A stretch of DNA of 64,000 nt from Micromonospora sp. WMMA1947. Its GTDB lineage: Bacteria > Actinomycetota > Actinomycetes > Mycobacteriales > Micromonosporaceae. How positions within the stretch are numbered: position 1 is the first letter of the stretch; every line of letters begins with the position of its first letter. A program made the position numbers and the translations under genes. The DNA lies in contig NZ_CP114909.1 in the NCBI RefSeq assembly GCF_027497355.1, forward strand, positions 1,860,001 through 1,924,000, given 5' to 3'. The notes below the pieces were generated by a model, which searched no databases, was not told the origin of the DNA, and worked only from the letters and a program-made list of their open reading frames with translations. Positions 1 to 64,000 of the stretch are shown here, in pieces.

Positions 1-325
1 GTCCGACGCGCAGCACCGCGCCCGCCGGGAGCGAGAGCGGCCGTCCCACGTCGCCCGGCCGGATGTCCCCGGTCCGCCACTCGACGACCACGTCGGCCGG
101 GGCGCCGATGAGCGCGACGGCGACGGCCCGGGTGAACCGCAGGGCACAGCCGGTCATGGTGATCTCCAGCCCGGCGGCGTGCTCGTCGTTGCCGACGAGC
201 CGGTTGGCCAGGCGCAGGGCGGCCGGGTCGAGGGCTCCGGAGCGGGGTACGCCGAGGTGCGCCCACCCGGACCGGCCCTGGTCCTGAACGGTGGTGAGCG
301 CCCCGGCCCGCAGCACCTCGATCAC
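1..325 (-). CDS. pxpC: 5-oxoprolinase subunit C (PxpC/KipA-like), partial
   Basis: This is the N-terminal part of a biotin-dependent carboxylase-like (AHS2/KipA) protein; the rest lies beyond the left edge. The PxpABC complex hydrolyses 5-oxoproline to glutamate with ATP. The visible residues include VIEVLRAGALTTVQDQGR and GVPRSGALDPAALRLANRLVGN, which are characteristic of the family's start. The GTG start at 325 overlaps the TGA of the upstream pxpB gene by 4 bases, so the two are probably translationally coupled. pxpA is not visible and may lie outside the window. Family assignment is secure; the exact reaction is inferred from the pairing. Confidence 0.85.
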   Translation of the reverse strand, partial: MIEVLRAGALTTVQDQGRSGWAHLGVPRSGALDPAALRLANRLVGNDEHAAGLEITMTGCALRFTRAVAVALIGAPADVVVEWRTGDIRPGDVGRPLSLPAGAVLRVG

Positions 326-936
326 GACGCGTCGACCAGCCGGACGCGGGTGCCGGGGGTGAGCCGGGCCGGCGGGTCGGCGTGCACGTCGAACAGCGGC
401 AGGTCGGTGCGGCCGACGAGCAGCCAGCCACCGGGTGACGCGGCGGGGTAGATGCCCGCGTACGGGCCGGCGAGCGCGACCGAGCCGGCCGGCACCCGGG
501 TACGCGGCGTGGCGAGCCGGGGGACGGCGAGCTCGGGCGGCAGCCCGGTCAGGTACGCGAACCCGGGCGCGAAGCCGCAGAACGCGACCCGGAACTCGGT
601 GCGCCGCAGCCGGTCGACGACGGCGGGCACGTCGGTGTCCCAGTGGCCGGCGACGCGCGGCAGGTCCTCCCCGTCGTACACGACTGGGACCCGGACCTCG
701 GCGGTGGCCGGGCCGGAGACGGCGGTGCGGGGCCGCCAGCCGGCGATCCGCGCGGCGGCCGTCTCCGGGTCCGGTACGCCGTCGAGCAGCACGGTGACCG
801 CGCCCGGGACGATCTCGGTGGCGGTCAGTTCGCCTGCCTCGCGCCGGTGCCACAGTTCGGCCCGCCACGCCTGCGCCTGCTCCGCGTCGTCGCAGTCGAG
901 GAGAAGGGCGTACGCCCCGACCGGCCGGATCCGCAT
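322..936 (-). CDS. pxpB: 5-oxoprolinase subunit B (PxpB/KipI-like)
   Basis: A 204-residue AHS1-domain protein, the partner of PxpC in ATP-dependent 5-oxoproline hydrolysis. Recognisable stretches are RVPVVYDGEDLPRVA, FAPGFAYLTGLPPEL and the C-terminal SPGGWLLVGRTDLPLFD. The reading frame stays open far upstream, but the ATG at 936 follows a GGGAGG Shine-Dalgarno sequence and gives the usual family length, so the longer upstream extension is rejected. It is the first gene of the visible pxpB-pxpC pair, with a 4-base overlap. Confidence 0.87.
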   Translation of the reverse strand: MRIRPVGAYALLLDCDDAEQAQAWRAELWHRREAGELTATEIVPGAVTVLLDGVPDPETAAARIAGWRPRTAVSGPATAEVRVPVVYDGEDLPRVAGHWDTDVPAVVDRLRRTEFRVAFCGFAPGFAYLTGLPPELAVPRLATPRTRVPAGSVALAGPYAGIYPAASPGGWLLVGRTDLPLFDVHADPPARLTPGTRVRLVDAS

Positions 937-977
937 CCGGTCATCCTCCCGCCGGGTGAGGTGACGGTCCACACTAC

Positions 978-1005
978 TTGCAAGTAACCTACGCTGTCGT
1001 AACCT
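978..1005 (+). promoter_or_regulatory. promoter of the hemolysin III-like gene, probably leaderless
   Basis: TTGCAA (978-983) and TAACCT (1000-1005) are separated by 16 bases. The GTG start at 1012 is 7 bases after the -10 box, where transcription would begin, and no Shine-Dalgarno sequence precedes it. This suggests a leaderless mRNA. Confidence 0.5.
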
Positions 1006-1011
1006 AATGAC

Positions 1012-1689
1012 GTGACGACCTCCGCACCGTTCCGGCTCCGGCCGGCCGACATCGGGAAGCCGCGTATGCGCGGCTGGCTGCACGCGTACGCGTTCTTCGC
1101 CGCTCTCGTCTGCGGCATCGTGCTCTGTTCGATCGCCGCCGGTCGTCCCGGCTGGGCACCGCTGGTGAGCTGCCTGATCTACAGCTTCACGGTGTGCGGG
1201 CTGTTCGGCACCAGCGCGCTCTACCACCGGCGGGTCTGGTCCGAACGCGGCTATCAGATCATGCGCCGGATGGACCACTCGATGATCTTCGTGTTCATCG
1301 CCGGGACCTACACACCGTTCTGCGCGCTGCTGCTGGACACCCGGCAGGCCACGATCATGCTGAGCCTGGTCTGGGGCGGCGCGATCGCGGGCGTGGCGGT
1401 CAAGCTGATCTGGCCGCACGCGCCGCGCTGGGTCTCCGCCCCGCTCTATCTGGCGCTCGGCTGGGTCGCGGTGGCCATGCTGCCGCAGATCCTGCACGCA
1501 GGTGGCGTGACCGCGCTGGTGCTGCTGAGCGTGGGCGGCGCGATCTACAGCGTGGGCGCGGTGTTCTACGCGCTGCGCCGGCCGAACCCGTGGCCCACCG
1601 TCTTCGGGCACCACGAGTTCTTCCACGCCTGCACGCTCGTCGCGGCGATCTGCCACCACATCGCGATCTACTTCGCGTTGTTCGCCTGA
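1012..1689 (+). CDS. hemolysin III / PAQR (TrhA) family membrane protein
   Basis: A 225-residue polytopic membrane protein with about seven hydrophobic segments. It carries the family's conserved polar motifs: SALYHRR in the second segment region, DHSMIFVFIAGTYTPF, and GHHEFFHACTLVAAICHHIAIY near the C terminus. Bacterial members (YqfA/TrhA, hemolysin III) are related to PAQR receptors with a metal-site of Ser/His residues; they have been linked to membrane-energy or fluidity homeostasis, and the hemolysin label is historical. The GTG start at 1012 is chosen because a -10 box sits 6 bases upstream. The gene is monocistronic and ends at a convergent terminator. Confidence 0.88.
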   Translation: MTTSAPFRLRPADIGKPRMRGWLHAYAFFAALVCGIVLCSIAAGRPGWAPLVSCLIYSFTVCGLFGTSALYHRRVWSERGYQIMRRMDHSMIFVFIAGTYTPFCALLLDTRQATIMLSLVWGGAIAGVAVKLIWPHAPRWVSAPLYLALGWVAVAMLPQILHAGGVTALVLLSVGGAIYSVGAVFYALRRPNPWPTVFGHHEFFHACTLVAAICHHIAIYFALFA

Positions 1690-1718
1690 GCCGAGCCGGA
1701 CCGGCCCCGGACATGCGC

Positions 1719-1746
1719 GAGGGCCCCGCACCGTTGCGGGGCCCTC
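1719..1746. terminator. bidirectional terminator hairpin
   Basis: A perfect 12-bp inverted repeat (gagggccccgca / tgcggggccctc) with a 4-base loop lies between two convergent genes, 30 bases after one stop and 14 bases after the other. Confidence 0.8.
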
Positions 1747-1759
1747 GGGTTCTGGGGGG

Positions 1760-2050
1760 TCAGGCCGGGTAGCCCGAGCCCGGACGGCGCACCTCGCGGT
1801 ACTCCTCGCGTACGACGCGGTCGTCGCGCACCGGCACCACCGGCTCGGCCACGACCTGCTCGCGTACCGGAGCGGCCACCACACGGCGGCGGCTGTTCCA
1901 GAAGTAGAGCGTGGTGAGCAGGCCGGCGACGCCGGCGAGCATGAGCACCCAGCCCACCACGTTGAGGTTCAGCCATCCGAGATTGGCGTCGACGGCGAAC
2001 GCGAAGATCGCGCCGAGCGCGATGAGGAAGATGCTGGCACCGATGCCCAT
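1760..2050 (-). CDS. small two-TM membrane protein, DUF6458-like
   Basis: A 96-residue protein beginning MGIGASIFLIALGAI, with two transmembrane helices (about residues 3-20 and 30-50) and a charged tail rich in R, E and V. The start at 2050 has an AGGAGG sequence 7 bases upstream. The function is unknown. A clear paralogue (4128-4397) shares the MGIG..IFLIALGAI opening, the N-terminal helices and the FW(N/Q)xRR junction. A weak promoter is possible upstream (TTGACG, 2149-2144). Confidence 0.75.
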   Translation of the reverse strand: MGIGASIFLIALGAIFAFAVDANLGWLNLNVVGWVLMLAGVAGLLTTLYFWNSRRRVVAAPVREQVVAEPVVPVRDDRVVREEYREVRRPGSGYPA

Positions 2051-2167
2051 GACGTCGCCTCCTTGGCGTCCTGCTGGCGTTTCCTGCCCGCCGCGGCCAT
2101 GGATGAGGTAGCGGCACTCATCGACATACCCAGGCGCTTTGATCGTCAATCAGGCAAGCTGGGCGGT

Positions 2168-2704
2168 ATGACGGATGGCAGGAACGGGCAGCGGACGCTG
2201 GTGCTGCTGCGGCACGCCAAGGCCGAGCAGTCCGGGGACCTCCCGGACGCGGAACGGTCGCTCACCGCGCGGGGGCACGCCGACGCCGCCACCGCGGGCG
2301 CCTGGCTGGCCCGGCACGCGCTGCTCCCCGACGTGGTCCTCTGCTCGCCCGCCCGGCGCACCCGGCAGACCTGGCACGACGTGGCGATGGGCATGAGCGG
2401 TGCCCCGCCGGAGGGCGGTCCCGCGGGCCCGGCTCCCGCGGTGCGATACGAGGTGACCGCGTACGACGCGCTTCCGGATCAGCTGCTGGAGCTGCTGTGG
2501 ACGGTCGAGCCGACGGCCGGGACGGTGCTGCTGGTCGCCCACAACCCGGGGATCTCCCTGCTGTCGGCGCTGCTCGATCCGCAGCGGGCCGACCCGGACG
2601 GGCTGCGGACCACCGACCTGGTGGTGCACCGGCCGACGACCCGCTGGGCCGACCTCGCGCCGGGGAACGCGCCGATCACCGGCCGCCACACCGCGCGCGC
2701 CTGA
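2168..2704 (+). CDS. SixA-like histidine phosphatase family protein
   Basis: A 178-residue member of the phosphoglycerate-mutase-like (histidine phosphatase) superfamily. The phospho-accepting His lies in LVLLRHAKAEQ (RHA variant of RHG) and the second catalytic His in VLLVAHNPGIS. RSLTARGHADA and CSPARRTRQTW match the SixA/phosphohistidine-phosphatase subgroup. The ATG at 2168 is the first start giving the canonical N terminus; earlier in-frame ATGs would add an unrelated extension. It is probably cytoplasmic, and its substrate is unknown. Confidence 0.85.
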   Translation: MTDGRNGQRTLVLLRHAKAEQSGDLPDAERSLTARGHADAATAGAWLARHALLPDVVLCSPARRTRQTWHDVAMGMSGAPPEGGPAGPAPAVRYEVTAYDALPDQLLELLWTVEPTAGTVLLVAHNPGISLLSALLDPQRADPDGLRTTDLVVHRPTTRWADLAPGNAPITGRHTARA

Positions 2705-2714
2705 GCGGCCGGGC

Positions 2715-3125
2715 TCAGCCGACGCGGGTGTCGTACGCCGCCCGGTTGGCGAGCACGTCGTCCATGTGCGCCTCCGCCCAGGACTTCAAGCCGCGGATCA
2801 TCTCGTGCAAGGAGTACCCGAGGTCGGTCAGCTCGTAGGTGACAGTGACCGGCACCGTCGGCTCCACGGTGCGGGTGATCATGCCGTCGCGTTCCAGGGC
2901 GCGCAGCGTCTGGGTGAGCATCTTCTGGCTGACCCCGGGGAGCGTGCGGAACAGCTCGGAGTACCGCCTCGGCCGCGGGTCGCCGGCGCAGTCCGCGCCG
3001 AACCGGTGCGAGCCGTCGCTGCGCAACGCGGCCAGCACCAGCGTGACCCACTTGTCGGTGATCCGGTCGAGCAGTTGCCGGCTGGGGCACCCGGCCAGGA
3101 ACGCGTCGTACTCGGCCTTGCTCAT
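2715..3125 (-). CDS. HxlR family winged-helix transcriptional regulator
   Basis: A 136-residue HxlR-type regulator. The N-terminal Cys motif (GCPSRQLLDRITDKWVTLVL), the wing region RRYSELFRTLPGVSQKMLTQ and RTVEPTVPVTVTYELTDLG are diagnostic. AGGAG precedes the ATG. It is divergent from an aldo/keto reductase, with a dyad-rich 129-bp intergenic region. HxlR members commonly control the divergent redox gene in response to electrophiles or oxidants sensed through the N-terminal Cys, so autoregulation plus control of the reductase is the natural inference. Confidence 0.9.
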   Translation of the reverse strand: MSKAEYDAFLAGCPSRQLLDRITDKWVTLVLAALRSDGSHRFGADCAGDPRPRRYSELFRTLPGVSQKMLTQTLRALERDGMITRTVEPTVPVTVTYELTDLGYSLHEMIRGLKSWAEAHMDDVLANRAAYDTRVG

Positions 3126-3160
3126 CTCTGCTCCTGCCGCCTCGGTGAGCTACGCACTTT

Positions 3161-3194
3161 GAGGTGCCTACTTCCCGATGGAAAGTTACACCTC
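3161..3194. promoter_or_regulatory. candidate HxlR operator
   Basis: Two nearly concentric dyads lie between the divergent genes. GAGGTG (3161-3166) pairs with CACCTC (3189-3194), and ACTT (3170-3173) pairs with AAGT (3183-3186). The inner ACTT/AAGT spacing fits winged-helix dimers of the HxlR type. Binding by the adjacent regulator is inferred. Confidence 0.45.
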
Positions 3195-3254
3195 GATAGT
3201 GGAAGCCGGCCGCCCCGATCCGGCGGCGTCGCGAAAACGACGAGAGGTACACGC

Positions 3255-4121
3255 ATGGCCCGCACCACCCTTCCCGGCGGCACCTGGACGCTGGGCGACC
3301 TGACCGTCACCCGGTTCGGCTACGGCGCGATGCAACTCGCCGGCCCCTGGGTCATGGGACCACCGGCCGACCACGAGGGCGCCCTGGCCGTGCTGCGTGA
3401 GGCGGTCGCGCTCGGCATCACCCACATCGACACCAGCGCGGCGTACGGGCCGCACGTCACCAACCGGCTGATCCGGGAGGCGCTGCACCCGTACCCGGAG
3501 ACGCTGCACATCGTCACGAAGGTCGGCGCGGACCGGGACGAGCAGGGCGGCTGGCCCACGGCCCGGGATCCGCAGAGCCTGCGCCGACAGGTCCGGGAGA
3601 ACCTGGAGACGCTCGGCGTGGACGCGCTCGGCCTGGTCAACCTGCGGCTCGGCGACGCCGAGGGGCCGAAGCCCGGCTCGCTCGCCGAGGCGCTGGAGAC
3701 GCTCGTCGCGCTCCAGCAGGAGGGCGTGATCCGCCACCTGGGCCTGAGCAACGTGACGCCGGAACAGGTCGCCGAGGCACGGACCATCGCACCGATCGCC
3801 TGCGTGCAGAACCGGTACAACCTGGCCCACCGCGACGACGACGACCTGATCGACGAACTGGCCCGGCAGGGTGTCGCCTACGTGCCGTTCTTCCCGCTCG
3901 GCGGGTTCACCCCGGTGCAGTCCTCGGCGTTGTCGGCGGTGGCCGAGCGCCTGGGGGCGACACCGATGGGCGTCGCCCTGGCCTGGCTGCTGCGGCGCTC
4001 GCCGAACATCCTGCTGATCCCCGGCACCAAGTCCGTCGCGCACCTGCGCGAGAACATCGCCGGCGCCGGGCTGGCGCTCTCCGGCGACGACCTCGCCGAG
4101 CTGGACCGGATCGGCCGCTGA
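3255..4121 (+). CDS. aldo/keto reductase family oxidoreductase
   Basis: A 288-residue TIM-barrel NADPH-dependent reductase. The catalytic Asp and Tyr are in HIDTSAAYGPH and the Lys in IVTKVGADRD. The usual catalytic His position reads VNLRLG, as in the YdbC-like subgroup that lacks it. Cofactor-binding residues are near IPGTKSVAHLREN. The start at 3255 has GAGAGG 7 bases upstream. Divergence from the HxlR regulator suggests induction by a reactive carbonyl or similar stress. The substrate is unknown. Confidence 0.9.
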   Translation: MARTTLPGGTWTLGDLTVTRFGYGAMQLAGPWVMGPPADHEGALAVLREAVALGITHIDTSAAYGPHVTNRLIREALHPYPETLHIVTKVGADRDEQGGWPTARDPQSLRRQVRENLETLGVDALGLVNLRLGDAEGPKPGSLAEALETLVALQQEGVIRHLGLSNVTPEQVAEARTIAPIACVQNRYNLAHRDDDDLIDELARQGVAYVPFFPLGGFTPVQSSALSAVAERLGATPMGVALAWLLRRSPNILLIPGTKSVAHLRENIAGAGLALSGDDLAELDRIGR

Positions 4122-4127
4122 GACGCG

Positions 4128-4397
4128 TCAGGACGGAGGGGCCGTCGGCGGCGGCGGGTCGGGCGGCGGCGGCATCATCGCGGTCGGATGCGACAGCCGG
4201 TTCTCCTCCACGATGAGCGTGCGGGCCCGCTTGCGGCGGTCCTGCCAGAACCACAGCGTGGTCAGCAGGACGCCCAGCCCGGCCAGGATGAACACCCAGC
4301 CGACCGCGCGCAGGTCGATCCACCAGACGTTGGCTCGGATGGCGAAGGTCATGATCGCGCCGAGCGCGATGAGAAAGATGGCGCTACCAATGCCCAT
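4128..4397 (-). CDS. small two-TM membrane protein, DUF6458-like (paralogue)
   Basis: An 89-residue protein beginning MGIGSAIFLIALGAI, with two hydrophobic helices, a basic stretch (WFWQDRRKRAR) and a proline-rich tail. It is a paralogue of the gene ending at 1760. The tails differ completely while the membrane halves are conserved, so the membrane part is likely the functional core. It converges on the aldo/keto reductase with a 6-base gap. Function is unknown. Confidence 0.75.
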   Translation of the reverse strand: MGIGSAIFLIALGAIMTFAIRANVWWIDLRAVGWVFILAGLGVLLTTLWFWQDRRKRARTLIVEENRLSHPTAMMPPPPDPPPPTAPPS

Positions 4398-4500
4398 GTG
4401 CGCTGCACTCCCCCGTGCGATGGCCTTGGGCGTACTCGGTCGTGGTCCGCGACGGTTACCCGCCACCGGCCCGCCTATCCACCCGTGGCGCACGCACGAC

Positions 4501-4532
4501 GACGGCCGGCGGGCTGGTGCCCGCCGGCCGTC
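4501..4532 (-). terminator. terminator downstream of the acyl-CoA dehydrogenase
   Basis: A perfect 13-bp inverted repeat (gacggccggcggg / cccgccggccgtc, 6-base loop) starts 50 bases past the fadE-like stop. There is no T-run, as is usual in this group. Confidence 0.65.
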
Positions 4533-4581
4533 GTCATGAGGGGGAGAGTGACGCTTCAGGGGTGAAAGCCCCCGGAAGGGC

Positions 4582-6438
4582 TCAGAAAGCCTCCTCCGGG
4601 AGGTCCATGATCTCCAGGTCGGTGCCCTCGATGATCCGCCGGTCGGCGCCGATGCGGGGCAGCACCTCGCGGGCGAAGAACCGGGCGGCGGCGACCTTGC
4701 CGGTGTAGAAGGACTTGTCGGCCGCGGAGACCTCGCCGGCCAGCGCCTTCAGCGCCACGTCCGCCTGCTTCTGGAGCAGCCAGCCGACCACCAGGTCACC
4801 GATCGCCAGCAGGAACCGGCGGCTGCTCAGGCCGACCTTGTAGAGCGCGCGGGTGTCGCCGCCCTGGGCCTCGCCCAGCCAGCCGGTCATCACGCCGAGG
4901 ATGTTCTGGATCTCGGCGAGCGCCTTGCCGAGCGCCTGACGCTCCTCCTTGAGCTGGCCGTTGCCGGCCTCGGAGGCGATGTGCTCCTGGATCTCGGCGG
5001 CGACAGCCATCAGGGCCTTGCCGTTGTCCCGGACGATCTTCCGGAAGATCAGGTCGAGGCTCTGGATCGCGGTGGTGCCCTCGTACAGGGTGTCGATCTT
5101 GGCGTCGCGGACGTACTGCTCCAGCGGGTAGTCCTGGAGGAAGCCGGAACCGCCGTAGGTCTGCAGCGACTCGTGGCCGAGCAGCTCGTACGCACGCTCC
5201 GAGCCGACGCCCTTGACCAGCGGCAGCAGCAGGTCGTTGACCCGCTTGGCCAGCTTGGTGGCCTTCTCGTCACCGGCCGCCTCGGCGATCGCGACCTTGT
5301 CCTGCCAGCTCGCGGTGTAGCAGACCAGCGCGCGCAGGCCCTCGGCGTACGACTTCTGCAGCAGCAGCGAGCGGCGCACGTCCGGGTGGTTGGTGATGGT
5401 CACCCGCGGGGCGGTCTTGTCGGCCATCTGGGTGAGGTCGGCGCCCTGCACCCGGTTCTTGGCGTACTCCAGCGCGTTCAGGTAACCGGTGGAGAGCGTG
5501 GCGATGGCCTTGGTGCCGACCAGCATCCGGGCGTACTCGATGATCATGAACATCTGGCGGATGCCGTCGTGCTTCTCGCCCAGCAGCCAGCCCTTGGCCG
5601 GTACGCCGTGCTCGCCGAAGGTCACCTCGCAGGTGTTCGAGACCTTCAGGCCCATCTTGTGCTCGACGTTGGTGGCGTAGACGCCGTTGCGCTCGCCCAG
5701 CTCGCCGGTCTCGGGGTCGAAGTGGTACTTCGGCACGACGAACAGCGACAGGCCCTTGGTGCCCGGGCCGCCGACGCCCTCGACGCCGACCGGACGGGCC
5801 AGCACGTAGTGGACGATGTTGTCGCTCAGGTCGTGCTCACCGGAGGTGATGAAGCGCTTCACGCCCTCGATGTGCCACGAGCCGTCCGGCTGCTGGATCG
5901 CGCGGGTACGGCCGGCGCCCACGTCCGAGCCGGCGTCCGGCTCGGTGAGGACCATGGTCGAGCCCCACTGCTTGTCGATGAACAGCCGGGCCCACTTCTT
6001 CTGCTCCTCGGTGCCCTCGACGTGCAGCACGTGGGCGAAGGACGGGCCGGAGGCGTACATCCAGATCGGGGCGTTGGCGCCGAGCACCAGCTCGGCGAGC
6101 GACCACCAGAGGGCGCGCGGGGCGTTGGTGCCGCCCAGGACCTCCGGCAGGTCCAGGCGCCAGAACTCGGAGTCCATGAACGCCTTGTACGACTTCTTGA
6201 ACGACTCCGGCAGCGGCGCGGTGAACGTCGCCGGGTCGAAGACCGGCGGGTTGCGGTCGCTGTCCGAGTAGCTGGCAGCCAGGTCCTCGCGGGCGAGACG
6301 GTCGACCTCGCCGAGGAAGCTGCGGGCGGTGTCGACGTCCAGGTCCGTGAACGGAGCCTGGCCGAGCGTCCGGTCCGCCCCGAATACCTCGAACAGGTTG
6401 AACTCGAGGTCCCGCACATTGCTCTTGTAGTGGGTCAT
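4582..6438 (-). CDS. FadE5-like acyl-CoA dehydrogenase
   Basis: A 618-residue acyl-CoA dehydrogenase of the long form with an extra C-terminal helical domain, like mycobacterial FadE5. It oxidises acyl-CoA to trans-2-enoyl-CoA using FAD. Visible features are the N-terminal region [19 protein letters not shown], the flavin/substrate segment [27 protein letters not shown], the ETF-facing [19 protein letters not shown] and the C-terminal [15 protein letters not shown], where the Glu is the usual catalytic base position. Typical acyl-CoA dehydrogenases have about 380 residues. The promoter region carries palindromes shared with the etfD-like gene at 28190-30388, its likely electron-acceptor partner. 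Confidence 0.88.
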
Positions 6439-6465
6439 GCTCGCTGGCCCCGCTTCCGGACAGGT

Positions 6466-6506
6466 GTTACCGATCAGTAACTCCAGACTGTATTACTCGC
6501 CGGTAG
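6466..6506. promoter_or_regulatory. tandem palindromic operators upstream of the fadE5-like gene
   Basis: GTTAC-cgatca-GTAAC (6466-6481) is a perfect interrupted palindrome. A degenerate copy, TTACTcgccGGTAG, lies at 6493-6506, with centres 26 bp apart. Candidate promoter boxes TTGTCG (6516-6511) and TACAGT (6492-6487) on the minus strand lie between or under them. The same GTTAC-N6-GTAAC element overlaps the etfD-like promoter at 30437. A TetR-type fatty-acid regulator is the likely but unproven ligand. Confidence 0.6.
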
Positions 6507-6554
6507 GCAACGACAAGCGGATCTCGGAAGTGACAGCGATTACACACTTCCCGT

Positions 6555-7682
6555 TCATCCGTCGGCGGCGCCGACCTCCCAGCTCGGAACCGGGGCGGCG
6601 GTGGCGCTGCGCGGGCCGACGTACTCCATCAGGACCAGCGCGATGTCGTCGTCGAGCCGGCCGTGCACCCACTCGACAAGGGCGGTCTCCAGCGAGGCCA
6701 GCCCGTCGGCGACGGTGCCGTGACCGAGCAGCCGCCAGGCGCGGTCGGCGGTGGGGAAGAATTCGCCGTCCCGGCGCGCCTCGCCCAGCCCGTCGGTGAA
6801 CAGCAGCAGCCGGTCACCCGGCTCCAGCCGCTCCACCCGGGGCCGGACCACGGGCATGAAGCCGAGCGGTGGCGCGGGCGCGGGCGGCTCCAGCGGTATC
6901 ACCGCGCCCCGGCGCAGCAGCAACGGTGACGGGTGCCCGCAGTTGACGATGGTGAGCGTGCCGCCGCGCTCCTCGACCAGGGCCGCGGTGACGAAGTCCT
7001 CGTCGCCGACGTTGCGGGCCACCGCCCGGTCCAGGTCGGTGACCACCGCACGCAGGTCGGCCCGCTCGTACGCGACGTGCCGGTAGGAGCCGAGCACGAT
7101 GCTGGCCAGGCGAACGGCGTCCAGCCCTTTGCCCCGTACGTCACCGATGATCATGCGGACGCCGTACGGGGTGTCCATCACCTCGTACAGGTCCCCGCCG
7201 ATCTCGGCCGTAGCGGTGGAGGAGATGTACCGGGCGGCCACTGCCAGCGTGCCGACCTGCGGGCCGAGCGGTCGCAGCACCGCCTGCTGGGCGACCGAGG
7301 CGAGCCGGGACAGCTCGGCGATCCGGTCCACCTGACGCTGGCGCATCGCCGCCGTGGCCGCCGCGATCGCGGTGGCCACCCCGACCGCTGTCACGTTGAC
7401 GACTGTCACCAGCGGGCTGCCCCGCTCCGCGACCGCGAAGCCGATGCCGAGGGCGATGGCCAGCCCGCCCACCGCGAGCACCACTCGCCAGGACGCCAGC
7501 GCCGCCGCGATGAACGGCGCGACAACCATCAGCGCGAGGTAGTGCGCCGGACGGCCGTCGGCCAGTTCCACGGCGACCACGATCGCGAGCAGCGCAAGGG
7601 CCGCGCCGAGGCCGGCGCGGGATCCGGGACTCAGCGGGCCTCGGCCCGGCTGGAAGGGTTGCGTGCGTACATCGGACAGCAT
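6555..7682 (-). CDS. membrane-anchored SpoIIE-type PP2C phosphatase
   Basis: A 375-residue protein with four or five N-terminal transmembrane helices (about residues 25-115), a short coiled linker (RQRQVDRIAELSRLASVAQQ) and a C-terminal SpoIIE/RsbU-type PP2C domain. Metal-binding motifs are EIGGDLYEVMD, MIIGDVRGKGLDA, LLLFTDGLGEARR and LDDDIALVLMEY. Such enzymes dephosphorylate anti-anti-sigma factors or similar phosphoproteins. The ATG at 7682 gives the most plausible N terminus; the ribosome site is weak. An IS110 element ends only 57 bases upstream, so the native promoter has been separated from what was once its upstream context. Confidence 0.87.
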   Translation of the reverse strand: MLSDVRTQPFQPGRGPLSPGSRAGLGAALALLAIVVAVELADGRPAHYLALMVVAPFIAAALASWRVVLAVGGLAIALGIGFAVAERGSPLVTVVNVTAVGVATAIAAATAAMRQRQVDRIAELSRLASVAQQAVLRPLGPQVGTLAVAARYISSTATAEIGGDLYEVMDTPYGVRMIIGDVRGKGLDAVRLASIVLGSYRHVAYERADLRAVVTDLDRAVARNVGDEDFVTAALVEERGGTLTIVNCGHPSPLLLRRGAVIPLEPPAPAPPLGFMPVVRPRVERLEPGDRLLLFTDGLGEARRDGEFFPTADRAWRLLGHGTVADGLASLETALVEWVHGRLDDDIALVLMEYVGPRSATAAPVPSWEVGAADG

Positions 7683-7756
7683 GCCTGATGGACGTGAGCG
7701 GGAGAATGAACCTGGCCCGTCGGTCGTGGAAGTTCTGCCCGAGTGGCCGGACGCTC

Positions 7757-8818
7757 CTATGGCGCGTCAAGTGGCTGGGGTGGGCTTTCGAGGCGTCGGT
7801 AGAGGTCTCTTGCGATGTATCGCTTGAGGCAGCGTTTGATCTCTCGGTCGGTTTTGCCTTGGGCGCGGCGGCGGTCGGCGTAGGCGCGGGTGGGCTCGTC
7901 GTAGCGCAGTCGGGACAGGGCGACGGTGTGCAGGGCGCGGTTGAGTTGCCGGTCGCCTGAGCGGTTGAGCCGGTAGCGGATGGTTTTGCCGGATGAAGCA
8001 GGGATCGGGGCGGCGCCGGCGAGCATGGCGAACGCGGCGTCGTTGCGGCAGCGTCCGGGGTGGGACCAGGCGGTCAGGACGGTGGCGGCGACGATGGGTC
8101 CGACGCCAGTGAGGTCGAGCAGGTCGGGGCGCCAGGAGCGCACGATCATGCGGATGGCTGTCTCGTGGCTGGCTGCCTCCGTTTCCAAGGTCCGAATGCG
8201 TCGGGCGAGATCACGTAACACTGCCAGCGCGGTGGCGGCCTCGATGTCGCCACCGGCCGTGGTCGGTCGCAGCCGGCCAGCCGTGGTGATCATCGTTCGG
8301 GTGCGCTGCCCGCGAAAGCGGGTTCGCACCGCTTCGGGAGCGGTGATGACCATCGCGTGCAGCTGCCGCTGGGCGGCGGTGGCAGCCTCGACGGCCGCCC
8401 GGCGGGCGGTCAGCCGCATCTGCAGCGCTGCCCGCTGAGGCCCGGTCTTGGGCTGCGTCAGCCGGGTGCGGGCCAGGGCATCACGGGCGGCGCGTTCGGC
8501 GTCGATCGGGTCGGACTTCGCCCCGGCCCGGCGAGTCGGCCGCTTGGGGCGGTCCAGCTCGACAACCAGCTCACCGGCATCGGCCAGATAACGGTGAAGG
8601 CCGGCGCCGTAGCCGCCGGTGCCCTCCAGCGCCCAGGCCCGCAACCCTGACTGCTCATCGGCCAGGGCTACCAGCTCGGCGTAGCCGTCCGGGTCGGTGT
8701 TCACCCTGACCCGTGCCAGCACGGCACCGGTGCGGGCATCGAGGACCGCGGCGGTGTGGGTGTCTTTGTGCGTGTCGACGCCGATGACGACCTCGACCAG
8801 ATCTGCCAGCATGGACAT
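7757..8818 (-). CDS. IS110 family transposase (IS-A)
   Basis: A 353-residue RNA-guided recombinase-type transposase. The N-terminal RuvC-like DEDD domain begins VIGVDTHKDTHTAAV and has KSDPIDAERAARDAL. The C-terminal Transposase_20 domain has LTGVGPIVAATVLTAW and the catalytic-Ser region PIPASSGKTIRYRLNRSGDR. The ATG at 8818 is preceded by GAGGAG at 7 bases; a further ATG follows two codons later. All expected domains are intact with no frameshift, so it may be active. It is clearly related to, but diverged from, the IS-B transposase (53383-54462). Confidence 0.93.
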   Translation of the reverse strand: MSMLADLVEVVIGVDTHKDTHTAAVLDARTGAVLARVRVNTDPDGYAELVALADEQSGLRAWALEGTGGYGAGLHRYLADAGELVVELDRPKRPTRRAGAKSDPIDAERAARDALARTRLTQPKTGPQRAALQMRLTARRAAVEAATAAQRQLHAMVITAPEAVRTRFRGQRTRTMITTAGRLRPTTAGGDIEAATALAVLRDLARRIRTLETEAASHETAIRMIVRSWRPDLLDLTGVGPIVAATVLTAWSHPGRCRNDAAFAMLAGAAPIPASSGKTIRYRLNRSGDRQLNRALHTVALSRLRYDEPTRAYADRRRAQGKTDREIKRCLKRYIARDLYRRLESPPQPLDAP

Positions 8819-8868
8819 GCGTTCTCTCCTCACCGTGGGGGACGCGAGGTCCGGTCCGGCGCGGAGAT

Positions 8869-9026
8869 GGCAGGACTGTGATGAGACACGCCAGCCGCTA
8901 ACTGGCGGTCAAGCTCCTGATCAGGCCAAACGTCTCCCGCCGGGCCGGCGCTGGCAGCAGCAGACGGACAAGTCCCGCCAAGGGCACAAAGCCAGTCAGA
9001 CGAAGGGTCACGCCTGCCACTGCCAG
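8869..9026 (-). ncRNA. candidate bridge RNA of IS-A
   Basis: The non-coding segment upstream of the transposase folds, in the transposase direction, into a 16-bp stem with three wobbles (9026-9011 with 8966-8951). The stem encloses an internal loop capped by GGC-TTTGT-GCC. The 5' side holds GTCTGAC (9001-8995) and the 3' side TGGCGGGA (8980-8973). TGGCGG is also the sequence just outside the left end of this element, and the complement of TCTG is CAGA, found just outside the right end. Blocks shared with IS-B include GCGCCGGCCCGGC (8951-8939), TGGCCTGATCAG (8928-8917) and CATCACAG (8883-8876). IS110 elements are known to encode bridge RNAs in this position; expression is inferred. Confidence 0.65.
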
Positions 9027-9069
9027 CCATCAGCTCATCACTACTGAACCGACCCCGCCATGCTCACAG

Positions 9070-9702
9070 TCAGCCGAGCACCTCGTACCGGACGTCGACG
9101 TGACCGAGGCTCGTGGCGGCGATGGTCGCGAACGCGGCGCGGGACAGGTCCAGGCACCGGCCCTCGATGAACGGACCGCGGTCGTTGATCCGCACCACCA
9201 CCGACTTGCCGTTGGCCGGGTTGGTCACCCGGACCTTCGTGTTGAACGGCAGCGTCTTGTGCGCGGCGGTCAGCGCGTTCGGGTTGAACGTCTCGCCGTT
9301 CGCCGTCATCTGACCCTCGGCGTAGAAGGAGGCGCCGCAGGAGCCGCTGTCCACGACCTTCGGGCTGCTCGTCTTCTTCGCCGTCGGCGACGGGGAGGCG
9401 GTCCTGGCCTTGCTCCGGGAGGCCGCCTGCGTACGGCTCGCCTTCGGGCTGGCGGTGGCCTTCGGCGACGGGCTGAGGCTCGCGCTGGGCGAGGCCGACG
9501 CGCTCGGCGAGGGAGAGGCCGACGTGGGGGCGGGCGTGCTGGGCAGCGTCTCGACCACGGCCGGCTCGGCGGGCGGCTCGGCGGAGGTGAGCCGCACGGC
9601 GCCGACGGTACCGCCGACCGCGAGGGCCACACCGACCGCCGCGGTCGCGGCGATGGCGGCGGGCGAGGAGAACTTGCGGGTACGAAGGTGCCTAGCAGCC
9701 AC
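9070..9702 (-). CDS. RlpA-like secreted double-psi beta-barrel protein
   Basis: A 210-residue protein with an N-terminal signal or anchor helix ([20 protein letters not shown]), a long Ser/Pro/Ala-rich linker and a C-terminal double-psi beta-barrel. The barrel shows [38 protein letters not shown] and [10 protein letters not shown], as in the RlpA and resuscitation-promoting-factor DPBB families. It is probably extracytoplasmic and acts on or binds peptidoglycan. The GTG at 9702 is preferred because AAAGGA lies 8 bases upstream; an in-frame TTG at 9729 lacks a good ribosome site. IS-A begins 17 bases after its stop. Confidence 0.83.
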
Positions 9703-9850
9703 CGGCCCGGTCCTTTCGTCAACTGACAAACCGGCCCGGACCGTAACGAGAGAAGCACTTCCGAAGTCAACGTGATCATGGTGCTATGCCCGCATTTACC
9801 CTGGTACGTGTAGCCGATCACGCCACCGTCGATCGGCCGAACGGCCCACC

Positions 9851-9895
9851 GATCCGCCAGGACGGAAACCGTGGATCCGCCAGGATGGAAACGTG
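9851..9895 (+). repeat. tandem duplication across a start codon
   Basis: A 22-23-bp unit beginning GATCCGCCAGGA occurs at 9851-9873 and again at 9874-9895, differing by one substitution and one indel. Each copy ends in GTG, and the second GTG is the annotated start of the next gene. The duplication therefore doubles the translation-initiation region. Confidence 0.75.
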
Positions 9896-10432
9896 CTGAA
9901 CCGTCGCCTGGTCGAGCTGTTCCGGTGGGTCGACCCCGGGCCGGGCAGCACCCACCTGGTCAGTGACATCTCCGGCTGGTGGCGCGACCCCGACGTGCTG
10001 GCCCAGGTCGGGCCGGCGCTGGCCGGGCTGTTTCCGGACGCCCGCCCGACCGTCGTGATCGCACCCGAGGTGACCGGGCTGCTGCTCGGCCCGCTCGTCG
10101 CGGTCGCCACCGGAGCCGGTTTCCTGCCCGCGTACAAGGACGGTGGCGAGCGACGCCGGGTCGGGCCGACGCGCTGGGCCGACACACCCTCCGACTACCG
10201 GGGACGGCAACTGCGGGTCGGCGTGGACGGCCGGCGGCTGGGCCCCGGCGACCGGGTGCTGCTGGTCGACGACTGGGTCGACACCGGCGCGCAACTGGAC
10301 GCGCTGTGCCAGGTCGTGGCGGACGCCGGGGCCGAACTGATCGGCGCCGCCGCCCTCGTCGCGACCTGCCCGCCCGAGGTCGCCGGGCGGCTGAGGCTGC
10401 GTGCCCTGCTCACCGGCGACCAGTTGCCGTGA
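9893..10432 (+). CDS. phosphoribosyltransferase family protein
   Basis: A 179-residue PRTase-fold protein. The PRPP-binding signature is VLLVDDWVDTGAQ (acidic pair followed by a TG loop), preceded by VVIAPEVTGLLLGPLVAVATG and GAGFLPAYKDGG, which resemble adenine phosphoribosyltransferase-like proteins. A base is likely salvaged with PRPP, or PRPP acts as a ligand in a regulatory role; the substrate cannot be read from the sequence. The GTG start is set by the second copy of a tandem repeat, with AGGA 8 bases upstream. A small ASCH gene follows after 53 bases. Confidence 0.75.
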   Translation: MLNRRLVELFRWVDPGPGSTHLVSDISGWWRDPDVLAQVGPALAGLFPDARPTVVIAPEVTGLLLGPLVAVATGAGFLPAYKDGGERRRVGPTRWADTPSDYRGRQLRVGVDGRRLGPGDRVLLVDDWVDTGAQLDALCQVVADAGAELIGAAALVATCPPEVAGRLRLRALLTGDQLP

Positions 10433-10485
10433 GACGCCGGCAAACCGGATGAGCCACGGCGGTACGGTGCCGTAGCGTCGACGGC

Positions 10486-10899
10486 ATGTGGCCCCGCATC
10501 GGTGGATTGCGCGCACTCGCCCTCGGCACGCCCGGCGAGCTGCGCACCCGGCTCAACACCCTCGTGCTCTCCGGCGTGAAGACCGCCACCGCCGGCCTCG
10601 TGCAGGAATACGACGAGGACGGCGAGGAACTGGAGTACGTCGGCGAGCGGCAGGTGCTCGTCGACGACAACGACCAGTTCCTCGCCGTGATCGAGGTGAC
10701 GGGCGTCGAGGTGGTGCGCTTCGCCGACGTGCCGTGGGACTTCGCCCGCGCCGAGGGCGAGGGCGACCGGTCGATCGAGGAGTGGCGCGAGGGCCACGGC
10801 GCCTACTGGGCCCGGCAGGGCACCCCGGTCACCGACGACACCCGGATCGTCTGCCTCCGCTTCCGGCTGGTCTCCACCGAGGGCAGCGTCGGCACCTAG
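10486..10899 (+). CDS. ASCH domain-containing protein
   Basis: A 137-residue ASCH-superfamily protein with LRTRLNTLVLSGVKTATAGL (the conserved G-x-K-TAT motif), VLVDDNDQFLAVIEVTGVEVVRF and EGDRSIEEWREGHGAYW. The fold is related to PUA domains; bacterial members bind RNA or, in some cases, hydrolyse modified cytidines. The role here is not known. A TAGCGT -10 box (10473-10478) sits 7 bases before the ATG with no Shine-Dalgarno sequence, so the mRNA is probably leaderless. Its TAG stop shares the palindrome CTAG with the stop of the convergent LLM gene. Confidence 0.8.
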   Translation: MWPRIGGLRALALGTPGELRTRLNTLVLSGVKTATAGLVQEYDEDGEELEYVGERQVLVDDNDQFLAVIEVTGVEVVRFADVPWDFARAEGEGDRSIEEWREGHGAYWARQGTPVTDDTRIVCLRFRLVSTEGSVGT

Positions 10900-11777
10900 C
10901 CGGCCCGGCGCAGCTCCGGCAGCAGCGCCGCCGCCTCCACCAGCACCGCCTCGTCGCCGGCGTACCAGCTGCTGGCCCGGGGCCAGTGCGTCACCACGTC
11001 GGTGAAGCCCAGCCGGGCCGCCCGGGCCACCTGCTCGGCGAGAAAGTCGGCACTGGTCAGCGAGAACACCGGAGCCGAGTCGAGCGACAGGTAGCGGTCG
11101 AGCGTCGCCGGGTCACGGCCGGCCTGCTCCAGCGTCCGCGTCATCCGGTCGGACAGCTCCGCCACAGTGCCCCACCAGGCCTCGATGTCGTCGCCGCCGA
11201 GCCCGGTGGTGACCCAGCCCTGCCCGAACCGGGCGACCAGCCGCATCGAGCGGGGCCCGTTCGCGGCCACCACGAACGGCACCCGGGGCTGCTGGACGCA
11301 CCCCGGGTTGTTGCGGGCGTCCACAGCGGTGAACCACTCCCCGCGCCAGGTCGTGCCGTCCTCCCGCAGGATCGCGTCGAGCAGCTCGGTGAACTCGGCG
11401 AACCGGTCGACGCGCTGCCGGGGCGGCAGCGTCTCGCCGCCGAGCACCGCCGAGTCGAAGCCGATGCCGCCCGCGCCCAGGCCGAGCAGCACCCGACCGT
11501 CGGACACGTCATCCAGCGCCGTCACCTGCCGGGCGAACGCCGCCGGGTGCCGGAAGTTCGGCGACGCGACGAGCGTGCCGAGCTTCACCCGGGAGGTCAC
11601 GCCGGCCGCCGCGGTCAACGTCGTCCACGAGTCGAACCACGGCCCGTCGACCAGGTCACGCCAGCCCAGGTGGTCGTAGGTCCAGGCGTGGTCGAAGCCC
11701 CACTCGTCCACCTGCGCCCACCGCCGACGCGCTTCCGACCAGCGCTGGTCGGGCAGGATCACGATGCCGATTCGCAT
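10896..11777 (-). CDS. LLM class (F420-dependent) oxidoreductase
   Basis: A 293-residue luciferase-like monooxygenase fold protein. Signatures are MRIGIVILPDQRWSEARRRW, WTYDHLGWRDL, VKLGTLVASPNFRHPAAFAR and VLLGLGAGG. In actinomycetes most members use coenzyme F420 rather than FMN; that is inference here. The substrate is unknown. The ATG at 11777 is the natural family start. The two convergent genes (this one and the ASCH gene) overlap by 4 bases at CTAG. Confidence 0.87.
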   Translation of the reverse strand: MRIGIVILPDQRWSEARRRWAQVDEWGFDHAWTYDHLGWRDLVDGPWFDSWTTLTAAAGVTSRVKLGTLVASPNFRHPAAFARQVTALDDVSDGRVLLGLGAGGIGFDSAVLGGETLPPRQRVDRFAEFTELLDAILREDGTTWRGEWFTAVDARNNPGCVQQPRVPFVVAANGPRSMRLVARFGQGWVTTGLGGDDIEAWWGTVAELSDRMTRTLEQAGRDPATLDRYLSLDSAPVFSLTSADFLAEQVARAARLGFTDVVTHWPRASSWYAGDEAVLVEAAALLPELRRAG

Positions 11778-11827
11778 GATCGCCAGGGTACGACCCGGGT
11801 CGGACATGCCGACCCGGGTCGCGGGGA

Positions 11828-12880
11828 TCACGCCGCCAGGTCGGCGACCACGCAGGCGATGTTGTCCGGCGCGCCGGCCGCGTACGCCAGCTCGACCAGG
11901 CGCTCGACGGCGGTCTCCGGATCGTCCGCCTCCGCCAGCGCGGCGTGCAGCGCGCCCGGGTCCACCACGGCGGAGAGACCGTCGGAGCAGAGCAGGTAGC
12001 GGTCGCCGGGCAGCGCGGTCCGCAGCGCCAGGTCGGCCTCCACCTCCGCACCCGCGCCGAGCGCCCGGGCCAGCAGCGCCCGCTGCGGATGCGCCCCGGC
12101 CTCGGCCGGGGTGAGCCGTCCCTGGTCGACGAGCGTCTGCACGTACGTGTGGTCCTGCGTGAGCCGGGACAGCTCGCCGCCGCGCAGCAGGTACGCCCGG
12201 CTGTCCCCGACGTGCACGAGCGCGAGCCGGGTGCCGCGCCGTACGAGCGCGGTGAGCGTGGTGGCGGGCTGGTCGGCGTCGGTGGCGTGCGCGCGTACCG
12301 CCCGGTCGGCCCGGGTCGCCGCGTCGGCCAGCGCGGCGAGCAGATCGGCCTGCGGCGCGTCGGCCTGCTCCAACGGGTGCAGCGCGTCCACCGCGGCGGT
12401 GCTCGCGGCGGCACCGGCCGGACCGCGTACGCCGTCGGCGACCGCGAGCAGCGTGGCGCTCGCGTACGCGGTGTCCTCGTTGGAATCGCGGACCGTGCCG
12501 GTCTCGCAGCGCGTCGCGTACCGGAAGGTGGTCTCGGACATGGTGGTGCCCCTCTCGCTGAGCGTGTCGACGAGGAGCGCGACGGCCCGGCCGCGTGCTG
12601 CCGTGTCCGCGCTGACCCGCCGCCACCAGGCGTCGAGCGCCTCGGCGGCGGCAGCGGACGGCAGGCCGCAGACGGTACGGATCTCGGCCAGCGGCATCCC
12701 GGCCCGGCGCAGCCCGGCGATCAGCCGCGCCCGGTCCGCCTGCTCCGGCGCGTAGTAGCGGTAGCCCGAGTGCGGGTCCACCGCGGCCGGGGGCAGCAGC
12801 CCGCAGTCGTCGTAGATGCGCAGCGCCTTGGCGCTCAGGCCGGTCGCGCGGGCGAACGCGCCGATGGTCAGCAGTCGCAC
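11828..12880 (-). CDS. MerR-PP2C fusion: DNA-binding domain joined to a Ser/Thr phosphatase
   Basis: A 350-residue protein with two domains not usually combined. Residues 1-70 form a MerR winged helix (LLTIGAFARATGLSAKALRIYDDCGLLPP, then SGYRYYAPEQ). After a helical linker, residues about 115-350 form a PP2C phosphatase: GTVRDSNEDTAY, LLAVADGVRG, LVHVGDSRAYLLRGGE, LLCSDGLSAVV and APDNIACVVADLA. The metal Asp residues are present; the usual DGMGG reads DGVRG. The GTG at 12880 follows GGGAGG and is preferred over an upstream in-frame start. It resembles PstP (40987-42432) in the phosphatase half. It may couple phosphatase activity to transcription, but that is inference. Confidence 0.85.
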   Translation of the reverse strand: MRLLTIGAFARATGLSAKALRIYDDCGLLPPAAVDPHSGYRYYAPEQADRARLIAGLRRAGMPLAEIRTVCGLPSAAAAEALDAWWRRVSADTAARGRAVALLVDTLSERGTTMSETTFRYATRCETGTVRDSNEDTAYASATLLAVADGVRGPAGAAASTAAVDALHPLEQADAPQADLLAALADAATRADRAVRAHATDADQPATTLTALVRRGTRLALVHVGDSRAYLLRGGELSRLTQDHTYVQTLVDQGRLTPAEAGAHPQRALLARALGAGAEVEADLALRTALPGDRYLLCSDGLSAVVDPGALHAALAEADDPETAVERLVELAYAAGAPDNIACVVADLAA

Positions 12881-12956
12881 CGTGCCTCCCTCGCGCTCCT
12901 CGTGCCGGTCACCGCGACCGGCACCGACCACGCTGGGCCTTGCCGCAGGGGACGGG

Positions 12957-13523
12957 TCAAGGCGTCGCTGCCGCCAGTTTGGTCAGCATCCGGCCCAGGT
13001 GCGGCTCGATCGTGCCGGCCGGCGCCTCGGTCACCTCGGCCGGCGTCCACCAGCGGGTGCCGGCGAACTCCACCGGATCGGGCGTGAACCGCTGGTCGCG
13101 GTGGGCGGACAGCACGTACCAGAGGCTCACGTCGGTGTGCCGCAGCTCCGGCGGGCCGACCGTCTCGGTGACGGTCAGGAACGCCGGGCGCTCGCCGAAC
13201 GGCGGCGCGAAGACCGCCGCCACGCCCAGTTCCTCCCGCAGCTCGCGGCGCACCGTGTCGGCCGGGTGCTCGCCCGGCTCGACGTGACCGCCGCTGGGCA
13301 GCCACATCCCGGCGAGGCGGTGGTCGACCAGCAGCACCGCGCCATCGGCCGGGTCGCGGAGCAGGAAGTACGCGACCAGGTGCGGCGACGGCGTACGCGG
13401 CTTGGCCCGGCGGAAGATGTCCTCCGTGCCGGCCAGCCAGGTCAGTGCGGCCTCCCGGTGCCGCGCCTCCAGATCGTCCCCCGGTGGTAGCTCCTCGACC
13501 AGTGCCCGGATCTCGTCCCGCAT
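12957..13523 (-). CDS. NUDIX hydrolase
   Basis: A 188-residue Nudix protein with a complete Nudix box, GGHVEPGEHPADTVRRELRE followed by ELGV. It would hydrolyse a nucleoside diphosphate linked to another moiety using Mg2+. An N-terminal helical extension (about 45 residues) precedes the beta-sheet core that begins VAYFLLRD. The substrate is unknown. The start at 13523 is the first ATG giving a compact protein; the ribosome site is weak. It lies 32 bases after the LysR gene stop and could share its transcript. Confidence 0.87.
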   Translation of the reverse strand: MRDEIRALVEELPPGDDLEARHREAALTWLAGTEDIFRRAKPRTPSPHLVAYFLLRDPADGAVLLVDHRLAGMWLPSGGHVEPGEHPADTVRRELREELGVAAVFAPPFGERPAFLTVTETVGPPELRHTDVSLWYVLSAHRDQRFTPDPVEFAGTRWWTPAEVTEAPAGTIEPHLGRMLTKLAAATP

Positions 13524-13555
13524 CTCGCCGATGCTGCCAGCCGGGTACGACGGGA

Positions 13556-14449
13556 TCAGTCCTCCGGCAGCGGGTTGGCGTCGGCAGCCGCGCGGACGAA
13601 CTCGCGTACCCGGGACGTGGTATTCCCGGCCGGCCACACCGGACCGCGACAGATCGGCGGCGCGTCGTGGATCGGCACGTAGGCCACGTCGGGGCGGGCG
13701 TAGAACTGGCGGGTCTGCTCGCCCACCGGCAGCACCCCCCGGCCCAGCGCGACGAGCGCCAGCATCTCGGAGAAGCTGCCGCCCACCGGCCCCTTCGGCA
13801 CCGGCCGGCCCGCGGGCGTGCGGTCCGGCGTGCGGTCCTGCTTGAACGCGGCCGACGTCACCGCCGGGTACTGCACCACCGGATGGTCGCCCAGCACCTC
13901 CAGGGACACCGACTCCTCGGCCGCGAGCGGATGGCCCGCGGCCACCGCGAGCACCCGGCGCTCGCGCAGCAGCACCGGGCCGTTCGCCATGCCGTCGAAG
14001 GGGTACGAGGCGATCAGCACGTCGATGGTGCCGTCCACCAGGCTCGACCGGGTGCTGGCCAGCGGCGCCTCGTGCACGTGCACCTCGCAGTCCGGGTGAC
14101 GCGCGGTGAACAGGGCCACCGCGCGCAGCAGCGCCGGGGCTGCCGACTCACCGACGTACGCCACCCGCAGCTCGCCGGTGAGCCCGCGACCGGCGTCGAC
14201 GGCCCGCTGGACCGCCGCCTCGATGCCAGCCACCAGCGGGCGCATCTCCTCGGCCAGGCGGGCGCCGATCGGGGTGAGCCGGACGACCCGGCTGGTGCGC
14301 TCGAACAGCGGCGCGCCGATCCGGCGTTCCAGCTTGCGCACCACGTGGCTGACCCGCCCGGTGCTCACCCGCAGCCGCTCGGCGGTCCGCCCGAAGTGCA
14401 GCTCCTCGGCCAGGGTCAGGAACGTCTCGACCTCGTACCGCTCCAGCAC
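13556..14449 (-). CDS. LysR family transcriptional regulator
   Basis: A 297-residue LTTR. The N-terminal helix-turn-helix reads VETFLTLAEELHFGRTAERL and RVSTGRVSHVVRKLERRIGAPLF, followed by the effector domain beginning LTGELRVAYVGESAA. GTG at 14449 is preceded by GGAGGT. It is divergent from a VOC-family gene, and the 87-bp gap holds a T-N11-A dyad, so it probably autoregulates and controls the VOC gene. The inducer is unknown. Confidence 0.92.
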   Translation of the reverse strand: MLERYEVETFLTLAEELHFGRTAERLRVSTGRVSHVVRKLERRIGAPLFERTSRVVRLTPIGARLAEEMRPLVAGIEAAVQRAVDAGRGLTGELRVAYVGESAAPALLRAVALFTARHPDCEVHVHEAPLASTRSSLVDGTIDVLIASYPFDGMANGPVLLRERRVLAVAAGHPLAAEESVSLEVLGDHPVVQYPAVTSAAFKQDRTPDRTPAGRPVPKGPVGGSFSEMLALVALGRGVLPVGEQTRQFYARPDVAYVPIHDAPPICRGPVWPAGNTTSRVREFVRAAADANPLPED

Positions 14450-14461
14450 CGGGCACCTCCG

Positions 14462-14482
14462 TCGTTGCCTGCGGGTCAACGA
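14462..14482. promoter_or_regulatory. candidate LysR box
   Basis: TCGTTG-N9-CAACGA is a perfect interrupted dyad (14462-14482) that contains the LTTR consensus T-N11-A (T14466 to A14478). It lies 13 bases upstream of the LysR start and 55 bases upstream of the divergent VOC gene. Confidence 0.55.
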
Positions 14483-14536
14483 TCGTAGTCCGGATCGGGC
14501 TTGGTCCGGCTCACCCGGCGGACCAGGGTTGACGGC

Positions 14537-14932
14537 ATGCAGAACCATCTCGTGACGGTGACCGGGTTCGACCACCTCGTGCTTTCGGTGAGCGACGTCG
14601 AGCGCTCCCTCGACTTCTACTGCGGCACGCTCGGCCTGGCCCCGGTGCGGGTCGACAGGTGGCGGGCCGGCGAGGTGCCCTTCCCGTCCGTACGTGTCGA
14701 CGCCGGCACCATCATCGACCTTCTACGCGGCGGCTCGGACCAGTCCAACGTGGATCACTTCTGCCTCGTGGTGGAGCCGGTCGACTGGCAGCGGGTGATC
14801 GACTCCGGGGTGTTCACCGTGCTGACCGGCCCGGTACCGCGCTTCGGGGCGCGCGGCACAGCCACCTCGATCTACGTCAGCGACCCGGACGGCAACACAA
14901 TCGAACTGCGCTGCTACCCGGCCGGCGCCTAG
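14537..14932 (+). CDS. VOC family protein (glyoxalase/dioxygenase fold)
   Basis: A 131-residue protein with two beta-alpha-beta-beta-beta units of the vicinal oxygen chelate fold. Metal-ligand candidates are the His in FDHLVLSV, the Glu region in PFPSVRV, the His in VDHFCLVV and the Glu in DGNTIELRCY. The reaction cannot be assigned. Divergence from the LysR gene suggests inducible expression. The following GNAT gene starts 10 bases later but appears to have its own promoter. Confidence 0.85.
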   Translation: MQNHLVTVTGFDHLVLSVSDVERSLDFYCGTLGLAPVRVDRWRAGEVPFPSVRVDAGTIIDLLRGGSDQSNVDHFCLVVEPVDWQRVIDSGVFTVLTGPVPRFGARGTATSIYVSDPDGNTIELRCYPAGA

Positions 14933-14941
14933 CCTGAGCCG

Positions 14942-15448
14942 ATGCCGCAGCTGGAACGACTCGCCGCCCACCACGCGCCCGCCGTACTGCGGTTCGAGCG
15001 GGAGAACCGGGCCTACTTCGCCCGGTACGTCCCCGACCGGGGCGACGACTTCTTCACCGGGTACGCCGCCCGGCACGCGGCCCTGCTGGACGAGCAGGAA
15101 CGCGGCACCTGCCACTTCCACGTGCTGGTCGGCGACCACGGCACCGTGCTCGGCCGGTTCAACCTGGTCGACGTCGCAGACGGCAGCGCCGAGCTGGGCT
15201 ACCGGGTGGCCGAACGCGCCGCCGGGCGCGGGCTCGCGAGTGAAGGAGTACGGCGCGTCTGCGAACTGGCCCGCACCGAGTACGGGCTGCGCCGGCTGGT
15301 CGCCTCGGCGGCGCTGGCGAACCCGGCCTCGCTGGCGGTGCTCCGGCGTGCCGGATTCGTACCCGACGGTCCGGTGGTGCTGGCCGCGGAGCCCGGCCTG
15401 CGGCACGTCCTCGACCTCCGCGCGCCCTACGCGGCCGCGTCCCCGTAG
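14942..15448 (+). CDS. GNAT family N-acetyltransferase (RimJ/RimL-like)
   Basis: A 168-residue acetyltransferase with acetyl-CoA loop RAAGRGLASEGVRRV and the C-terminal NPASLAVLRRAGFVPDG typical of RimJ/RimL-type enzymes. The substrate is unknown. A TAGCCT -10 box at 14930-14935 begins on the VOC stop codon and lies 6 bases before the ATG, so the gene may be expressed from a leaderless transcript of its own. The 3' end overlaps the convergent reductase gene by 22 bases. Confidence 0.87.
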   Translation: MPQLERLAAHHAPAVLRFERENRAYFARYVPDRGDDFFTGYAARHAALLDEQERGTCHFHVLVGDHGTVLGRFNLVDVADGSAELGYRVAERAAGRGLASEGVRRVCELARTEYGLRRLVASAALANPASLAVLRRAGFVPDGPVVLAAEPGLRHVLDLRAPYAAASP

Positions 15449-16038
15449 GTGGGAGCGCCGGCCGGCTCGTACGTCAGCTGGAGCGTGCCGTGGGCGTGGG
15501 TGACCGACTCGGTGAGCCGCAGCGCGGTCGGCACCGTCCCCTCGCCGAACAGCCGCTTGCCGGTGCCGAGCACCACCGGGTACACCCACAGGTTGAGCCG
15601 GTCCACGAGACCGGCGCGCAGCAGCGACTGCGCCAGGTCCAAGCTGCCGATCACGTGCACCTCGTCGTGGCGGGCCTTCATCTCGGTGACGCGCTCGGCG
15701 AGGTCACCGGACACCAGCGACGAGTTCGCCCAGGCCAGCGGCTCGGTGAGGGTACGGCTGACCACGTACTTCGGCACGCCGTTGAGCAGGCCGGTGAAGG
15801 GGATGTCCGCGGGCGCCTTCGGCCAGTAGCCGGCGAAGATGTCGTACGTCTTGCGGCCCAGCAGCAGCGCGTCCATGCTGCTCGCCTGCTGGAACATCAC
15901 CGCGCCGGACGCGTCGTCGAGCAGTGGCATCTGCCATCCGCCGTGGCTGAAGCCGCCCTCGCGGTCCTCGTCGGGCTCGCCGGGCGCCTGCGCCACGCCG
16001 TCAACGGTCAGGAACTCGGTCACGATCAGCTTGCCCAT
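15427..16038 (-). CDS. dihydrofolate reductase family protein (RibD C-terminal-like)
   Basis: A 203-residue member of the DHFR/RibD reductase superfamily, with GKLIVTEFLTVDGVAQAPGEPDED, LLLGRKTYDIFAGYWP, VVSRTLTEPLAW and HVIGSLDLAQSLLRAGLVDRL. NADPH is the expected cofactor. These standalone YyaP/YwjB-like proteins are common in actinomycetes and have no defined substrate. AGGAG lies 7 bases before the ATG. Confidence 0.9.
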   Translation of the reverse strand: MGKLIVTEFLTVDGVAQAPGEPDEDREGGFSHGGWQMPLLDDASGAVMFQQASSMDALLLGRKTYDIFAGYWPKAPADIPFTGLLNGVPKYVVSRTLTEPLAWANSSLVSGDLAERVTEMKARHDEVHVIGSLDLAQSLLRAGLVDRLNLWVYPVVLGTGKRLFGEGTVPTALRLTESVTHAHGTLQLTYEPAGAPTYGDAAA

Positions 16039-16115
16039 GGGTCTGCTCCTCCGGTTTCCGCTCTTTCCCCGTCAGACCCGTCAACGACCCGCAACTCATC
16101 GCCGAGGTGTACGTG

Positions 16116-16418
16116 ATGGATTTCGTGGAACTGGTCATCGACGGGCAGATCGACATCGATCGCGACGACCTCGAAGATGCCCTCAACGAGGCTCTCGTCG
16201 GGCGCGGCGAGGTGACCGGTGCCGGAACAAGCGAGCACGGCTCGCACCTCGACGTCGACGTCCTTGTGACGGCGGACCGACGAGCCGTCCTGGACGCCGT
16301 CTTCGGGGTGCTCGCCGCCTTGAACCTGGGCGACTCGGTGCGGGTCCGGCCCGCCGACGGCCAGACCTGGATCCGCCTGAGCCAGTGGACCCGTTCTACT
16401 CGTCCCGGAACAACCTGA
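16116..16418 (+). CDS. hypothetical protein, acidic, 100 residues
   Basis: I do not recognise this protein. It starts MDFVELVIDGQIDIDRDDLEDALNE... with strongly acidic composition, and an alpha/beta pattern (a central GSHLDVDVLVTADRRAVLDAV strand-helix). GAGGT at 16104-16108 is 7 bases before the ATG at 16116; GTG starts at 16107 and 16113 are alternatives. Downstream lies a decayed transposase on the other strand. Confidence 0.55.
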   Translation: MDFVELVIDGQIDIDRDDLEDALNEALVGRGEVTGAGTSEHGSHLDVDVLVTADRRAVLDAVFGVLAALNLGDSVRVRPADGQTWIRLSQWTRSTRPGTT

Positions 16419-16469
16419 AGGGCGCACCCTCGATCTCCGTCACGTAACCGATCACCGCCACCGGGTTCC

Positions 16470-16777
16470 TCAGTCCAGGATCGCGTGCGCCAGCCGGCGG
16501 ATCCGGTCCATGGAGGTGCCAGGTCGTTTGGCGGCCGTCGCGAGCAGGGTTATCGCTTCCTGCACGTAGCGCCAGGCGGTGGCCACGCCAATCTCGAAGC
16601 CGGCCGCGAGTCGGGTGTGGGGGTAGCCGTTGCGCAGGTGGGCGAGAGCCAGTAGCGCCTGTCGACCGGGGCGAGGCGCCGCCACCGGAATCGGCGCTGC
16701 TTGCGGTGTCCGCGGATGCGGCCGGCGAGTGGTTCAGGGTGGCTGGATAACGGAATCGTGACGGGGTAGGACAGCAT
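16470..16777 (-). pseudogene. truncated and frameshifted IS5-type transposase
   Basis: Reading from ATG 16777, one frame gives MLSYPVTIPLSSHPEPLAGR..HRKQRRFRWRRL. The match then continues in another frame as PGRQALLALAHLRNGYPHTRLAAGFEIGVATAWRYV..AHAILD. Together these correspond to the N-terminal helix-turn-helix third of an IS5-family DDE transposase. The frame changes near 16680, and the catalytic DDE domain is absent, replaced after 16480 by unrelated sequence. It cannot be functional. Confidence 0.75.
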
Positions 16778-16778
16778 G

Positions 16779-16838
16779 GCGAGGCTCCCGGTCGGAGCTT
16801 CGAGTCTTGGTCGACAGCTGTCCTACCGGGAGCCTCGC
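16779..16838. repeat. inverted repeat at the end of the IS5-type remnant
   Basis: GCGAGGCTCCCGGT (16779-16792) is repeated inverted as ACCGGGAGCCTCGC (16825-16838). The pair lies just upstream of the decayed transposase start. It probably marks the former terminal region of the element, although one copy being internal is unusual. Confidence 0.55.
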
Positions 16839-17275
16839 ACCCATCGATCACCGGGGTCAGCCCTACTCCCCCCGAGCTGCAAGATCAGTTGGCGGCCCGG
16901 CGCAAGCCGAGGCGGGCCGCCGAGGGTGGCCGACCGGCTGCAGAAGCGAGCTAGAGCTCGCAGGTCACGGCTCGGGGTGCTTCTAAAGCGTTCCTTAAGT
17001 CTGGGAGGCGATTGCCCTGGTGTGTCCGTTTCGGATGGTAATGGGCGGGTGCGATGAGGCGCTCCTGTCCGGTCGGCCCACTACAGTGCTCAGAGTCCGG
17101 AGCACGCGAGATTGCGACCCCAGGTCAAGCTCATCGCGTGGACCCAGTTCCAGGCCCCGGACAACGTGCAGGGTCAACCGACACCGGCACATACGAAAGG
17201 CGGGCACCCGGGCGGCTACCCGGGCGCCCGCCGAAGCGCAACACCAATCGCCATCCGTGCGGAAAGGGTCAACGC
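16839..17275. other. 437 bases without a recognisable gene
   Basis: No protein with a credible start, codon bias and family match is visible on either strand. The segment lies between a decayed IS and a short gene and looks like mixed remnants. An imperfect hairpin with arms GCGGGC/GCCCGC (17201-17231) precedes the next gene. Confidence 0.5.
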
Positions 17276-17494
17276 ATGAGGAGCAGGGTACGTCATGCTG
17301 CTGCACAGTTGCAGCAGTCGGAGCCGCAGGTTACGCCACGGGAGCGCTCAATTCCGCTCCGCACTCTCGGCTTCCTGGGCATCTCGGCCGCCGTCGGGGT
17401 CAGCGCGCAGTACCTTCCCGAGATGGCCACGCCGGTGAGTCTGGCCTTGGCCACGTTTCTCACCTTGGACCGGGTGAACCGGCAGATCCTCTGA
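17276..17494 (+). CDS. small hypothetical membrane-associated protein
   Basis: This 72-residue protein is not recognised. It has a basic N terminus (MRSRVRHAAAQ), a hydrophobic segment about residues 28-60 (LRTLGFLGISAAVGVSAQYL..VSLALATFLTL) and ends DRVNRQIL. GGAAAGG (17261-17267) lies 8 bases before the ATG. It sits among remnants between an IS fragment and tRNA-Gly. Confidence 0.45.
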   Translation: MRSRVRHAAAQLQQSEPQVTPRERSIPLRTLGFLGISAAVGVSAQYLPEMATPVSLALATFLTLDRVNRQIL

Positions 17495-17643
17495 GCCAGG
17501 ACGGCCCTCGCGCCAGTGTCGGTCCGGGGGCCGTCCTGCAGGCCGAACCCACCCGCCGGGGTCAGCGTCGAACCGGTCGGCCATGTCGCTCGGCCGCTCC
17601 CGCGACACAGGCCCTATGGCCCGCTTCGGCTCCCTGACAACGC

Positions 17644-17683
17644 GGAAGCCCTGGTTGGGACTCTCGTCCTGACCAGGGCTTCC
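17644..17683 (-). terminator. terminator of the tRNA-Gly gene
   Basis: A perfect 12-bp inverted repeat (ggaagccctggt / accagggcttcc) begins 6 bases beyond the tRNA 3' end in its direction of transcription. Confidence 0.7.
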
Positions 17684-17688
17684 ATGCG

Positions 17689-17762
17689 TGGAGCGGGTGA
17701 CGGGAATCGAACCCGCACTGTCAGCTTGGGAAGCTGATGTTCTGCCATTGAACTACACCCGC
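17689..17762 (-). tRNA. tRNA-Gly(CCC)
   Basis: The gene has acceptor stem GCGGGTG/CACCCGC, anticodon stem TCAGC/GCTGA with loop TTCCCAA (anticodon CCC), T-arm GGTTCGATTCC, discriminator T and an encoded CCA end. The cloverleaf is complete. Confidence 0.93.
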
Positions 17763-18032
17763 AGGCGGCACCACTCTACCTGAAGCCCCCCACCCCCGTG
17801 CAGTCAGGTGCCCGCGCGCCACCTCGGCGAGGTGGCGGCATCGGGGGGCGGTTGCCCCCACCGCCTCCCCGAACTGGAGTGGATCAAGCACGCTCCGGAG
17901 CCGGCAGGCGCGAAGTTGCACGTCGGAAACGTATGGGCGTTCTCAAATGCGTCGATGGGATGTAACGTCTGCCACACGTTTCCGCACCGGCGTGACACAC
18001 CCCCTGCCACGCCGTCAGAAAGAGGTGGGCCC

Positions 18033-19025
18033 ATGGGACTTCGTCCCAACCTGCTGACCCGGCGTACCGCCGGTGTCGCGACGTCGACCCTCGCGCTGCT
18101 GCTCAGCACCGCCGCCGTCGGCGTCGTCCCCGCTGCTTCGGCCTTCTCGGCCGCCCCGGCCGACGTGTGTGCCGAGCCTGCTGACGCCCACGCCGACGAG
18201 CACTCGAACGCGCGCGTCGCCAAGGGTGGCAACGCCAAGCTCGACCCCAACCACCTGACCGCCAAGCAGGTCCAGGACCGGGAGGCCGACCTCGCCGCCG
18301 CGCAGCGCGAGCGCGCCAACTTCCGGACCGGCGCCGTCACCCCGCTGGCCACCGTGACGATCCCGGTCGTCGTGCACGTCATCCAGGAGAACAGCACCCG
18401 GGCCGGCGGCAACATCACCGACTCGATGATCAACCAGCAGATCACCGTGCTGAACCAGGCGTACGCGGGCTCGACCGGCGGCGCCGCCACCGCCTTCGGG
18501 TTCCAGCTCACGAAGATCAACCGGGTGACGAACCCGTCGTGGTACCCGATCGTGCAGGGCTCCTCCGCCGAGCGTTCAATGAAGACGTCGCTGCGTGTGG
18601 GCGGCAAGAACACGCTGAACATCTACCTCGGCGAGCTGAGCGACAGCCTGCTGGGCTGGGCGACGTTCCCGAAGCGCACGCTGGACAAGATGGACGGCGT
18701 GGTGGTGCTGAACGAGTCGCTGCCCGGCGGCACCGCGACCAACTACAACCAGGGTGACACCGGCACCCACGAGGTCGGCCACTGGCTGAACCTCTACCAC
18801 ACCTTCCAGGGCGGCTGCTCCGGCTCGGGCGACAGCGTCTCCGACACCCCGGCCGAGGCGTCGCCGGCGTACCAGTGCCCGACCGGCCGCGACACCTGCT
18901 CGACCGCCGGCAAGGACCCGATCACCAACTTCATGGACTACACGTACGACTCCTGCATGTACCAGTTCACCGCCGGCCAGGCGAGCCGCATGCTCACCGC
19001 GTGGAACGCCTACCGCGCAGCCTGA
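18033..19025 (+). CDS. secreted M43-type zinc metalloprotease
   Basis: A 330-residue preproprotein. It has an N-terminal signal peptide (RTAGVATSTLALLLSTAAVGVVPAASA), a propeptide with one Cys, and a metzincin catalytic domain with the zinc motif HEVGHWLNLYH and the Met-turn NFMDYTYDSC. Paired Cys residues (GGCSG, YQCP, DTCS, DSCMYQF) would form disulfides. This is the pappalysin/M43 arrangement, likely an exported endopeptidase. AGAGGTG precedes the ATG by 6 bases. The 270 bases between it and tRNA-Gly hold no other gene and should carry its promoter. Confidence 0.92.
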   Translation: MGLRPNLLTRRTAGVATSTLALLLSTAAVGVVPAASAFSAAPADVCAEPADAHADEHSNARVAKGGNAKLDPNHLTAKQVQDREADLAAAQRERANFRTGAVTPLATVTIPVVVHVIQENSTRAGGNITDSMINQQITVLNQAYAGSTGGAATAFGFQLTKINRVTNPSWYPIVQGSSAERSMKTSLRVGGKNTLNIYLGELSDSLLGWATFPKRTLDKMDGVVVLNESLPGGTATNYNQGDTGTHEVGHWLNLYHTFQGGCSGSGDSVSDTPAEASPAYQCPTGRDTCSTAGKDPITNFMDYTYDSCMYQFTAGQASRMLTAWNAYRAA

Positions 19026-19041
19026 CCGTCGTACCGCGTAC

Positions 19042-19076
19042 CGGTGCCGGCCCTGTCCTCGGACGGGCCGGCACCG
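19042..19076. terminator. terminator hairpin after the protease
   Basis: A perfect 12-bp inverted repeat (cggtgccggccc / gggccggcaccg) with an 11-base loop lies between convergent genes. Confidence 0.75.
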
Positions 19077-19092
19077 TTCGTCGTGGGCCGGG

Positions 19093-19638
19093 TCAGGCGG
19101 CCGGGCGGCGGGTGTCGAAGCCGTGCCGGCCCCGCCGGCCCTCGGCGGCGAGCGGGTCGCGCCGGGCCGGCGCGTCGCCGCGCGGGTCGAGCCACACCCG
19201 GACCTGCGGCGGGGCGGCGCCGGGCTGGGCCACCGGGTCGCGCCGGGTCAGCATCGCCACCTCGACCGTGAACTCGAACAGCCGCCAGTCGCCCCGCGGC
19301 GACGCGCGGGCGATCCGGGCCAGCCGCGTCACCGTGGCCGGGTCGGTCACCGGCCGCGCGCGCCCCGCGATGTACGCCTCGTCGTCGCTCTCCTCCGGCG
19401 GGAACGAGTGCAGCGCGTAGCGACCGTCGCGTTCGAGGTCGCGGCGCTTCGGTGAGTCGATGACGAAGCACCAGAGCCCGTCGGCGGTGATCACCGGAGA
19501 GACCGGATGGACTCGGGGGCCGCCGTCGGCGCGGACCGTGGCGAGGTAGCCGAAGCCCGGCCCGTACTGCTGCATCAGGAGGCGGATCTCGTCGGCGAGG
19601 CGGGGCTCGTCGGCGGCGAATTCGGACCAGGAAGCCAT
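19093..19638 (-). CDS. pyridoxamine 5'-phosphate oxidase family protein
   Basis: A 181-residue split-barrel flavin/F420-binding protein: MASWSEFAADEPRLADEIRL, GFGYLATVRADGGPRVHPVSP, LWCFVIDSPKRRDLERDGRYALHSFP. The fold binds FMN, F420 or heme in different subfamilies; the cofactor is not predictable here. A TAGAGT box (19650-19645) is 6 bases before the ATG with no Shine-Dalgarno sequence, so the transcript is probably leaderless. It is divergent from dcd. Confidence 0.85.
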   Translation of the reverse strand: MASWSEFAADEPRLADEIRLLMQQYGPGFGYLATVRADGGPRVHPVSPVITADGLWCFVIDSPKRRDLERDGRYALHSFPPEESDDEAYIAGRARPVTDPATVTRLARIARASPRGDWRLFEFTVEVAMLTRRDPVAQPGAAPPQVRVWLDPRGDAPARRDPLAAEGRRGRHGFDTRRPAA

Positions 19639-19716
19639 GTGGACACTCTATCGAACACGTGTACGAAGATGTAGTGCGACACGCAGGTCACCCATACCGG
19701 TCGCTATGGTGTTCCG

Positions 19717-20295
19717 ATGCTGCTCTCCGACCGCGACCTGGTCTCCGAGATCAAGGCCGGCACGCTCGCACTGGAGCCCTTCGAGCCCACGCTGGTGCAG
19801 CCGTCGAGCATCGACGTACGCCTGGACCGGCTGTTCCGGGTCTTCAACAACCACCTCTACACGCACATCGACCCGTCGATCCAGCAGGACGACCTGACTT
19901 CGATGGTGGAGGTGCCGGAGGGGCAGCCGTTCGTGCTGCACCCGGGCGAGTTCGTGCTCGCCTCCACGCTCGAGGTGATCTCGCTCGGTGACCAGCTCGC
20001 CGGCCGGCTGGAGGGCAAGTCGAGCCTGGGGCGGCTGGGGCTGCTGACGCACTCGACCGCCGGCTTCATCGACCCGGGCTTCTCCGGCCACGTCACGCTG
20101 GAGCTGTCGAACGTGGCGAACCTGCCGATCACGCTCTGGCCGGGCATGAAGATCGGCCAGCTCTGCATCTTCCGGCTCTCCTCGCCGGCCGAGCACCCGT
20201 ACGGTTCGGCCGTCTACGGCTCGCGTTACCAGGGGCAGCGCGGACCGACGCCGAGCCGGTCCTGGCAGAACTGGCGTACCTGGCCGACGCGCTGA
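19717..20295 (+). CDS. dcd: dCTP deaminase (probably bifunctional dCTP deaminase/dUTPase)
   Basis: A 192-residue Dcd protein that supplies dUMP for thymidylate synthesis. It contains [18 protein letters not shown], the nucleotide motif [24 protein letters not shown] and the catalytic Glu in VTLELSN, ending with [20 protein letters not shown]. Length and sequence closely resemble the mycobacterial bifunctional enzyme that converts dCTP directly to dUMP. A TATGGT -10 box (19705-19710) lies 6 bases upstream of the ATG, suggesting leaderless expression. Confidence 0.95.
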
Positions 20296-20315
20296 CGGCG
20301 CCCGCAGTTGTTAAC

Positions 20316-20357
20316 AAGGGCCCCCTCCTCTACCGGAGGCGTTAAGAGGGGGCCCTT
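20316..20357. terminator. terminator hairpin, member of a repeated family
   Basis: A perfect 12-bp repeat (aagggccccctc / gagggggccctt) ends 3 bases from the stop codon of the NlpC/P60 gene. The right half plus flank is identical over 27 bases to a segment beside the stop codon of the carboxyltransferase gene at 61537-61563. Confidence 0.75.
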
Positions 20358-20359
20358 CC

Positions 20360-21391
20360 TTACACGCGGCCGAAGCTGTTGATGTCGCCGTCGTCGACGC
20401 GCTTCATCGTGATGGGCTTGCCGGACTGGGAGGCGTGCACCACCCAGCCGTCACCCACGTACATCGCCACGTGGTGCAGGTCGCTGTAGTAGAAGACAAG
20501 GTCACCGGCGCGCAGCTCGGCGCGGCTGATCCGCTTCGTCATCCCGTGCTGCTGGCGTGCGTTGTGCGGCAGCGAGACGCCGCCCTTGGCCCAGGCCGCC
20601 ATGGTCAGACCGGAGCAGTCGAAGTGGTCGGGCCCGGCCGCGCCCCAGACGTAGATCTTGCCGATCTGGGCGCAGGCGAACTTGACCGCCGCTCCGGCCG
20701 CGCCACCGGGGTAGCCGGCCGGGCAGGGCGCCGGGCGCAGCGGACCGCCGCCGCCCTTGCCGTACACCTTGAGCCGCAGCTTCTGCAGCCGGGCGATCTC
20801 GGCGTCGATCTGCTTCTTCTTCGCCGCGAGCTGGGCCTCGGTACGGGCCAGCCCGGCGATCATCTCGTCCAGCGGCTTCTTCTTCGCCGCCAGTTCGTCG
20901 CGCAGCGCGGCGACGGAGCGCACCTGCTCGTGCTGGCGGTGCGCGAAGCGGTCGAGCAGTTCCAGGCCGTTCACCAGGTCACCCGGCGAGCGGCTGCCCA
21001 GCAGCGCGTTGACGGTGGAGAGGTTGTCGCCCTTGTAGGCGTCGGCGGCGAGCCCGCCGACCTGGCCGAGGGCGGCGTCCACCCGCGCCTGGAGGGGTGC
21101 GATCTGCCGGCCGAGTGCGTCGGCCTGCTTGCGCCGCGCGGCGAGCTGCTCGCGTACGGCGTTCACCTGTTCGATGACCGGTTCGAGCTTGTTCCAGTCG
21201 CGGTCGATCTGGGCCTCGATCTCGGCGACCGAGGGTTCGGCGTGTGCCGCAGTCGCGCCGCCGGTCAGAACGACGGCGGTGCCGACCAGCGCGGCGAGGG
21301 CGGTGGTGAAGCGGGACCAGCGGGAACGCGGCGCGACGCTGGACCGGTCGGTGGACCGGTTCGACGACGGCCGCGGGGCATGGAGTGCCAC
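20360..21391 (-). CDS. secreted NlpC/P60 peptidoglycan hydrolase under c-di-AMP riboswitch control
   Basis: A 343-residue RipA/RipC-like endopeptidase. It has a signal peptide (FTTALAALVGTAVVLTGGATAAHA), a long coiled-coil region (about residues 55-215) that would restrain the enzyme, and a C-terminal NlpC/P60 domain with catalytic Cys in HFDCSGLTMAAW, His in DLHHVAMYVGD and the third polar residue in WVVHAS. It would cleave D-Glu-diaminopimelate links in the peptide stem. GTG at 21391 is used. The 5' leader contains a c-di-AMP (ydaO-type) riboswitch, matching the known control of actinomycete cell-wall hydrolases. Confidence 0.9.
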   Translation of the reverse strand: MALHAPRPSSNRSTDRSSVAPRSRWSRFTTALAALVGTAVVLTGGATAAHAEPSVAEIEAQIDRDWNKLEPVIEQVNAVREQLAARRKQADALGRQIAPLQARVDAALGQVGGLAADAYKGDNLSTVNALLGSRSPGDLVNGLELLDRFAHRQHEQVRSVAALRDELAAKKKPLDEMIAGLARTEAQLAAKKKQIDAEIARLQKLRLKVYGKGGGGPLRPAPCPAGYPGGAAGAAVKFACAQIGKIYVWGAAGPDHFDCSGLTMAAWAKGGVSLPHNARQQHGMTKRISRAELRAGDLVFYYSDLHHVAMYVGDGWVVHASQSGKPITMKRVDDGDINSFGRV

Positions 21392-21412
21392 CGGGCGTCC
21401 GTACTCCTTCTT

Positions 21413-21536
21413 CCGTACCGCCTACCGGGTTAGCTGACGGATTCGGGCGGGAAGGGAGCCGCCCTACCGCATCGCTGCGGATTCACCCCAGGTACCTGGT
21501 TCCCCGGCTCGCCCGTGGGCGACTCGGCGGTGTCGG
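21413..21536 (-). promoter_or_regulatory. c-di-AMP (ydaO/yuaA) riboswitch
   Basis: On the minus strand the conserved aptamer cores are visible: GCCCACGGGCGAGCCGGGGA, ACCAGGTACCTGGGGTGAAT, AGGGCGGCTCCCTTCCCGCC and GAATCCGTCAGCTAACCCGG. The P1 stem is formed by ACCGCC and GGCGGT at the two ends. It sits 22 bases before the GTG of an NlpC/P60 hydrolase gene, the classic actinobacterial regulon for this riboswitch. The ligand normally turns expression off. Confidence 0.92.
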
Positions 21537-21777
21537 ACCGTCACCGACCGGGTTGGACGGTGAGACGTGCGGCCGACGATTCACCAGAGTAGGGACCACC
21601 GTTATCGATCCGCAACTTCCAGCGCGGTGACACTCCGTACGCGATGACGGGCCGCATCCCGGGCAGAGGTGAAGTTTTCTTTCAAAGCTGATTACTCAGT
21701 GGAAAGGTATTGACCCCTGCGGGTGTACGGAGTGAGGGTGGAGACGCAGTGACCCCCATCCCTGTCCAGGAGGTTCG

Positions 21778-23811
21778 ATGCTCCTCTCCGCCCCGCCGTC
21801 GGGCAGACGGATACTGCTCGCCGCCGCCGTGGCGACAGCCACCGCGCTGGCGACGACCGGCCCGGTGACAGCCGCGCCGGACACGTCCGCGCCCGCGAGC
21901 GACAGGCAACAACAATACGCCGCCGCCGCGGCCGAGTACGGCGTACCGCAGAACGTGCTGCTCGGTGTCTCCTATCTGGAATCCCGCTGGGACACCCACC
22001 CGGGGCAGCCGAGCACCAGCGGCGGCTACGGCCCGATGCACCTGACCGACGCCGCCCACATCCTCGCCACACCGGGCAGCGCCCACGTCGACGAGGACGA
22101 GGACCCGCGCGGCGACGACGCCCGCCCACTGAAGCTCGACCCGGCCACCGCGGCCGCGCCGAAGCGGGAGACCCCGCTGCCGAACGCCTCGCTCCAGACG
22201 CTCGACGCGGCAGCCGCGCTCACCGGGCTCGACGCGCGCACGCTGCGGACCGACCCGGCCGCGAACATCCGCGGTGGCGCGGCGCTGCTGGCGTCGTACC
22301 AGAAGGCTCTGGGTGGGCCGGTCGGTGCCGGCACCGACCCGGCGGCCTGGTACGGCGCGGTGGCCCGGTACTCCGGCGCGGACACCTCCGACGCCGCGGC
22401 GGCCTTCGCCGACGAGGTGTACGACCAGCTCGGCCAGGGCGCGAGCCGGACCACGGACGACGGCCAGCGGGTGACGCTCGCCGCCACCGCCGCGACGCCG
22501 GACCGCTTTAGGCTGGCCCGCCTCGGCCTGCGCAACGCGCAGCGGCCGGACGGACTGGAGTGCCCCGTCCGGCTCGCCTGCGAGTGGATTCCGGCGCCCT
22601 ACGAGCAACTCAGCGACGACCCGGGTGACTACGGCAACCACGACCTGGCCGACCGGCCGAAGCAGCAGAAGATCGAGTACATCGTCATCCACGACACCGA
22701 GGGCTACTTCGGCCCGAGCGTCGACCTGGTCAAGCGCGCCGACTACCTGGGCTGGCACTACACGCTGCGCTCGGTGGACGGCTACATCGCCCAGCACATC
22801 AAGACCAAGGACGTCGGCTGGCACGCCGGCAACTGGTACGTCAACGCGAAGTCCATCGGCCTGGAGCACGAGGGCTTCGCCGGTCAGGGCACCTGGTACA
22901 CCGAGGCGATGTACCGCACCTCCGCCAAGCTGGTGCGTCACCTGGCGCTGAAGTTCGGCATCCCGATGGACCGGCAGCACATCATCGGCCACGACAACGT
23001 GCCCGGCATCACCGCCGCCAACGTGGGCGGCATGCACTGGGACCCGGGACCGTACTGGGACTGGTCGCACTACTTCGACCTGATGAAGGCGCCGTTCCGC
23101 AACACCGGCACGCCCCGTACCGGCCTGGTCACCATCGACCCGGACTTCGCCACCAACCGGCCGGCGTTCACCGGCTGCAACCAGCAGCCGCCGGGCGTCC
23201 CGACGCCCCGGCCGCCGGCGCAGCCGTGCCCGTCACGCGGTTCCTCGTCGGTGATCCTGCGGACCGCGCCGAGCCCGGACGCCCCGCTCGTCAACGACCT
23301 CGGGCTGCGCCCGGACGGCACGCCGGACACGATGTACATCTCCGACCACGGCGCCCGCGCCTCCGCCGGCCAGACGTACGCGCTCGCCGGCCGGCAGGGC
23401 GACTGGACGGCGATCTGGTACCTCGGCCAGAAGGCGTGGTTCCTCAACCCGGCCTCCGCGCCGACCGCCAAGTGGGCCACCGGCTTCGTGGTGACGCCGC
23501 GGCCCGGCAAGGCCACCATCCCGGTGTACGGGCGGGCCTACCCGGAGCAGGCCGCCTACCCGGACACCATCCCGTACCAGACCATCTCACCGCTGCAGTA
23601 CACGTTCGCCGCCGGCCAGCGGTACGCGGTGGGCGGGGTGCTGCCCGGCGAGTACTACCGGGCGGTCTCGTTCGACGGTTCGGCACCGGGTGACCGGACC
23701 GTGGTCCGCGGCAAGAACAAGTACGTGCAGGTCCAGTTCGGTCACCGGATCATGTTCGTGAACCTGGACGACGTGCTTGTGCTGCCGTCCCCGGTCGGCA
23801 CGCCGCGCTGA
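21778..23811 (+). CDS. secreted N-acetylmuramoyl-L-alanine amidase (Amidase_2 domain)
   Basis: A 677-residue exported protein. It has a signal peptide ([21 protein letters not shown]), an N-terminal goose-lysozyme-like helical region ([19 protein letters not shown] and [10 protein letters not shown]), a central Amidase_2 domain and a C-terminal beta-rich region. The zinc-ligand and catalytic motifs are [37 protein letters not shown] and MHWDPGPYW. It cleaves the amide between MurNAc and the stem peptide, and the N-terminal module may bind or cleave glycan. An AGGAGG sequence lies close upstream of the ATG. It is divergent from the riboswitch-controlled hydrolase. Confidence 0.9.
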
Positions 23812-23829
23812 CCTTTCCACGAGAACGCG

Positions 23830-23861
23830 AAGGCCCCCGGTCCCTGCGGACCGGGGGCCTT
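23830..23861. terminator. bidirectional terminator hairpin
   Basis: A perfect 14-bp inverted repeat (aaggcccccggtcc / ggaccgggggcctt) with a CTGC loop lies between convergent wall-hydrolase genes. Confidence 0.85.
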
Positions 23862-23876
23862 TCGGTGTGACCGCTG

Positions 23877-24887
23877 TCAGCTGACCCGGACGAAACCGGC
23901 CAGTGGCTGGGTGTTGATGCTCGACACCTGGACCGGTTTACCGGTACGGGGCGCGTGCACCATCACCCCGTTGCCGAGATAGAGCCCGACGTGATGCAGG
24001 TCGGAGCCGAAGAACACCAGGTCACCGGGGCGTGCCTCGGAACGGGAGACCCTGCGGCCCTCGTTCCACTGGGCGCCGGTGAAGTGGGTCAGCGAGATGC
24101 CGGCCGCCTTGTACGCGTACTGGGTGAGGCCGGAGCAGTCGAACGAATTCGGGCCGGTGGCGCCCCACACGTACGGGTCGCCGACCTGGGCGCACGCCGT
24201 CTTGATGGCGGTCCGCGCGGCGCTGCTCACCACGCCGTCGATCTTGGGGCAGCCCGCCGGGCGGATCGAGGTCACCGGGAGCATGGCGGTCAGCCGCTTG
24301 ATCTCCGAGTCGATCTGCTTCTTCTTCGCCGCGAGGTCGTTCTGCTGCTTGATCTCCAGCGCGATCAGCGCGTCGAGCTTTTCCTTCTGCTTGTTGTACT
24401 CGTCGCGCACCTTGAGCACACCGGCGATCTGGCGGCGCTGGTCGTCGGCGATCCGGTCCAGCATGACCAGCTGCTCGGCCAGCGTGCCCGGCTTGGTGTT
24501 CACCAGCAGCGCGCCCAGCTCCTGCGACGGGCCCTGGATGTAGTACCGGGCCGCGATGTCGCCGACCTTGTTCATGGCGAGCGTGGAGGCGAGCTCCAGC
24601 GGCACCATCTTGTCCTTCAGCGCCTTGGACTTCTTCTGGTTGGCGCGGAGCTGCGAGCGGACCTTGTTGAACTGCTCGATGGTGGGTTCGAGCTGCTCCC
24701 ACTGCTTGTCGATCTGCGCGTCGATCTCGTCCACCGACGGCGCCGCGTGCGCCGGGGCCGTCAGCATGCCGGCGCCGACCGCGGCGGCCGCGACCAGGGT
24801 GACCAGACGGCGTACCACCCGTTGGAACCCGGCCCGCCGGCCGGGTGGAGCGCTCGGGGCGTGACGTTGAGGGGGCGTGGTTGCCAC
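23877..24887 (-). CDS. secreted NlpC/P60 peptidoglycan hydrolase (second copy)
   Basis: A 336-residue paralogue of the hydrolase at 20360-21391. It has a signal sequence (LVTLVAAAAVGAGMLTAPAHA), the same PSVDEIDAQIDKQWEQLEPTI-type coiled coil and the C-terminal Cys/His/His domain (NSFDCSGLTQYAY, DLHHVGLYLGN, VMVHAP). GTG at 24887 is chosen because AAAGGAG is 9 bases upstream. In contrast to the first copy, no c-di-AMP aptamer is visible in its 170-bp upstream region, so the two enzymes probably answer to different signals. Confidence 0.9.
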   Translation of the reverse strand: MATTPPQRHAPSAPPGRRAGFQRVVRRLVTLVAAAAVGAGMLTAPAHAAPSVDEIDAQIDKQWEQLEPTIEQFNKVRSQLRANQKKSKALKDKMVPLELASTLAMNKVGDIAARYYIQGPSQELGALLVNTKPGTLAEQLVMLDRIADDQRRQIAGVLKVRDEYNKQKEKLDALIALEIKQQNDLAAKKKQIDSEIKRLTAMLPVTSIRPAGCPKIDGVVSSAARTAIKTACAQVGDPYVWGATGPNSFDCSGLTQYAYKAAGISLTHFTGAQWNEGRRVSRSEARPGDLVFFGSDLHHVGLYLGNGVMVHAPRTGKPVQVSSINTQPLAGFVRVS

Positions 24888-25057
24888 CGGCACGGACTCC
24901 TTTGCAACCGACCGCCGGGCGCCTCGCGAGAGGGAAGGTCGAGGCAGACGACCCACAGCGGTCGGTGCCCCACATTAGGGAAGGCGCCCGATGGAATCAA
25001 GGCGACCGTTTGTTCAATCACGTATCCGCAATCGGTTGCACACCAAGGGTATTCAAT

Positions 25058-26062
25058 TCATCTTCCGACGATGGCTGTCAATACGTCGTCGAGCGTCACC
25101 ACACCCATCGGCCGGCGTCCGTCGCTGACCAGCACCATGTGGCGGCGTTCGCGGCGCATCGCGAGCAGCAGATCGGCGAGCGTACGGTCCGGTGGCACCA
25201 CCGCCAGCGGCCGGTAGATGTCGGCCGGCACCGGTGCCCGGCGGCTCGCCCCGGCGTACCCGAGCACGTCCTTCACGTGCACGAAACCGAGCACCCGGCG
25301 GGTGGCCCGCTGCACCACCGGGAAGCGGGACCGGCCGGTACGGGTCGCCAGCACCTCCAGCGACGCCGGTGAGACGTCCTCGGCCACCGTGGTCACCGTG
25401 GACCAGGGCTGCAGCGCGTCCGCCGCGGTACGGCTGTGCAGGGCCAGCGCGCCGGTGATCCGGGCGTGCTCCTCGGCGTCCAGCAACCCCTCGGTACGCG
25501 CCTGCGACACCAGGCCGGCCAGTTCCTCGGCCGTGAACACGGTCTTCACCGCGTCGGTCGCCTCCACCCGCCACCACCGCAGCACCTGCCGGGACGCCCA
25601 CTTCATCGTCAGCAGCAGCGGTTTGGTGGCCAGGCAGAACGCCAGCATGGCCGGGCCGAGCCAGAGCGCCGACGGCTCCGGACCGGCCAGGGTGATGTTC
25701 TTCGGCACCATCTCGCCGACCACGGTGTGCAGGAACACCACCACCGCCAGCGCGATGACGAACGACACCGGGTGCACCGCCGAGGCGGGCAGCGCGATAG
25801 CGGCGAACGCCGGCTCCAGCAGGTGGGCGAGTGCCGGCTCGGCGATCGCGCCGAGGCCGAGTGAGCACACGGTGATGCCGAGCTGCGCCCCGGCGATCAT
25901 CAGCGGGATCTGGTTCATCGCCGCCAGCGCCAGCCGGGCCCGCTTCGACGTCGCCGCCAGCGGTTCGATCACCGTACGCCGGGAGGCGATCAGCGCGAAC
26001 TCGCTGCCCACGAAGAAGGCGTTGCCGAGCAGCAGAACCACTGCCAGGAGGAGTTCAGGCAC
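25058..26062 (-). CDS. CNNM/DUF21-CBS domain membrane protein
   Basis: A 334-residue protein with an N-terminal DUF21 membrane domain (LLLAVVLLLGNAFFVGSEFALIASRR, VVFLHTVVGEMVPKNITLA) and a pair of cytosolic CBS domains ending VTLDDVLTAIVGR. Members are related to the magnesium/cobalt efflux CorC and CNNM families. The GTG start at 26062 overlaps the stop of the preceding paralogue, indicating coupling. It lacks the C-terminal CorC_HlyC domain present in its partner. Ion specificity is unknown. Confidence 0.85.
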   Translation of the reverse strand: MPELLLAVVLLLGNAFFVGSEFALIASRRTVIEPLAATSKRARLALAAMNQIPLMIAGAQLGITVCSLGLGAIAEPALAHLLEPAFAAIALPASAVHPVSFVIALAVVVFLHTVVGEMVPKNITLAGPEPSALWLGPAMLAFCLATKPLLLTMKWASRQVLRWWRVEATDAVKTVFTAEELAGLVSQARTEGLLDAEEHARITGALALHSRTAADALQPWSTVTTVAEDVSPASLEVLATRTGRSRFPVVQRATRRVLGFVHVKDVLGYAGASRRAPVPADIYRPLAVVPPDRTLADLLLAMRRERRHMVLVSDGRRPMGVVTLDDVLTAIVGR

Positions 26063-27446
26063 CGTCGTCGGGCTCCTCGGGGCGTACCACCCGCACCTGC
26101 TCGATCCGGTGCCGGTCGACCTCCACCACAGTGAACTCGTAGCCGGCCTCGTCGACCGTCTCGCCGGGCAGCGGGATGTGGCCGAGCCGCGCCATGAGGA
26201 ACCCGCCGAGCGTCTCGTACGGCCCGTCGGGCAGCCGGAACCCGGTCTGCTCGACCAGCTCGTCGGCGCGCAGCACACCGTCGGTCAGGACCGTTCGCTC
26301 GCCGCCGGGCACTGTCAGCTCCGCCGGCCCGAAGCCGTCCACCGCGTCCGGGTCGAACTCGTCGGCGATCTCCCCGACCAGCTCCTCCACGAGGTCTTCC
26401 ACAGTCACCACGCCGTCGGTGCCGCCGTACTCGTCCACCACTATCGCCAGGTCCGCCCCGGCGGCCTTCAGCGCGGCCAGCACCCCGTTCAGGTTCAGGC
26501 TCTCCGGGACGTACACCGGTTCCCGGGCCACCGAGGCGACGGTGGTGGCGGCCCGGTGGGCCAGCGGCACCCCCAGCGCGTCGGGTACCCCGGCGACGCC
26601 GGTGACGAGGTCGAGCGTCTCCTCGTAGACCGGGAACCGGGTCCGGCCGGTCAGCCGGGACGCCTCCAGCAACTCCGCCACCGTCGCGGTGGCGCGCAGC
26701 GCGGTGACGTCCACCCGGGGTGTCATCGCCTCGGCCGCCCGCTTGTCGCCGAAACGGATGGTGCGGCGCAGCAGCATCGCGGTGTCCGGCGGCAGCGCGC
26801 CGGCCCGGGCCGAGATGGCGGCGAGCAACCCCAACTCCTCCGGGGAACGGGCGCTCGCCAGCTCCTCCTGCGGCTCCACGCCGAGGCGGCGCACCAGCCG
26901 GTTCGCGGATTCGTTCAGCAGCCGGATCAGCCAGCCGAACGTGCGGGAGAAGGCTCGCATCGGCGCGGCGGTGGCGAGCGCCGCGGGCATCGGGCGGGCC
27001 AGCGCCAGGTTCTTCGGCACCAGCTCGCCGAACAGCATCGAGATGAGCGTGGCCAGCGCCAGCGCGAGCAGGCCGGAGAAGCGTTCCGCGCCGCCGAGCG
27101 GATGCAGCAGCGGCGCGAAGATCCGGGCCAGGGCGGGCTCGGCCAGGTAGCCGGTGAGCAACGCGGTGAGCGTGATCCCGAGCTGCGCGCCGGAGAGCTG
27201 AAAGGACAACTCACGCAGCGCGCGGCGGACCGTGACGGCCCGGCCGTCGCCTTCGTCGGCCCGCCTGTCGATCTCCGCCCGGTCGACGGTGACCAGGGCG
27301 AACTCGGCCGCGACGAAGAAGGCGTTGCCGGCGGTCAGCAGCACGAAACCGACCAGTGGCAACAGCGTCAGAAGCAGAAGGCCGTCGATGCGCGTGATTG
27401 TGGCACGCGCGCGCCGATGGCGGGCCCCCCGTAGCGTGGGACGCAT
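26055..27446 (-). CDS. CNNM/DUF21-CBS-CorC_HlyC membrane protein
   Basis: A protein of about 463 residues with four DUF21 helices (LVGFVLLTAGNAFFVAAEFALV; MLFGELVPKNLALARPM), two CBS domains (EAMTPRVDVTAL; LAIVVDEYGGTDGVVTVEDL) and a C-terminal CorC_HlyC domain (FRLPDGPYETLGGFLMARLG). It resembles HlyC/CorC transporters implicated in Mg2+/Co2+ homeostasis. The start is uncertain: ATG 27446 overlaps the divergent GPP34 start, and a shorter form near 27380 with an unusual codon cannot be excluded. It forms a coupled pair with the next gene. Confidence 0.83.
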   Translation of the reverse strand: MRPTLRGARHRRARATITRIDGLLLLTLLPLVGFVLLTAGNAFFVAAEFALVTVDRAEIDRRADEGDGRAVTVRRALRELSFQLSGAQLGITLTALLTGYLAEPALARIFAPLLHPLGGAERFSGLLALALATLISMLFGELVPKNLALARPMPAALATAAPMRAFSRTFGWLIRLLNESANRLVRRLGVEPQEELASARSPEELGLLAAISARAGALPPDTAMLLRRTIRFGDKRAAEAMTPRVDVTALRATATVAELLEASRLTGRTRFPVYEETLDLVTGVAGVPDALGVPLAHRAATTVASVAREPVYVPESLNLNGVLAALKAAGADLAIVVDEYGGTDGVVTVEDLVEELVGEIADEFDPDAVDGFGPAELTVPGGERTVLTDGVLRADELVEQTGFRLPDGPYETLGGFLMARLGHIPLPGETVDEAGYEFTVVEVDRHRIEQVRVVRPEEPDDGA

Positions 27447-28122
27447 GGACGGCCTGCTGCTCACCGACGAACTGGTCCTGCTCGCCTACGACGACGACGG
27501 CGCGAACCGGCTCGGCAGTCCGCACCTCGGCTACGGCCTCGCCGGGGCGGTGCTGCTGGAACTGGCTCTGGCCGGCCGGGTGGAGGTGGTGGACAAGCGG
27601 CTCGTGGTCACCGATCCCGCGCCGACCGGCGTACCGCTGCTGGACGAGGCGCTGGCGACTGTGGGGTCCGGCCGCCCCCGCAAGCCGAAGGACTGGATCG
27701 GCAAGCTCGCCAGGGGCCTACCGGACCGGGTGCTCGGCGGGCTCGTCGACGCCGGAATCCTGCGCCGGGAGTCCGACCGGGTGCTGCTGGTCTTCCCGCG
27801 TACCCGCTATCCCTCGCCGACCGGCGCGGAGCCGGCGGTGGAGACCGCGGCCCGGGAGCGGATGGCGACGGCGCTCACCACCGACGGCCCGGTCGACGCC
27901 CGGACCGCCGCGCTGCTCACGCTGACCCGCGCGGTCGGCCTCGACCGCAAGATCTTCCGCGAGATGCCGAAGGAGCGGGTCAAGGCGCGCATCGAGGAGA
28001 TCGCCGCCGGTGACTGGGCGTCGGCCGCCACCAGGAAGGCGATCGAGGAGATGCAGGCCGCGCTGATGGTCGCGATGACGGCCGGGACGAGCGCCGCCAT
28101 CATGACCACCACGACCAGCTGA
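27445..28122 (+). CDS. GPP34 (Golgi phosphoprotein 3-like) family protein
   Basis: A 225-residue GPP34-domain protein, helical throughout, starting MDGLLLTDELVLLAYDDDG. The eukaryotic relative GOLPH3 binds phosphoinositides; the actinobacterial role is unknown, but genomes of this group carry many copies. TAGCGT (27432-27437) is 7 bases before the ATG and no Shine-Dalgarno sequence is present, indicating a leaderless mRNA. It is divergent from the CNNM-like gene. Confidence 0.85.
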   Translation: MDGLLLTDELVLLAYDDDGANRLGSPHLGYGLAGAVLLELALAGRVEVVDKRLVVTDPAPTGVPLLDEALATVGSGRPRKPKDWIGKLARGLPDRVLGGLVDAGILRRESDRVLLVFPRTRYPSPTGAEPAVETAARERMATALTTDGPVDARTAALLTLTRAVGLDRKIFREMPKERVKARIEEIAAGDWASAATRKAIEEMQAALMVAMTAGTSAAIMTTTTS

Positions 28123-28126
28123 ACGC

Positions 28127-28161
28127 GACGGCGGCGGCACCGCTCGGGTGCCGCCGCCGTC
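28127..28161. terminator. bidirectional terminator hairpin
   Basis: A perfect 15-bp inverted repeat (gacggcggcggcacc / ggtgccgccgccgtc) lies between convergent stops. Confidence 0.8.
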
Positions 28162-28189
28162 GTGGTCCGGCTTCCGCCGGGTGTACGCC

Positions 28190-30388
28190 TCAGCTCGCGG
28201 TCGGCGCGACCTCCGGCTCACCGGCCGGGGCCTCGGGCTTGACCGAGCGCAGCAGCACGCTCGCCACGTCGACCACCTCGACGTCCTCGCCGGCGCCCTT
28301 GCCGTTCACGCCGTCGTTGAGCATCGTCGAGCAGAACGGGCAGCCGACCGCGATGGTCTTCGCACCGGTGGCCATGGCCTCCTCGACCCGGTCCACGTTG
28401 ATCCGCTTGCCGATCTTCTCCTCCATCCACATCCGGGCACCGCCGGCGCCGCAGCAGAAGGAGCGCTCGCTGTTGCGCGGCATCTCGGTCAGCTCGCCCT
28501 GGATCGAATCGCCGAGCACCTCACGCGGAGCGGCGAAGATCCGGTTGTGACGGCCCAGGTAGCACGGGTCGTGGTAGGTCACGCCGCCGTCGACCGGCTG
28601 GACCGGGGTGAGCTTGCCGGCGCTGACCAGGTGGGCCAGCAGCTGGGTGTGGTGGACCACCTCGAACTCGCCGCCGAGCTGGCCGTACTCGTTGCCCAGG
28701 GTGTTGAAGCAGTGCGGGCAGGTGGCGACGATCTTGCGCTTGCTCTTCTCCCGGCCCTCGAACGCCTCGTTGAGCGTCTCGACGTTCTGCTGGGCGAGCA
28801 TCTGGAAGACGAACTCGTTGCCGATCCGCCGGGCCGGGTCACCGGAGCAGGTCTCGCCCTCACCGAGGATGGCGAACTTGACGCCCGCCTCGTTGAGCAG
28901 CGTGGCGACCGCGCGGGTGGTCTTCTTGGCCCGGTCCTCGAACGCGCCGGCGCAGCCGACCCAGAACAGGTACTCGAAGTCGTCGACCTCGCCGACGCGC
29001 GGCACCTCGAACCCGAGGCCCTTGGTCCAGTCCTCGCGGGTGTTCTGCGGGGCACCCCACGGGTTGCCCTTGTTCTCGAGGTTGCGGAGCATGACGCCGG
29101 CCTCGGACGGGAAGCTCGACTCGATCAGCACCTGGTAGCGGCGCATGTCGACGATGTGGTCCACGTGCTCGATGTCGACCGGGCACTGCTCGACGCAGGC
29201 GCCGCAGGTGGTGCAGGACCAGAGCACGTCCGGGTCGATGACACCGCCCTCCTCGGCGGTGCCGATCAGCGGCCGGTCCGCCTCGGCCAGGGCCAGCACG
29301 TCCATGTGGGCGAGCTGCGCCTCGGTGGCCTTCTCCTCGCCGGTGAGGTCCTTGCCGCCACCGGCCAGCAGGTACGGCGCCTTGGCGTACGCGTGGTCGC
29401 GCAGGCTCAGCACCAGCAGCTTCGGCGACAGCGGCTTGCCGGTGTTCCAGGCGGGGCACTGCGACTGGCAGCGGCCGCACTCGGTGCAGGTGCTGAAGTC
29501 GAGCAGGCCCTTCCAGCTGAACTGCTCGACCTGGGCGACACCGAACTGGTCCTTCTCCGGGTCGGCCTCCTCGAAGTCGAGCGGCTTGCCCTCGCTGGTC
29601 ATCGGGCGCAGCGGGCCGAGACCGGAGCCGGCCGCCTTCTCCGGGTCGCGCTTGAAGAAGATGTTCGGGAAGGCCAGGAAGCGGTGCCAGGCCACGCCCA
29701 TGGTGACGTTCAGCGAGATCACGATGAGCCAGGTCATCGAAATGCAGATCTTGATGAGGGCGGCCACACTGACGCCGGCCTCCCAGTTCGGGAGCACCGA
29801 ACCGACCGCATGGCTGAGCGGGGCGGCCCAGACCGGGTACTCGAAGTGGTCGGTGGCGACCTTGAAGCCCCGGATCACGAACCCGAAGATCAGGACCAGC
29901 AGGACGACCCACTCGACGAAGTAGCCCTGCCACATGGTCGAGCCGGTGAACCGGGACCGGTTCTCCGCGCGGCCCGGCCGGTTGCGCAGCCGGATCGCCA
30001 TCAGCACCAGAATCCCGACCAGGCCGAGGATGCCGATCCACTCGGTGACCAGACCGAAGATCGTCCAGTGCCCGATGATCGGCAGGCCGCCGCCGGTGGA
30101 GACCACTTCGAAGTAGGCCTCCAGCACCAGCAGCGACAGCACGATGAAGCCGACCATCACGAACCAGTGGGCCGCGCCGACCACGCTCCACTTGAGCATG
30201 CGGGTGTGACCGGCGGTCTCCACCAGCATCTTCTTCGTACGCGCGCCCTTGTCGCCGAACCGTTCCGGCGCAGGTTGGCCGAGCCGGATGACGGCGGTCA
30301 TCTGCATGACCGCGCGTACCGCGAGCCACACCGCAACGGCGGTGATGGCGGCCGCGAGGATCGTGGTGACGATCTGGACGCTGCCCAT
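28190..30388 (-). CDS. etfD: EtfD-like membrane iron-sulfur oxidoreductase (heterodisulfide reductase-related)
   Basis: A 732-residue protein with an N-terminal membrane domain of about five helices (nitrate-reductase gamma-like), two 4Fe-4S motifs (CTECGRCQSQCPAWNTGKP and CTTCGACVEQCPVD) and two CCG domains (WVGCAGAFEDR..CSGDPARR; CPHCFNTLGNEYG..CCGAGGARMW). This is the architecture of mycobacterial EtfD, which passes electrons from the flavoprotein ETF to the quinone pool during fatty-acid oxidation. The ATG at 30388 follows GGGAGG. Its promoter shares a palindrome with the FadE5-like gene, consistent with co-regulation. Confidence 0.88.
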   Translation of the reverse strand: MGSVQIVTTILAAAITAVAVWLAVRAVMQMTAVIRLGQPAPERFGDKGARTKKMLVETAGHTRMLKWSVVGAAHWFVMVGFIVLSLLVLEAYFEVVSTGGGLPIIGHWTIFGLVTEWIGILGLVGILVLMAIRLRNRPGRAENRSRFTGSTMWQGYFVEWVVLLVLIFGFVIRGFKVATDHFEYPVWAAPLSHAVGSVLPNWEAGVSVAALIKICISMTWLIVISLNVTMGVAWHRFLAFPNIFFKRDPEKAAGSGLGPLRPMTSEGKPLDFEEADPEKDQFGVAQVEQFSWKGLLDFSTCTECGRCQSQCPAWNTGKPLSPKLLVLSLRDHAYAKAPYLLAGGGKDLTGEEKATEAQLAHMDVLALAEADRPLIGTAEEGGVIDPDVLWSCTTCGACVEQCPVDIEHVDHIVDMRRYQVLIESSFPSEAGVMLRNLENKGNPWGAPQNTREDWTKGLGFEVPRVGEVDDFEYLFWVGCAGAFEDRAKKTTRAVATLLNEAGVKFAILGEGETCSGDPARRIGNEFVFQMLAQQNVETLNEAFEGREKSKRKIVATCPHCFNTLGNEYGQLGGEFEVVHHTQLLAHLVSAGKLTPVQPVDGGVTYHDPCYLGRHNRIFAAPREVLGDSIQGELTEMPRNSERSFCCGAGGARMWMEEKIGKRINVDRVEEAMATGAKTIAVGCPFCSTMLNDGVNGKGAGEDVEVVDVASVLLRSVKPEAPAGEPEVAPTAS

Positions 30389-30422
30389 CGAGTTGGCCTC
30401 CCGGTCTGCTGCTTGTCCGTGC

Positions 30423-30452
30423 AGCCTACGCGCAAGGTTACCCAGCAGTAAC
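30423..30452 (-). promoter_or_regulatory. etfD promoter with overlapping palindromic operator
   Basis: On the minus strand TTACTG (-35, 30451-30446) and TAGGCT (-10, 30428-30423) are 17 bases apart. GTTAC-N6-GTAAC (30437-30452) covers the -35 box. The same palindrome is at 6466-6481 upstream of the FadE5-like gene, so a repressor acting at both is likely. Confidence 0.65.
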
Positions 30453-30567
30453 GTGAGTCTTCTCGCACCAGGCCACGCCGCCCTGCGCACACCTTAGGTG
30501 GAGCGGCGTCGAAGCGCCGGGCAGGGGCGGCGTGGCGTGACCTACGCCGGGGTGGGGCAGCGCCGGA

Positions 30568-30831
30568 TCAGCGCCAGCGGGAGAGCAGGATCAGCGACGA
30601 GACCATCGCGCCGAAGCCCACGGCGAGGTTCCAGTAACCCCAACTGGCGACCGGGTACGCCTGCTCGGACAGGTAGTAGACCACCAGCCAGCCGATGCCC
30701 ACCACGATCAACGAGACCGCCGTGAACGGCAGCCAGATCGGGCTAGGCTTGCGCGTCGACGCCGTCGCCGTCGGACGTACGTCCGTCGGCGGGGTGTACA
30801 CCTTCTTCTTGCGGACCTGAGACTTGGGCAC
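30568..30831 (-). CDS. crgA: cell division protein CrgA
   Basis: An 87-residue protein with the CrgA signature: N-terminal MPKSQVRKKKVYTPP, then two transmembrane helices (about residues 34-54 and 66-84) with SWGYWNLAVGFGAMVSSL. CrgA is a divisome inner-membrane protein that interacts with FtsZ, FtsI and other division proteins. The GTG at 30831 gives the canonical length. It is divergent from the DUF881 gene; 230 bases between them hold a possible TACGCT -10 box (30924-30919) for crgA. Confidence 0.92.
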   Translation of the reverse strand: MPKSQVRKKKVYTPPTDVRPTATASTRKPSPIWLPFTAVSLIVVGIGWLVVYYLSEQAYPVASWGYWNLAVGFGAMVSSLILLSRWR

Positions 30832-31061
30832 GACGCTCTCCAGAGGGGGGTACGACCTCGTCCGGCCTGACAACCGGGCGCGAGGGCGACGGTCCATGGC
30901 CAATAATGTTCGACAGCTAGCGTAGTCCCGACGGACCGTCCAGGCCATGAATGGGGCCAGGACGGTGCACTCAGTAACCGGAAAGAGCGGACTTTCCGGG
31001 TCGAGCAGGTCGGCTCGCACCGGCGCGGGCCGGAACGAGACGACGGGAAAGGGAACGCCCG

Positions 31062-31868
31062 GTGGAGTACACGTCCGGCGCCGCCTCCTGGCAGAAGGTC
31101 CTCCGCCGCGCGGCAGCCGCCCTGCTGCCCCGGCGCGCACGCCAGCGCCGCGCGGGCTGGTCCGTCGGCGTACCCCTGATCGCCGCCGCGGCCGGTCTGC
31201 TCTTCACCACGACCGCCACCACCGCTGGTGGCACCTCCCTGCGTGAGGACCGCCGGCCCCAGCTCACCCAGCTGATCGAGGACCGCCGTGAGGAGGTCGC
31301 CGCCAGCGAGGCGAAGGCCGCCCGGCTCCGCGCCGAGGTGGAGGAGCAGACCGCCGCGCTCGCCGGTGCCGACGGGCCGATCAAGACCGAACGGGACCGG
31401 GCCGCCGCGAGCCGGCAGGGCGCCGGCTTCACCGCGCTGACCGGCAACGGCGTGACAGTCGAGCTGAACGACGCCGACCGCCGGCCCGACCAGCCGCTGC
31501 CGAAGGGCGCCAGCAACGACGACCTGGTGGTGCACCAAGGCGACGTGCAGGCGGTCGTCAACGCGCTCTGGGCCGGTGGCGCCGAGGCCATGTCAATCAT
31601 GAACGTCCGCGTCCTGAGCACCAGCGCGGTACGCTGCGTCGGTAACACCCTGCTGCTGCACGGCCGGGTGTACTCCCCTCCTTTCAAGATCGTGGCAATC
31701 GGCGATCCCGCGGAACTCCAGCGGGCGCTCGCCGCCTCTGAGGGAGTGCGGGTGTTCAAGGAAGTGGCCGAGCACTACCAGCTCGGGTATGTCGAGCGCG
31801 TCTCCACAGTCACCGTGCCGGCGTTCGAGGACTCCACCGCGTTGCAGTCGGCGACGGTGCCCCGGTGA
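31062..31868 (+). CDS. DUF881 family membrane protein
   Basis: A 268-residue protein with an arginine-rich cytosolic N terminus, one transmembrane helix (about residues 33-55), a coiled coil ([32 protein letters not shown]) and the DUF881 domain ([39 protein letters not shown]). DUF881 proteins recur next to division and sortase genes in actinomycetes; the function is undefined. GTG at 31062 is used. The stop overlaps the sortase GTG by 4 bases. Confidence 0.85.
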
Positions 31869-33622
31869 CCGGCGGCGACCCCCGGGAACGCGCCGGCCAC
31901 GACCGCCGGGAGGAGGAGCCGACCGCGTTCCTGTCCCGGGTCGAGCGCCCGGCCCCGGCGTCGCCACCCCCGCTCGACCTGCCCTGGCCCGACGCCGGTC
32001 CGGCACACACCGCCCCGGCCCGACGCGGCCCGGACACCCGGCCGCCCGTTCCACCGCCCTCCGCCCCGCCGCCCTCCGCCCCGCCACGGACCGGCACGCC
32101 GGTCGCTCCGCCGCCGCCGTGGCCGGGCAGTCAGGCGCACCAGCAGACGAGCGCCTCCCGCGCCGAGGCCGCCCCCCGGTTCCGCCCGCAGGCCGGCGAG
32201 CTTCCCCCCAGGGGTACGCCCCACCCGGCCGGCCCCGCGCACCAGGGGCCGGCGCACCAGGGGGCCGGGCACCACGGGCCGGCGCAGAACGGCCCAGCGC
32301 AGCACAGTCCCGCGCAGAACGGTCCCGCACAGCACAGTCCCGCGCGTCATCGGCCGGCGCAGAACGGTCCCGCACCCCAGGGGCCGGCACCCCGGGGCGG
32401 CAGCGCCCCCGGGATGCGCCCGGCCGCACCCGGCGACGTTCCGACCCTGCCGGGTGACCGTCCGGCGGGACCGGGGCCCTACGGGCCGGCACCGCACAAC
32501 GCCGTCCGCCACTTCACCGGTGGGGCGATCCCGCCCGAACGCGGTGGCCGTGGTGGACAACCACCACAGGCAGGCGCCCGCCCGGGGGAGACCGGCGGAC
32601 GCCCGCCGGAGGCCGGTCGCCGACCGGCGGGGGGTGAGGAACGGCCGCCCGGCGTACCCCGTTTCGGTGGACCGGCCGGCGCGGACCGGAATCCTCCGGT
32701 CGATCCCGGAGCCACCACGGTGCTGCCCGCCGTCACCCGGCCGCCGAGGGACCCTCACCTGGACGCCACCGGGCTGATGGGCGCGGTGCCCCCGCCGCCG
32801 GACGACGGCGGTGGTGGCGGTGGTGGCGGTGAGCCGCCCGCCGAGCCGCCTCGCCCCCGGCGCGGCGAGCGGGTGGTGCAACTGCGACCCGAGCAGACCG
32901 GCGACGGATACCGCAGCGTCTACTCCGAGCTGACCCGCCCCACCGTCGGCTCCCGGCTGCGCACTGTCGTCCGCGGCACCGGTGAACTGCTGATCACGTT
33001 CGGCTTGGTGGTGCTCCTCTTCGCCGGGTACGAGATCTGGGGCAAGGCGGTCATCGTCGAGGCCCACCAGAACGACCTGAGCAGCCAGCTCGCCCAGGAG
33101 TGGGACGCGGCGGCGGACCCGACGGTCGGCCCGACCACCGGGCCGACGGTGAAGCCGAAGCCACCGGCCGAGGGCAGGCCGGTCGCCGGCCTCTACATCC
33201 CCAAGTTCGACAAGCACTGGGTGGTGGTCGAGGGGGTCAGCCCGGACGACATCCGGTACGCGCCGGGCCGCTACCCGGACAGTGCCATGCCCGGCGAGGT
33301 GGGCAACTTCTCCGTCGCCGGCCACCGGATCCGCTCCACGTTCTGGCGGCTGGACGAGATGGCCACCGGCGACCCGATTGTGGTCGAGACCAAGACGGAG
33401 TGGCTCGTCTACCGGGTCTACCAGCAGCGGATCGTCAAGCCGTCCCAGGTGGAGGTGGTCGCGCCGGTGCCCGGCAAGCCGGGTCAGAAGCCCACCGAGA
33501 AGCTGCTCACGCTCACCACCTGCAACCCGAAGTTCGACAACTACCAGCGGCTGATCATCCACGCCCGGCTGGACCACACCCAGGCCAAGTCGGCGGGCCG
33601 CCCGGCCGAACTGGAGGCGTGA
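31865..33622 (+). CDS. class E sortase with a long proline-rich N-terminal extension
   Basis: A 585-residue protein of which the first 365 residues are proline/glycine-rich and cytosolic. A transmembrane helix ([19 protein letters not shown]) and an extracellular sortase domain follow. Catalytic residues are the His in [13 protein letters not shown], the Cys in [12 protein letters not shown] and the Arg in LIIHARLD. Class E sortases join LAxTG-type substrates to the wall. Typical members have about 250-300 residues, so the N-terminal extension is unusually long; it includes a tandem [10 protein letters not shown] repeat at 32282-32341. Confidence 0.88.
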
Positions 33623-33625
33623 GCC

Positions 33626-33898
33626 GTGTACTCGTGGATCTGGCGCAAGCTGCCGTTCGGGCTGCCCGGCAAGCTGATCGGCTCGCTGGTGCTGGCCACC
33701 GCCACCGTCGCGCTGCTCTGGTTCGTGGTGTTCCCGTGGGCCGAGCCGCTGCTGCCCTTCGACGACGTGCAGGTCACCCAGGACTCCGGCGTACCCGGGG
33801 ACGGTGGGATCACCGAACCGACCGGGCTGCCCGGCGAGGAGGAGCTGCCGTACAGCACCGAGACGAACAACGCCCCACCCCCCACCCCGAACAGGTGA
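33626..33898 (+). CDS. small single-TM hypothetical protein
   Basis: A 90-residue protein with one transmembrane helix (about residues 17-40, LIGSLVLATATVALLWFVVFPW) and an acidic, proline-rich outside tail. It starts 3 bases after the sortase stop. Nothing identifies its function; it may be an accessory of the sortase/DUF881 group. Confidence 0.7.
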   Translation: MYSWIWRKLPFGLPGKLIGSLVLATATVALLWFVVFPWAEPLLPFDDVQVTQDSGVPGDGGITEPTGLPGEEELPYSTETNNAPPPTPNR

Positions 33899-33903
33899 CA
33901 GCG

Positions 33904-34554
33904 ATGCGCGTACTGGTGATCGACAACTACGACTCGTTCGTCTTCAACCTCGTGCAGTATCTCGGCCAGCTCGGGGCCGACTGCGAGGTGCGGCGCAACG
34001 ACGAGATCGACGTCGCCGAGGTGGGCCGGGCCGGTGCCGCCGGTGTCCTGCTGTCGCCCGGTCCCGGCAGCCCGGACCGCGCCGGCATCTGCCTGGACGT
34101 GATCCGCGAGTATGCCGGCAAGCTCCCGATCTTCGGCGTCTGCCTCGGTCACCAGGCGATCGGCGAGGCGTTCGGCGCGACTGTGGCCCGCGCGCCGGAA
34201 CTGCTGCACGGCAAGACCTCTGAGGTACGCCACGACGGTGTGGGCGTGCTCGCCGGCCTGCCCGACCCGTTCACCGCCACCCGCTACCACTCGCTGGCCG
34301 TCCTGCCCGAGACGCTGCCCGACGAGCTGGAGGTCACCGGCCGCACCGCTTCCGGCGTGGTGATGGCGATGCGGCACCGCACGCTGCCGATCGAGGGCGT
34401 GCAGTTCCACCCGGAGTCGGTGCTGACCGAGGGCGGCCACCTGATGCTGGCGAACTGGCTGGCCGCCTGCGGCTACCCCACGGCGCTGGAGCGGGCCCCG
34501 GAGCTGGCCGCCGAGGTGGACGCCCGCCGCCAGGCCGCCTTCTCCCCGGCCTGA
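33904..34554 (+). CDS. aminodeoxychorismate/anthranilate synthase component II (glutamine amidotransferase)
   Basis: A 216-residue class I glutamine amidotransferase. It starts MRVLVIDNYDSFVFNLVQYL, with the catalytic Cys in IFGVCLGHQAIGEAFG and His/Glu in GVQFHPESVLTEGGH. It channels ammonia to a chorismate-using partner (PabB or TrpE), which is not in this window. Location beside pknB is conserved in actinomycetes. It follows the small TM gene after 5 bases and appears to be the last gene of the DUF881-sortase transcript. Confidence 0.9.
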   Translation: MRVLVIDNYDSFVFNLVQYLGQLGADCEVRRNDEIDVAEVGRAGAAGVLLSPGPGSPDRAGICLDVIREYAGKLPIFGVCLGHQAIGEAFGATVARAPELLHGKTSEVRHDGVGVLAGLPDPFTATRYHSLAVLPETLPDELEVTGRTASGVVMAMRHRTLPIEGVQFHPESVLTEGGHLMLANWLAACGYPTALERAPELAAEVDARRQAAFSPA

Positions 34555-34588
34555 CCCACCGCACCCCGCGCCTCCCCGCCCCGTTGCT

Positions 34589-34653
34589 CCGTCGATCATG
34601 AAGTTGACGGGGACAAATCGGACGCCGAATGCCGTCAACTTCATGATCGACGG
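34589..34653. repeat. REP-like perfect palindrome
   Basis: A 22-bp arm (34589-34610, beginning CCGTCGATCATGAAG) is perfectly repeated inverted at 34632-34653, with a 21-base loop. It lies between convergent pabA-like and pknB genes. The CCGTCGATC opening matches the outer arm of the palindrome in which IS-B is inserted. Confidence 0.85.
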
Positions 34654-34746
34654 GGAAATGGGGGCGGCGGAATGGGGGCCGCGAGAATGGGTGCGGCGGC
34701 GGCCCCGGGGATCGGGGACGCCGCCGCGTCGTGCGTCAGGTGGTGG

Positions 34747-36585
34747 TCAGCGGTCGGTACGCGTCGGCGCCACGGGCGGGAACGGAAAGCCGCTGCCGCC
34801 GCCGTTGCCGCCACCGTTGCCCGGCGTGCTCGGGGACGTGCTGGGGGAGCCGCTCGGCGTCGGGCTGGTCGGCTCCTCCTCCTCGCGCGGCACGTCGACC
34901 TCGATGGTCACCCGCTCGCCCTTGGCCAGGCTGGTCCCGGCGGACGGCGACTGGCTGCTCACCTTGCCCGCCTGGGACGGCTCGACCTCGTTGCCCTCCC
35001 GGACCCGGACCTCGTAGCCGGCCTCCTTGAGCCGCTGCCTCGCCTGCTCCTCGGTGTAACCGCGGACGTTCGGCACCTCGCTGACGTTGCCCCGAGAGAC
35101 CTTGAGCGTCACCTTGCTGCCCTCGGCGACCGCACTGCCTTCCTTCGGTGAGACGTCGACGACCTGGCCCTTCTGCGCGCTGTTGTTGACGTCCTCGCGC
35201 ACCGGGATCAGCTTGAGTTCGGTCAGACGGTCGCTCGCGGCGTCGTACGTGCCACCCGTCAGGTTGGTGGGGATGGTCACCTGGCCGGGGCCGGTGCAGA
35301 CGTTGACGGTGACCTCGGTGTCCTTCTCGACCCGCTGGCCGAACGACGGGCTCTGGTCGACCACCGAGCCCTTCTGGCAGTCGGTGTTCTGCACCGGGTC
35401 ACCCGTGGCGAACCGCAGCCCGGCCTGGGTGAGCGCCGCCTGCGCCTCGGCCTGCGTGCGGCCCACCACCTGCGGCACCGACACCTTCTCGTTGCCGGCC
35501 TGGTTGAGCCAGAGCGCGGTGCCGAGCGCGATCACCGCCAGCACGCCGAGCGCGGCGAACGCGGCGATGACCCAGGACGAGCTCTTGCGCTTGCCCGGGT
35601 CACCGACCCGCGCCACCGGCTGCTGGCGGGTCTGCGGGCCCATCATCTGGGTCTGCTGCGCCTGGTGGTAGCCACCACCCGCGGCGGCGCCCATCGGCAT
35701 GGTCTCGTCGGCCGGCATCACCGGGGTGGCGAGCACCGGCCGCCCGGCGGCGGCGCGGAGCAGATCGGCCCGCATCTCGCCGGCGCTCTGGTAGCGGTTG
35801 AGCGGGTTCTTCGACAGCGCCTTGAGCACGATGGCGTCAACAGCGGGGTTGACGTCCGGGTTGATCGTGCTCGGCGTCGGCGGCTGCTCCCGCACGTGCT
35901 GGTACGCGACGCTGACCGGGCTGTCCCCGACGAACGGCGGGTGGCCGCAGAGCAGCTCGAACAGCACGCAGCCGGCCGCGTAGACGTCGGAGCGGGCGTC
36001 GACCGCCTCACCGCGCGCCTGCTCGGGAGACAGGTATTGCGCGGTGCCGATGACCGCGCTGGTCTGCGTCATCGTGGTGGCGCCGCTGGCCAGCGCCCGG
36101 GCGATGCCGAAGTCCATCACCTTGACCTGGCCGGTCTGGGTGAGCATCACGTTTCCGGGCTTGATGTCCCGGTGGATGATCCCGTGCCGGTGGCTGAACT
36201 CCAGCGCCGCGCACATGTCGGCGCAGATCTCCAGCGCCCGGCGCGGCTGGAGCCGCCCCTCGACGCCCAGGACCTCCTTGAGGGTCCGGCCGTTGACGAA
36301 CTCCATCACGATGAACGGCAGGGTCTCGCCCGTGGGGCCGGTTTCCTCACCGGTGTCGTAGACGGCGACGATGGCCGGGTGGTTGAGGGAGGCGGCGTTC
36401 TGCGCCTCACGGCGGAACCGCATCTGGAAGGTGGCATCCCGGGCCAGATCGGCACGGAGCATCTTGATCGCGACATCCCGCCCGAGCCGGAGGTCACGGC
36501 CGCGGTGCACCTCGGCCATGCCGCCGTAGCCCAGCAGCTCGCCGACCTGATACCTGCCACCGAGCAGGCGGGCCTGCGCTGTCAT
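34747..36585 (-). CDS. pknB: serine/threonine kinase PknB with PASTA domains
   Basis: A 612-residue transmembrane kinase. The kinase domain has the P-loop LLGYGGMAEVHRG, HRDIKPGNVM and KVMDFGIARA. A single TM helix (about residues 335-357) is followed by three PASTA repeats (VSVPQVVGRT, VTIPTNLTGG, SEVPNVRGYT) that bind wall muropeptides, and a Gly/Pro-rich tail. PknB phosphorylates division and wall-synthesis proteins. Mycobacterial PknB has four PASTA repeats. The ATG overlaps the pknA stop (ATGA), as usual in this operon. Confidence 0.96.
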   Translation of the reverse strand: MTAQARLLGGRYQVGELLGYGGMAEVHRGRDLRLGRDVAIKMLRADLARDATFQMRFRREAQNAASLNHPAIVAVYDTGEETGPTGETLPFIVMEFVNGRTLKEVLGVEGRLQPRRALEICADMCAALEFSHRHGIIHRDIKPGNVMLTQTGQVKVMDFGIARALASGATTMTQTSAVIGTAQYLSPEQARGEAVDARSDVYAAGCVLFELLCGHPPFVGDSPVSVAYQHVREQPPTPSTINPDVNPAVDAIVLKALSKNPLNRYQSAGEMRADLLRAAAGRPVLATPVMPADETMPMGAAAGGGYHQAQQTQMMGPQTRQQPVARVGDPGKRKSSSWVIAAFAALGVLAVIALGTALWLNQAGNEKVSVPQVVGRTQAEAQAALTQAGLRFATGDPVQNTDCQKGSVVDQSPSFGQRVEKDTEVTVNVCTGPGQVTIPTNLTGGTYDAASDRLTELKLIPVREDVNNSAQKGQVVDVSPKEGSAVAEGSKVTLKVSRGNVSEVPNVRGYTEEQARQRLKEAGYEVRVREGNEVEPSQAGKVSSQSPSAGTSLAKGERVTIEVDVPREEEEPTSPTPSGSPSTSPSTPGNGGGNGGGSGFPFPPVAPTRTDR

Positions 36586-37958
36586 CGCGTCTCTCGTCCT
36601 TCGCTCGTCGTCGTACCGCCGCCGGCCGGCAGGAGGCGTACCTCACGACGGTACGACGTGCGGACCGGATAGTCGCCTCCGTACGCCCGCACCGCGCCGG
36701 AGGTCACGCTCACACTCGCCGGGGCGGCTGCGGTATCACCGTATTTCCGGTACAGGAACGAAATCACGCCCGAACAGAGGATGACCAGCACGGCCACCAC
36801 GATCGCCGTCGTCCACAGCCCGGACCGGGAGCGCCGGGGCGGCGCGGCGACGGGCGGTCGGGCGTACCCCATGGGGTTGTGCGGCGGCACCGGGCGTGGC
36901 TGCGGGACGGGGGCCGCGCCGCGCGGCGCCACCGGCGGACGTGGGGCGGGGTGTGCGACCACGGCCGGGTGCGGCATGACAGGCGGGCGCGCCGGGGACA
37001 CCGGCGGCCGGGGCTGCGGGCGCGGGGCGGCGGCCGGCGGCTGCGGACGCGGCACGGCGGTCGGCACCTGCGCCCGCGCGACGGGCGCGGCCGGCGAGGC
37101 GGGTACGCCGGAGATCGGGTGCCCGGAGCGGGCCGCCTGGGAGAGCGCGAGCTTGGCCTGCCGGGCGATGCTCGCCAGCGCGGCGGCGCTGGGCCAGCGC
37201 GCGGCCGGGTCCTTCGCCATGGCCCGCTCCACGATCGCCCGGACCTGGGGCGGGATGTCGGCCGGAAGCGCCCGCGGAGTGTCCCGCACGTGCTTCATGG
37301 CGATCTCGAGCGGGTTGTCCCCTTCGAACGGGCGGCGGCCGGCCAGGCACTGGTACGCCACGACACCCAGCGCGTAGACGTCCGAGGCGGGGGTGGCGAC
37401 CGCGCCGGTGGCCTGCTCCGGCGAGATGTACGAGGCGGTGCCGAGCACCGAGCCGGCCGCGGTGAGCTGGCCGACCAGCTCCGAGCGGGCGATGCCGAAG
37501 TCGGTGAGCACGAGCGTGCCGTTCGGCCGGACCAGCAGGTTGCCGGGCTTCACGTCGCGGTGCACGATGCCCTTCTCGTGCGCCGCGTGCAACGCGTCGG
37601 CGGCCTGGGCCATCAGTGCCATCGTGCGGGCTGGGGTGAGCCGGCCGACCCGGCTGAGCGTGGCGGAGAGCGCGTCGCCCTCGACGTACTCCATCACCAG
37701 GAACGCGATGTGCTGGTCGCTGCCGAAGTCGTAGACGTCGACCACGCCCGGGTGGTTGATGGTGGCCATGGTCCGCGCCTCGCCGCGGAACCGCTCGGCG
37801 AAGCCGGGTTCGTCCAGAAGGGCCGGGAGCAGGCTCTTGACCGCGACGGTACGGCCCAGCACCTGGTCGGTGCCGCGCCACACGTCGCCCATGCCACCGC
37901 TGGCGATCCGCTCGTCGAGGCGGTAGCGGTTGCCGAGCTTCACTCCCGGACCGAGCAC
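36582..37958 (-). CDS. pknA: serine/threonine kinase PknA
   Basis: A 458-residue kinase with P-loop IASGGMGDVWRG, catalytic HRDVKPGNLLV and DFGIARSELV. A proline-rich juxtamembrane region and one TM helix (SGLWTTAIVVAVLVILCSGVI) precede a very short outer tail without PASTA domains. It acts with PknB on cell-shape and division substrates. GTG at 37958 lies directly after the pbpA stop (TGA), with GGGAGG upstream inside pbpA. Confidence 0.94.
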   Translation of the reverse strand: MLGPGVKLGNRYRLDERIASGGMGDVWRGTDQVLGRTVAVKSLLPALLDEPGFAERFRGEARTMATINHPGVVDVYDFGSDQHIAFLVMEYVEGDALSATLSRVGRLTPARTMALMAQAADALHAAHEKGIVHRDVKPGNLLVRPNGTLVLTDFGIARSELVGQLTAAGSVLGTASYISPEQATGAVATPASDVYALGVVAYQCLAGRRPFEGDNPLEIAMKHVRDTPRALPADIPPQVRAIVERAMAKDPAARWPSAAALASIARQAKLALSQAARSGHPISGVPASPAAPVARAQVPTAVPRPQPPAAAPRPQPRPPVSPARPPVMPHPAVVAHPAPRPPVAPRGAAPVPQPRPVPPHNPMGYARPPVAAPPRRSRSGLWTTAIVVAVLVILCSGVISFLYRKYGDTAAAPASVSVTSGAVRAYGGDYPVRTSYRREVRLLPAGGGTTTSEGRETR

Positions 37959-37959
37959 G

Positions 37960-39468
37960 TCAGCGCCTCCCGGAGTCGGCGATCGCCGCCGCCATGATCC
38001 GGCCGGCGATACGGGCCGCCTCGGCGCTGCCGCCGTTGCCCGCCTGCTCCAGCTCGACGCAGACCGCGGAGAGCGGCGTGCCGTCCTTGTCCAGCGCGAA
38101 GCCGATGAACCAGCCGTGGTCCGGGGTGTTCGGGCCGGACTGGGCGGTACCGGTCTTGCCGCCGACGACGTAGCCGTCGATGGCGGCCCGGCGACCGGTG
38201 CCCTCCTTCACCACGTTCTGCATCATGTCGCGCAGGTCGGCGGCGACCTGACCGCTGATCGGGCGGCGCAGCTCGCGCGGCTGGGCGGCGTCGTAGACGG
38301 TGGTGCGGTCCGGCCCGAGCAGCTGCTTGACGAGGTAGGGACGCATCTGCTTGCCGTCCTTGTTGGCCACCGCGGCGGCGATCATCGCGCCCTGCAACGG
38401 GGTCATCCGCACGTTGTTCTGGCCGATCGAGGACTGCGCCAGCGCGGCCTGGTCGGTGCTGCCGTCCGGGTTCTGCATGTCGCCGGTGCGGCTGGCCGCC
38501 ACCGACAGGCCGCCCTCGCCGAGCTGGCCGACGTTGAGGTCCTCCTGCTCGAAGCCGAACTGCTTCGCCTTCTCCTTGACCTTGTCGGCGCCGAGGCGGA
38601 CGCCGAGCTGGGCGAAGCCGGTGTTGCAGGACTCGGTCACCGCCTCCCGCAAAGTGACCTGCGACTCGGGGCAGATCGACGGCGCGGCGTTGCGGATCGG
38701 CTGGCCGGCACCGGGCGCGGTGTAGCTGGAGCCGGCCGGGATGCGGGTCTGCTGCCCGACGCCGTTCTCCAGCGCCGCCGCGGCCATGATGATCTTGAAG
38801 GTGGAGCCCGGGGGCAGCGTCTCGGACAGTGCCCGGTTCGCCAGCGGGCGGTCCTTGTCCTTCTCCAGCGTGTTGTACGCCCGGTCCGCCTCGGTGCTGT
38901 TGTGGCTGGCCAGCGGGTTCGGGTCGAAGCTCGGCATGGAGACGAGCGCCTGCACCGCGCCGGTACGCGGGTCGATCGCGATGGCCGCGCCCTTGGTCGC
39001 GCCGACCTGGTTGTCGTTCAGCTGCTTGAACGCCGTCTCCTGGGCCCGCTTGGAGAGCGTCAGCAGCACGTTGCCGCCACCGGTCTCGTCACCGGTGAAC
39101 ATGTCCTTGATCCGGCTGGCGATGAGCGCGTCGCTGGTGCCGGCCAGGAAGTCGTTCTCCACCCGCTCGATGCCGCTCGCGCTGCCGTTGACCGGCTTCC
39201 AGCCGAGCACGTGCGCGTACATCGCCCCGCCCGGGTAGGTGCGCTGGTACTTCAGCTCACCGCCGGTCTCCTTGCTGACCGCGTACGCGGTGCCGCCGAC
39301 CTCGATGTTGCCGCGCTTGCGGTCGTACTCGGCGACCTGGACCCGGCCGTTGTAGTCGCTGTTGCGGTACTCGTCGGCCTTGTAGGCCTGGATCCAGTTC
39401 AGGTTCGCGAACAGCAGCCCGAACAGGACCATCACGACCACGCCGACGCGGCGCAGGGGGGCGTTCAC
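37960..39468 (-). CDS. pbpA: penicillin-binding protein PbpA (transpeptidase)
   Basis: A 502-residue class B penicillin-binding protein anchored by one N-terminal helix (VVVMVLFGLLFANLNWIQAY). The active-site motifs are SxxK in PPGSTFKIIMA, SxN in TESCNTGF and KTG in VGGKTGTAQSG. It cross-links peptidoglycan with RodA as the glycosyltransferase partner, and mycobacterial PbpA is a PknB substrate. The start overlaps the rodA stop by 4 bases. Confidence 0.95.
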   Translation of the reverse strand: MNAPLRRVGVVVMVLFGLLFANLNWIQAYKADEYRNSDYNGRVQVAEYDRKRGNIEVGGTAYAVSKETGGELKYQRTYPGGAMYAHVLGWKPVNGSASGIERVENDFLAGTSDALIASRIKDMFTGDETGGGNVLLTLSKRAQETAFKQLNDNQVGATKGAAIAIDPRTGAVQALVSMPSFDPNPLASHNSTEADRAYNTLEKDKDRPLANRALSETLPPGSTFKIIMAAAALENGVGQQTRIPAGSSYTAPGAGQPIRNAAPSICPESQVTLREAVTESCNTGFAQLGVRLGADKVKEKAKQFGFEQEDLNVGQLGEGGLSVAASRTGDMQNPDGSTDQAALAQSSIGQNNVRMTPLQGAMIAAAVANKDGKQMRPYLVKQLLGPDRTTVYDAAQPRELRRPISGQVAADLRDMMQNVVKEGTGRRAAIDGYVVGGKTGTAQSGPNTPDHGWFIGFALDKDGTPLSAVCVELEQAGNGGSAEAARIAGRIMAAAIADSGRR

Positions 39469-40958
39469 GGCCGGATCACCTCCGTCTGGGCGCCGTGCAA
39501 CTGCTCGGGCGGACCGCCGGCGGGCCGGGCGGCCGGACCACGGCCGCCGGTCACCGGGCGGCGGGCGCCGTCGGAGACCCGCAGCAGCACCGCGATGAGC
39601 AGCCAGTTCGCCATCAGCGAGGAGCCACCGGCGGACAGGAACGGGGTGGTCTGACCGGTCAGCGGGATGAGCTTGCTGATGCCGCCGACGATGACGAAGA
39701 CCTGCAGGCCCAGCGTGAACGCCAGACCACCGGCGAGCAGCTTGCCGAACGAGTCCCGCACCGCCAGCGCGGCCCGCAGGCCCCGCTCCACGATCAGCAG
39801 GTAGATCACGAGCAGCGCGGAGAGACCGAACAGGCCGATCTCCTCACCGATGCCGGCGAAGATGAAGTCGGTCTGCACCTCGGGCAGCAGCGCCGGCTGG
39901 CCGCCGCCCGGCCCGGCCCCGAACAGGCCGCCGGTGCCGAGCGTGAGCAGCCCCTGCACCAGCTGGTAACCCCTGTCGTACGGCTCGGCGAACGGGTCCA
40001 GCCAGATCTGCGCCCGGTCGTAGAAGTTCGCGAACGGGCCGCCCACGGTGCTGCCCAGCACGTACGCCAGGTAGGCGCCGCCGAAGAACAGGATCAGACC
40101 GATGAGCAGCCAGCTCACCCGCTCGGTGGCGATGTAGAGCGTCACCACGAACATGCCGAAGTAGAGCAGCGACGTGCCCAGGTCCTTCTCGAAGATCAGG
40201 ACCAGGAGGCTGACCAGCCACACCACGAGCACCGGGCCGAGGTCGCGCCCCCGCGGGAAGTCGATGCCCAGCACCCGCCGGCTCGCGAGCGAGAGCACCT
40301 CGCGCTTGCGCACCAGGTAGTAGGCGAAGAACGTCAGCAGGGTCAGCTTGGCGAACTCACCCGGCTGGATCTGCCCCAGGCCGGGCACGATGATCCAGAG
40401 TTTGGCGCCGTTGATCTCGGAGAACCGCGACGGCAGCAACGCCGGGATCATCACCAGCACGATGCCGGCCAGGCCCAGGGTGTACGCGTACCGGGACAGC
40501 GAACGGTGGTCGCGCAGGATCGCCAGCAGCCCGGCCGCCAGCACCACGGCGGCCAGCGTCCAGGCGAGCTGCCGGCCACCGGTGCCGGCGAAGATGGCCA
40601 GGTCCTCCCGCTCTGCGGGCGTGGCCTTGGCCAGGTCGTACCGGCGCAGGAAGCCGACCCCGATGCCGTTGAGCAGCGCCACCGCCGGCAGCAGCGCCGG
40701 ATCGGCGTACGGCGCCAGCCAGCGGATCACCAGGTGCAGGCCGAGGAAGACCAGCCCCAGCGCGGCGGCCGGGATCCAGAAGTCGGGCGTGATCGTGTCC
40801 AGCGCCTTCGCCTCGACCATCGCCGCGTACGCCGCCACGAGCACCATGGCGAGCAGGAGCAGGGACAGCTCGGCGTTACGCCGGGACCGGGCCAGGCGTA
40901 CGCCGGACTGCTCGCCCGTCGAAGCGGGCGAGGCGGCCGGTACGGCGGCTGCGGTCAC
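39465..40958 (-). CDS. rodA: RodA/FtsW peptidoglycan glycosyltransferase
   Basis: A 497-residue SEDS protein with about ten transmembrane helices. Family motifs are GAKLWIIVPGLGQIQPGEFAKL, FEKDLGTSLLYFGMF, YQLVQGLLTLGTGGLFGAG, DFIFAGIGEEIGLFG and the C-terminal TPFLSAGGSSLMANW. It polymerises lipid II and partners with PbpA. GTG at 40958 is preferred: an in-frame extension upstream is arginine/proline-rich noise from overlap with pstP, and GAGGAC precedes this start. Confidence 0.93.
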   Translation of the reverse strand: MTAAAVPAASPASTGEQSGVRLARSRRNAELSLLLLAMVLVAAYAAMVEAKALDTITPDFWIPAAALGLVFLGLHLVIRWLAPYADPALLPAVALLNGIGVGFLRRYDLAKATPAEREDLAIFAGTGGRQLAWTLAAVVLAAGLLAILRDHRSLSRYAYTLGLAGIVLVMIPALLPSRFSEINGAKLWIIVPGLGQIQPGEFAKLTLLTFFAYYLVRKREVLSLASRRVLGIDFPRGRDLGPVLVVWLVSLLVLIFEKDLGTSLLYFGMFVVTLYIATERVSWLLIGLILFFGGAYLAYVLGSTVGGPFANFYDRAQIWLDPFAEPYDRGYQLVQGLLTLGTGGLFGAGPGGGQPALLPEVQTDFIFAGIGEEIGLFGLSALLVIYLLIVERGLRAALAVRDSFGKLLAGGLAFTLGLQVFVIVGGISKLIPLTGQTTPFLSAGGSSLMANWLLIAVLLRVSDGARRPVTGGRGPAARPAGGPPEQLHGAQTEVIRP

Positions 40959-40986
40959 GGATACGTCCTCGGGATCGAGCCGGCAC

Positions 40987-42432
40987 TCACTCCGGCGACC
41001 GGCAACCCGCCGGGTCGGCCGGCGGAACGGTGTCGGAGGGTACGGCGTCGGGCGTGATGGGCGACGTCGGCGACGGGGCGCCGGGGGTCGGTGAGCCGGC
41101 GACCGGCGGCGACGGTACGGCGCTGCCGCCCGCCGACGGGGTCGGCGCACCCGCCGTCGCCACCGGAGTCGGGCTGGTGGACAGGCCGGGCGACGGGTCG
41201 GGCGGGCAGAGCGGCTTGAGGTTCGGGTTCGCCGGGTCGTCGCTGGTCAGCTCCGCCAGCCGGCGCTCCGCGTCCGGCTCGTTGCGGGCCTGGATGCCCT
41301 GCTTCACCCGCTCCTGGGCGGCCAGGGTGAGGTCGTCGAGCCGGGCGCCGCTGCGCGCGTGCACGTTCGACAGGTCCAGCCCGGCCACCTGGCCGGGCAC
41401 CCCGCGGAAGACCGCGAGCTGGCCGTCGTCGGTGGCGCCGACGTAGTACTGCCGCTGGGTGTACGTCCAGCCGCCGAACACGCCACCGCCGACGATCACC
41501 GCGAGCGCCAGCACCATGGCGACGGTACGCAGCGGCCGGCGGCGACGCCCCTCGGGCTCGTCGTCGCGGTTGTCCACCGGCTCCTCCGGCGCGGGCGGCC
41601 GGGGGGCGGACAGCGCCGAGGCGCGGGCCGCCGGGGTGGAGTCGTCGGCCGAGGTCGCCATGCCCCGGTCGCGGGCGGCGGCGCCGCCGACGATCGGGGA
41701 CGCCTCGACGATGTCCTGGTCGGTGGCGTCGGCGATGATCACGGTGATGTTGTCCGGGCCGCCGCCGCGCAGCGCGAGCTGCACCAGGCGTTCCACGCAC
41801 CGCTGCGGGTCGGGGTACTCCCGCATGGTGTCCGCGATGGTCTCCGCGCTCACCACGCCGGAGAGCCCGTCGGAGCAGATCAGGTAGCGGTCGCCGGGCA
41901 ACACCTGGCGGACGCTGTACTCCGGGTCGATGTCGCGGCCGTCGAGCGCCCGGGTGAGCAGCGAGCGCTGGGGGTGGCTGCTCGCCTCCTCCGCGCTGAT
42001 CCGGCCCTCGTCGACGAGCATCTGGACGTACGTGTCGTCCTTGGTGATCTGCGCGAACTCGCCGTTGCGCAGGAGATAGGCCCGCGAGTCACCGATGTGG
42101 ACCATCCCGAGCTTGCTGCCGGAGAAGAGGGTCGCGGTGAGCGTGGTGCCCATCCCCTCCAGCTGCGGGTTGGCGTCCACGGTGTCGCGGAGCTGCTGGT
42201 TGGCGGTGCCCACGGCGGAGCGGAGCGCGTCGACCAGGGCGTCACCGGGGACGTCCTCGTCGAGGGGCGCCATGGCACCGATGACGATGTTGCTGGCGAC
42301 GTCACCGGCGGCCATGCCGCCCATGCCGTCGGCCACGGCGAGCAGCCGCGGTCCGGCGTAGACGGAATCCTGATTGCCGTCTCGGATCAGACCGCGGTCG
42401 CTGTGGGCCGCGTAGCGCAGGGTCAGAGTCAT
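40987..42432 (-). CDS. pstP: PP2C phosphatase PstP
   Basis: A 481-residue phosphatase with the PP2C motifs GLIRDGNQDSVY, LLAVADGMGGMAAG, GDSRAYLLRNG, LICSDGLSGVV and GPDNITVIIADAT, then a TM helix (TVAMVLALAVIVGGGVFGGW) and an outer Ser/Pro-rich tail. It reverses the action of PknA and PknB. Start overlaps fhaB stop by 4 bases (ATGA). Confidence 0.95.
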   Translation of the reverse strand: MTLTLRYAAHSDRGLIRDGNQDSVYAGPRLLAVADGMGGMAAGDVASNIVIGAMAPLDEDVPGDALVDALRSAVGTANQQLRDTVDANPQLEGMGTTLTATLFSGSKLGMVHIGDSRAYLLRNGEFAQITKDDTYVQMLVDEGRISAEEASSHPQRSLLTRALDGRDIDPEYSVRQVLPGDRYLICSDGLSGVVSAETIADTMREYPDPQRCVERLVQLALRGGGPDNITVIIADATDQDIVEASPIVGGAAARDRGMATSADDSTPAARASALSAPRPPAPEEPVDNRDDEPEGRRRRPLRTVAMVLALAVIVGGGVFGGWTYTQRQYYVGATDDGQLAVFRGVPGQVAGLDLSNVHARSGARLDDLTLAAQERVKQGIQARNEPDAERRLAELTSDDPANPNLKPLCPPDPSPGLSTSPTPVATAGAPTPSAGGSAVPSPPVAGSPTPGAPSPTSPITPDAVPSDTVPPADPAGCRSPE

Positions 42433-42914
42433 GGCCGTAATTCGAGGGAAGTGCGGCCGATCCGGATCGGCACGCCGAGGGGGACGGGGGTTGGTCCGGT
42501 GACCTTAGCGCGATCGAGATAGGTGCCGTTAGTCGATCCGAGGTCCTCGACGTACCACTGCCCTTCGCGGGGCACCAGCCGGGCGTGTCGCGCCGAGGCG
42601 TAGTCGTCGGTGATCACCAGGGTCGAGTCCTCCGCCCGACCGATGGTGATCTGGGCCTCTCCGAGCGTGATCCGGGTGCCGGCGAGCTGACCGGCGGTGA
42701 CCACCAACTGGTGGGCGGCCCGGCCGCGCTTGGCCTTCGCCGGCTTCCCCGGCTGCCCGGTCGACGCGCCGATCCCCCGCGGCGCGGCCACCAGCTTGCC
42801 CGACCGGGCACCGGCGAAGAGGTCCCGGCGGATCACGCCGACCACCGTGAACACGAAGATCCACAGCAGGATCAGGAACCCGAACCGCGCGACGGTGATG
42901 ACCAGTTCCGGCAA
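42429..42914 (-). CDS. fhaB: FHA domain protein FhaB (FipA)
   Basis: A 161-residue protein with an N-terminal membrane segment (FGFLILLWIFVFTVVGVI), a linker and a C-terminal FHA domain (TIGRAEDSTLVI, YASARHARLV, DLGSTNGTYLD). The Gly-Arg, Ser-Ala-Arg-His and Thr-Asn-Gly motifs that bind phosphothreonine are intact. In mycobacteria FipA links FtsZ and FtsQ during division under stress. It lies 6 bases from fhaA. Confidence 0.92.
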   Translation of the reverse strand: MPELVITVARFGFLILLWIFVFTVVGVIRRDLFAGARSGKLVAAPRGIGASTGQPGKPAKAKRGRAAHQLVVTAGQLAGTRITLGEAQITIGRAEDSTLVITDDYASARHARLVPREGQWYVEDLGSTNGTYLDRAKVTGPTPVPLGVPIRIGRTSLELRP

Positions 42915-42920
42915 CGCGGG

Positions 42921-43682
42921 TCAGCCGTCCACGCGGAAGGTCAGCGTCGTGGTGCCGAGCTGGATCATGTCGCCGGGGTTGAGGGCGACCGCCGAGACCC
43001 GCTGGCCGTTGACCATCGTGCCGTTGGTGGAGCCCAGGTCGGTCAGCACCACCTGGCCGCCGTCGAAGTCCAGCCGGGCGTGGCGCCGGGAGATGCCGAC
43101 GTCGGGCAGGCGCAGGTTGGCCTGGTCACCGCGGCCGATCACGGTCGAGCCCATCTGGAGCGGGTAGGTGCGGCCGTCGCCGGAGACCAGGCGGACGTTG
43201 CGGCCACCGCCGTGACCGGGCGGAGGGCCGTAGCCGCCACCCTGGTCGTACGCCGGGTACGCCGGGCCGGCGTCGTAGCCGCCGGGCGCGGAGACCGGGG
43301 CGACGTCCCCGCCGGTGTAGACCTCGGCGGTGACCCGGAACATGCCGGTGTCCAGGCCCTCACCGCGTTCGACCTCGACGATCACGTCGCCGTAGACCGT
43401 CCAGGCCTGCTCGCCGATGAACTCGGCCTGCGACTGGGCCAGCTCCTGGGCCAGCGCGGCGGCGTACGGCGCCAGACGACTGTGGTCGTAGGGCGAGAGA
43501 TCGATCACGTAGCGGTTGGGCACAAGGGTGCGCCCACCGGCCAGGATCGCCTTGTGCGCCTCGGCCTCCCGCTGCATGGCGTTGAGGATCTCCACGGGGT
43601 GGACCACCCCTTTGAAGACCTTGGCGAAGGCCCCCTCGACCAGGCCTTCCAGACGCTTCTCGAAGCGTTGCAGCACGCTCAC
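42921..43682 (-). CDS. fhaA: FHA domain protein FhaA (DUF3662-FHA)
   Basis: A 253-residue cytosolic protein with an N-terminal DUF3662 domain (FEKRLEGLVEGAFAKVFKGV), a Gly/Tyr/Pro-rich linker and a C-terminal FHA domain (VIGRGDQANLRLPDVGISRR, DLGSTNGTMVNG). In mycobacteria FhaA binds phosphorylated partners such as MviN. GTG start has GAGGAGGAG upstream. As first gene it should carry the operon promoter; a TACCAT box (43716-43711) is a candidate. Confidence 0.93.
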   Translation of the reverse strand: MSVLQRFEKRLEGLVEGAFAKVFKGVVHPVEILNAMQREAEAHKAILAGGRTLVPNRYVIDLSPYDHSRLAPYAAALAQELAQSQAEFIGEQAWTVYGDVIVEVERGEGLDTGMFRVTAEVYTGGDVAPVSAPGGYDAGPAYPAYDQGGGYGPPPGHGGGRNVRLVSGDGRTYPLQMGSTVIGRGDQANLRLPDVGISRRHARLDFDGGQVVLTDLGSTNGTMVNGQRVSAVALNPGDMIQLGTTTLTFRVDG

Positions 43683-43918
43683 CGGCTCCTCCTCGGGTCC
43701 CGAGGCAATGATGGTATCCGGACACCGCCTCCGCAGCTCACACGCCGCTCGGCCGGCTGCCGTCGGCCCGTTCGTGACCAGGCCCGCGGACGTGCTAAAG
43801 TTTCGCCCGCCACGAGCGGTGATCGTTCGTGGCGTGACCAGTGGACAGCGTAATATGTCCCGGCACCCGCCGCAGATGGCGGGCGCGGGATGCGATATGG
43901 TGTTCCGGGTCGTGCCAC

Positions 43919-44004
43919 GGGGATGTGGCGGAATGGCAGACGCGCACGGTTCAGGTCCGTGTGTCCGAAAGGACGTGGGGGTTCAACTCCCCCCATCCCC
44001 ACCA
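43919..44004 (+). tRNA. tRNA-Leu(CAG)
   Basis: Acceptor GGGGATG/CATCCCC, anticodon stem CACGG/CCGTG with loop TTCAGGT (anticodon CAG), a long variable arm (TGTCCGAAAGGACG) typical of leucine tRNAs, T-arm GGGGGTTCAACTCCCCC and an encoded CCA. Confidence 0.95.
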
Positions 44005-44007
44005 GGA

Positions 44008-44036
44008 CAAGGGCTCCGCACTTCGCGGGGCCCTTG
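44008..44036 (+). terminator. terminator of the tRNA-Leu gene
   Basis: Arms CAAGGGCTCCGC and GCGGGGCCCTTG form a 12-bp stem with one wobble, 3 bases after the tRNA CCA end. Confidence 0.75.
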
Positions 44037-44111
44037 CTTCGTATCGGGGCGTTCCGGACGTCACGCTATGCTCCGATGGTTTCCCTGCCTCCCATGGACC
44101 AGGAGTGGCGT

Positions 44112-45185
44112 GTGACTGTCGCGTTGGTGACCGGTTCCGGCGGTCTGATCGGCTCCGAGGCGGCCCGGCACTTCGCCGGACTGGGTCTCGACGTGGTCGG
44201 CATCGACAACGACATGCGGCGGTACTTCTTCGGCGAGGACGGCTCGACCGCCTGGAGCCTCGACCGGCTCGCCGCCGACCTCGGCTCCGCGTACACCCAC
44301 CACGCCGTCGACATCCGGGACCGGGACGGCCTGGAGCAGGTCTTCAAGCGGTACGGCAAGGACATCGCCGTGGTGATCCACAGCGCCGCCCAGCCGAGCC
44401 ACGACTGGGCCGCCAAGGAGCCGTTCACCGACTTCGACGTGAACGCCGGCGGCACGCTCAACGTGCTGGAGAACACCCGGCGGCACGCGATCGACGCGCC
44501 GTTCATCCACTGTTCCACGAACAAGGTGTACGGCGACCGGCCGAACTCGCTCCCGCTGATCGAGCTGGAGACCCGGTACGAACTGCCCGAGGACCACCGC
44601 TGGTACGACGGCATCACCGAGGACATGTCGATCGACGAGTCGCTGCACTCGATCTTCGGCGCCTCGAAGGTCGCCGCCGACGTGATGGTCCAGGAGTACG
44701 GCCGCTACTTCGACATGCGGACCGCCTGCTTCCGGGGCGGCACGCTGACCGGCCCGGCGCACTCCGCCGCCGAACTGCACGGGTTCCTGGCGTACCTGAT
44801 GCGGTGCGTGATGGAGGGCCGGACGTACAACCTCTTCGGTTACAAGGGGAAGATGGTCCGGGACGCGATCCACTCGCACGACGTGCTGACCGCGTTCGAG
44901 GCGTTCTTCCGTGAGCCGCGCTCGGCCCAGGTCTACAACCTCGGCGGCGGCCGGCACTCGAACACCTCGCACATCGAGGCGTTCCGGATCGCCCAGGAGA
45001 TCACCGGCCGCGAGGCCCGGATCAACTACGTCGAGCAGGCCCGCACCGGCGACCACCAGTGGTACGTCAGCAGCATGGCCCGGTTCGAGGAGCACTACCC
45101 GTCCTGGAAGATCACGTACGACGTGCCGATGATCCTCCGCGAGATCTACGAGGCCAACGCCGACAAGTGGGTGCCGAAGGCATGA
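44112..45185 (+). CDS. NAD-dependent sugar nucleotide epimerase/dehydratase (CDP-paratose 2-epimerase-like)
   Basis: A 357-residue extended short-chain dehydrogenase with the NAD motif [17 protein letters not shown], the [11 protein letters not shown] motif typical of the RfbE/CDP-tyvelose epimerase group and a C-terminal substrate domain. The catalytic motif normally Y-x3-K reads F-G-A-S-K, so the usual catalytic Tyr is Phe. AGGAG lies 6 bases before the GTG. It overlaps the next gene by 4 bases, so both probably build one cell-surface glycan. Confidence 0.85.
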
Positions 45186-45988
45186 GCGCCGGGACCAAGC
45201 GCAACGTGCTCGGCGTCGGGGTCGACGCCACCGACTACGCCCGGGCCACCGAGGCCGTGGTGGCGGCCGCGCACGAGCGCCGCCCGCTGGCGCTCACCGC
45301 GCTGGCGGTGCACGGCGTGATGACCGGCGTGCTCGACCCGGCGCACAACGCCCGGCTCAACTCGTTCGACGTGGTCACCCCCGACGGGCAGCCGGTGCGC
45401 TGGGCGCTCAACCTGCTGCACGGCGCCGGGCTCACCGACCGCGTCTACGGCCCGGAGCTGACCCTGCGGGTGCTCGCCCGGTTCGCCGAGGAAGGGCTGC
45501 CGGTCTACCTCTACGGCTCCACCGAGGAGACGCTGTCCCGGCTCGTCCCGGCGCTGGAGAGCAAGTTCCCCGCGCTGAAGATCGCCGGGGTCGAGCCGTC
45601 CAAGTTCCGCGCCGTCACGCCGGGCGAGGACGCCGAGATCGCCGACCGGATCCGGGCCAGCGGCGCCCGCCTCGTCCTGGTCGGGCTCGGCTGCCCGCGC
45701 CAGGAGGTCTTCGCGTACGCCATGCGCCCGCTGCTGGACATGCCGCTGATGGCTGTCGGCGCGGCCTTCGACTACCACGCCGGCCTGCTCCGCAACCCAC
45801 CACCGTGGATGCAGCGCGCCGGACTGGAGTGGTTCTGGCGGCTCGGCCTGGAGCCCAAGCGCCTGTGGCGCCGGTACGTCATCCTCAACCCGGCCTACCT
45901 GGCCCGGCTCGCGGCCCAGAAGACCGGCCTGTGGAAGGCCACTCCGCCGGCGCCGGCCACCGGACGTCCCGCCACGTTCGACGTCTGA
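45182..45988 (+). CDS. WecG/TagA/CpsF family glycosyltransferase (GT26)
   Basis: A 268-residue GT26-fold transferase: [58 protein letters not shown] and [28 protein letters not shown]. This family adds a sugar (ManNAc or N-acetylmannosaminuronic acid in known cases) to a lipid-linked acceptor during wall-polymer or exopolysaccharide synthesis. Its donor is probably prepared by the coupled epimerase; the exact sugar is unknown. Confidence 0.9.
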
Positions 45989-46078
45989 GCCCGCACCACC
46001 CCTACGGGCACAGGTACGGGACGAACCGGGGTGCCGTCCCGGATTCGGCGGGCGTCGAAACGGGCAAGGCTAGGGGGC

Positions 46079-46681
46079 ATGGATGACCGTCTCGCCCTGC
46101 TGCTCCCCGTCGCCGCCGTCTGGCTCGCCGCCGGACTCGTCGCGGAGGGCCTGCCCGGGCTGGACCGTGCCCGCGCGCTGCGCCGGCGTACCGGATGGTT
46201 GTCCGCCCTGGTGCTGACCGGCCTCGCGCTCACCGCGGCGGTCCTCGCCGCGGGCCTGCAGAGCGCCGGTGACACCACCGTGGACCGGGCCGCCGCCGCG
46301 CTCGGTCTCGCGGCGGTGCCGGCAGCAGTGGTGGCGGTCTGCACGGTACGGCGGGTCCGGCGGCTGCGGTCCGGCGCGGGCGCGTTCGCGGCGGCGCCGG
46401 GAACGCCCGCACCGCACGGGCTGCGGGCTGCGGCGGCGCACCCGCTGATCGCGCTGCCGCTCCAGGCGACGGCGATCGCCGTGCTCGTGGCGGTGCTGCC
46501 GGCGTTCGGGGTCGACCTGTTCGCCGCGCCGGGCGTCGCCGGCCCGGCGATCACCGTCGGGGTGCTCGGGGTGTGCGCGATCGGGGTACGCCACGCGCTG
46601 CGGCACAACCGGCTCGCCGAGCGGGCGATGCCGGCCGCCGAGACGGTGTCAGCGCGACCGGCTCGCGCCCTGCACGTATAG
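46079..46681 (+). CDS. hypothetical polytopic membrane protein
   Basis: A 200-residue protein with five hydrophobic segments and few charged residues. I see no family motif. It overlaps the end of a convergent hypothetical gene by 33 bases. Function is unknown. Confidence 0.65.
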   Translation: MDDRLALLLPVAAVWLAAGLVAEGLPGLDRARALRRRTGWLSALVLTGLALTAAVLAAGLQSAGDTTVDRAAAALGLAAVPAAVVAVCTVRRVRRLRSGAGAFAAAPGTPAPHGLRAAAAHPLIALPLQATAIAVLVAVLPAFGVDLFAAPGVAGPAITVGVLGVCAIGVRHALRHNRLAERAMPAAETVSARPARALHV

Positions 46682-47047
46682 CAGTTCCAGGATCGCGCGG
46701 GTCGCCTCGAACCAGCGGTCCAGCCAGCCGGGCGGGGGCACGCTGCCCTTCGGGGGCAACTCCATCAGCAGGCCGCGCAGCAGCGGGTGATCCACCAGGG
46801 ACTCCTGCTGCTCGACCGGCCAGCCGCTCGGCGGGAAGGACGGCTCGGTCAGCGGGTTGGGGTCCAGCGACGGCAGGGACAGCGGCGCCGCGGCCTGCTC
46901 GGGAACACCACCCTCGCGGGCGTCGTCGCCGTCACCGGAGACCACCTCGGTGAGGACGGTGTCCCGGCGGGCACCCCGGTACTTGCCACCGAACCGCTCG
47001 GGCTTGCCCGGGCCGCTGGTGAGGTTCTCTGAACCGATCGTCGTCAT
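46649..47047 (-). CDS. hypothetical soluble protein
   Basis: A 132-residue protein beginning MTTIGSENLTSGPGKPERFGGKYRGARRDTVL, with a proline-rich middle and a C-terminal helix (WLDRWFEATRAILELLYVQ). No recognised domain. It is upstream of nothing obvious on its strand and converges on the membrane protein gene. Confidence 0.6.
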   Translation of the reverse strand: MTTIGSENLTSGPGKPERFGGKYRGARRDTVLTEVVSGDGDDAREGGVPEQAAAPLSLPSLDPNPLTEPSFPPSGWPVEQQESLVDHPLLRGLLMELPPKGSVPPPGWLDRWFEATRAILELLYVQGASRSR

Positions 47048-47194
47048 CCGTCTCGCCTGCCTTGTTCGGTTGCCGATCCGTGCGGTTCAACGAGGCGGAT
47101 CGGAACTGGCGACGGGTGCCGCCGCCGCACGGGCACCGGACGCGAAAGGTCCCGCCCGGCGGCGCTGCCGGGCGGGACCACACTTCGGTGCCGG

Positions 47195-47422
47195 TCAGCT
47201 CCGGCCGAACACGCCGTTTCGGGCGCGGGCGACGAAGGCGTGCCAGTCACCCGGAGCGAAGACCAGGGCCGGGCCGGTCTTGTCCTTCGAGTCCCGCACT
47301 CCGACCGCCCCGGTCACGTACGCGACCTCGACGCAGTTGTCGCAGTTCGGCCCGCTCTTCGAGCTCTTGAACCACGTCGCCTGCGTCAGGTCCACGGGGA
47401 ACTCCTTGGTCGCCATTTCCAC
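47195..47422 (-). CDS. DUF397 domain-containing protein
   Basis: A 75-residue DUF397 protein: TWFKSSKSGPNCDNCVEVAYV, VGVRDSKDKTGPALVFAPGDWHAFV. The GTG at 47422 has AGAGGAG 5 bases upstream. It overlaps the end of the XRE regulator gene by 37 bases. Such XRE/DUF397 pairs are numerous in actinomycetes (the WhiJ/BldB-like context) and probably act together as antagonists. Confidence 0.92.
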   Translation of the reverse strand: MEMATKEFPVDLTQATWFKSSKSGPNCDNCVEVAYVTGAVGVRDSKDKTGPALVFAPGDWHAFVARARNGVFGRS

Positions 47423-48267
47423 AGTGGCTCCTCTGCCAGTTTCGCGATGTGTGCGACGGACTCCTCCGGGCGCATGGCCGCTGCTCGAATGTGATCGAAG
47501 ATGAAGCTGTACTTCTGCAGTTCGTCACTCTTCTCCAGGAAGAGCCCACCCGTGGCGTTCTCCGCGTACACGACATCGGGATCACTCGGCTCCGGGAAGC
47601 TGAGAATCGTGAAGGTCCCGTCCATGCCGGCGTGCGCTCCCACCTCGAAGGGCAGGACCTGCACTGTCACGTTCGGCAGTTCGGCGACCTCCACCAACCG
47701 GTTGAGCTGACCACGCATCACCGCGTCGCCGCCAACCGGCCGGCTCAGCACCGCTTCATCGAGCACCACCCACAGATCGACCGGATCGTCCTGCGTCAAC
47801 AACGACTGACGGCCCAGACGGACACGCACCCGTTGGTCGACCTGATCGTCGGTGAAGTCCGGCCGGGCCGCCCGGATCATCGCGCCGGCGTACTCCTCGG
47901 TCTCCAGCAGGCCGGGTACGACCTGCTGCTCGTACGCCCGGATGGAGCTGGCCGCGGCCTCCAGGCCGACGTAGGCACCGACCAGCACCGTGCTGTACGG
48001 ATGCCACCAGCCCTTCTGCCGGGCCTCCCGGGCGATCTGCACCAGCTCGTCGCTCTCCGCGCCGACCACCCCGTAGATACGGAGCATGTCGCGTACGTCG
48101 CGCGGGGTCGCTGTGGTGTGGCCGGTCTCGATCCGGGAGATCTTGGACGCCGAGCACTCCAGCTGCTCGGCGACGACTTCGATGGTGATGCCCGCCGCCT
48201 CCCGCTGCCGGCGGAGTTCCGCCCCCAGCCGGCGCCGCCGGATGGTGGGGCTGCGCCGTTCGCTCAC
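47386..48267 (-). CDS. XRE family regulator with DUF5753 domain
   Basis: A 293-residue regulator. The N-terminal helix-turn-helix is RLGAELRRQREAAGITIEVV and EQLECSASKISRIETGHTT, followed by the C-terminal DUF5753 domain (QVVPGLLETEEYAGAMIRAA, LNRLVEVAELPNVTVQVLPFEVGAHAGMDGTFTIL). It partners with the overlapping DUF397 gene. Two 59-bp tandem repeats lie immediately upstream. Confidence 0.93.
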   Translation of the reverse strand: MSERRSPTIRRRRLGAELRRQREAAGITIEVVAEQLECSASKISRIETGHTTATPRDVRDMLRIYGVVGAESDELVQIAREARQKGWWHPYSTVLVGAYVGLEAAASSIRAYEQQVVPGLLETEEYAGAMIRAARPDFTDDQVDQRVRVRLGRQSLLTQDDPVDLWVVLDEAVLSRPVGGDAVMRGQLNRLVEVAELPNVTVQVLPFEVGAHAGMDGTFTILSFPEPSDPDVVYAENATGGLFLEKSDELQKYSFIFDHIRAAAMRPEESVAHIAKLAEEPLWKWRPRSSPWT

Positions 48268-48272
48268 GGGGT

Positions 48273-48390
48273 CACCTCAGTTCGCGACTGCGGGGCTCGC
48301 AGAACCGGCTCACTCCTCGCGCTCACGACGCCACCTCAGTTCGCGACTGCGGGGCTCGCAGGACCGGCTCGCTCCTCGCGCTCACGGCGC
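48273..48390. repeat. 59-bp tandem duplication upstream of the XRE gene
   Basis: The unit beginning CACCTCAGTTCGCGACTGCG is present at 48273-48331 and 48332-48390 with a few substitutions. It starts 6 bases before the XRE start codon, so it forms the 5' leader. Confidence 0.85.
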
Positions 48391-48783
48391 CGTCCATCGG
48401 CTTGCGGGACCACGCTTCACAGTCACCCGGCTACCTCCGGTCGGTCGCGCCCCGGCCTGGCTCCCACCGCTGGCGCGACCAGCGGGCGGCGGGTGTTCGT
48501 TCGCGGCAGGGGTGATGCCGGTCGTCGACCGGCCGCGACGGGCGAAACCGGCGTCCAGTGTGCCGCTCCGATACCTGACGCTTCAAGTTTCGGCGTTTGC
48601 GTGTCCGACTCACCTATCAGCAAAACTCGACGTGCAACTTGCATGTCGCACGTCCCTGATGCAGTCTGTCCGTATGGCACGGGTTACTCACCGTCTTCGC
48701 TTGATCTCCGGGCGTGGTGGCACCACGGTCCGCGGGACGGCCGGAGGGGAGCCGTCCCGCGCCGAGCGACCTGCCCCGGAATG
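48391..48783. promoter_or_regulatory. non-coding region with a candidate operator
   Basis: This 393-base stretch holds no convincing gene. It becomes A/T-richer at 48580-48670, as a promoter region would. GACGTGCAA-C-TTGCATGTC (48629-48647) is a near-perfect 19-bp palindrome with one mismatched pair. It could be an XRE binding site serving the divergent genes. Confidence 0.4.
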
Positions 48784-49032
48784 AAGACCCCGTCGCTGCA
48801 CGCCAGCTTGGCTGCGGCGGCGGGAGCGGTAACCGGGAGCAGCCGGGTGATGGTCGGGTGGCGGTCCGCCACCGCGGGTACGGCCCGACCAGCACCGACC
48901 CACCGACCGCCGGTCCACGAGGCAGACCCCCCGTCACCGGACCAGCAACGACCCCCGTTCAGCGCCGGTCCCACCGGCCGACCCTCCCAGGAGCCCATGT
49001 GCTTCCCCGCTCCGGTGACGTACTGCACGTGA
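48784..49032 (+). CDS. possible small hypothetical protein
   Basis: An 82-residue reading frame starting MKTPSLHASLAAAAGAVTGSS, with a proline-rich middle, ends in TGA overlapping the GTG of the next gene by 4 bases. The coupling is the best argument that it is translated; no family match is visible and the ribosome site is weak. Confidence 0.35.
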   Translation, partial: KTPSLHASLAAAAGAVTGSSRVMVGWRSATAGTARPAPTHRPPVHEADPPSPDQQRPPFSAGPTGRPSQEPMCFPAPVTYCT

Positions 49033-49286
49033 CGCGCGCGGCGAGTGTCCAGTTCCTCCGACCGATCATGTTCCGGGTGATCCGGGTGCTCGACTGGCCG
49101 ACCTATGACGGTTGGCTCTGGCTCGACGGCTACGAGTTGAACGCGGCGGGGGACGCGGTCAACCGGAGGTCGATCTTCGTACTCCAGGAGGGGTTGCGGC
49201 AGCTCCAGGCCGCGCCGGCTCCCCGACAGCACACGGTGCGGACGGCCCGCCGCCCGGTGGTCCGGACTCCGGCCCGGGTCGGCTGA
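49029..49286 (+). CDS. small hypothetical protein
   Basis: An 85-residue protein with a well-formed core (FRVIRVLDWPTYDGWLWLDG, RRSIFVLQEGL) and a basic, arginine-rich tail. I do not recognise the family, though the aromatic-rich core looks conserved. GTG at 49029 overlaps the preceding stop. Confidence 0.55.
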   Translation: MTRAASVQFLRPIMFRVIRVLDWPTYDGWLWLDGYELNAAGDAVNRRSIFVLQEGLRQLQAAPAPRQHTVRTARRPVVRTPARVG

Positions 49287-49384
49287 CCTGACGATTCCCG
49301 GTCGGGAGGGCGTGCCGTCGCCATAGAATCGGTACGCCCACCCCGGCACGTTCCACCCCGCGCGCCACGGACCCTGAACCTGGG

Positions 49385-49867
49385 ATGGTCATGGTCAATC
49401 TGCCCGCCGCGCGGCGGCACCACCGGTCCCGTATCGGCTATGCCCTCGGGCTCTTCCTCTTCCTCGTCACCGCGACGGTGCTCGCGCTCGCGGTACGGCA
49501 TCCCGCCTTCTCCGCCACCCACCAGCTCGCCGAACCCGTTCCGGCCCCGGAGATCACCGTGGCCGGCGAGGACGGCCGGTCCGAGTCCAACGCGGCCGGT
49601 TCCGATGACGCCGACTCGGACACTGCCGATTCGGACGCGAGGGACGACGAGGACGACTGGGCCGATGCCGATCCGGTGGAGGACGCGGACGATCCGGCGG
49701 GCACCGGAGGTGGGCAGGGCACCGCGAGCGGCGCGGACGCGCTCGCCGAGCGGCCGACCGGCGCCACCGACAACCTCAGCCGGTCGCTGTTCTACTCCGG
49801 GCTGCTCGGGCTCGCCATCTCGCTGGCCGGGCTGGGTCTGGTCGGCACGCGCCGACGCCAGTGGTGA
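49385..49867 (+). CDS. hypothetical two-TM protein with acidic linker
   Basis: A 160-residue protein with TM helices at both ends (IGYALGLFLFLVTATVLALAV and LFYSGLLGLAISLAGLGLVG) and a highly acidic extracytoplasmic linker (DDADSDTADSDARDDEDDW). No known domain. It converges on a PASTA protein gene with 3 bases between stops. Confidence 0.65.
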   Translation: MVMVNLPAARRHHRSRIGYALGLFLFLVTATVLALAVRHPAFSATHQLAEPVPAPEITVAGEDGRSESNAAGSDDADSDTADSDARDDEDDWADADPVEDADDPAGTGGGQGTASGADALAERPTGATDNLSRSLFYSGLLGLAISLAGLGLVGTRRRQW

Positions 49868-49870
49868 CCG

Positions 49871-50674
49871 TCAAGGCGTCGCGGTCGTCGCCGGGGCGGA
49901 GCCGGCGGTGGTCGGGCCGCTCGTCGGCGGAGCGGGTACGGCCACCACGATCGTGACCCGGTCGTCCTCGCCCACCGGGTAGCCGGCCTCGGGATCGGTG
50001 GAGATCACCGTGCCGGCCGGGCGGTCCGACGCCCGCCGCTGCACCCGGTACTCCAGGTCCAGCCGGTCGAGCGCCGCCCGGGCGGCGGCCTCCGGCAGCC
50101 CCACCAGCGGCGGCATCGGCACCTCGACCGGCTCGGTCGAGGGCGGCGGCGTACTCGGCGGTGAACTGCTCGGCGTCGTCGGCGCGGCGGTCGTCGGGGC
50201 GGCGCTCGTCTGCGCCGAGATGCTCGGCACCGGCGGGCCCGGATCGGAGTCCCGGTCGGCGGCGCGCAGCGCCAGCCACACCCCCACCCCGATCAGCCCG
50301 AGCAGGAGCAGCGCCAGGACGCCGAGCAGGATCGGCATCCACCAGCGGCGTCCGGCCTGCTCGTCGCCGTACCAATCGCTCCCCGGCTCGGGATAGCCCG
50401 CCGGTCGAGGTGGCGGCACGCCGGCCCGGCCGGACCAGGCACCCACCGGCGCCTGCGGGGTGGTCGCGTCGAGCGGCCCGCCCGGTTCCGCCGGTCCGCC
50501 GGGCAGCGGACGGGTGGCGTCACCCGCGTCCCGCGGCATCGCGCGGGTCGCCTCCACGTCCTCCTCGGCTGCGTTCCTCGGCATCGCCCGGGTGGCGTCG
50601 GCGTCCGGATCCGGAGGCAGCGCCCGGGTCGCGTCCGCGTCACCGGCGGGTGGTTCCTGACGGTCGTCGCTCAT
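49871..50674 (-). CDS. single-PASTA membrane protein with repeated DATR motifs
   Basis: A 267-residue protein. The cytosolic N terminus has repeated motifs DATRALP, DATRAMP, EATRAMP and DATRPLP, followed by a Pro-rich stretch, one TM helix (MPILLGVLALLLLGLIGVGVW), a Ser/Thr/Pro linker and one PASTA domain (VEVPMPPLVGLPEAAARAAL..). There is no kinase domain. The spaced threonines suit phosphorylation by PknA/PknB and recognition by FHA proteins, but this is inference. ATG at 50674 has AAAGGA 6 bases upstream. Confidence 0.8.
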   Translation of the reverse strand: MSDDRQEPPAGDADATRALPPDPDADATRAMPRNAAEEDVEATRAMPRDAGDATRPLPGGPAEPGGPLDATTPQAPVGAWSGRAGVPPPRPAGYPEPGSDWYGDEQAGRRWWMPILLGVLALLLLGLIGVGVWLALRAADRDSDPGPPVPSISAQTSAAPTTAAPTTPSSSPPSTPPPSTEPVEVPMPPLVGLPEAAARAALDRLDLEYRVQRRASDRPAGTVISTDPEAGYPVGEDDRVTIVVAVPAPPTSGPTTAGSAPATTATP

Positions 50675-50773
50675 CGCACGTCCTTTCCCCACCGGGACGG
50701 GGGCGCACGGCCCTCGATCGTCCACCGTAGCGGTCCCCGGCCACGGCGGCCGGGATCAGCGCGCCCGCGCTCG

Positions 50774-51445
50774 TCAGGGAGTCGGCGAGGGGGAGCCCGT
50801 CGGCGGCGTGGACGCCTGGCCGCCACAGGTGATCGTCACCTGGTCGTTCCACCGGGCGGTGCTTCCGGCCACCGGCGCCTGCGCCGTGACCGGACCCTGG
50901 CGGCCGGTGGCGTACCGGGGATAGAGCCCCGCCTCCACCAGATCGTCCGCGGCGTCGGAGCAGGACTGCGAGCCCACGTCGGGCACGCTGACGGCCGGCG
51001 CCGGCCCGGAGACCCACACGGTGACCGTGGTGCCGCGCTTCACCGGGGTGCCGGGGGACGGGGAGGCACGCTCCACTGTGCGTCCGGTGCCCGTACCGAA
51101 CACCAGTCGCCAGCCGAGCCGGCGCTCGCGCAGGTCCCGGCGGACCTGCTCGAAGTCGACGCCGACCACCTCGGGCACCGTGAGCCCGGCCGGGGCGCTG
51201 GTGCGCGTACCCGTCGGCGGGGCGGCGGTGGTCGGCGGCGCCGTGCTCGCGGAGGCCGATGTGGACGCGGCGTCGGCCGGTGCGGAGGCGCCCGGCACGG
51301 CGGTGCGCTCCGGGTCACCGGCCAGGATCCACCCGACGCTGGCGCCGATCACCGCCAGCAGGATCACGGCCAGACCACCGCCGAGGAACAGCCTGGCCCG
51401 CCCTGGTCCGGTGTCGTCGCCCGCCGGTTGCCGCTCGTCCGTCAT
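50774..51445 (-). CDS. two-PASTA membrane protein
   Basis: A 223-residue protein with one N-terminal TM helix (LFLGGGLAVILLAVIGASVGW), a Ser/Thr/Ala linker and two PASTA domains (LTVPEVVGVDFEQVRRDL.. and VSVPDVGSQSCSDAADDL..) with two Cys (QSCSD, ITCGG) that could form a disulfide. No kinase domain. It probably senses or binds peptidoglycan, in line with the neighbouring single-PASTA protein, from which it is separated by 99 bases on the same strand. Confidence 0.82.
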   Translation of the reverse strand: MTDERQPAGDDTGPGRARLFLGGGLAVILLAVIGASVGWILAGDPERTAVPGASAPADAASTSASASTAPPTTAAPPTGTRTSAPAGLTVPEVVGVDFEQVRRDLRERRLGWRLVFGTGTGRTVERASPSPGTPVKRGTTVTVWVSGPAPAVSVPDVGSQSCSDAADDLVEAGLYPRYATGRQGPVTAQAPVAGSTARWNDQVTITCGGQASTPPTGSPSPTP

Positions 51446-51548
51446 GCTTCCCGCCCCGATCATCGACGACCGTGTTCATTGCTGCCGTACGGTCACGGCC
51501 CGTCGCTACGACTCGCCGCGCCGACCTCGGGACGTTACGCTCCCCCGC

Positions 51549-52997
51549 ATGGTCAGACGGGGCTGGGGAGGATCGACAGCCGCCGCGCTCGGCGTCGCCG
51601 CCGGCGCGGGCGCCGCGCAGCTCGGTTTCGGGTACGGGCTGGGCATCATCGACTGGTCGCCGGCCGGTGCGGTACGGGACGAGGCCGCCTGGGTGGCGAG
51701 CCTCGCCTGGGCCACCTGGATCGCGGCGACCTCGGTCATCGTCGGGGCGGTCTGCGCCCAGCGCCTGCGCGGCCACGACGACGAGCCGCAGGGCGCGCTG
51801 CCCCGGCTCGGCCTGGCGCTCGCCGCCGGTGCCGGCGCGCTCGTCACCGTCCTGCTGGTGGCGGTTCCGGCGCGGGCCGCCCGGGTACCGGACGTCTCCG
51901 CGCCGCAGGCCGTCGCCGCCGCGTACGCGGGCGCGGGGCTGCTGCTCGGCGTGCTGCTGGCCGTCTGGGCGCTGCACACCCGTGCCGCCGCCACCAACCT
52001 GATCGCCACCACCGGCTGGCTCTGGCTGCTCGCCGTGGTGTCGGTGGTCGACGGGGTGGTCGCCGGCCGTGGCCTGACCACCGCCCAGCTCGGCATCTGG
52101 CAGATCAGCGCGGACCGTGGCGCGTTCTGGATCCGCGACTACTTCTACTGGCCCGGGGCGCTGCTGTCGGTGCTCTCCGCTCTGGTGATCGGCCTGGTGG
52201 CGGCCCGGCGAGCCGCCCGCGCACCGGAGATCCGGGTCGGCGCGGCGGCCTCCGGTGCGGCCGGACCGCTGCTCGTCGCGCTGGCGTACCTGCTCGCCGT
52301 GCCGCGCCTGGCCGGGATCGCCGCGGAACAGTTGTCGGCCCACCTGATCGCCCCGTACGCGGTGATCGCCGGCGTCGGCGGCTCGATGGTGATGGCCGCG
52401 CTGGCCCAGCGCGCCGAGCGTCGCGGCGTCGAGCGGGTGACCGTGCCCCGTCAGCGCACCGGCGAGCCGGACGCCGTGGACGGGGAGCCTGCGTCGAGCG
52501 GCGAGAACACGGCCGAGCCGGGCGGCGAGCCGACCCCTGACGACGTGACCCGGCCGATTGGGTCGGCGTCGGCGATCTCGGGCACGTCGGCGTCCGGCAA
52601 GTCGTCCAGGTCGGCGCCGGACCGACCCGCGTCCGGCCGGTCGACGTCGGACGCTTCGGGCCTCGCGACCGGACCGGAGAAGGCGCCGGACCCGTTGGCC
52701 GGTTCCTTACGGGACGGGGTGACGGAGGGCGAACCAGGCGCGGCATCGGGTCGGACGGAGACGGAGCGGGGTCGCGCCACGCGGTCCACCACCGGCCGCC
52801 GTGGACGCGCCGTGCCACCGCAGCGGCAGCCCGACGCATCCGAGCAGGCCGTCTCCGCAGGCCCGCGCGACAAGGGCGCGAACGCCAACGAGACGAGCCC
52901 ACGGAGCACGACGCCGGGCGACTCCGCATCCCCGGCCGGCGCGCCCGACCAGGCCGACCCACCCTCGACCGAGAGCACCCCTCGCCGACGCCGCTGA
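51549..52997 (+). CDS. polytopic membrane protein with disordered C-terminal tail
   Basis: A 482-residue protein with seven or eight TM helices in the first 300 residues and a low-complexity, Ser/Thr/Gly/Glu-rich tail of about 170 residues. I do not recognise a family. A TACGCT box (51536-51541) lies 7 bases before the ATG, again suggesting a leaderless transcript. It is divergent from the PASTA gene. Confidence 0.75.
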   Translation: MVRRGWGGSTAAALGVAAGAGAAQLGFGYGLGIIDWSPAGAVRDEAAWVASLAWATWIAATSVIVGAVCAQRLRGHDDEPQGALPRLGLALAAGAGALVTVLLVAVPARAARVPDVSAPQAVAAAYAGAGLLLGVLLAVWALHTRAAATNLIATTGWLWLLAVVSVVDGVVAGRGLTTAQLGIWQISADRGAFWIRDYFYWPGALLSVLSALVIGLVAARRAARAPEIRVGAAASGAAGPLLVALAYLLAVPRLAGIAAEQLSAHLIAPYAVIAGVGGSMVMAALAQRAERRGVERVTVPRQRTGEPDAVDGEPASSGENTAEPGGEPTPDDVTRPIGSASAISGTSASGKSSRSAPDRPASGRSTSDASGLATGPEKAPDPLAGSLRDGVTEGEPGAASGRTETERGRATRSTTGRRGRAVPPQRQPDASEQAVSAGPRDKGANANETSPRSTTPGDSASPAGAPDQADPPSTESTPRRRR

Positions 52998-53024
52998 GCC
53001 GACCCGCACCGCCCTGGCTCGGCT

Positions 53025-53093
53025 CGTCGATCTTGCAGTTATGGTCCCTCGGATGTCCTAAAAGGGAGGTTTGCGGGGGCCACAAGTGCAAGA
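53025..53093. repeat. REP-like hairpin interrupted by IS-B
   Basis: The left arm CGTCGATCTTGCAGTTATGG (53025-53044) pairs with CCACAAGTGCAAGA (53080-53093), and the rest of the right arm, TCGACG, lies on the other side of IS-B (54480-54485). The original palindrome was therefore about 75 bp long and was split by the element in its right arm. Confidence 0.8.
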
Positions 53094-53150
53094 CGCTTCT
53101 ATGTGTGTGGTGATCGGTTCGGCTGGTTGCCGTTAGGGTTCGGCATCGAT

Positions 53151-53310
53151 GATCACTTGGGTGACTCTTCGTCGATCCGGCTGCCCGTGGTGTGGGTGTG
53201 CCTTGTGCAAGACCTGTCCCCGGGTGATCGTCGGCGCCGGCCCGGCCCACCCTGCTGGCCTGATCAGAAGCCTGCCCGTGCGAGCACACGTGGCCCATCA
53301 CAGATCTGCC
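53151..53310 (+). ncRNA. candidate bridge RNA of IS-B
   Basis: An 11-bp stem (53151-53161 with 53219-53229) encloses an internal loop and a capping hairpin (53179-53202). The 5' side of the loop holds GTCGATC (53171-53177), complementary to the right flank GATCGAC. The 3' side holds GTGCAAGA (53205-53212), identical to the left flank. The two segments would thus pair with opposite strands of the actual insertion site, which is the behaviour of the target-binding loop of IS110 bridge RNAs. The downstream half (53234-53310), with GCGCCGGCCCGGC and TGGCCTGATCAG blocks shared with IS-A, is the expected donor-binding part. Expression is inferred. Confidence 0.8.
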
Positions 53311-53382
53311 GCCGTGGTGACTGCTTCCCGAGCCGACGCCGACTGTCCCGGTCGTCGCTGGCTAAAGGAGCAACAATCCGAG

Positions 53383-54462
53383 ATGACAAGGATCGTAGAG
53401 CGAGTCGCGGATCGCTACGACGTGGTGGTAGGGGTCGATACTCACACCGACACGCACACCGCCGCCGTGGTCGACCGTCTCGGCGCCGTGCTGGCGCAGG
53501 TCACCGTGCCCACCGACCCGGACGGGTTGGCCCGGCTGCTGGCCTTCGCCGTCGCGCACACCCCACCGCAGGGGCGCCGGTTGTGGGCGGTGGAAGGAAC
53601 CCGGGCGCACGGTCAAGGGCTGTGCCGGGTGCTGACCGCTGCCGGTGAAGCGGTCAGCGAGGCACCCAAACCCGCCGCCGCGTCACGCCGGCGGGGCGGC
53701 AAGTCCGACCACCTGGATGCGGTCGCCGCCGCCCATACGGTGCTTGCCCTGCCCGCTGAGCGCATCGCCGTGCCCCGAAGCGACGGACCACGCGAGGCAC
53801 TGCGTCTGCTGCTGATCTGCCGCCGACACCACAGCGACACCCGCACCGCCACGATCAACCTGGTCAAAGCGTTGATCCTGACCGCCGACGACACCCTGCG
53901 CGAGGCGCTACGCGGGCTGTCCACCACCACCCAGATCGCCCGCCTGGCCGCCCTCGACCTACCCGAAACCACCGACCTGCCCTGCGAGGAACACACCCGC
54001 CGCCGCGAACTGACCACCCTCGCCCGGCACATCCAAACCCTCGACGCCACCCTCGCCGACAACCACCGGCGCCTCCGAACCCTCGTCACACACCTGTGCC
54101 CACCCCTGCTCGACCAACCCGGCATCGGACCCGTCACCGCCGCGATCGCCCTCACCGCCTGGTCCCACCCCGGCCGCGTCCGATCAGAAGCCGCCTACGC
54201 CACCCTCGCCGGCACCGCCCCCATCCCCGCAGCCAGCGGCCGCACCAACCGCCACCGCCTCAACCGCGGCGGCGACAGAACCCTCAACAGCGCCCTACAC
54301 ACCATCGCCCTCACCCGCCGCCGCATCCACCCCGAAACCCGCGACTACATCACCCGACGCCGCACCGAAGGCCGCACCACCAAAGAAATCACCCGCTGCC
54401 TCAAGCGCTACATCGCCCGACAGATCTACCGCACCATCACCAACCACCACCGCACCACTTGA
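53383..54462 (+). CDS. IS110 family transposase (IS-B)
   Basis: A 359-residue DEDD transposase. The N-terminal RuvC-like domain has VVGVDTHTDTHTAAVV and GKSDHLDAVAAAHTVL; the C-terminal Transposase_20 domain has PGIGPVTAAIALTAWSHPGR and PIPAASGRTNRHRLNRGGDR with the catalytic Ser. It is intact. The ATG at 53383 follows AAAGGAG at 12 bases; a longer reading frame runs through the bridge-RNA region and is rejected as the coding start. Codon use is less G/C-skewed and CAC/ACC-rich compared with neighbours. Confidence 0.93.
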   Translation: MTRIVERVADRYDVVVGVDTHTDTHTAAVVDRLGAVLAQVTVPTDPDGLARLLAFAVAHTPPQGRRLWAVEGTRAHGQGLCRVLTAAGEAVSEAPKPAAASRRRGGKSDHLDAVAAAHTVLALPAERIAVPRSDGPREALRLLLICRRHHSDTRTATINLVKALILTADDTLREALRGLSTTTQIARLAALDLPETTDLPCEEHTRRRELTTLARHIQTLDATLADNHRRLRTLVTHLCPPLLDQPGIGPVTAAIALTAWSHPGRVRSEAAYATLAGTAPIPAASGRTNRHRLNRGGDRTLNSALHTIALTRRRIHPETRDYITRRRTEGRTTKEITRCLKRYIARQIYRTITNHHRTT

Positions 54463-54524
54463 CAACCCCCACTCACAGATCGACGGGGCGAGGCGGGCGG
54501 GGCGCGGGGCGGGAACGCGAGGGC

Positions 54525-56003
54525 TCAGTCGATGGGCCAGGTGTGGACCGGCTCGTTGGCGCGCTGCAACTCGGCGTACCGCTGGACCATGTGGCGCAGT
54601 GCTGCCTCCCGGTCCAGGCCCCGGTGCCGCTCGGCCGTCCAGACCGTCTCCGTCTGCCAGACCGCACCGTTGCGGCCGGTACGGCAGCGGCCCTCGATCA
54701 CGCCGAGCAGGCGGTCCCGCTCGGCCGGGGCGACACCGAACCGGTCCAGGCCCTCCGCGGCCACCGGCAGCAGCGTGTCCAGCACGAGGGTGGTCACCGG
54801 CACGTCACCGAGCCGGGGCCAGTGCAGGACCGCCTCGATGCCGCGCCGGGCGGCGGCGTGGAAGTTCTCCTCCGCCGAGCTGAACGTCAGCTGGCTCCAG
54901 ATCGGACGGTCCGACTCGGCGAGACCCCGGGCCAGCCCGAAGTAGAACGCCGCGTTGGCGAGCATGTCCACCACTGTCGGGCCGGCGGGCAGCACCCGGT
55001 TCTCCACCCGCAGGTGCGGGCGGTCGTTCATGATGTCGTAGACGGGCCGGTTCCAGCGGTAGACGGTGCCGTTGTGCAGCCGCAGCTCACCGAGCCGGGG
55101 CACGCCACCGGCGTGCAGCACCTCGACCGGGTCCTCCTCCTCGCAGATGGGCAGCAGCGGCGGGAAGTAGCGGACGTTCTCCTCGAACAGGTCGAAGATC
55201 GAGGTGATCCAGCGTTCGCCGAACCACACCCGGGGGCGTACGCCCTGGGCCTTCAGCTCGTCCGGACGCGTGTCGGTGGCCTGCTGGAACAGCGCGATCC
55301 GGGTCTCCGCCCAGAGCTGCCGGCCGTAGAGGAACGGCGAGTTGGCGCCGACGGCGACCTGCACGCCGGCGATCGCCTGGGAGGCGTTCCAGTAGTCGGC
55401 GAAGCTGTCCGGCGCGACCTGGAGGTGGAACTGGAGGCTGGTGCAGGCGGCCTCCGGCGCGATCGAGTCGGTGTGCGTCCGCAGCCGCTCGACGCCGTTG
55501 ATGTCCAGCTCGATGTCCTCGCCCCGGGCACCGACGATCTGGTCGTTGAGGACGCGGTACCGCTCGTTCGTGGAGAGGTTGTCGGCGACCAGGTGGCGCT
55601 CGGTGAGCGTGGGCAGGATGCCGACCATCATGATCGTCGCGTCGGACTTGGCGGCCCGCTCGTCGGCACGGCTGAGGCTGCTGCGGAGGTCCTGCTCGTA
55701 GTCGGCGAAGCCGCTGCCCTCGATCAGCCGGGGCGAGGCGTTCAGTTCGAGGTTGAACTGTCCCAGCTCGGTCTGGAACAGCGGGTCGGCGATGTCGGCC
55801 AGGATCTGGTCGTTGCGCATGGCCGGTTGGGCGACGGCGTCGATCAGGTTCAGCTCGATCTCCAGCCCGGTCATCGGGCGGTCGGCGTCGAAGCCGAAGT
55901 CGTCGAGCATCAGCGCGAAGACGTCCAGACATCGCCGGACCTTCTGCCGGTAGCGGACCCGATCCTCGCGGGAGAAGGCGCCCTGCTCGACGTCTCTGCC
56001 CAT
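54525..56003 (-). CDS. glutamate-cysteine ligase (GCS2) family protein
   Basis: A 492-residue carboxylate-amine ligase of the GCS2 superfamily. It contains MTGLEIELNLIDA (the acidic nucleotide/metal site), QFNLELNASPRLIEG, SLQFHLQVAPDSFADYWNAS and PHLRVENRVLPAGPT. Relatives ligate glutamate to an amine (GshA, EgtA and homologues such as mycobacterial Rv0433). Actinomycetes use mycothiol rather than glutathione, so the substrate may be another amine. The ATG at 56003 has GGGAGG upstream. Confidence 0.87.
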   Translation of the reverse strand: MGRDVEQGAFSREDRVRYRQKVRRCLDVFALMLDDFGFDADRPMTGLEIELNLIDAVAQPAMRNDQILADIADPLFQTELGQFNLELNASPRLIEGSGFADYEQDLRSSLSRADERAAKSDATIMMVGILPTLTERHLVADNLSTNERYRVLNDQIVGARGEDIELDINGVERLRTHTDSIAPEAACTSLQFHLQVAPDSFADYWNASQAIAGVQVAVGANSPFLYGRQLWAETRIALFQQATDTRPDELKAQGVRPRVWFGERWITSIFDLFEENVRYFPPLLPICEEEDPVEVLHAGGVPRLGELRLHNGTVYRWNRPVYDIMNDRPHLRVENRVLPAGPTVVDMLANAAFYFGLARGLAESDRPIWSQLTFSSAEENFHAAARRGIEAVLHWPRLGDVPVTTLVLDTLLPVAAEGLDRFGVAPAERDRLLGVIEGRCRTGRNGAVWQTETVWTAERHRGLDREAALRHMVQRYAELQRANEPVHTWPID

Positions 56004-56205
56004 GTGTCCTCCCGGCGCTGGTGCGACGGAACCGTACCGTTCCGCAACGCATTGTGAACCATTCGCGTGGTGGGCGTAAGTGCGCCCGTCCCGCCACCCG
56101 GCTGGACGGGCGACAGGTCTGCACCTGTACCCCGTCGCCGCCCCCACCAGCGCTTCCGTACCGGAGAACTTCACGTGACGAGGCGCACCGCCGGGGCGTA
56201 CGCGA

Positions 56206-56243
56206 GAAGGGCCCGCACCGTCGGCGGACGGTGCGGGCCCTTC
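56206..56243 (-). terminator. strong terminator after yceI
   Basis: A perfect 17-bp inverted repeat with a GGCG loop (arms beginning GAAGGGCCCGCACCG) lies 16 bases beyond the yceI stop. Confidence 0.85.
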
Positions 56244-56258
56244 GGGCCGGTGCCGGGC

Positions 56259-56840
56259 TCAGCCCTGGCGGATGCCCTCACCCTCGATCTCGATCTTGAC
56301 CTTGCGGCCGACCAGGACGCCGCCGGTCTCCAGCGCCACGTTCCAGGTCAGACCGAAGTCCTCCCGGTCGATCTCGGTGGAGGCGGAGAAGCCGAAGATG
56401 TCCTGCCCGAACGGGCTGCGGCCGACGCCCTCGAACTCCACCTCGAGCTCGACCTGACGGGTGACGCCCTTGATGGTCAGCTCGCCCACGAGCACGAACT
56501 CGTTGCCGTCGCGGGACTTCACCTCGGTGCTGCGGAACTCCAGCGTCGGGAACTGCTCGGCGTCGAGGAACTCCGGGCTGCGCAGGTGCGCGTCGCGGTC
56601 GGCCTGAGCGGTGTTGATGCTGGCCGCCTGGATGCTGGCGGTGACCGAGGACTGCATCGGGTCGTCGGCGACGGTGATGGTGGCGGTGGCCTCAGCGAAC
56701 TCACCGCGTACCTTGCTGACCATCATGTGCCGCGCGACGAAACCGACACGCTTGTGCGCGGCGTCCAGCACGTAGGTGCCGGGGGCGGGGATGGTGAGAC
56801 CCTCCCAGTCGCGGGTAGTCGCCTCGGTGCTGCTGGTCAT
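56259..56840 (-). CDS. YceI family lipid-binding protein
   Basis: A 193-residue lipocalin-like beta-barrel protein: YVLDAAHKRVGFVARHMMVSKVRG, FLDAEQFPTLEFRSTEV, VLVGELTIKGVTRQVELEVE, FGFSASTEIDREDFGL. YceI relatives bind polyisoprenoids. No signal peptide is visible, so it is probably cytoplasmic. GGAGGAG precedes the ATG. It is divergent from a MarR regulator, a common pairing in actinomycetes, and likely repressed by it. Confidence 0.93.
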   Translation of the reverse strand: MTSSTEATTRDWEGLTIPAPGTYVLDAAHKRVGFVARHMMVSKVRGEFAEATATITVADDPMQSSVTASIQAASINTAQADRDAHLRSPEFLDAEQFPTLEFRSTEVKSRDGNEFVLVGELTIKGVTRQVELEVEFEGVGRSPFGQDIFGFSASTEIDREDFGLTWNVALETGGVLVGRKVKIEIEGEGIRQG

Positions 56841-56941
56841 GATGTTCTCCTCCGGAGAAGAATGTTTAGGTGCCCAACGACTGACTGAGCAACTATAGCT
56901 ACGACAATATTCCCCGTGTCAAGTGTTGCTAGGATGGTGGC

Positions 56942-57433
56942 GTGGACCAGAACGTGTTCGACGACCCCCGGATCACTGCCGTCGGCCTGCTCGTCGAGGC
57001 GCACGCCGGGCTCGCCGCCCGGTTCGCCGCCCAGTTCGAGGAGCACGGCCTCTCCCCGGTCGAGTTCGAGGTGCTGACCCGGCTCGCCCGCTCACCCAAC
57101 AACCAGCTGCGGATGACCGACCTCGCCGCACAGACCTCGCTCTCCACCAGCGGTGTGACACGCGTGGTGGACCGGATGGAACGGGACGGGCTGATCTGCC
57201 GGCGCGCCTGCCCGTCCGACCGGCGCAGTTCCTTCGCCGTGGTGACCACCGCCGGTCTGAGCCGCCTGGACGACGTCCTTCCCGGCCATCTGCGGATCAT
57301 CGAGCAGTGGTTCACCAGCCAGCTCGACCCGGCGCAGCTCGCCGGGCTGCTGGACGGACTGCGCCGGGTCCGCGACGCGGTACATCCGGGAGCCACCGCC
57401 GGCAGCACCGAGCCGGCCGAGGACGCCGCCTGA
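56942..57433 (+). CDS. MarR family transcriptional regulator
   Basis: A 163-residue winged-helix regulator: LSPVEFEVLTRLARSPNNQL, MTDLAAQTSLSTSGVTRVVDRMERDGL and the wing ACPSDRRSSFAVVT. It likely represses the divergent yceI and itself through the 101-bp A/T-rich intergenic region. GTG at 56942 has a TAGGAT box (56930-56935) 6 bases upstream, again resembling leaderless expression. Confidence 0.92.
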   Translation: MDQNVFDDPRITAVGLLVEAHAGLAARFAAQFEEHGLSPVEFEVLTRLARSPNNQLRMTDLAAQTSLSTSGVTRVVDRMERDGLICRRACPSDRRSSFAVVTTAGLSRLDDVLPGHLRIIEQWFTSQLDPAQLAGLLDGLRRVRDAVHPGATAGSTEPAEDAA

Positions 57434-57581
57434 CGGTTCGACCCGCCGTCCGCTACCCGCCGGTCACCGGCAGAATGACCGGCAGAACCGCCAAACCGAC
57501 CGGACAAAGCCGTCCGCATATACCTGAATCGGTCGTCGCGCCTCGGTAGTCTTCCGGCAGCGGGGGGCACCGGGGGGTGCT

Positions 57582-57632
57582 GGCGCGAGCGTAGAGCGAG
57601 GGGCAGCACCAGGGGGCTACTTCGCTCGCGCC
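57582..57632. repeat. inverted repeat in the marR-STAND intergenic region
   Basis: GGCGCGAGCG (57582-57591) and CGCTCGCGCC (57623-57632) are perfect inverted arms with a 31-base loop, just beyond the stop of the large regulator (57666). It may act as its terminator. Nothing else is seen in the 232 bases between the two genes. Confidence 0.5.
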
Positions 57633-57665
57633 ACCCCCGCGCCCTCCGCCTCCATGGAAGATCGC

Positions 57666-60200
57666 TCATCGCCCGCGCCGGGCCGACAGCGAGAACAACA
57701 ACTCCTCCTCCGGCGGCAGCAGGCTGACGCCGGTGACGCGCCGGGCCGCGTCCAGCCGGTCCAGCACCGCCGGGTCCCCGGTGCTGACAGCCAGCCCCAC
57801 GAGCGCCTCGACCAGATCCCGTCGGTCGGCGACACCCTCCGCCGCGTCGGCCGCCGCGGCGAACCACTCCGCCGCCAGATCCCGGTCGCCCCGGTGCAGC
57901 GCCACGTGCCCCTCGATCAACCCGCGCAGCGCGTCCTCGGTGCGGGCGTCCCCACCGGCGCCGGGCGGGTCGAGCCGCTCCGCCGCCGGTGGCCGCCGCC
58001 GGCCCGGCACCGCGCCCGATGGCCACAGTCCGGCTGCGGTGGCCATCGCCTCGTCGGTTCGCCCGGCGTGCGCGAGCGCCAACCCGACCGCGCCGATCGT
58101 GCGGCGCCGCCGCCCGGGATCGCCCAGCTCCGCGAGCGCGGCCGCGACCCGGCGCCCCTGCTCGACCGCCTCGGCGTACCGGCCCTCCAGGCGGGTCAGC
58201 TCGGCCTGATCGGCCCGCGCCAGCACCCGCAGGCGCTGGTCACCGCACTGCGCGGCCAGGCGGTCGACGGTGGCCAGCCGCCGCCGGGCGCCGGCCAGCC
58301 GACCCTCGCGTACGTCGTGCCAGATGAGATGGGCCTGCGCGACGGCCATCTCGCGTACCCGGTGATGCCGGGTGGCCGACGCCAGCGCCGCCTCGGCCTG
58401 CCCGCGTGCCTCGTCGTGCTCGCCGAGCGCGCGCAACAGTGTGCAGAGAACGGACCGGGCGGACAGCTCCCCGGTCACGTCACCCGCCTCGGTGAAGGTG
58501 ACCAGGGCGGCCCGGGCCGTCGGCAGCTCCTCCGCCCCCGCGCCGTGTTCGGCCGCCAGCCGGGCCGCCCCGAGCATGGCCCAGGCCCGCAGCGTGGGCC
58601 GGGCACCCGCGACACGCGGATCGGCGAGCAACCGCCGCAGCAGGTGCCGCCCGGAGACGTCGCGCCCACGCAGCCGCCACCATCGGGGCAGCGAGGCGGC
58701 GAGCAGCAGCGCCGTCTCCGGCGCGTGCTCGGCGGCGTACGCCAGCGCGGCGGTGATGTCGCTCGTCGCCTCGTCGAGCACGTGCACCGCGTCGGGCATC
58801 TGCGCGCCCACCAGCCCCGGTGCGGCGCGGTGGACCAGACCGGCGATCACCGACGCGTGCCGCAACCGGATCCGGGCGGTCTCGCCCTCGACGTCGGCCT
58901 GCTCGGCGGCGAAGTCACGGACCGCGTCCAGCAGACGGAACCGGAACGGCGCGGTGCCCCGGACGCTGAGCAGGCCCAGCTCGCGCAGCCGGTCCAGCAT
59001 CGGCGCGGCGTCCCACCGCCGGCCGCCGTCGGCGAGCAGTTCCTCGGCCAGTTCCACGGACCAGCGGTTCCGGAACGCGGACAGCCGCCGCAGCGCCGCG
59101 CGGTCGGCGGGAGCGAGCAGGTGATAGCTGGTCGCCACCGCCTCGCGCAACGTCACCGTGCCGGCGGACGGGTCGGCGGGTTCCCAGCCGGGGCGTACGC
59201 CGGTCAGGTCCAGGACCCGGTCGCCGTAGCGGTCGAGCAGCTCGGTCACGTCGAGGATGCGTCCCCGAGCCGCCATCAGCTCGATGGCCAGCGGCAGTCC
59301 GCCGAGCCGGCGCACCAGCGCGGCGAGCGCCGGCAACTCGGCCGCGGTGGGTGGTTCCCGGCGGGCCTGGGCGAGCCGGGCGGCGAACAGCGCGGCCGCG
59401 GGCCAGCGGTCCAGGTCGGCCGGGTCGGCGGGTTCGGCGCCGGCCGGCGGTACGTCGAGCGGCGCGACCGGCCGGACCAGTTCCCCGGGCAGCCCGACCG
59501 GGCGGCGGCCGGTCACCAGCACCCGCAGCGTCGGAGCGGCGTCGGTCAGGACGCGGAGCGCCTCGGCCACCGGCTCGGGTGCCCGGTCGACGGCGTCGAC
59601 GAGCAGCAACGCCTGCCGGTCGCCGATCCGGCAGGTCAGGTCGGCAAGACGGTTCACGCCGAACATCGACGCCGACGCGGCGAGCACGTCGGCGGTGTCC
59701 GAGCCCTCGCCCACGAGCACCCCGGCCACGCCCGCCGGGTGGCGGGCCGCCACCGCGTGCGCGACTGTGACGGCAAGCGCCGTCTTGCCCACCCCGGCGA
59801 GCCCCACCAGGCTCACCACCGGGTACGCGTCGAGCAGGCCGGACACCTCCGCCACGTCCCGCTCGCGGCCGAGCAGCGGTACGGGCTGGGGCAGTGCGAT
59901 CGGCGGACCGTCGGCGGCACCGGTGGCGGGAAGGCGTGGTGCCGCGGGGCGGGCGGTGCCGACGAACTCCCGCCGCTCCTCACCGCTGAGGCCGAGCGCG
60001 TCGGCCAGCAGGTCGACTGTGGTGCGCTGGGGCCGGGTGGCCCGCCCTCGTTCCAGATCGCGGACCGTCCGTACGCCCACGCCGGCCCGGCCCGCCAGCT
60101 CGGCCTGGGTCAGGCCGACGGCGAGCCGGTGCCCGCGCAGCAGTTCGGACAGACCGGTACGACCGCCTGGGCCCCGCGCACGGTCATGATCCGGAGTCAT
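57666..60200 (-). CDS. HTH-NB-ARC-TPR (STAND) regulator
   Basis: An 844-residue signal-transducing ATPase. It has an N-terminal XRE helix-turn-helix (LSELLRGHRLAVGLTQAELAGRAGVGVRTVRDLERGR), an NB-ARC NTPase with Walker A VGLAGVGKTALAV and Walker B ALLLVDAVD, a winged-helix region, and a C-terminal array of TPR-like helices. STAND proteins of this type switch on a transcriptional or defence response after ligand binding to the repeats; the trigger and target are unknown. ATG at 60200 is chosen because it gives the canonical N terminus close to the HTH. Confidence 0.88.
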   Translation of the reverse strand: MTPDHDRARGPGGRTGLSELLRGHRLAVGLTQAELAGRAGVGVRTVRDLERGRATRPQRTTVDLLADALGLSGEERREFVGTARPAAPRLPATGAADGPPIALPQPVPLLGRERDVAEVSGLLDAYPVVSLVGLAGVGKTALAVTVAHAVAARHPAGVAGVLVGEGSDTADVLAASASMFGVNRLADLTCRIGDRQALLLVDAVDRAPEPVAEALRVLTDAAPTLRVLVTGRRPVGLPGELVRPVAPLDVPPAGAEPADPADLDRWPAAALFAARLAQARREPPTAAELPALAALVRRLGGLPLAIELMAARGRILDVTELLDRYGDRVLDLTGVRPGWEPADPSAGTVTLREAVATSYHLLAPADRAALRRLSAFRNRWSVELAEELLADGGRRWDAAPMLDRLRELGLLSVRGTAPFRFRLLDAVRDFAAEQADVEGETARIRLRHASVIAGLVHRAAPGLVGAQMPDAVHVLDEATSDITAALAYAAEHAPETALLLAASLPRWWRLRGRDVSGRHLLRRLLADPRVAGARPTLRAWAMLGAARLAAEHGAGAEELPTARAALVTFTEAGDVTGELSARSVLCTLLRALGEHDEARGQAEAALASATRHHRVREMAVAQAHLIWHDVREGRLAGARRRLATVDRLAAQCGDQRLRVLARADQAELTRLEGRYAEAVEQGRRVAAALAELGDPGRRRRTIGAVGLALAHAGRTDEAMATAAGLWPSGAVPGRRRPPAAERLDPPGAGGDARTEDALRGLIEGHVALHRGDRDLAAEWFAAAADAAEGVADRRDLVEALVGLAVSTGDPAVLDRLDAARRVTGVSLLPPEEELLFSLSARRGR

Positions 60201-60300
60201 GGGCACGAAGATTACGGATGGACTCCGACGCTCCACAGCCCATCGTCAACCACCCGACCGTCCACTGCCGATATCCGACAGGGCGCCGTGTGGGGCGTTC

Positions 60301-61449
60301 TCACATGCCGAGGTCGCGCGCGATGATCATGCGCTGCACCTCGCTGGTGCCCTCGCCGATCTCGAGGATCTTGGAGTCGCGCCAGAAGCGGGCCACCGGG
60401 TACTCGTTCATGAAGCCGTAGCCGCCGTGGATCTGCGTCGCCTCCCGGGCGTTGTCCACCGCGACGGTGCTGGCGTGCAGCTTGGCGATCGCTGCCTGGC
60501 GCTTGAACGGCTCACCGGCGAGCATCCGCGCGGCCGCGTCGTAGTACGCCAGCCGGGCCGTGTGCGCCTTCATCTCCATGTCCGCGATCTTGAACTGGAT
60601 GGCCTGGTAGTTGCCGATCGGCTGACCGAACGCCTGGCGCTCCTTGGCGTACTTGATCGACTCGTCGACGCAGCCCTGCGCCAGGCCGACGGCGAGCGCC
60701 GCGATGGCGATCCGGCCCTCGTCCAGGATGCGCAGGAACTGGGCGAAGCCCCGGCCGCGCTCGCCGAGCAGGTTGGCCGCCGGCACCCGGCAGTCGTCGA
60801 ACGTCAGCTCGTGGGTGTCCGACGCGGTCCAGCCGACCTTCGAGTAGCCGGGCGCGACGGTGAAGCCGGGCGTCCCGGACGGCACGATGATGGTGGACAG
60901 TTCCTTGCCGCCGTCCGGCCGCGTACCGGTGACGGCGGTGACGGTGACCAGCGCGGTGATGTCGGTGCCGGAGTTGGTGATGAACGCCTTCGAGCCGTTG
61001 ATCACCCACTCGTCGCCGTCGAGGACCGCCCGCGTCCGGGTGCCGCCCGCGTCCGACCCGGTGCCCGGCTCGGTGAGCCCGAACCCGGCCAGCGCCTCAC
61101 CGCTGAGCAGCTTCGGCAGCCACTGCGCCTTCTGCTCCTCGGTGCCGAAGCGGTAGATCGGCATCGCGCCGAGCGACACCGCCGCCTCCAGCGTGATCGC
61201 CACGCTGGAGTCGACCCGGGCCAGCTCCTCCAGCGCCAGGCACAGCGCGAAGTAGTTGCCGCCCATGCCGCCGTGCTCCTCCGCGAAGGGCAGCCCGAAC
61301 AGGCCCATCTTGCCCATCTGACGGACGATCTCGTACGGGAAGGTGTGCTGCTCGTAGTGCTCGGCGATGGTGGGCGCGACCACCTCGCGGGCGAATTCCC
61401 GGACGCTCTCCCGCAGCGCCTGCTGCTCCTCGTCGAGCCGGAAGTCCAT
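60301..61449 (-). CDS. acyl-CoA dehydrogenase (isovaleryl-CoA dehydrogenase-like)
   Basis: A 382-residue acyl-CoA dehydrogenase of standard length. Motifs are MDFRLDEEQQALRESVREFA, GFGLTEPGTGSDAGG, INGSKAFITNSGTDITAL, ALAVGLAQGCVDESIKYAKERQAFGQPI and IHGGYGFMNEYPVARFWRDSKILEIGEGTSEVQR. FAD is the cofactor and ETF the acceptor. The adjacent carboxyltransferase and HMG-CoA lyase suggest isovaleryl-CoA as substrate in leucine breakdown, but the substrate is not proven by sequence. Confidence 0.88.
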   Translation of the reverse strand: MDFRLDEEQQALRESVREFAREVVAPTIAEHYEQHTFPYEIVRQMGKMGLFGLPFAEEHGGMGGNYFALCLALEELARVDSSVAITLEAAVSLGAMPIYRFGTEEQKAQWLPKLLSGEALAGFGLTEPGTGSDAGGTRTRAVLDGDEWVINGSKAFITNSGTDITALVTVTAVTGTRPDGGKELSTIIVPSGTPGFTVAPGYSKVGWTASDTHELTFDDCRVPAANLLGERGRGFAQFLRILDEGRIAIAALAVGLAQGCVDESIKYAKERQAFGQPIGNYQAIQFKIADMEMKAHTARLAYYDAAARMLAGEPFKRQAAIAKLHASTVAVDNAREATQIHGGYGFMNEYPVARFWRDSKILEIGEGTSEVQRMIIARDLGM

Positions 61450-61536
61450 GTCGATCCTCCTGGAAAGGGCGGGCCGCCGGGCGCTCGTGACGCCGGGAGC
61501 GGCTGAAGCGTTAGGAGGGGCCCCTTTACATGCACC

Positions 61537-61563
61537 AGGCGTTAAGAGGGGGCCCTTCCTTAC
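61537..61563. repeat. repeated terminator element (second copy)
   Basis: A 27-base segment beginning AGGCGTTAAGAGGGGGCCCT, identical to that at 20337-20363, lies directly beside the stop codon of the carboxyltransferase gene. A short upstream palindrome (AGGGGCCCCT) completes a hairpin. Confidence 0.75.
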
Positions 61564-61567
61564 CGGG

Positions 61568-63100
61568 TCAGACGGGGGTGACGCCGTGCCGGCGCCGGGA
61601 GAAGTGCCGTTCCTTGCCGCGCGCGGCGGCGAACCTGCGTACCAGCTCGGCGCGCAGTTCGTGCGGCTCGACGATCGCGTCCACCACCAGCTCGCTGGCG
61701 AGGCGCACCACGTCGATGTCGCGCTCGTACTCCTCGCGCTTCGCGGCCACGAACGCGGCCCGCTCGGCCTCGTCGGAGATGGCGGCGATCTTGTTGGCGT
61801 AGACCGCGTTGACGGCGGCCTCCGCGCCCATCACCGCGATCTTCGCGGTGGGCAGCGCGATCGTGGCGTCCGGTTCGAAGCCGGGACCGGCCATCGCGTA
61901 GAGACCGGCGCCGTACGCCTTGCGGACCACCACACAGATCTTGGGTACGGTCGCCTCGGAGATCGCCGTGATCATCTTGGCGCCGTGCCGGATGATGCCC
62001 TGCCTTTCCACCGCGCTGCCGACCATGAACCCGGGTACGTCGCTGAGGAACAGCAGCGGCACGTTGAACGCGTCGCAGAGCTGCACGAACCGGGTCGCCT
62101 TGTCGGCCGAGTCGACGAAGAGCACGCCGCCCTTGAACATCGAGTTGTTGCCGACCACGCCGACGACCTCGCCGTTCAGCCGGCCGAACCCGATGGTCAG
62201 CTCCTTGGCCCACAGCGCCTGGATCTCGAAGAAGCTGCCGGAGTCGAGCAGACCCTTGACGTACCGGCGCATGTCGAACGCCTGCCGCTCGCTGGCCGGG
62301 ACCAGCGCGGCCAGGTCGGCCTTCTCCGGCGCGGCCACCGCCTCGGCGGCCGGTGGGTCCTGCTTCCAGTTCGACGGCAGGTAGGACAGGTAGGTCCGCA
62401 CCACGTCGAGCGCGTCGTTCTCGGTCTTGCAGAGGAAGTGACCCACGCCGGACTCGGCGCAGTGCACCTTCGCGCCGCCCATCGCCTCCAGCGTGGTCTT
62501 CTCGCCGGTGACCATCTCGACCATGCGGTCGGAGCCGAGGTACATGCTGGCGTTGCCGTCCACCATGGCGACCACGTCACAGAACGCCGGGATGTACGCC
62601 CCACCCGCCGCGCTCGGCCCGAACAGCGCGCAGACCTGCGGGATCGAGCCGGAGGCGCGGACCTGGTTCCAGAAGATCTTGCCGGCGCCGCGGCGGCCCG
62701 GGAACAGGTCGACCTGGTCGGTGATCCGGGCGCCGGCCGAGTCGACCAGGTAGACCATCGGCACACCGGTCGCGTACGCCCGCTCGATGATCCGGATGAT
62801 CTTCTCGACGGTACGCGCGCCCCAGCTGCCGGCCTTGACCGTGGAGTCGTTCGCCATCAGGCAGACCTGGCGGCCGTCGATGGTCGCGGTGCCGGTGACC
62901 ACGCCGTCGGCGGGCAGCCCGTCGGCCATGGCGTTGGCGTAGAGACCGTCCTCGACGAAGGAGCCCTCGTCGACCAGGTACGCCACGCGCTCGCGGGCGA
63001 ACAGCTTCCCCTTCGCCGCGTTGGCCGCGTGGTACTTGTCCGCACCACCGGCGCGGGCGCGCTTGCGCAGCTGCTCCAGTGCCTCACCGTCGAGCGTCAC
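61568..63100 (-). CDS. acyl-CoA carboxylase carboxyltransferase subunit (methylcrotonyl-CoA carboxylase beta-like)
   Basis: A 510-residue carboxyltransferase with the two crotonase-fold halves. Characteristic segments are YLVDSAGARITDQVDLFPGR, GPSAAGGAYIPAFCDVV, LFLSDVPGFMVGSAVERQG and CVVVRKAYGAGLYAMAGPGFEPDAT. The family's CoA- and biotin-pocket Gly-Ala residues are present. Neighbours (acyl-CoA dehydrogenase, HMG-CoA lyase) suggest 3-methylcrotonyl-CoA. GTG at 63100 is preferred: GGGAG lies 5 bases upstream, unlike the GTG six codons earlier. No biotin carboxylase subunit is in this window. Confidence 0.88.
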   Translation of the reverse strand: MTLDGEALEQLRKRARAGGADKYHAANAAKGKLFARERVAYLVDEGSFVEDGLYANAMADGLPADGVVTGTATIDGRQVCLMANDSTVKAGSWGARTVEKIIRIIERAYATGVPMVYLVDSAGARITDQVDLFPGRRGAGKIFWNQVRASGSIPQVCALFGPSAAGGAYIPAFCDVVAMVDGNASMYLGSDRMVEMVTGEKTTLEAMGGAKVHCAESGVGHFLCKTENDALDVVRTYLSYLPSNWKQDPPAAEAVAAPEKADLAALVPASERQAFDMRRYVKGLLDSGSFFEIQALWAKELTIGFGRLNGEVVGVVGNNSMFKGGVLFVDSADKATRFVQLCDAFNVPLLFLSDVPGFMVGSAVERQGIIRHGAKMITAISEATVPKICVVVRKAYGAGLYAMAGPGFEPDATIALPTAKIAVMGAEAAVNAVYANKIAAISDEAERAAFVAAKREEYERDIDVVRLASELVVDAIVEPHELRAELVRRFAAARGKERHFSRRRHGVTPV

Positions 63101-63144
63101 GCCGACTCCCGTTGCCACCGCCCGCGCAGGGCGCCACCGACCTG

Positions 63145-63160
63145 AACGATCGTTAGGCTA
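63145..63160 (-). promoter_or_regulatory. promoter and palindromic operator of the carboxyltransferase gene
   Basis: TAGCCT (-10, 63160-63155 on the minus strand) is followed at once by the perfect 10-bp palindrome AACGATCGTT (63145-63154), placing a possible operator over the transcription start. The -35 region is weak. Confidence 0.45.
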
Positions 63161-63217
63161 CCCCACCCGCACCACCTCCGGCACCCCGCCACACCCCCGC
63201 GCCCCATTCACCTTCGT

Positions 63218-63272
63218 GATCAAGGAGTTCGTGTCCTCGGTCGGGCTCCCGGAGGACACCAACTCCTTGATC
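63218..63272. repeat. REP-like hairpin
   Basis: GATCAAGGAGTTCGTGTCCT (from 63218) is repeated inverted, with one mismatch, up to 63272. The 21-bp arms have a 13-base loop. It lies between two minus-strand genes and could also terminate the HMG-CoA lyase transcript. It is a different sequence family from the palindrome at 34589. Confidence 0.75.
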
Positions 63273-63295
63273 AACGGGGCGGGCACGGGACGGGG

Positions 63296-64000
63296 TCAGG
63301 ACGGGAGGGGGGTCAGGCGGGAGCGCGGGCCGGCCCGGAGGACTCCGGACGGGAGCTTCTTGCCCACCAGGGACTCGGCCAGCTCGGCGGCAGCGATCAG
63401 GGCGTCCAGGTCGATGCCGGTGTCGATGCCCATGTCGTGCAGCATGTGCACCGCCTCCTCGGTGGCCAGGTTGCCGCTGGCACCCGGGGCGTACGGGCAG
63501 CCGCCGAGGCCGCCGACGCTGGCGTCGAACTCGGTGACGCCCAGTTCCATTGCGGTGAGCATGTTCGCCAGGGCGGTACCCCGGGTGTTGTGGAAGTGCA
63601 GCAGCACCGGCAGGTGGGCGTTGCGGTCCCGGACCGCCGTCACCAGTTCGCGGACGCGCCGGGGCGTACCCATGCCGGTGGTGTCGCCGAAGGCGACGCG
63701 GTCCGCGCCGTCGCGGGCGACCCGGTCGACGATCGCGGCCACCCGGCGGGGGTCCACGTCGCCCTCGTAGGGGCAGCCGAAGCTGGTCGCCACGATCACC
63801 TCGGCGGTCGCGCCCGCGCCGTGCAGCAGGTCGATCAGCTCGGCGATGTCGTCGAGCGACTCGTCGGTGGAGCGGTTGACGTTGCGGCGGTTGTGCGTGT
63901 CGCTGGCCGAGACCACCACCTCGATCTCGGTGAAGCCCGCCGCCAGCGCCCGCTGCGCGCCACGGGTGTTCGGCACCAGGGCCGAGTAGCGCACCCCGCC
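63296..64000 (-). CDS. hydroxymethylglutaryl-CoA lyase, partial
   Basis: The C-terminal 234 residues of an HMG-CoA lyase; the N-terminal part continues past the right edge. The catalytic Cys loop GGLGGCPYAPGASGNLATE, the metal-ligand HFHNTRGTALAN and the segment ASDTHNRRNVNRSTDESL are diagnostic. It would cleave HMG-CoA to acetyl-CoA and acetoacetate at the end of leucine degradation. The upstream start is outside the window. Confidence 0.9.
   Translation of the reverse strand, partial: GGVRYSALVPNTRGAQRALAAGFTEIEVVVSASDTHNRRNVNRSTDESLDDIAELIDLLHGAGATAEVIVATSFGCPYEGDVDPRRVAAIVDRVARDGADRVAFGDTTGMGTPRRVRELVTAVRDRNAHLPVLLHFHNTRGTALANMLTAMELGVTEFDASVGGLGGCPYAPGASGNLATEEAVHMLHDMGIDTGIDLDALIAAAELAESLVGKKLPSGVLRAGPRSRLTPLPS

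Follow-up and report, generated by a model that had tools for sequence, protein, structure and literature searches.

Reversed guide order in the predicted bridge RNA of a Micromonospora IS110-type element, probably through one ancestral flip of the RNA-recombinase cassette

How does an insertion sequence of IS110 type, with its guide RNA region upstream of the recombinase gene, come to read its target in the order reported for IS1111 elements? The question is raised by an element at 53094-54479 of the window, i.e. the whole 64,000-nt stretch of DNA analysed here, from Micromonospora sp. WMMA1947 (genome G000; 6.31 Mb, one contig). Bridge or seeker RNAs were described in two 2024 studies (PMC11208160; PMC11187229). 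IS621 and ISEc21 both have an upstream RNA; their 5′ guide pairs on the left, with the bottom strand, and their 3′ guide on the right, with the top strand. One of the studies (PMC11187229) noted opposite guide orders in IS110 and IS1111 and concluded that the two may differ in the specifics of target recognition. Targeting of IS110 elements by guides is already known, as is insertion into REP sequences (PMC11208160; PMC11187229; PMC1525189).

The element (1386 bp, plus strand) lies in one arm of a REP-like palindrome, between the left target half GTGCAAGA (53086-53093, plus strand, GA core included) and the right target half TCGACG (54480-54485, plus strand). A second copy in the same genome (G000:C1:5348699-5350084, minus strand) is identical at 1386/1386 bases, and outside 53094-54479 the flanks of the two copies are unlike except for the common target letters, AAGTGCAAGA followed by TCGACG at the window copy and by TCGAGG at the second. 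As the earlier note had seen, GA both precedes the left end (53092-53093) and closes the right end (54478-54479), the latter as part of the downstream donor end TCACAGA (54473-54479, plus strand). Two identical copies with GA at both junctions display the fixed ends, and the lack of target duplication beyond a common core, that are traits of the IS110 family.

The recombinase gene (53383-54462, plus strand; 359 aa plus stop) encodes both IS110-family domains, the DEDD RuvC-like domain (Pfam DEDD_Tnp_IS110, 5.5e-17) and Transposase_20 (1.7e-17), with 289 nt of non-coding sequence before the gene and 17 nt past the stop codon. Its nearest named match is from Micromonospora (88%), followed by others from Salinispora and Micromonospora. 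The window protein alone had no match in PDB up to E 0.001; a profile of this protein and 15 relatives matched IS621 (8wt6, E 9.9e-23) and also ISCro4 (9t56), and in the profile alignment D19, E71, D109, D112 and S285 occupy the IS621 active-site positions. D19, D109 and S285 are present in 16/16 of these sequences, D112 in 15/16 and E71 in 14/16; in L052 and L054 (set A, see below) D replaces this catalytic glutamate. The C-terminal motif is GTAPIPAASG and lacks the leucine found in that of IS1111. Upstream of the gene, the recombinase frame stays open as far as an ATG at 53149 (53149-54462), across the predicted bridge RNA, and the true start looks to be the ATG at 53383, behind AAAGGAG. TTGACA at 54459-54464 (plus strand) could provide the -35 box of a promoter created when the ends are joined in a circle, with a weak -10 (TTCTAT) across the junction. 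TTGACA with TTCTAT 17-18 bases on was found at 13/13 distinct set A junctions, this -10 matching in 3/6 letters only, and set B and C junctions have TTGACA or TTGACG and other -10s.

Alignment of 23 upstream regions (RNAalifold plus pair counts) yielded two predicted stem-loops on the plus strand. The target-binding stem-loop (53137-53242) consists of a stem, 53137-53165/53216-53242, and a cap, 53179-53202 (helix 5); the 11-bp stem at 53151-53161/53219-53229 proposed in the earlier note proved to be part of this longer covarying stem, and its capping hairpin is likewise real. The donor-binding stem-loop (53257-53310) is formed by 53257-53259/53308-53310 and 53274-53282/53285-53294 (helices 6 and 7); helix 7 has six pairs changed on both sides, and helix 6 hardly varies. 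The 37 consensus pairs, 21 of which vary on both sides, bear out the proposed stem, and 94.7% of 838 cells are paired, versus 33.6-50.3% in slid versions. None of 500 shuffles attained any of five structure measures (23 sequences). The case for this structure is made by covariation over the 23 sequences, not by single-sequence energy, the window RNA alone folding no better than shuffles (z -1.02; 27/200 fold at least as well). No Rfam match was found in the window at 52900-54600 up to E = 1. An upstream RNA with target and donor loops, supported at sequence level by covariation and by guide tracking, is an IS110-group trait.

In the first loop, the 5′ target guide CGTCGATC (53170-53177, plus strand) is complementary to GATCGACG of the right flank, and the 3′ target guide (53205-53212, plus strand) is the same GTGCAAGA as the left flank at 53086-53093 and pairs with the bottom strand; jointly they spell the 14-nt target GTGCAAGATCGACG. 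The left-flank identity and the 14-nt target had been read correctly before, as had the complementarity of GTCGATC to the right flank, although that segment was given one base short of its 8 nt. When this non-coding region (289 nt) was given 20000 dinucleotide shuffles, the left 8-mer alone appeared in 140, the right alone in 438 and both (either strand) in 2. In the second loop, the 5′ donor guide AGAAGC (53266-53271, plus strand) is complementary to the upstream end of the element (GACGCTTCT), and the 3′ donor guide TCACAGA (53298-53304, plus strand) is the same as its downstream end. This donor-binding loop, likewise reversed, had gone unnoticed in the earlier note.

IS621 (PMC11208160; PMC11208158), whose target length served as the yardstick in that note, is alike in having an upstream RNA with two internal loops, target then donor, each with two guides sharing a dinucleotide core, and catalytic residues that align with the family profile. 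The note overlooked that, relative to the recombinase gene, guide order in the window element is opposite to that of IS621, and this in both loops. The cores also differ, CT in IS621 and GA (TC in the RNA frame) here. ISEc21 (IS110 type, seekRNA; PMC11187229) has an upstream non-coding region, a G--P----SG motif and a transposase of 358 aa versus 359 aa here, but in it the bottom-strand match comes first and the top-strand match 3′ of it, the opposite of the window element. The IS1111 elements ISEc11, ISKpn4 and ISPa11 (PMC11187229) share with the window element a top-strand match 5′ of the bottom-strand match, and ISPa11 likewise targets a REP. IS1111 elements, however, mostly have the RNA downstream, and long subterminal inverted repeats; the window element has neither, its longest run being 4 bp compared with the 7-17 bp of IS1111-type repeats. 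In the part of the open-access literature that was searched, no switch of polarity inside the IS110 group is described.

A contig scan confirmed by tblastn gave 53 loci, and the donor-loop pattern matched 42/354 genomes of the family and 4/394 of the class (own genome included); among the matches listed for family and class genomes, none had the reversed donor-loop pattern. The donor-loop motif is present at 95 distinct loci; 73 of these, with two readable ends and both guides, were kept, and 22 with a missing end or unreadable guide were dropped. Sets A (including the window element), B and C were split by end motifs that exclude the guides and the scored flank letters; ends were found by motif, so donor motifs are common by construction, which is not true of flanks and target guides.

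Set A comprises 23 insertions with 12 guide types. Read in reversed polarity, its 5′ guides matched the right-flank complement in 6.27/8 non-core letters (3.73 when permuted) and its 3′ guides matched the left flank in 4.43/8 (2.24 when permuted), with 0/20000 permutations attaining the observed match for either guide. The sites of related copies thus match their own loops, upholding the earlier claim that specificity can be read there. The same set read in IS621 polarity gave no signal (1.94 vs 2.11 and 1.83 vs 1.73 permuted). Pooled, sets B and C (26 types) matched in forward polarity, i.e. that of IS621 (6.11 vs 3.01 and 3.84 vs 2.45 permuted; 0/20000), with no clear signal in reverse (2.50 vs 2.24, 1688/20000; 2.60 vs 2.64); set C alone (3 types) was non-significant (6620/20000 and 6753/20000). 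By insertion, own polarity fitted better in 23/23 of set A, 38/43 of set B (2 ties, and 3/43 better fitted by the other polarity) and 7/7 of set C, with L119 counted in set B though its guides are of set C type. All 23 parsed set A insertions are therefore reversed relative to the IS110-group order (5′ guide bottom strand, left; 3′ guide top strand, right), having instead the IS1111-group order, and set A polarity is opposite to IS621 and ISEc21 in target and donor loops alike. Examples are L004-L006 (guide TGCAAGATC, target GATCTTGCA), L059 (guide CCATCGATC, target GATCGATGG) and L056 (guide ACAGCAGTC, target GACTGCTGT). The poorest full set A insertions (matches of 8 for each guide) are L052 (4 + 4), L173 (4 + 5) and L058 (5 + 4), and the 3′ guide matches in only 3/8 letters in L003, L005, L056, L061 and L169. 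Of five set A loci with the left end only, four have 6-7/8 matches to the 3′ guide and L076 has 2/8. L161, L153 and L108 have a left end and RNA with an unreadable downstream end and may be remnants or rearranged copies.

Set A elements start with (GA)CGCTTCTAT (CGTTTCTAT in L053) and finish with TCACAGA. Set B elements mostly start with TGTGAG after TC or AC and finish with ATAG(A/G)AG(C/A)NTC, the inverse of set A, although the donor loop is the same. In the RNA frame, the donor of the parsed elements is ATAG(A/G)AG(C/A)NTC joined to TGTGA, the exceptions being L053 (ATAGAAACGTC) and L031 (TGTAA), and the set A cassette sits reversed between the two donor halves compared with the other parsed elements. 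The reversed guide order of set A most likely follows from this turning of the RNA-recombinase cassette between the donor ends. Sharing of donor motifs is partly by construction, since the ends were located by these motifs; the swap of the ends is not. The six donor-guide letters (AGAAGC, AGGAGC or AGGAGA) equal the donor end in 72/73 insertions, with 5/6 letters in the remaining one, and the letter that the donor loop implies for the core agrees with it in 65/73, the eight mismatches (set C and L119) having G where A is implied. Cores of sets B and C have T, A, G or C in first place and nearly always C in second, and left-end and right-end cores may differ (e.g. L010, AC vs TC). Inversion at subterminal inverted repeats was considered as the cause of the swap and is unsupported, set A runs of 3-5 bp being no longer than permuted ones (p 0.34); shared end runs in set B are borderline (p 0.04), L024/L063 giving the one run of 6 bp. 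As a benefit of the swap, a better circle-junction promoter is no more than possible on the junction sequences given above.

The sister IS110 elements of sets B and C (e.g. L063, L010, L106) have a homologous RNA, a related recombinase and the same donor sequence, but differ from set A in having swapped and inverted ends and forward guide order. A second IS110 element in the window (7750-9068, minus strand; match 7797-8123) belongs to set B, has forward order and is present in five genome copies (L010-L014), inserted after CTCG(G/A)CTGAC or CCGCTGAC, often just behind a TGA closing a long open frame. It may pick gene ends and hence do little harm; in set B the frame ending in the target TGA is strictly the longest open frame in only 10/25 insertions, which leaves gene-end targeting by this set a mere possibility.

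Transposase frames set by tblastn were kept for 98/111 rows (74 distinct). After five long or partial rows had been left out, a maximum-likelihood tree was built from 69 transposases, with 14 outgroup rows to root it. Set A, whose rows on the tree are all Micromonosporaceae by name or family code, is one clade (98/96; 97% of the 200 bootstrap trees recover it), and this clade lies in a 38-row group (94/94) that also contains 21 forward elements. Support is weak (78/85 and 76/55) at the nodes between set A and the forward elements closest to it, and it is the 94/94 node that nests set A among forward elements. Six outgroup elements (L079, L027, L026, L084, L080 and L077) have a left-flank-like segment (6-8/8) on the 5′ side, early within the upstream region, as in forward order; a clear right-flank match on the 3′ side in the first loop was found only in L084 and L080 (2/6). 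Single clade, nesting among forward elements and outgroup order together indicate, as far as sequences can, that the reversed state is derived and most likely arose in one event within the sampled elements, the forward order presumably being ancestral.

The target of the window element is one arm of a dispersed palindrome, with 188 sites in G000 (up to 2 mismatches) versus 13 for a control pattern; many of the sites among the matches listed pair on opposite strands about 60 bases apart. The window element, L022 (88% protein identity) and five copies in genome G320 have the 3′ guide TTGTGCAAGA in common, and their left flank is A(A)(G/C)TGCAAGA except in L174 (CACTACAAGA). Their 5′ guides differ, and each time the REP variant matches the element's own guide: CGTCGATC of the window element goes with TCGA sites (2/2; TCGACG, TCGAGG), a guide ending CGCGATC in L022 with a TCGC site (1/1; TCGCGG) and one ending GCCGATC in G320 with TCGG sites (5/5 copies). 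By hand count, 15/91 matched REP arms in G320 bear the G of TCGG, giving a rough chance figure of ~1e-4 for 5/5 if insertions were independent, and 8/55 arms of the same form among the matches listed in the window genome have A. L003-L006 (own genome, set A, 71% DNA identity) occupy the same point of the REP arm in the opposite direction, with a 5′ guide, TGCAAGATC, resembling the 3′ guide of the window element. The set A clade contains a natural reprogramming series, in which related elements with differing 5′ guides match variants of one repeat.

Other readings of the reversed order were weighed. Reading the bridge RNA of this clade from the opposite strand would change which segment stands first, and the reversal would then reflect a wrong choice of strand only. 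We give this very little credence: in set A stems (11 rows) the gene strand has 56 G-U versus 2 A-C cells (50 versus 10 in the 12 other rows), an excess indicating that the bridge RNA is the sense strand of the gene, and pairing falls from 96.5% to 83.2% on the other strand, where the common core also no longer lies at matching ends of both guides. Sets B and C, moreover, are forward though their homologous RNA has the same place and direction. It is just as hard to credit that the loop matches are leftovers of insertion, captured flank or chance, rather than guides. GTGCAAGA is indeed present both in the flank and within the element, and REP sites abound in the window genome; yet the two segments occupy fixed places in one loop and match opposite strands, they were jointly recovered in just two of the shuffles described above, and they change with the target over 12 guide types, including set A targets (e.g. 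of L053, L056, L059 and L060) that lack the TGCAAGATC motif.

Improbable too, if slightly less so, is an IS1111-group element with its RNA relocated upstream, in place of an IS110-group element with swapped ends. The guide order here is that reported for IS1111, one relative of which, ISMtsp17, is reported with an upstream region (PMC11187229). Against this, sister elements on the same tree (which includes no IS1111 reference transposase) have forward order and upstream RNA, long subterminal inverted repeats are absent, the longest set A runs of 3-5 bp not exceeding permutation, and the C-terminal motif lacks the IS1111 leucine.

We therefore favour, with high confidence, an RNA-guided IS110 element whose loop guides read a REP target and whose polarity was reversed by a single ancestral inversion of the cassette, a reading built on what the sequences themselves show: the ends, the covarying fold, guides that match their targets, a swap of the ends, and set A as one clade. 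The predicted bridge RNA would be made from ~53137-53310 and bound by the recombinase; the two guides of its first loop would read the 14-nt target in the dispersed REP-like palindrome, and the second loop the joined ends of the element (donor). Recombinase and RNA most likely act as in IS621, the ends being joined into a circle and the circle inserted at the first-loop target. Turned round once, in an ancestor, between the two donor ends, the RNA-recombinase cassette would have made the element enter its target in the opposite direction, presumably with RNA architecture, donor and chemistry unchanged: as the donor loop would read only the joined ends, a turned cassette would keep a usable donor and merely turn the element in its target. 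The most likely outcome is the guide order reported for IS1111 inside an IS110-type element, by a single flip.

More tentatively, and as a possibility that we rate below even, the chemistry may not fix the direction of the cassette at all, so that one inversion gives the IS1111 order and a similar inversion, with the RNA moved across the gene, separates IS1111 from IS110. If this is true, the reversed order would reflect which way the gene faces, not a different mechanism. Here one IS110 lineage contains the same reversal, accompanied by a swap of the ends, and on both sides of it the RNA is homologous and the recombinases are related. This offers a simple explanation for the reversal of guide order together with forward and reversed relatives in which it may be tested.
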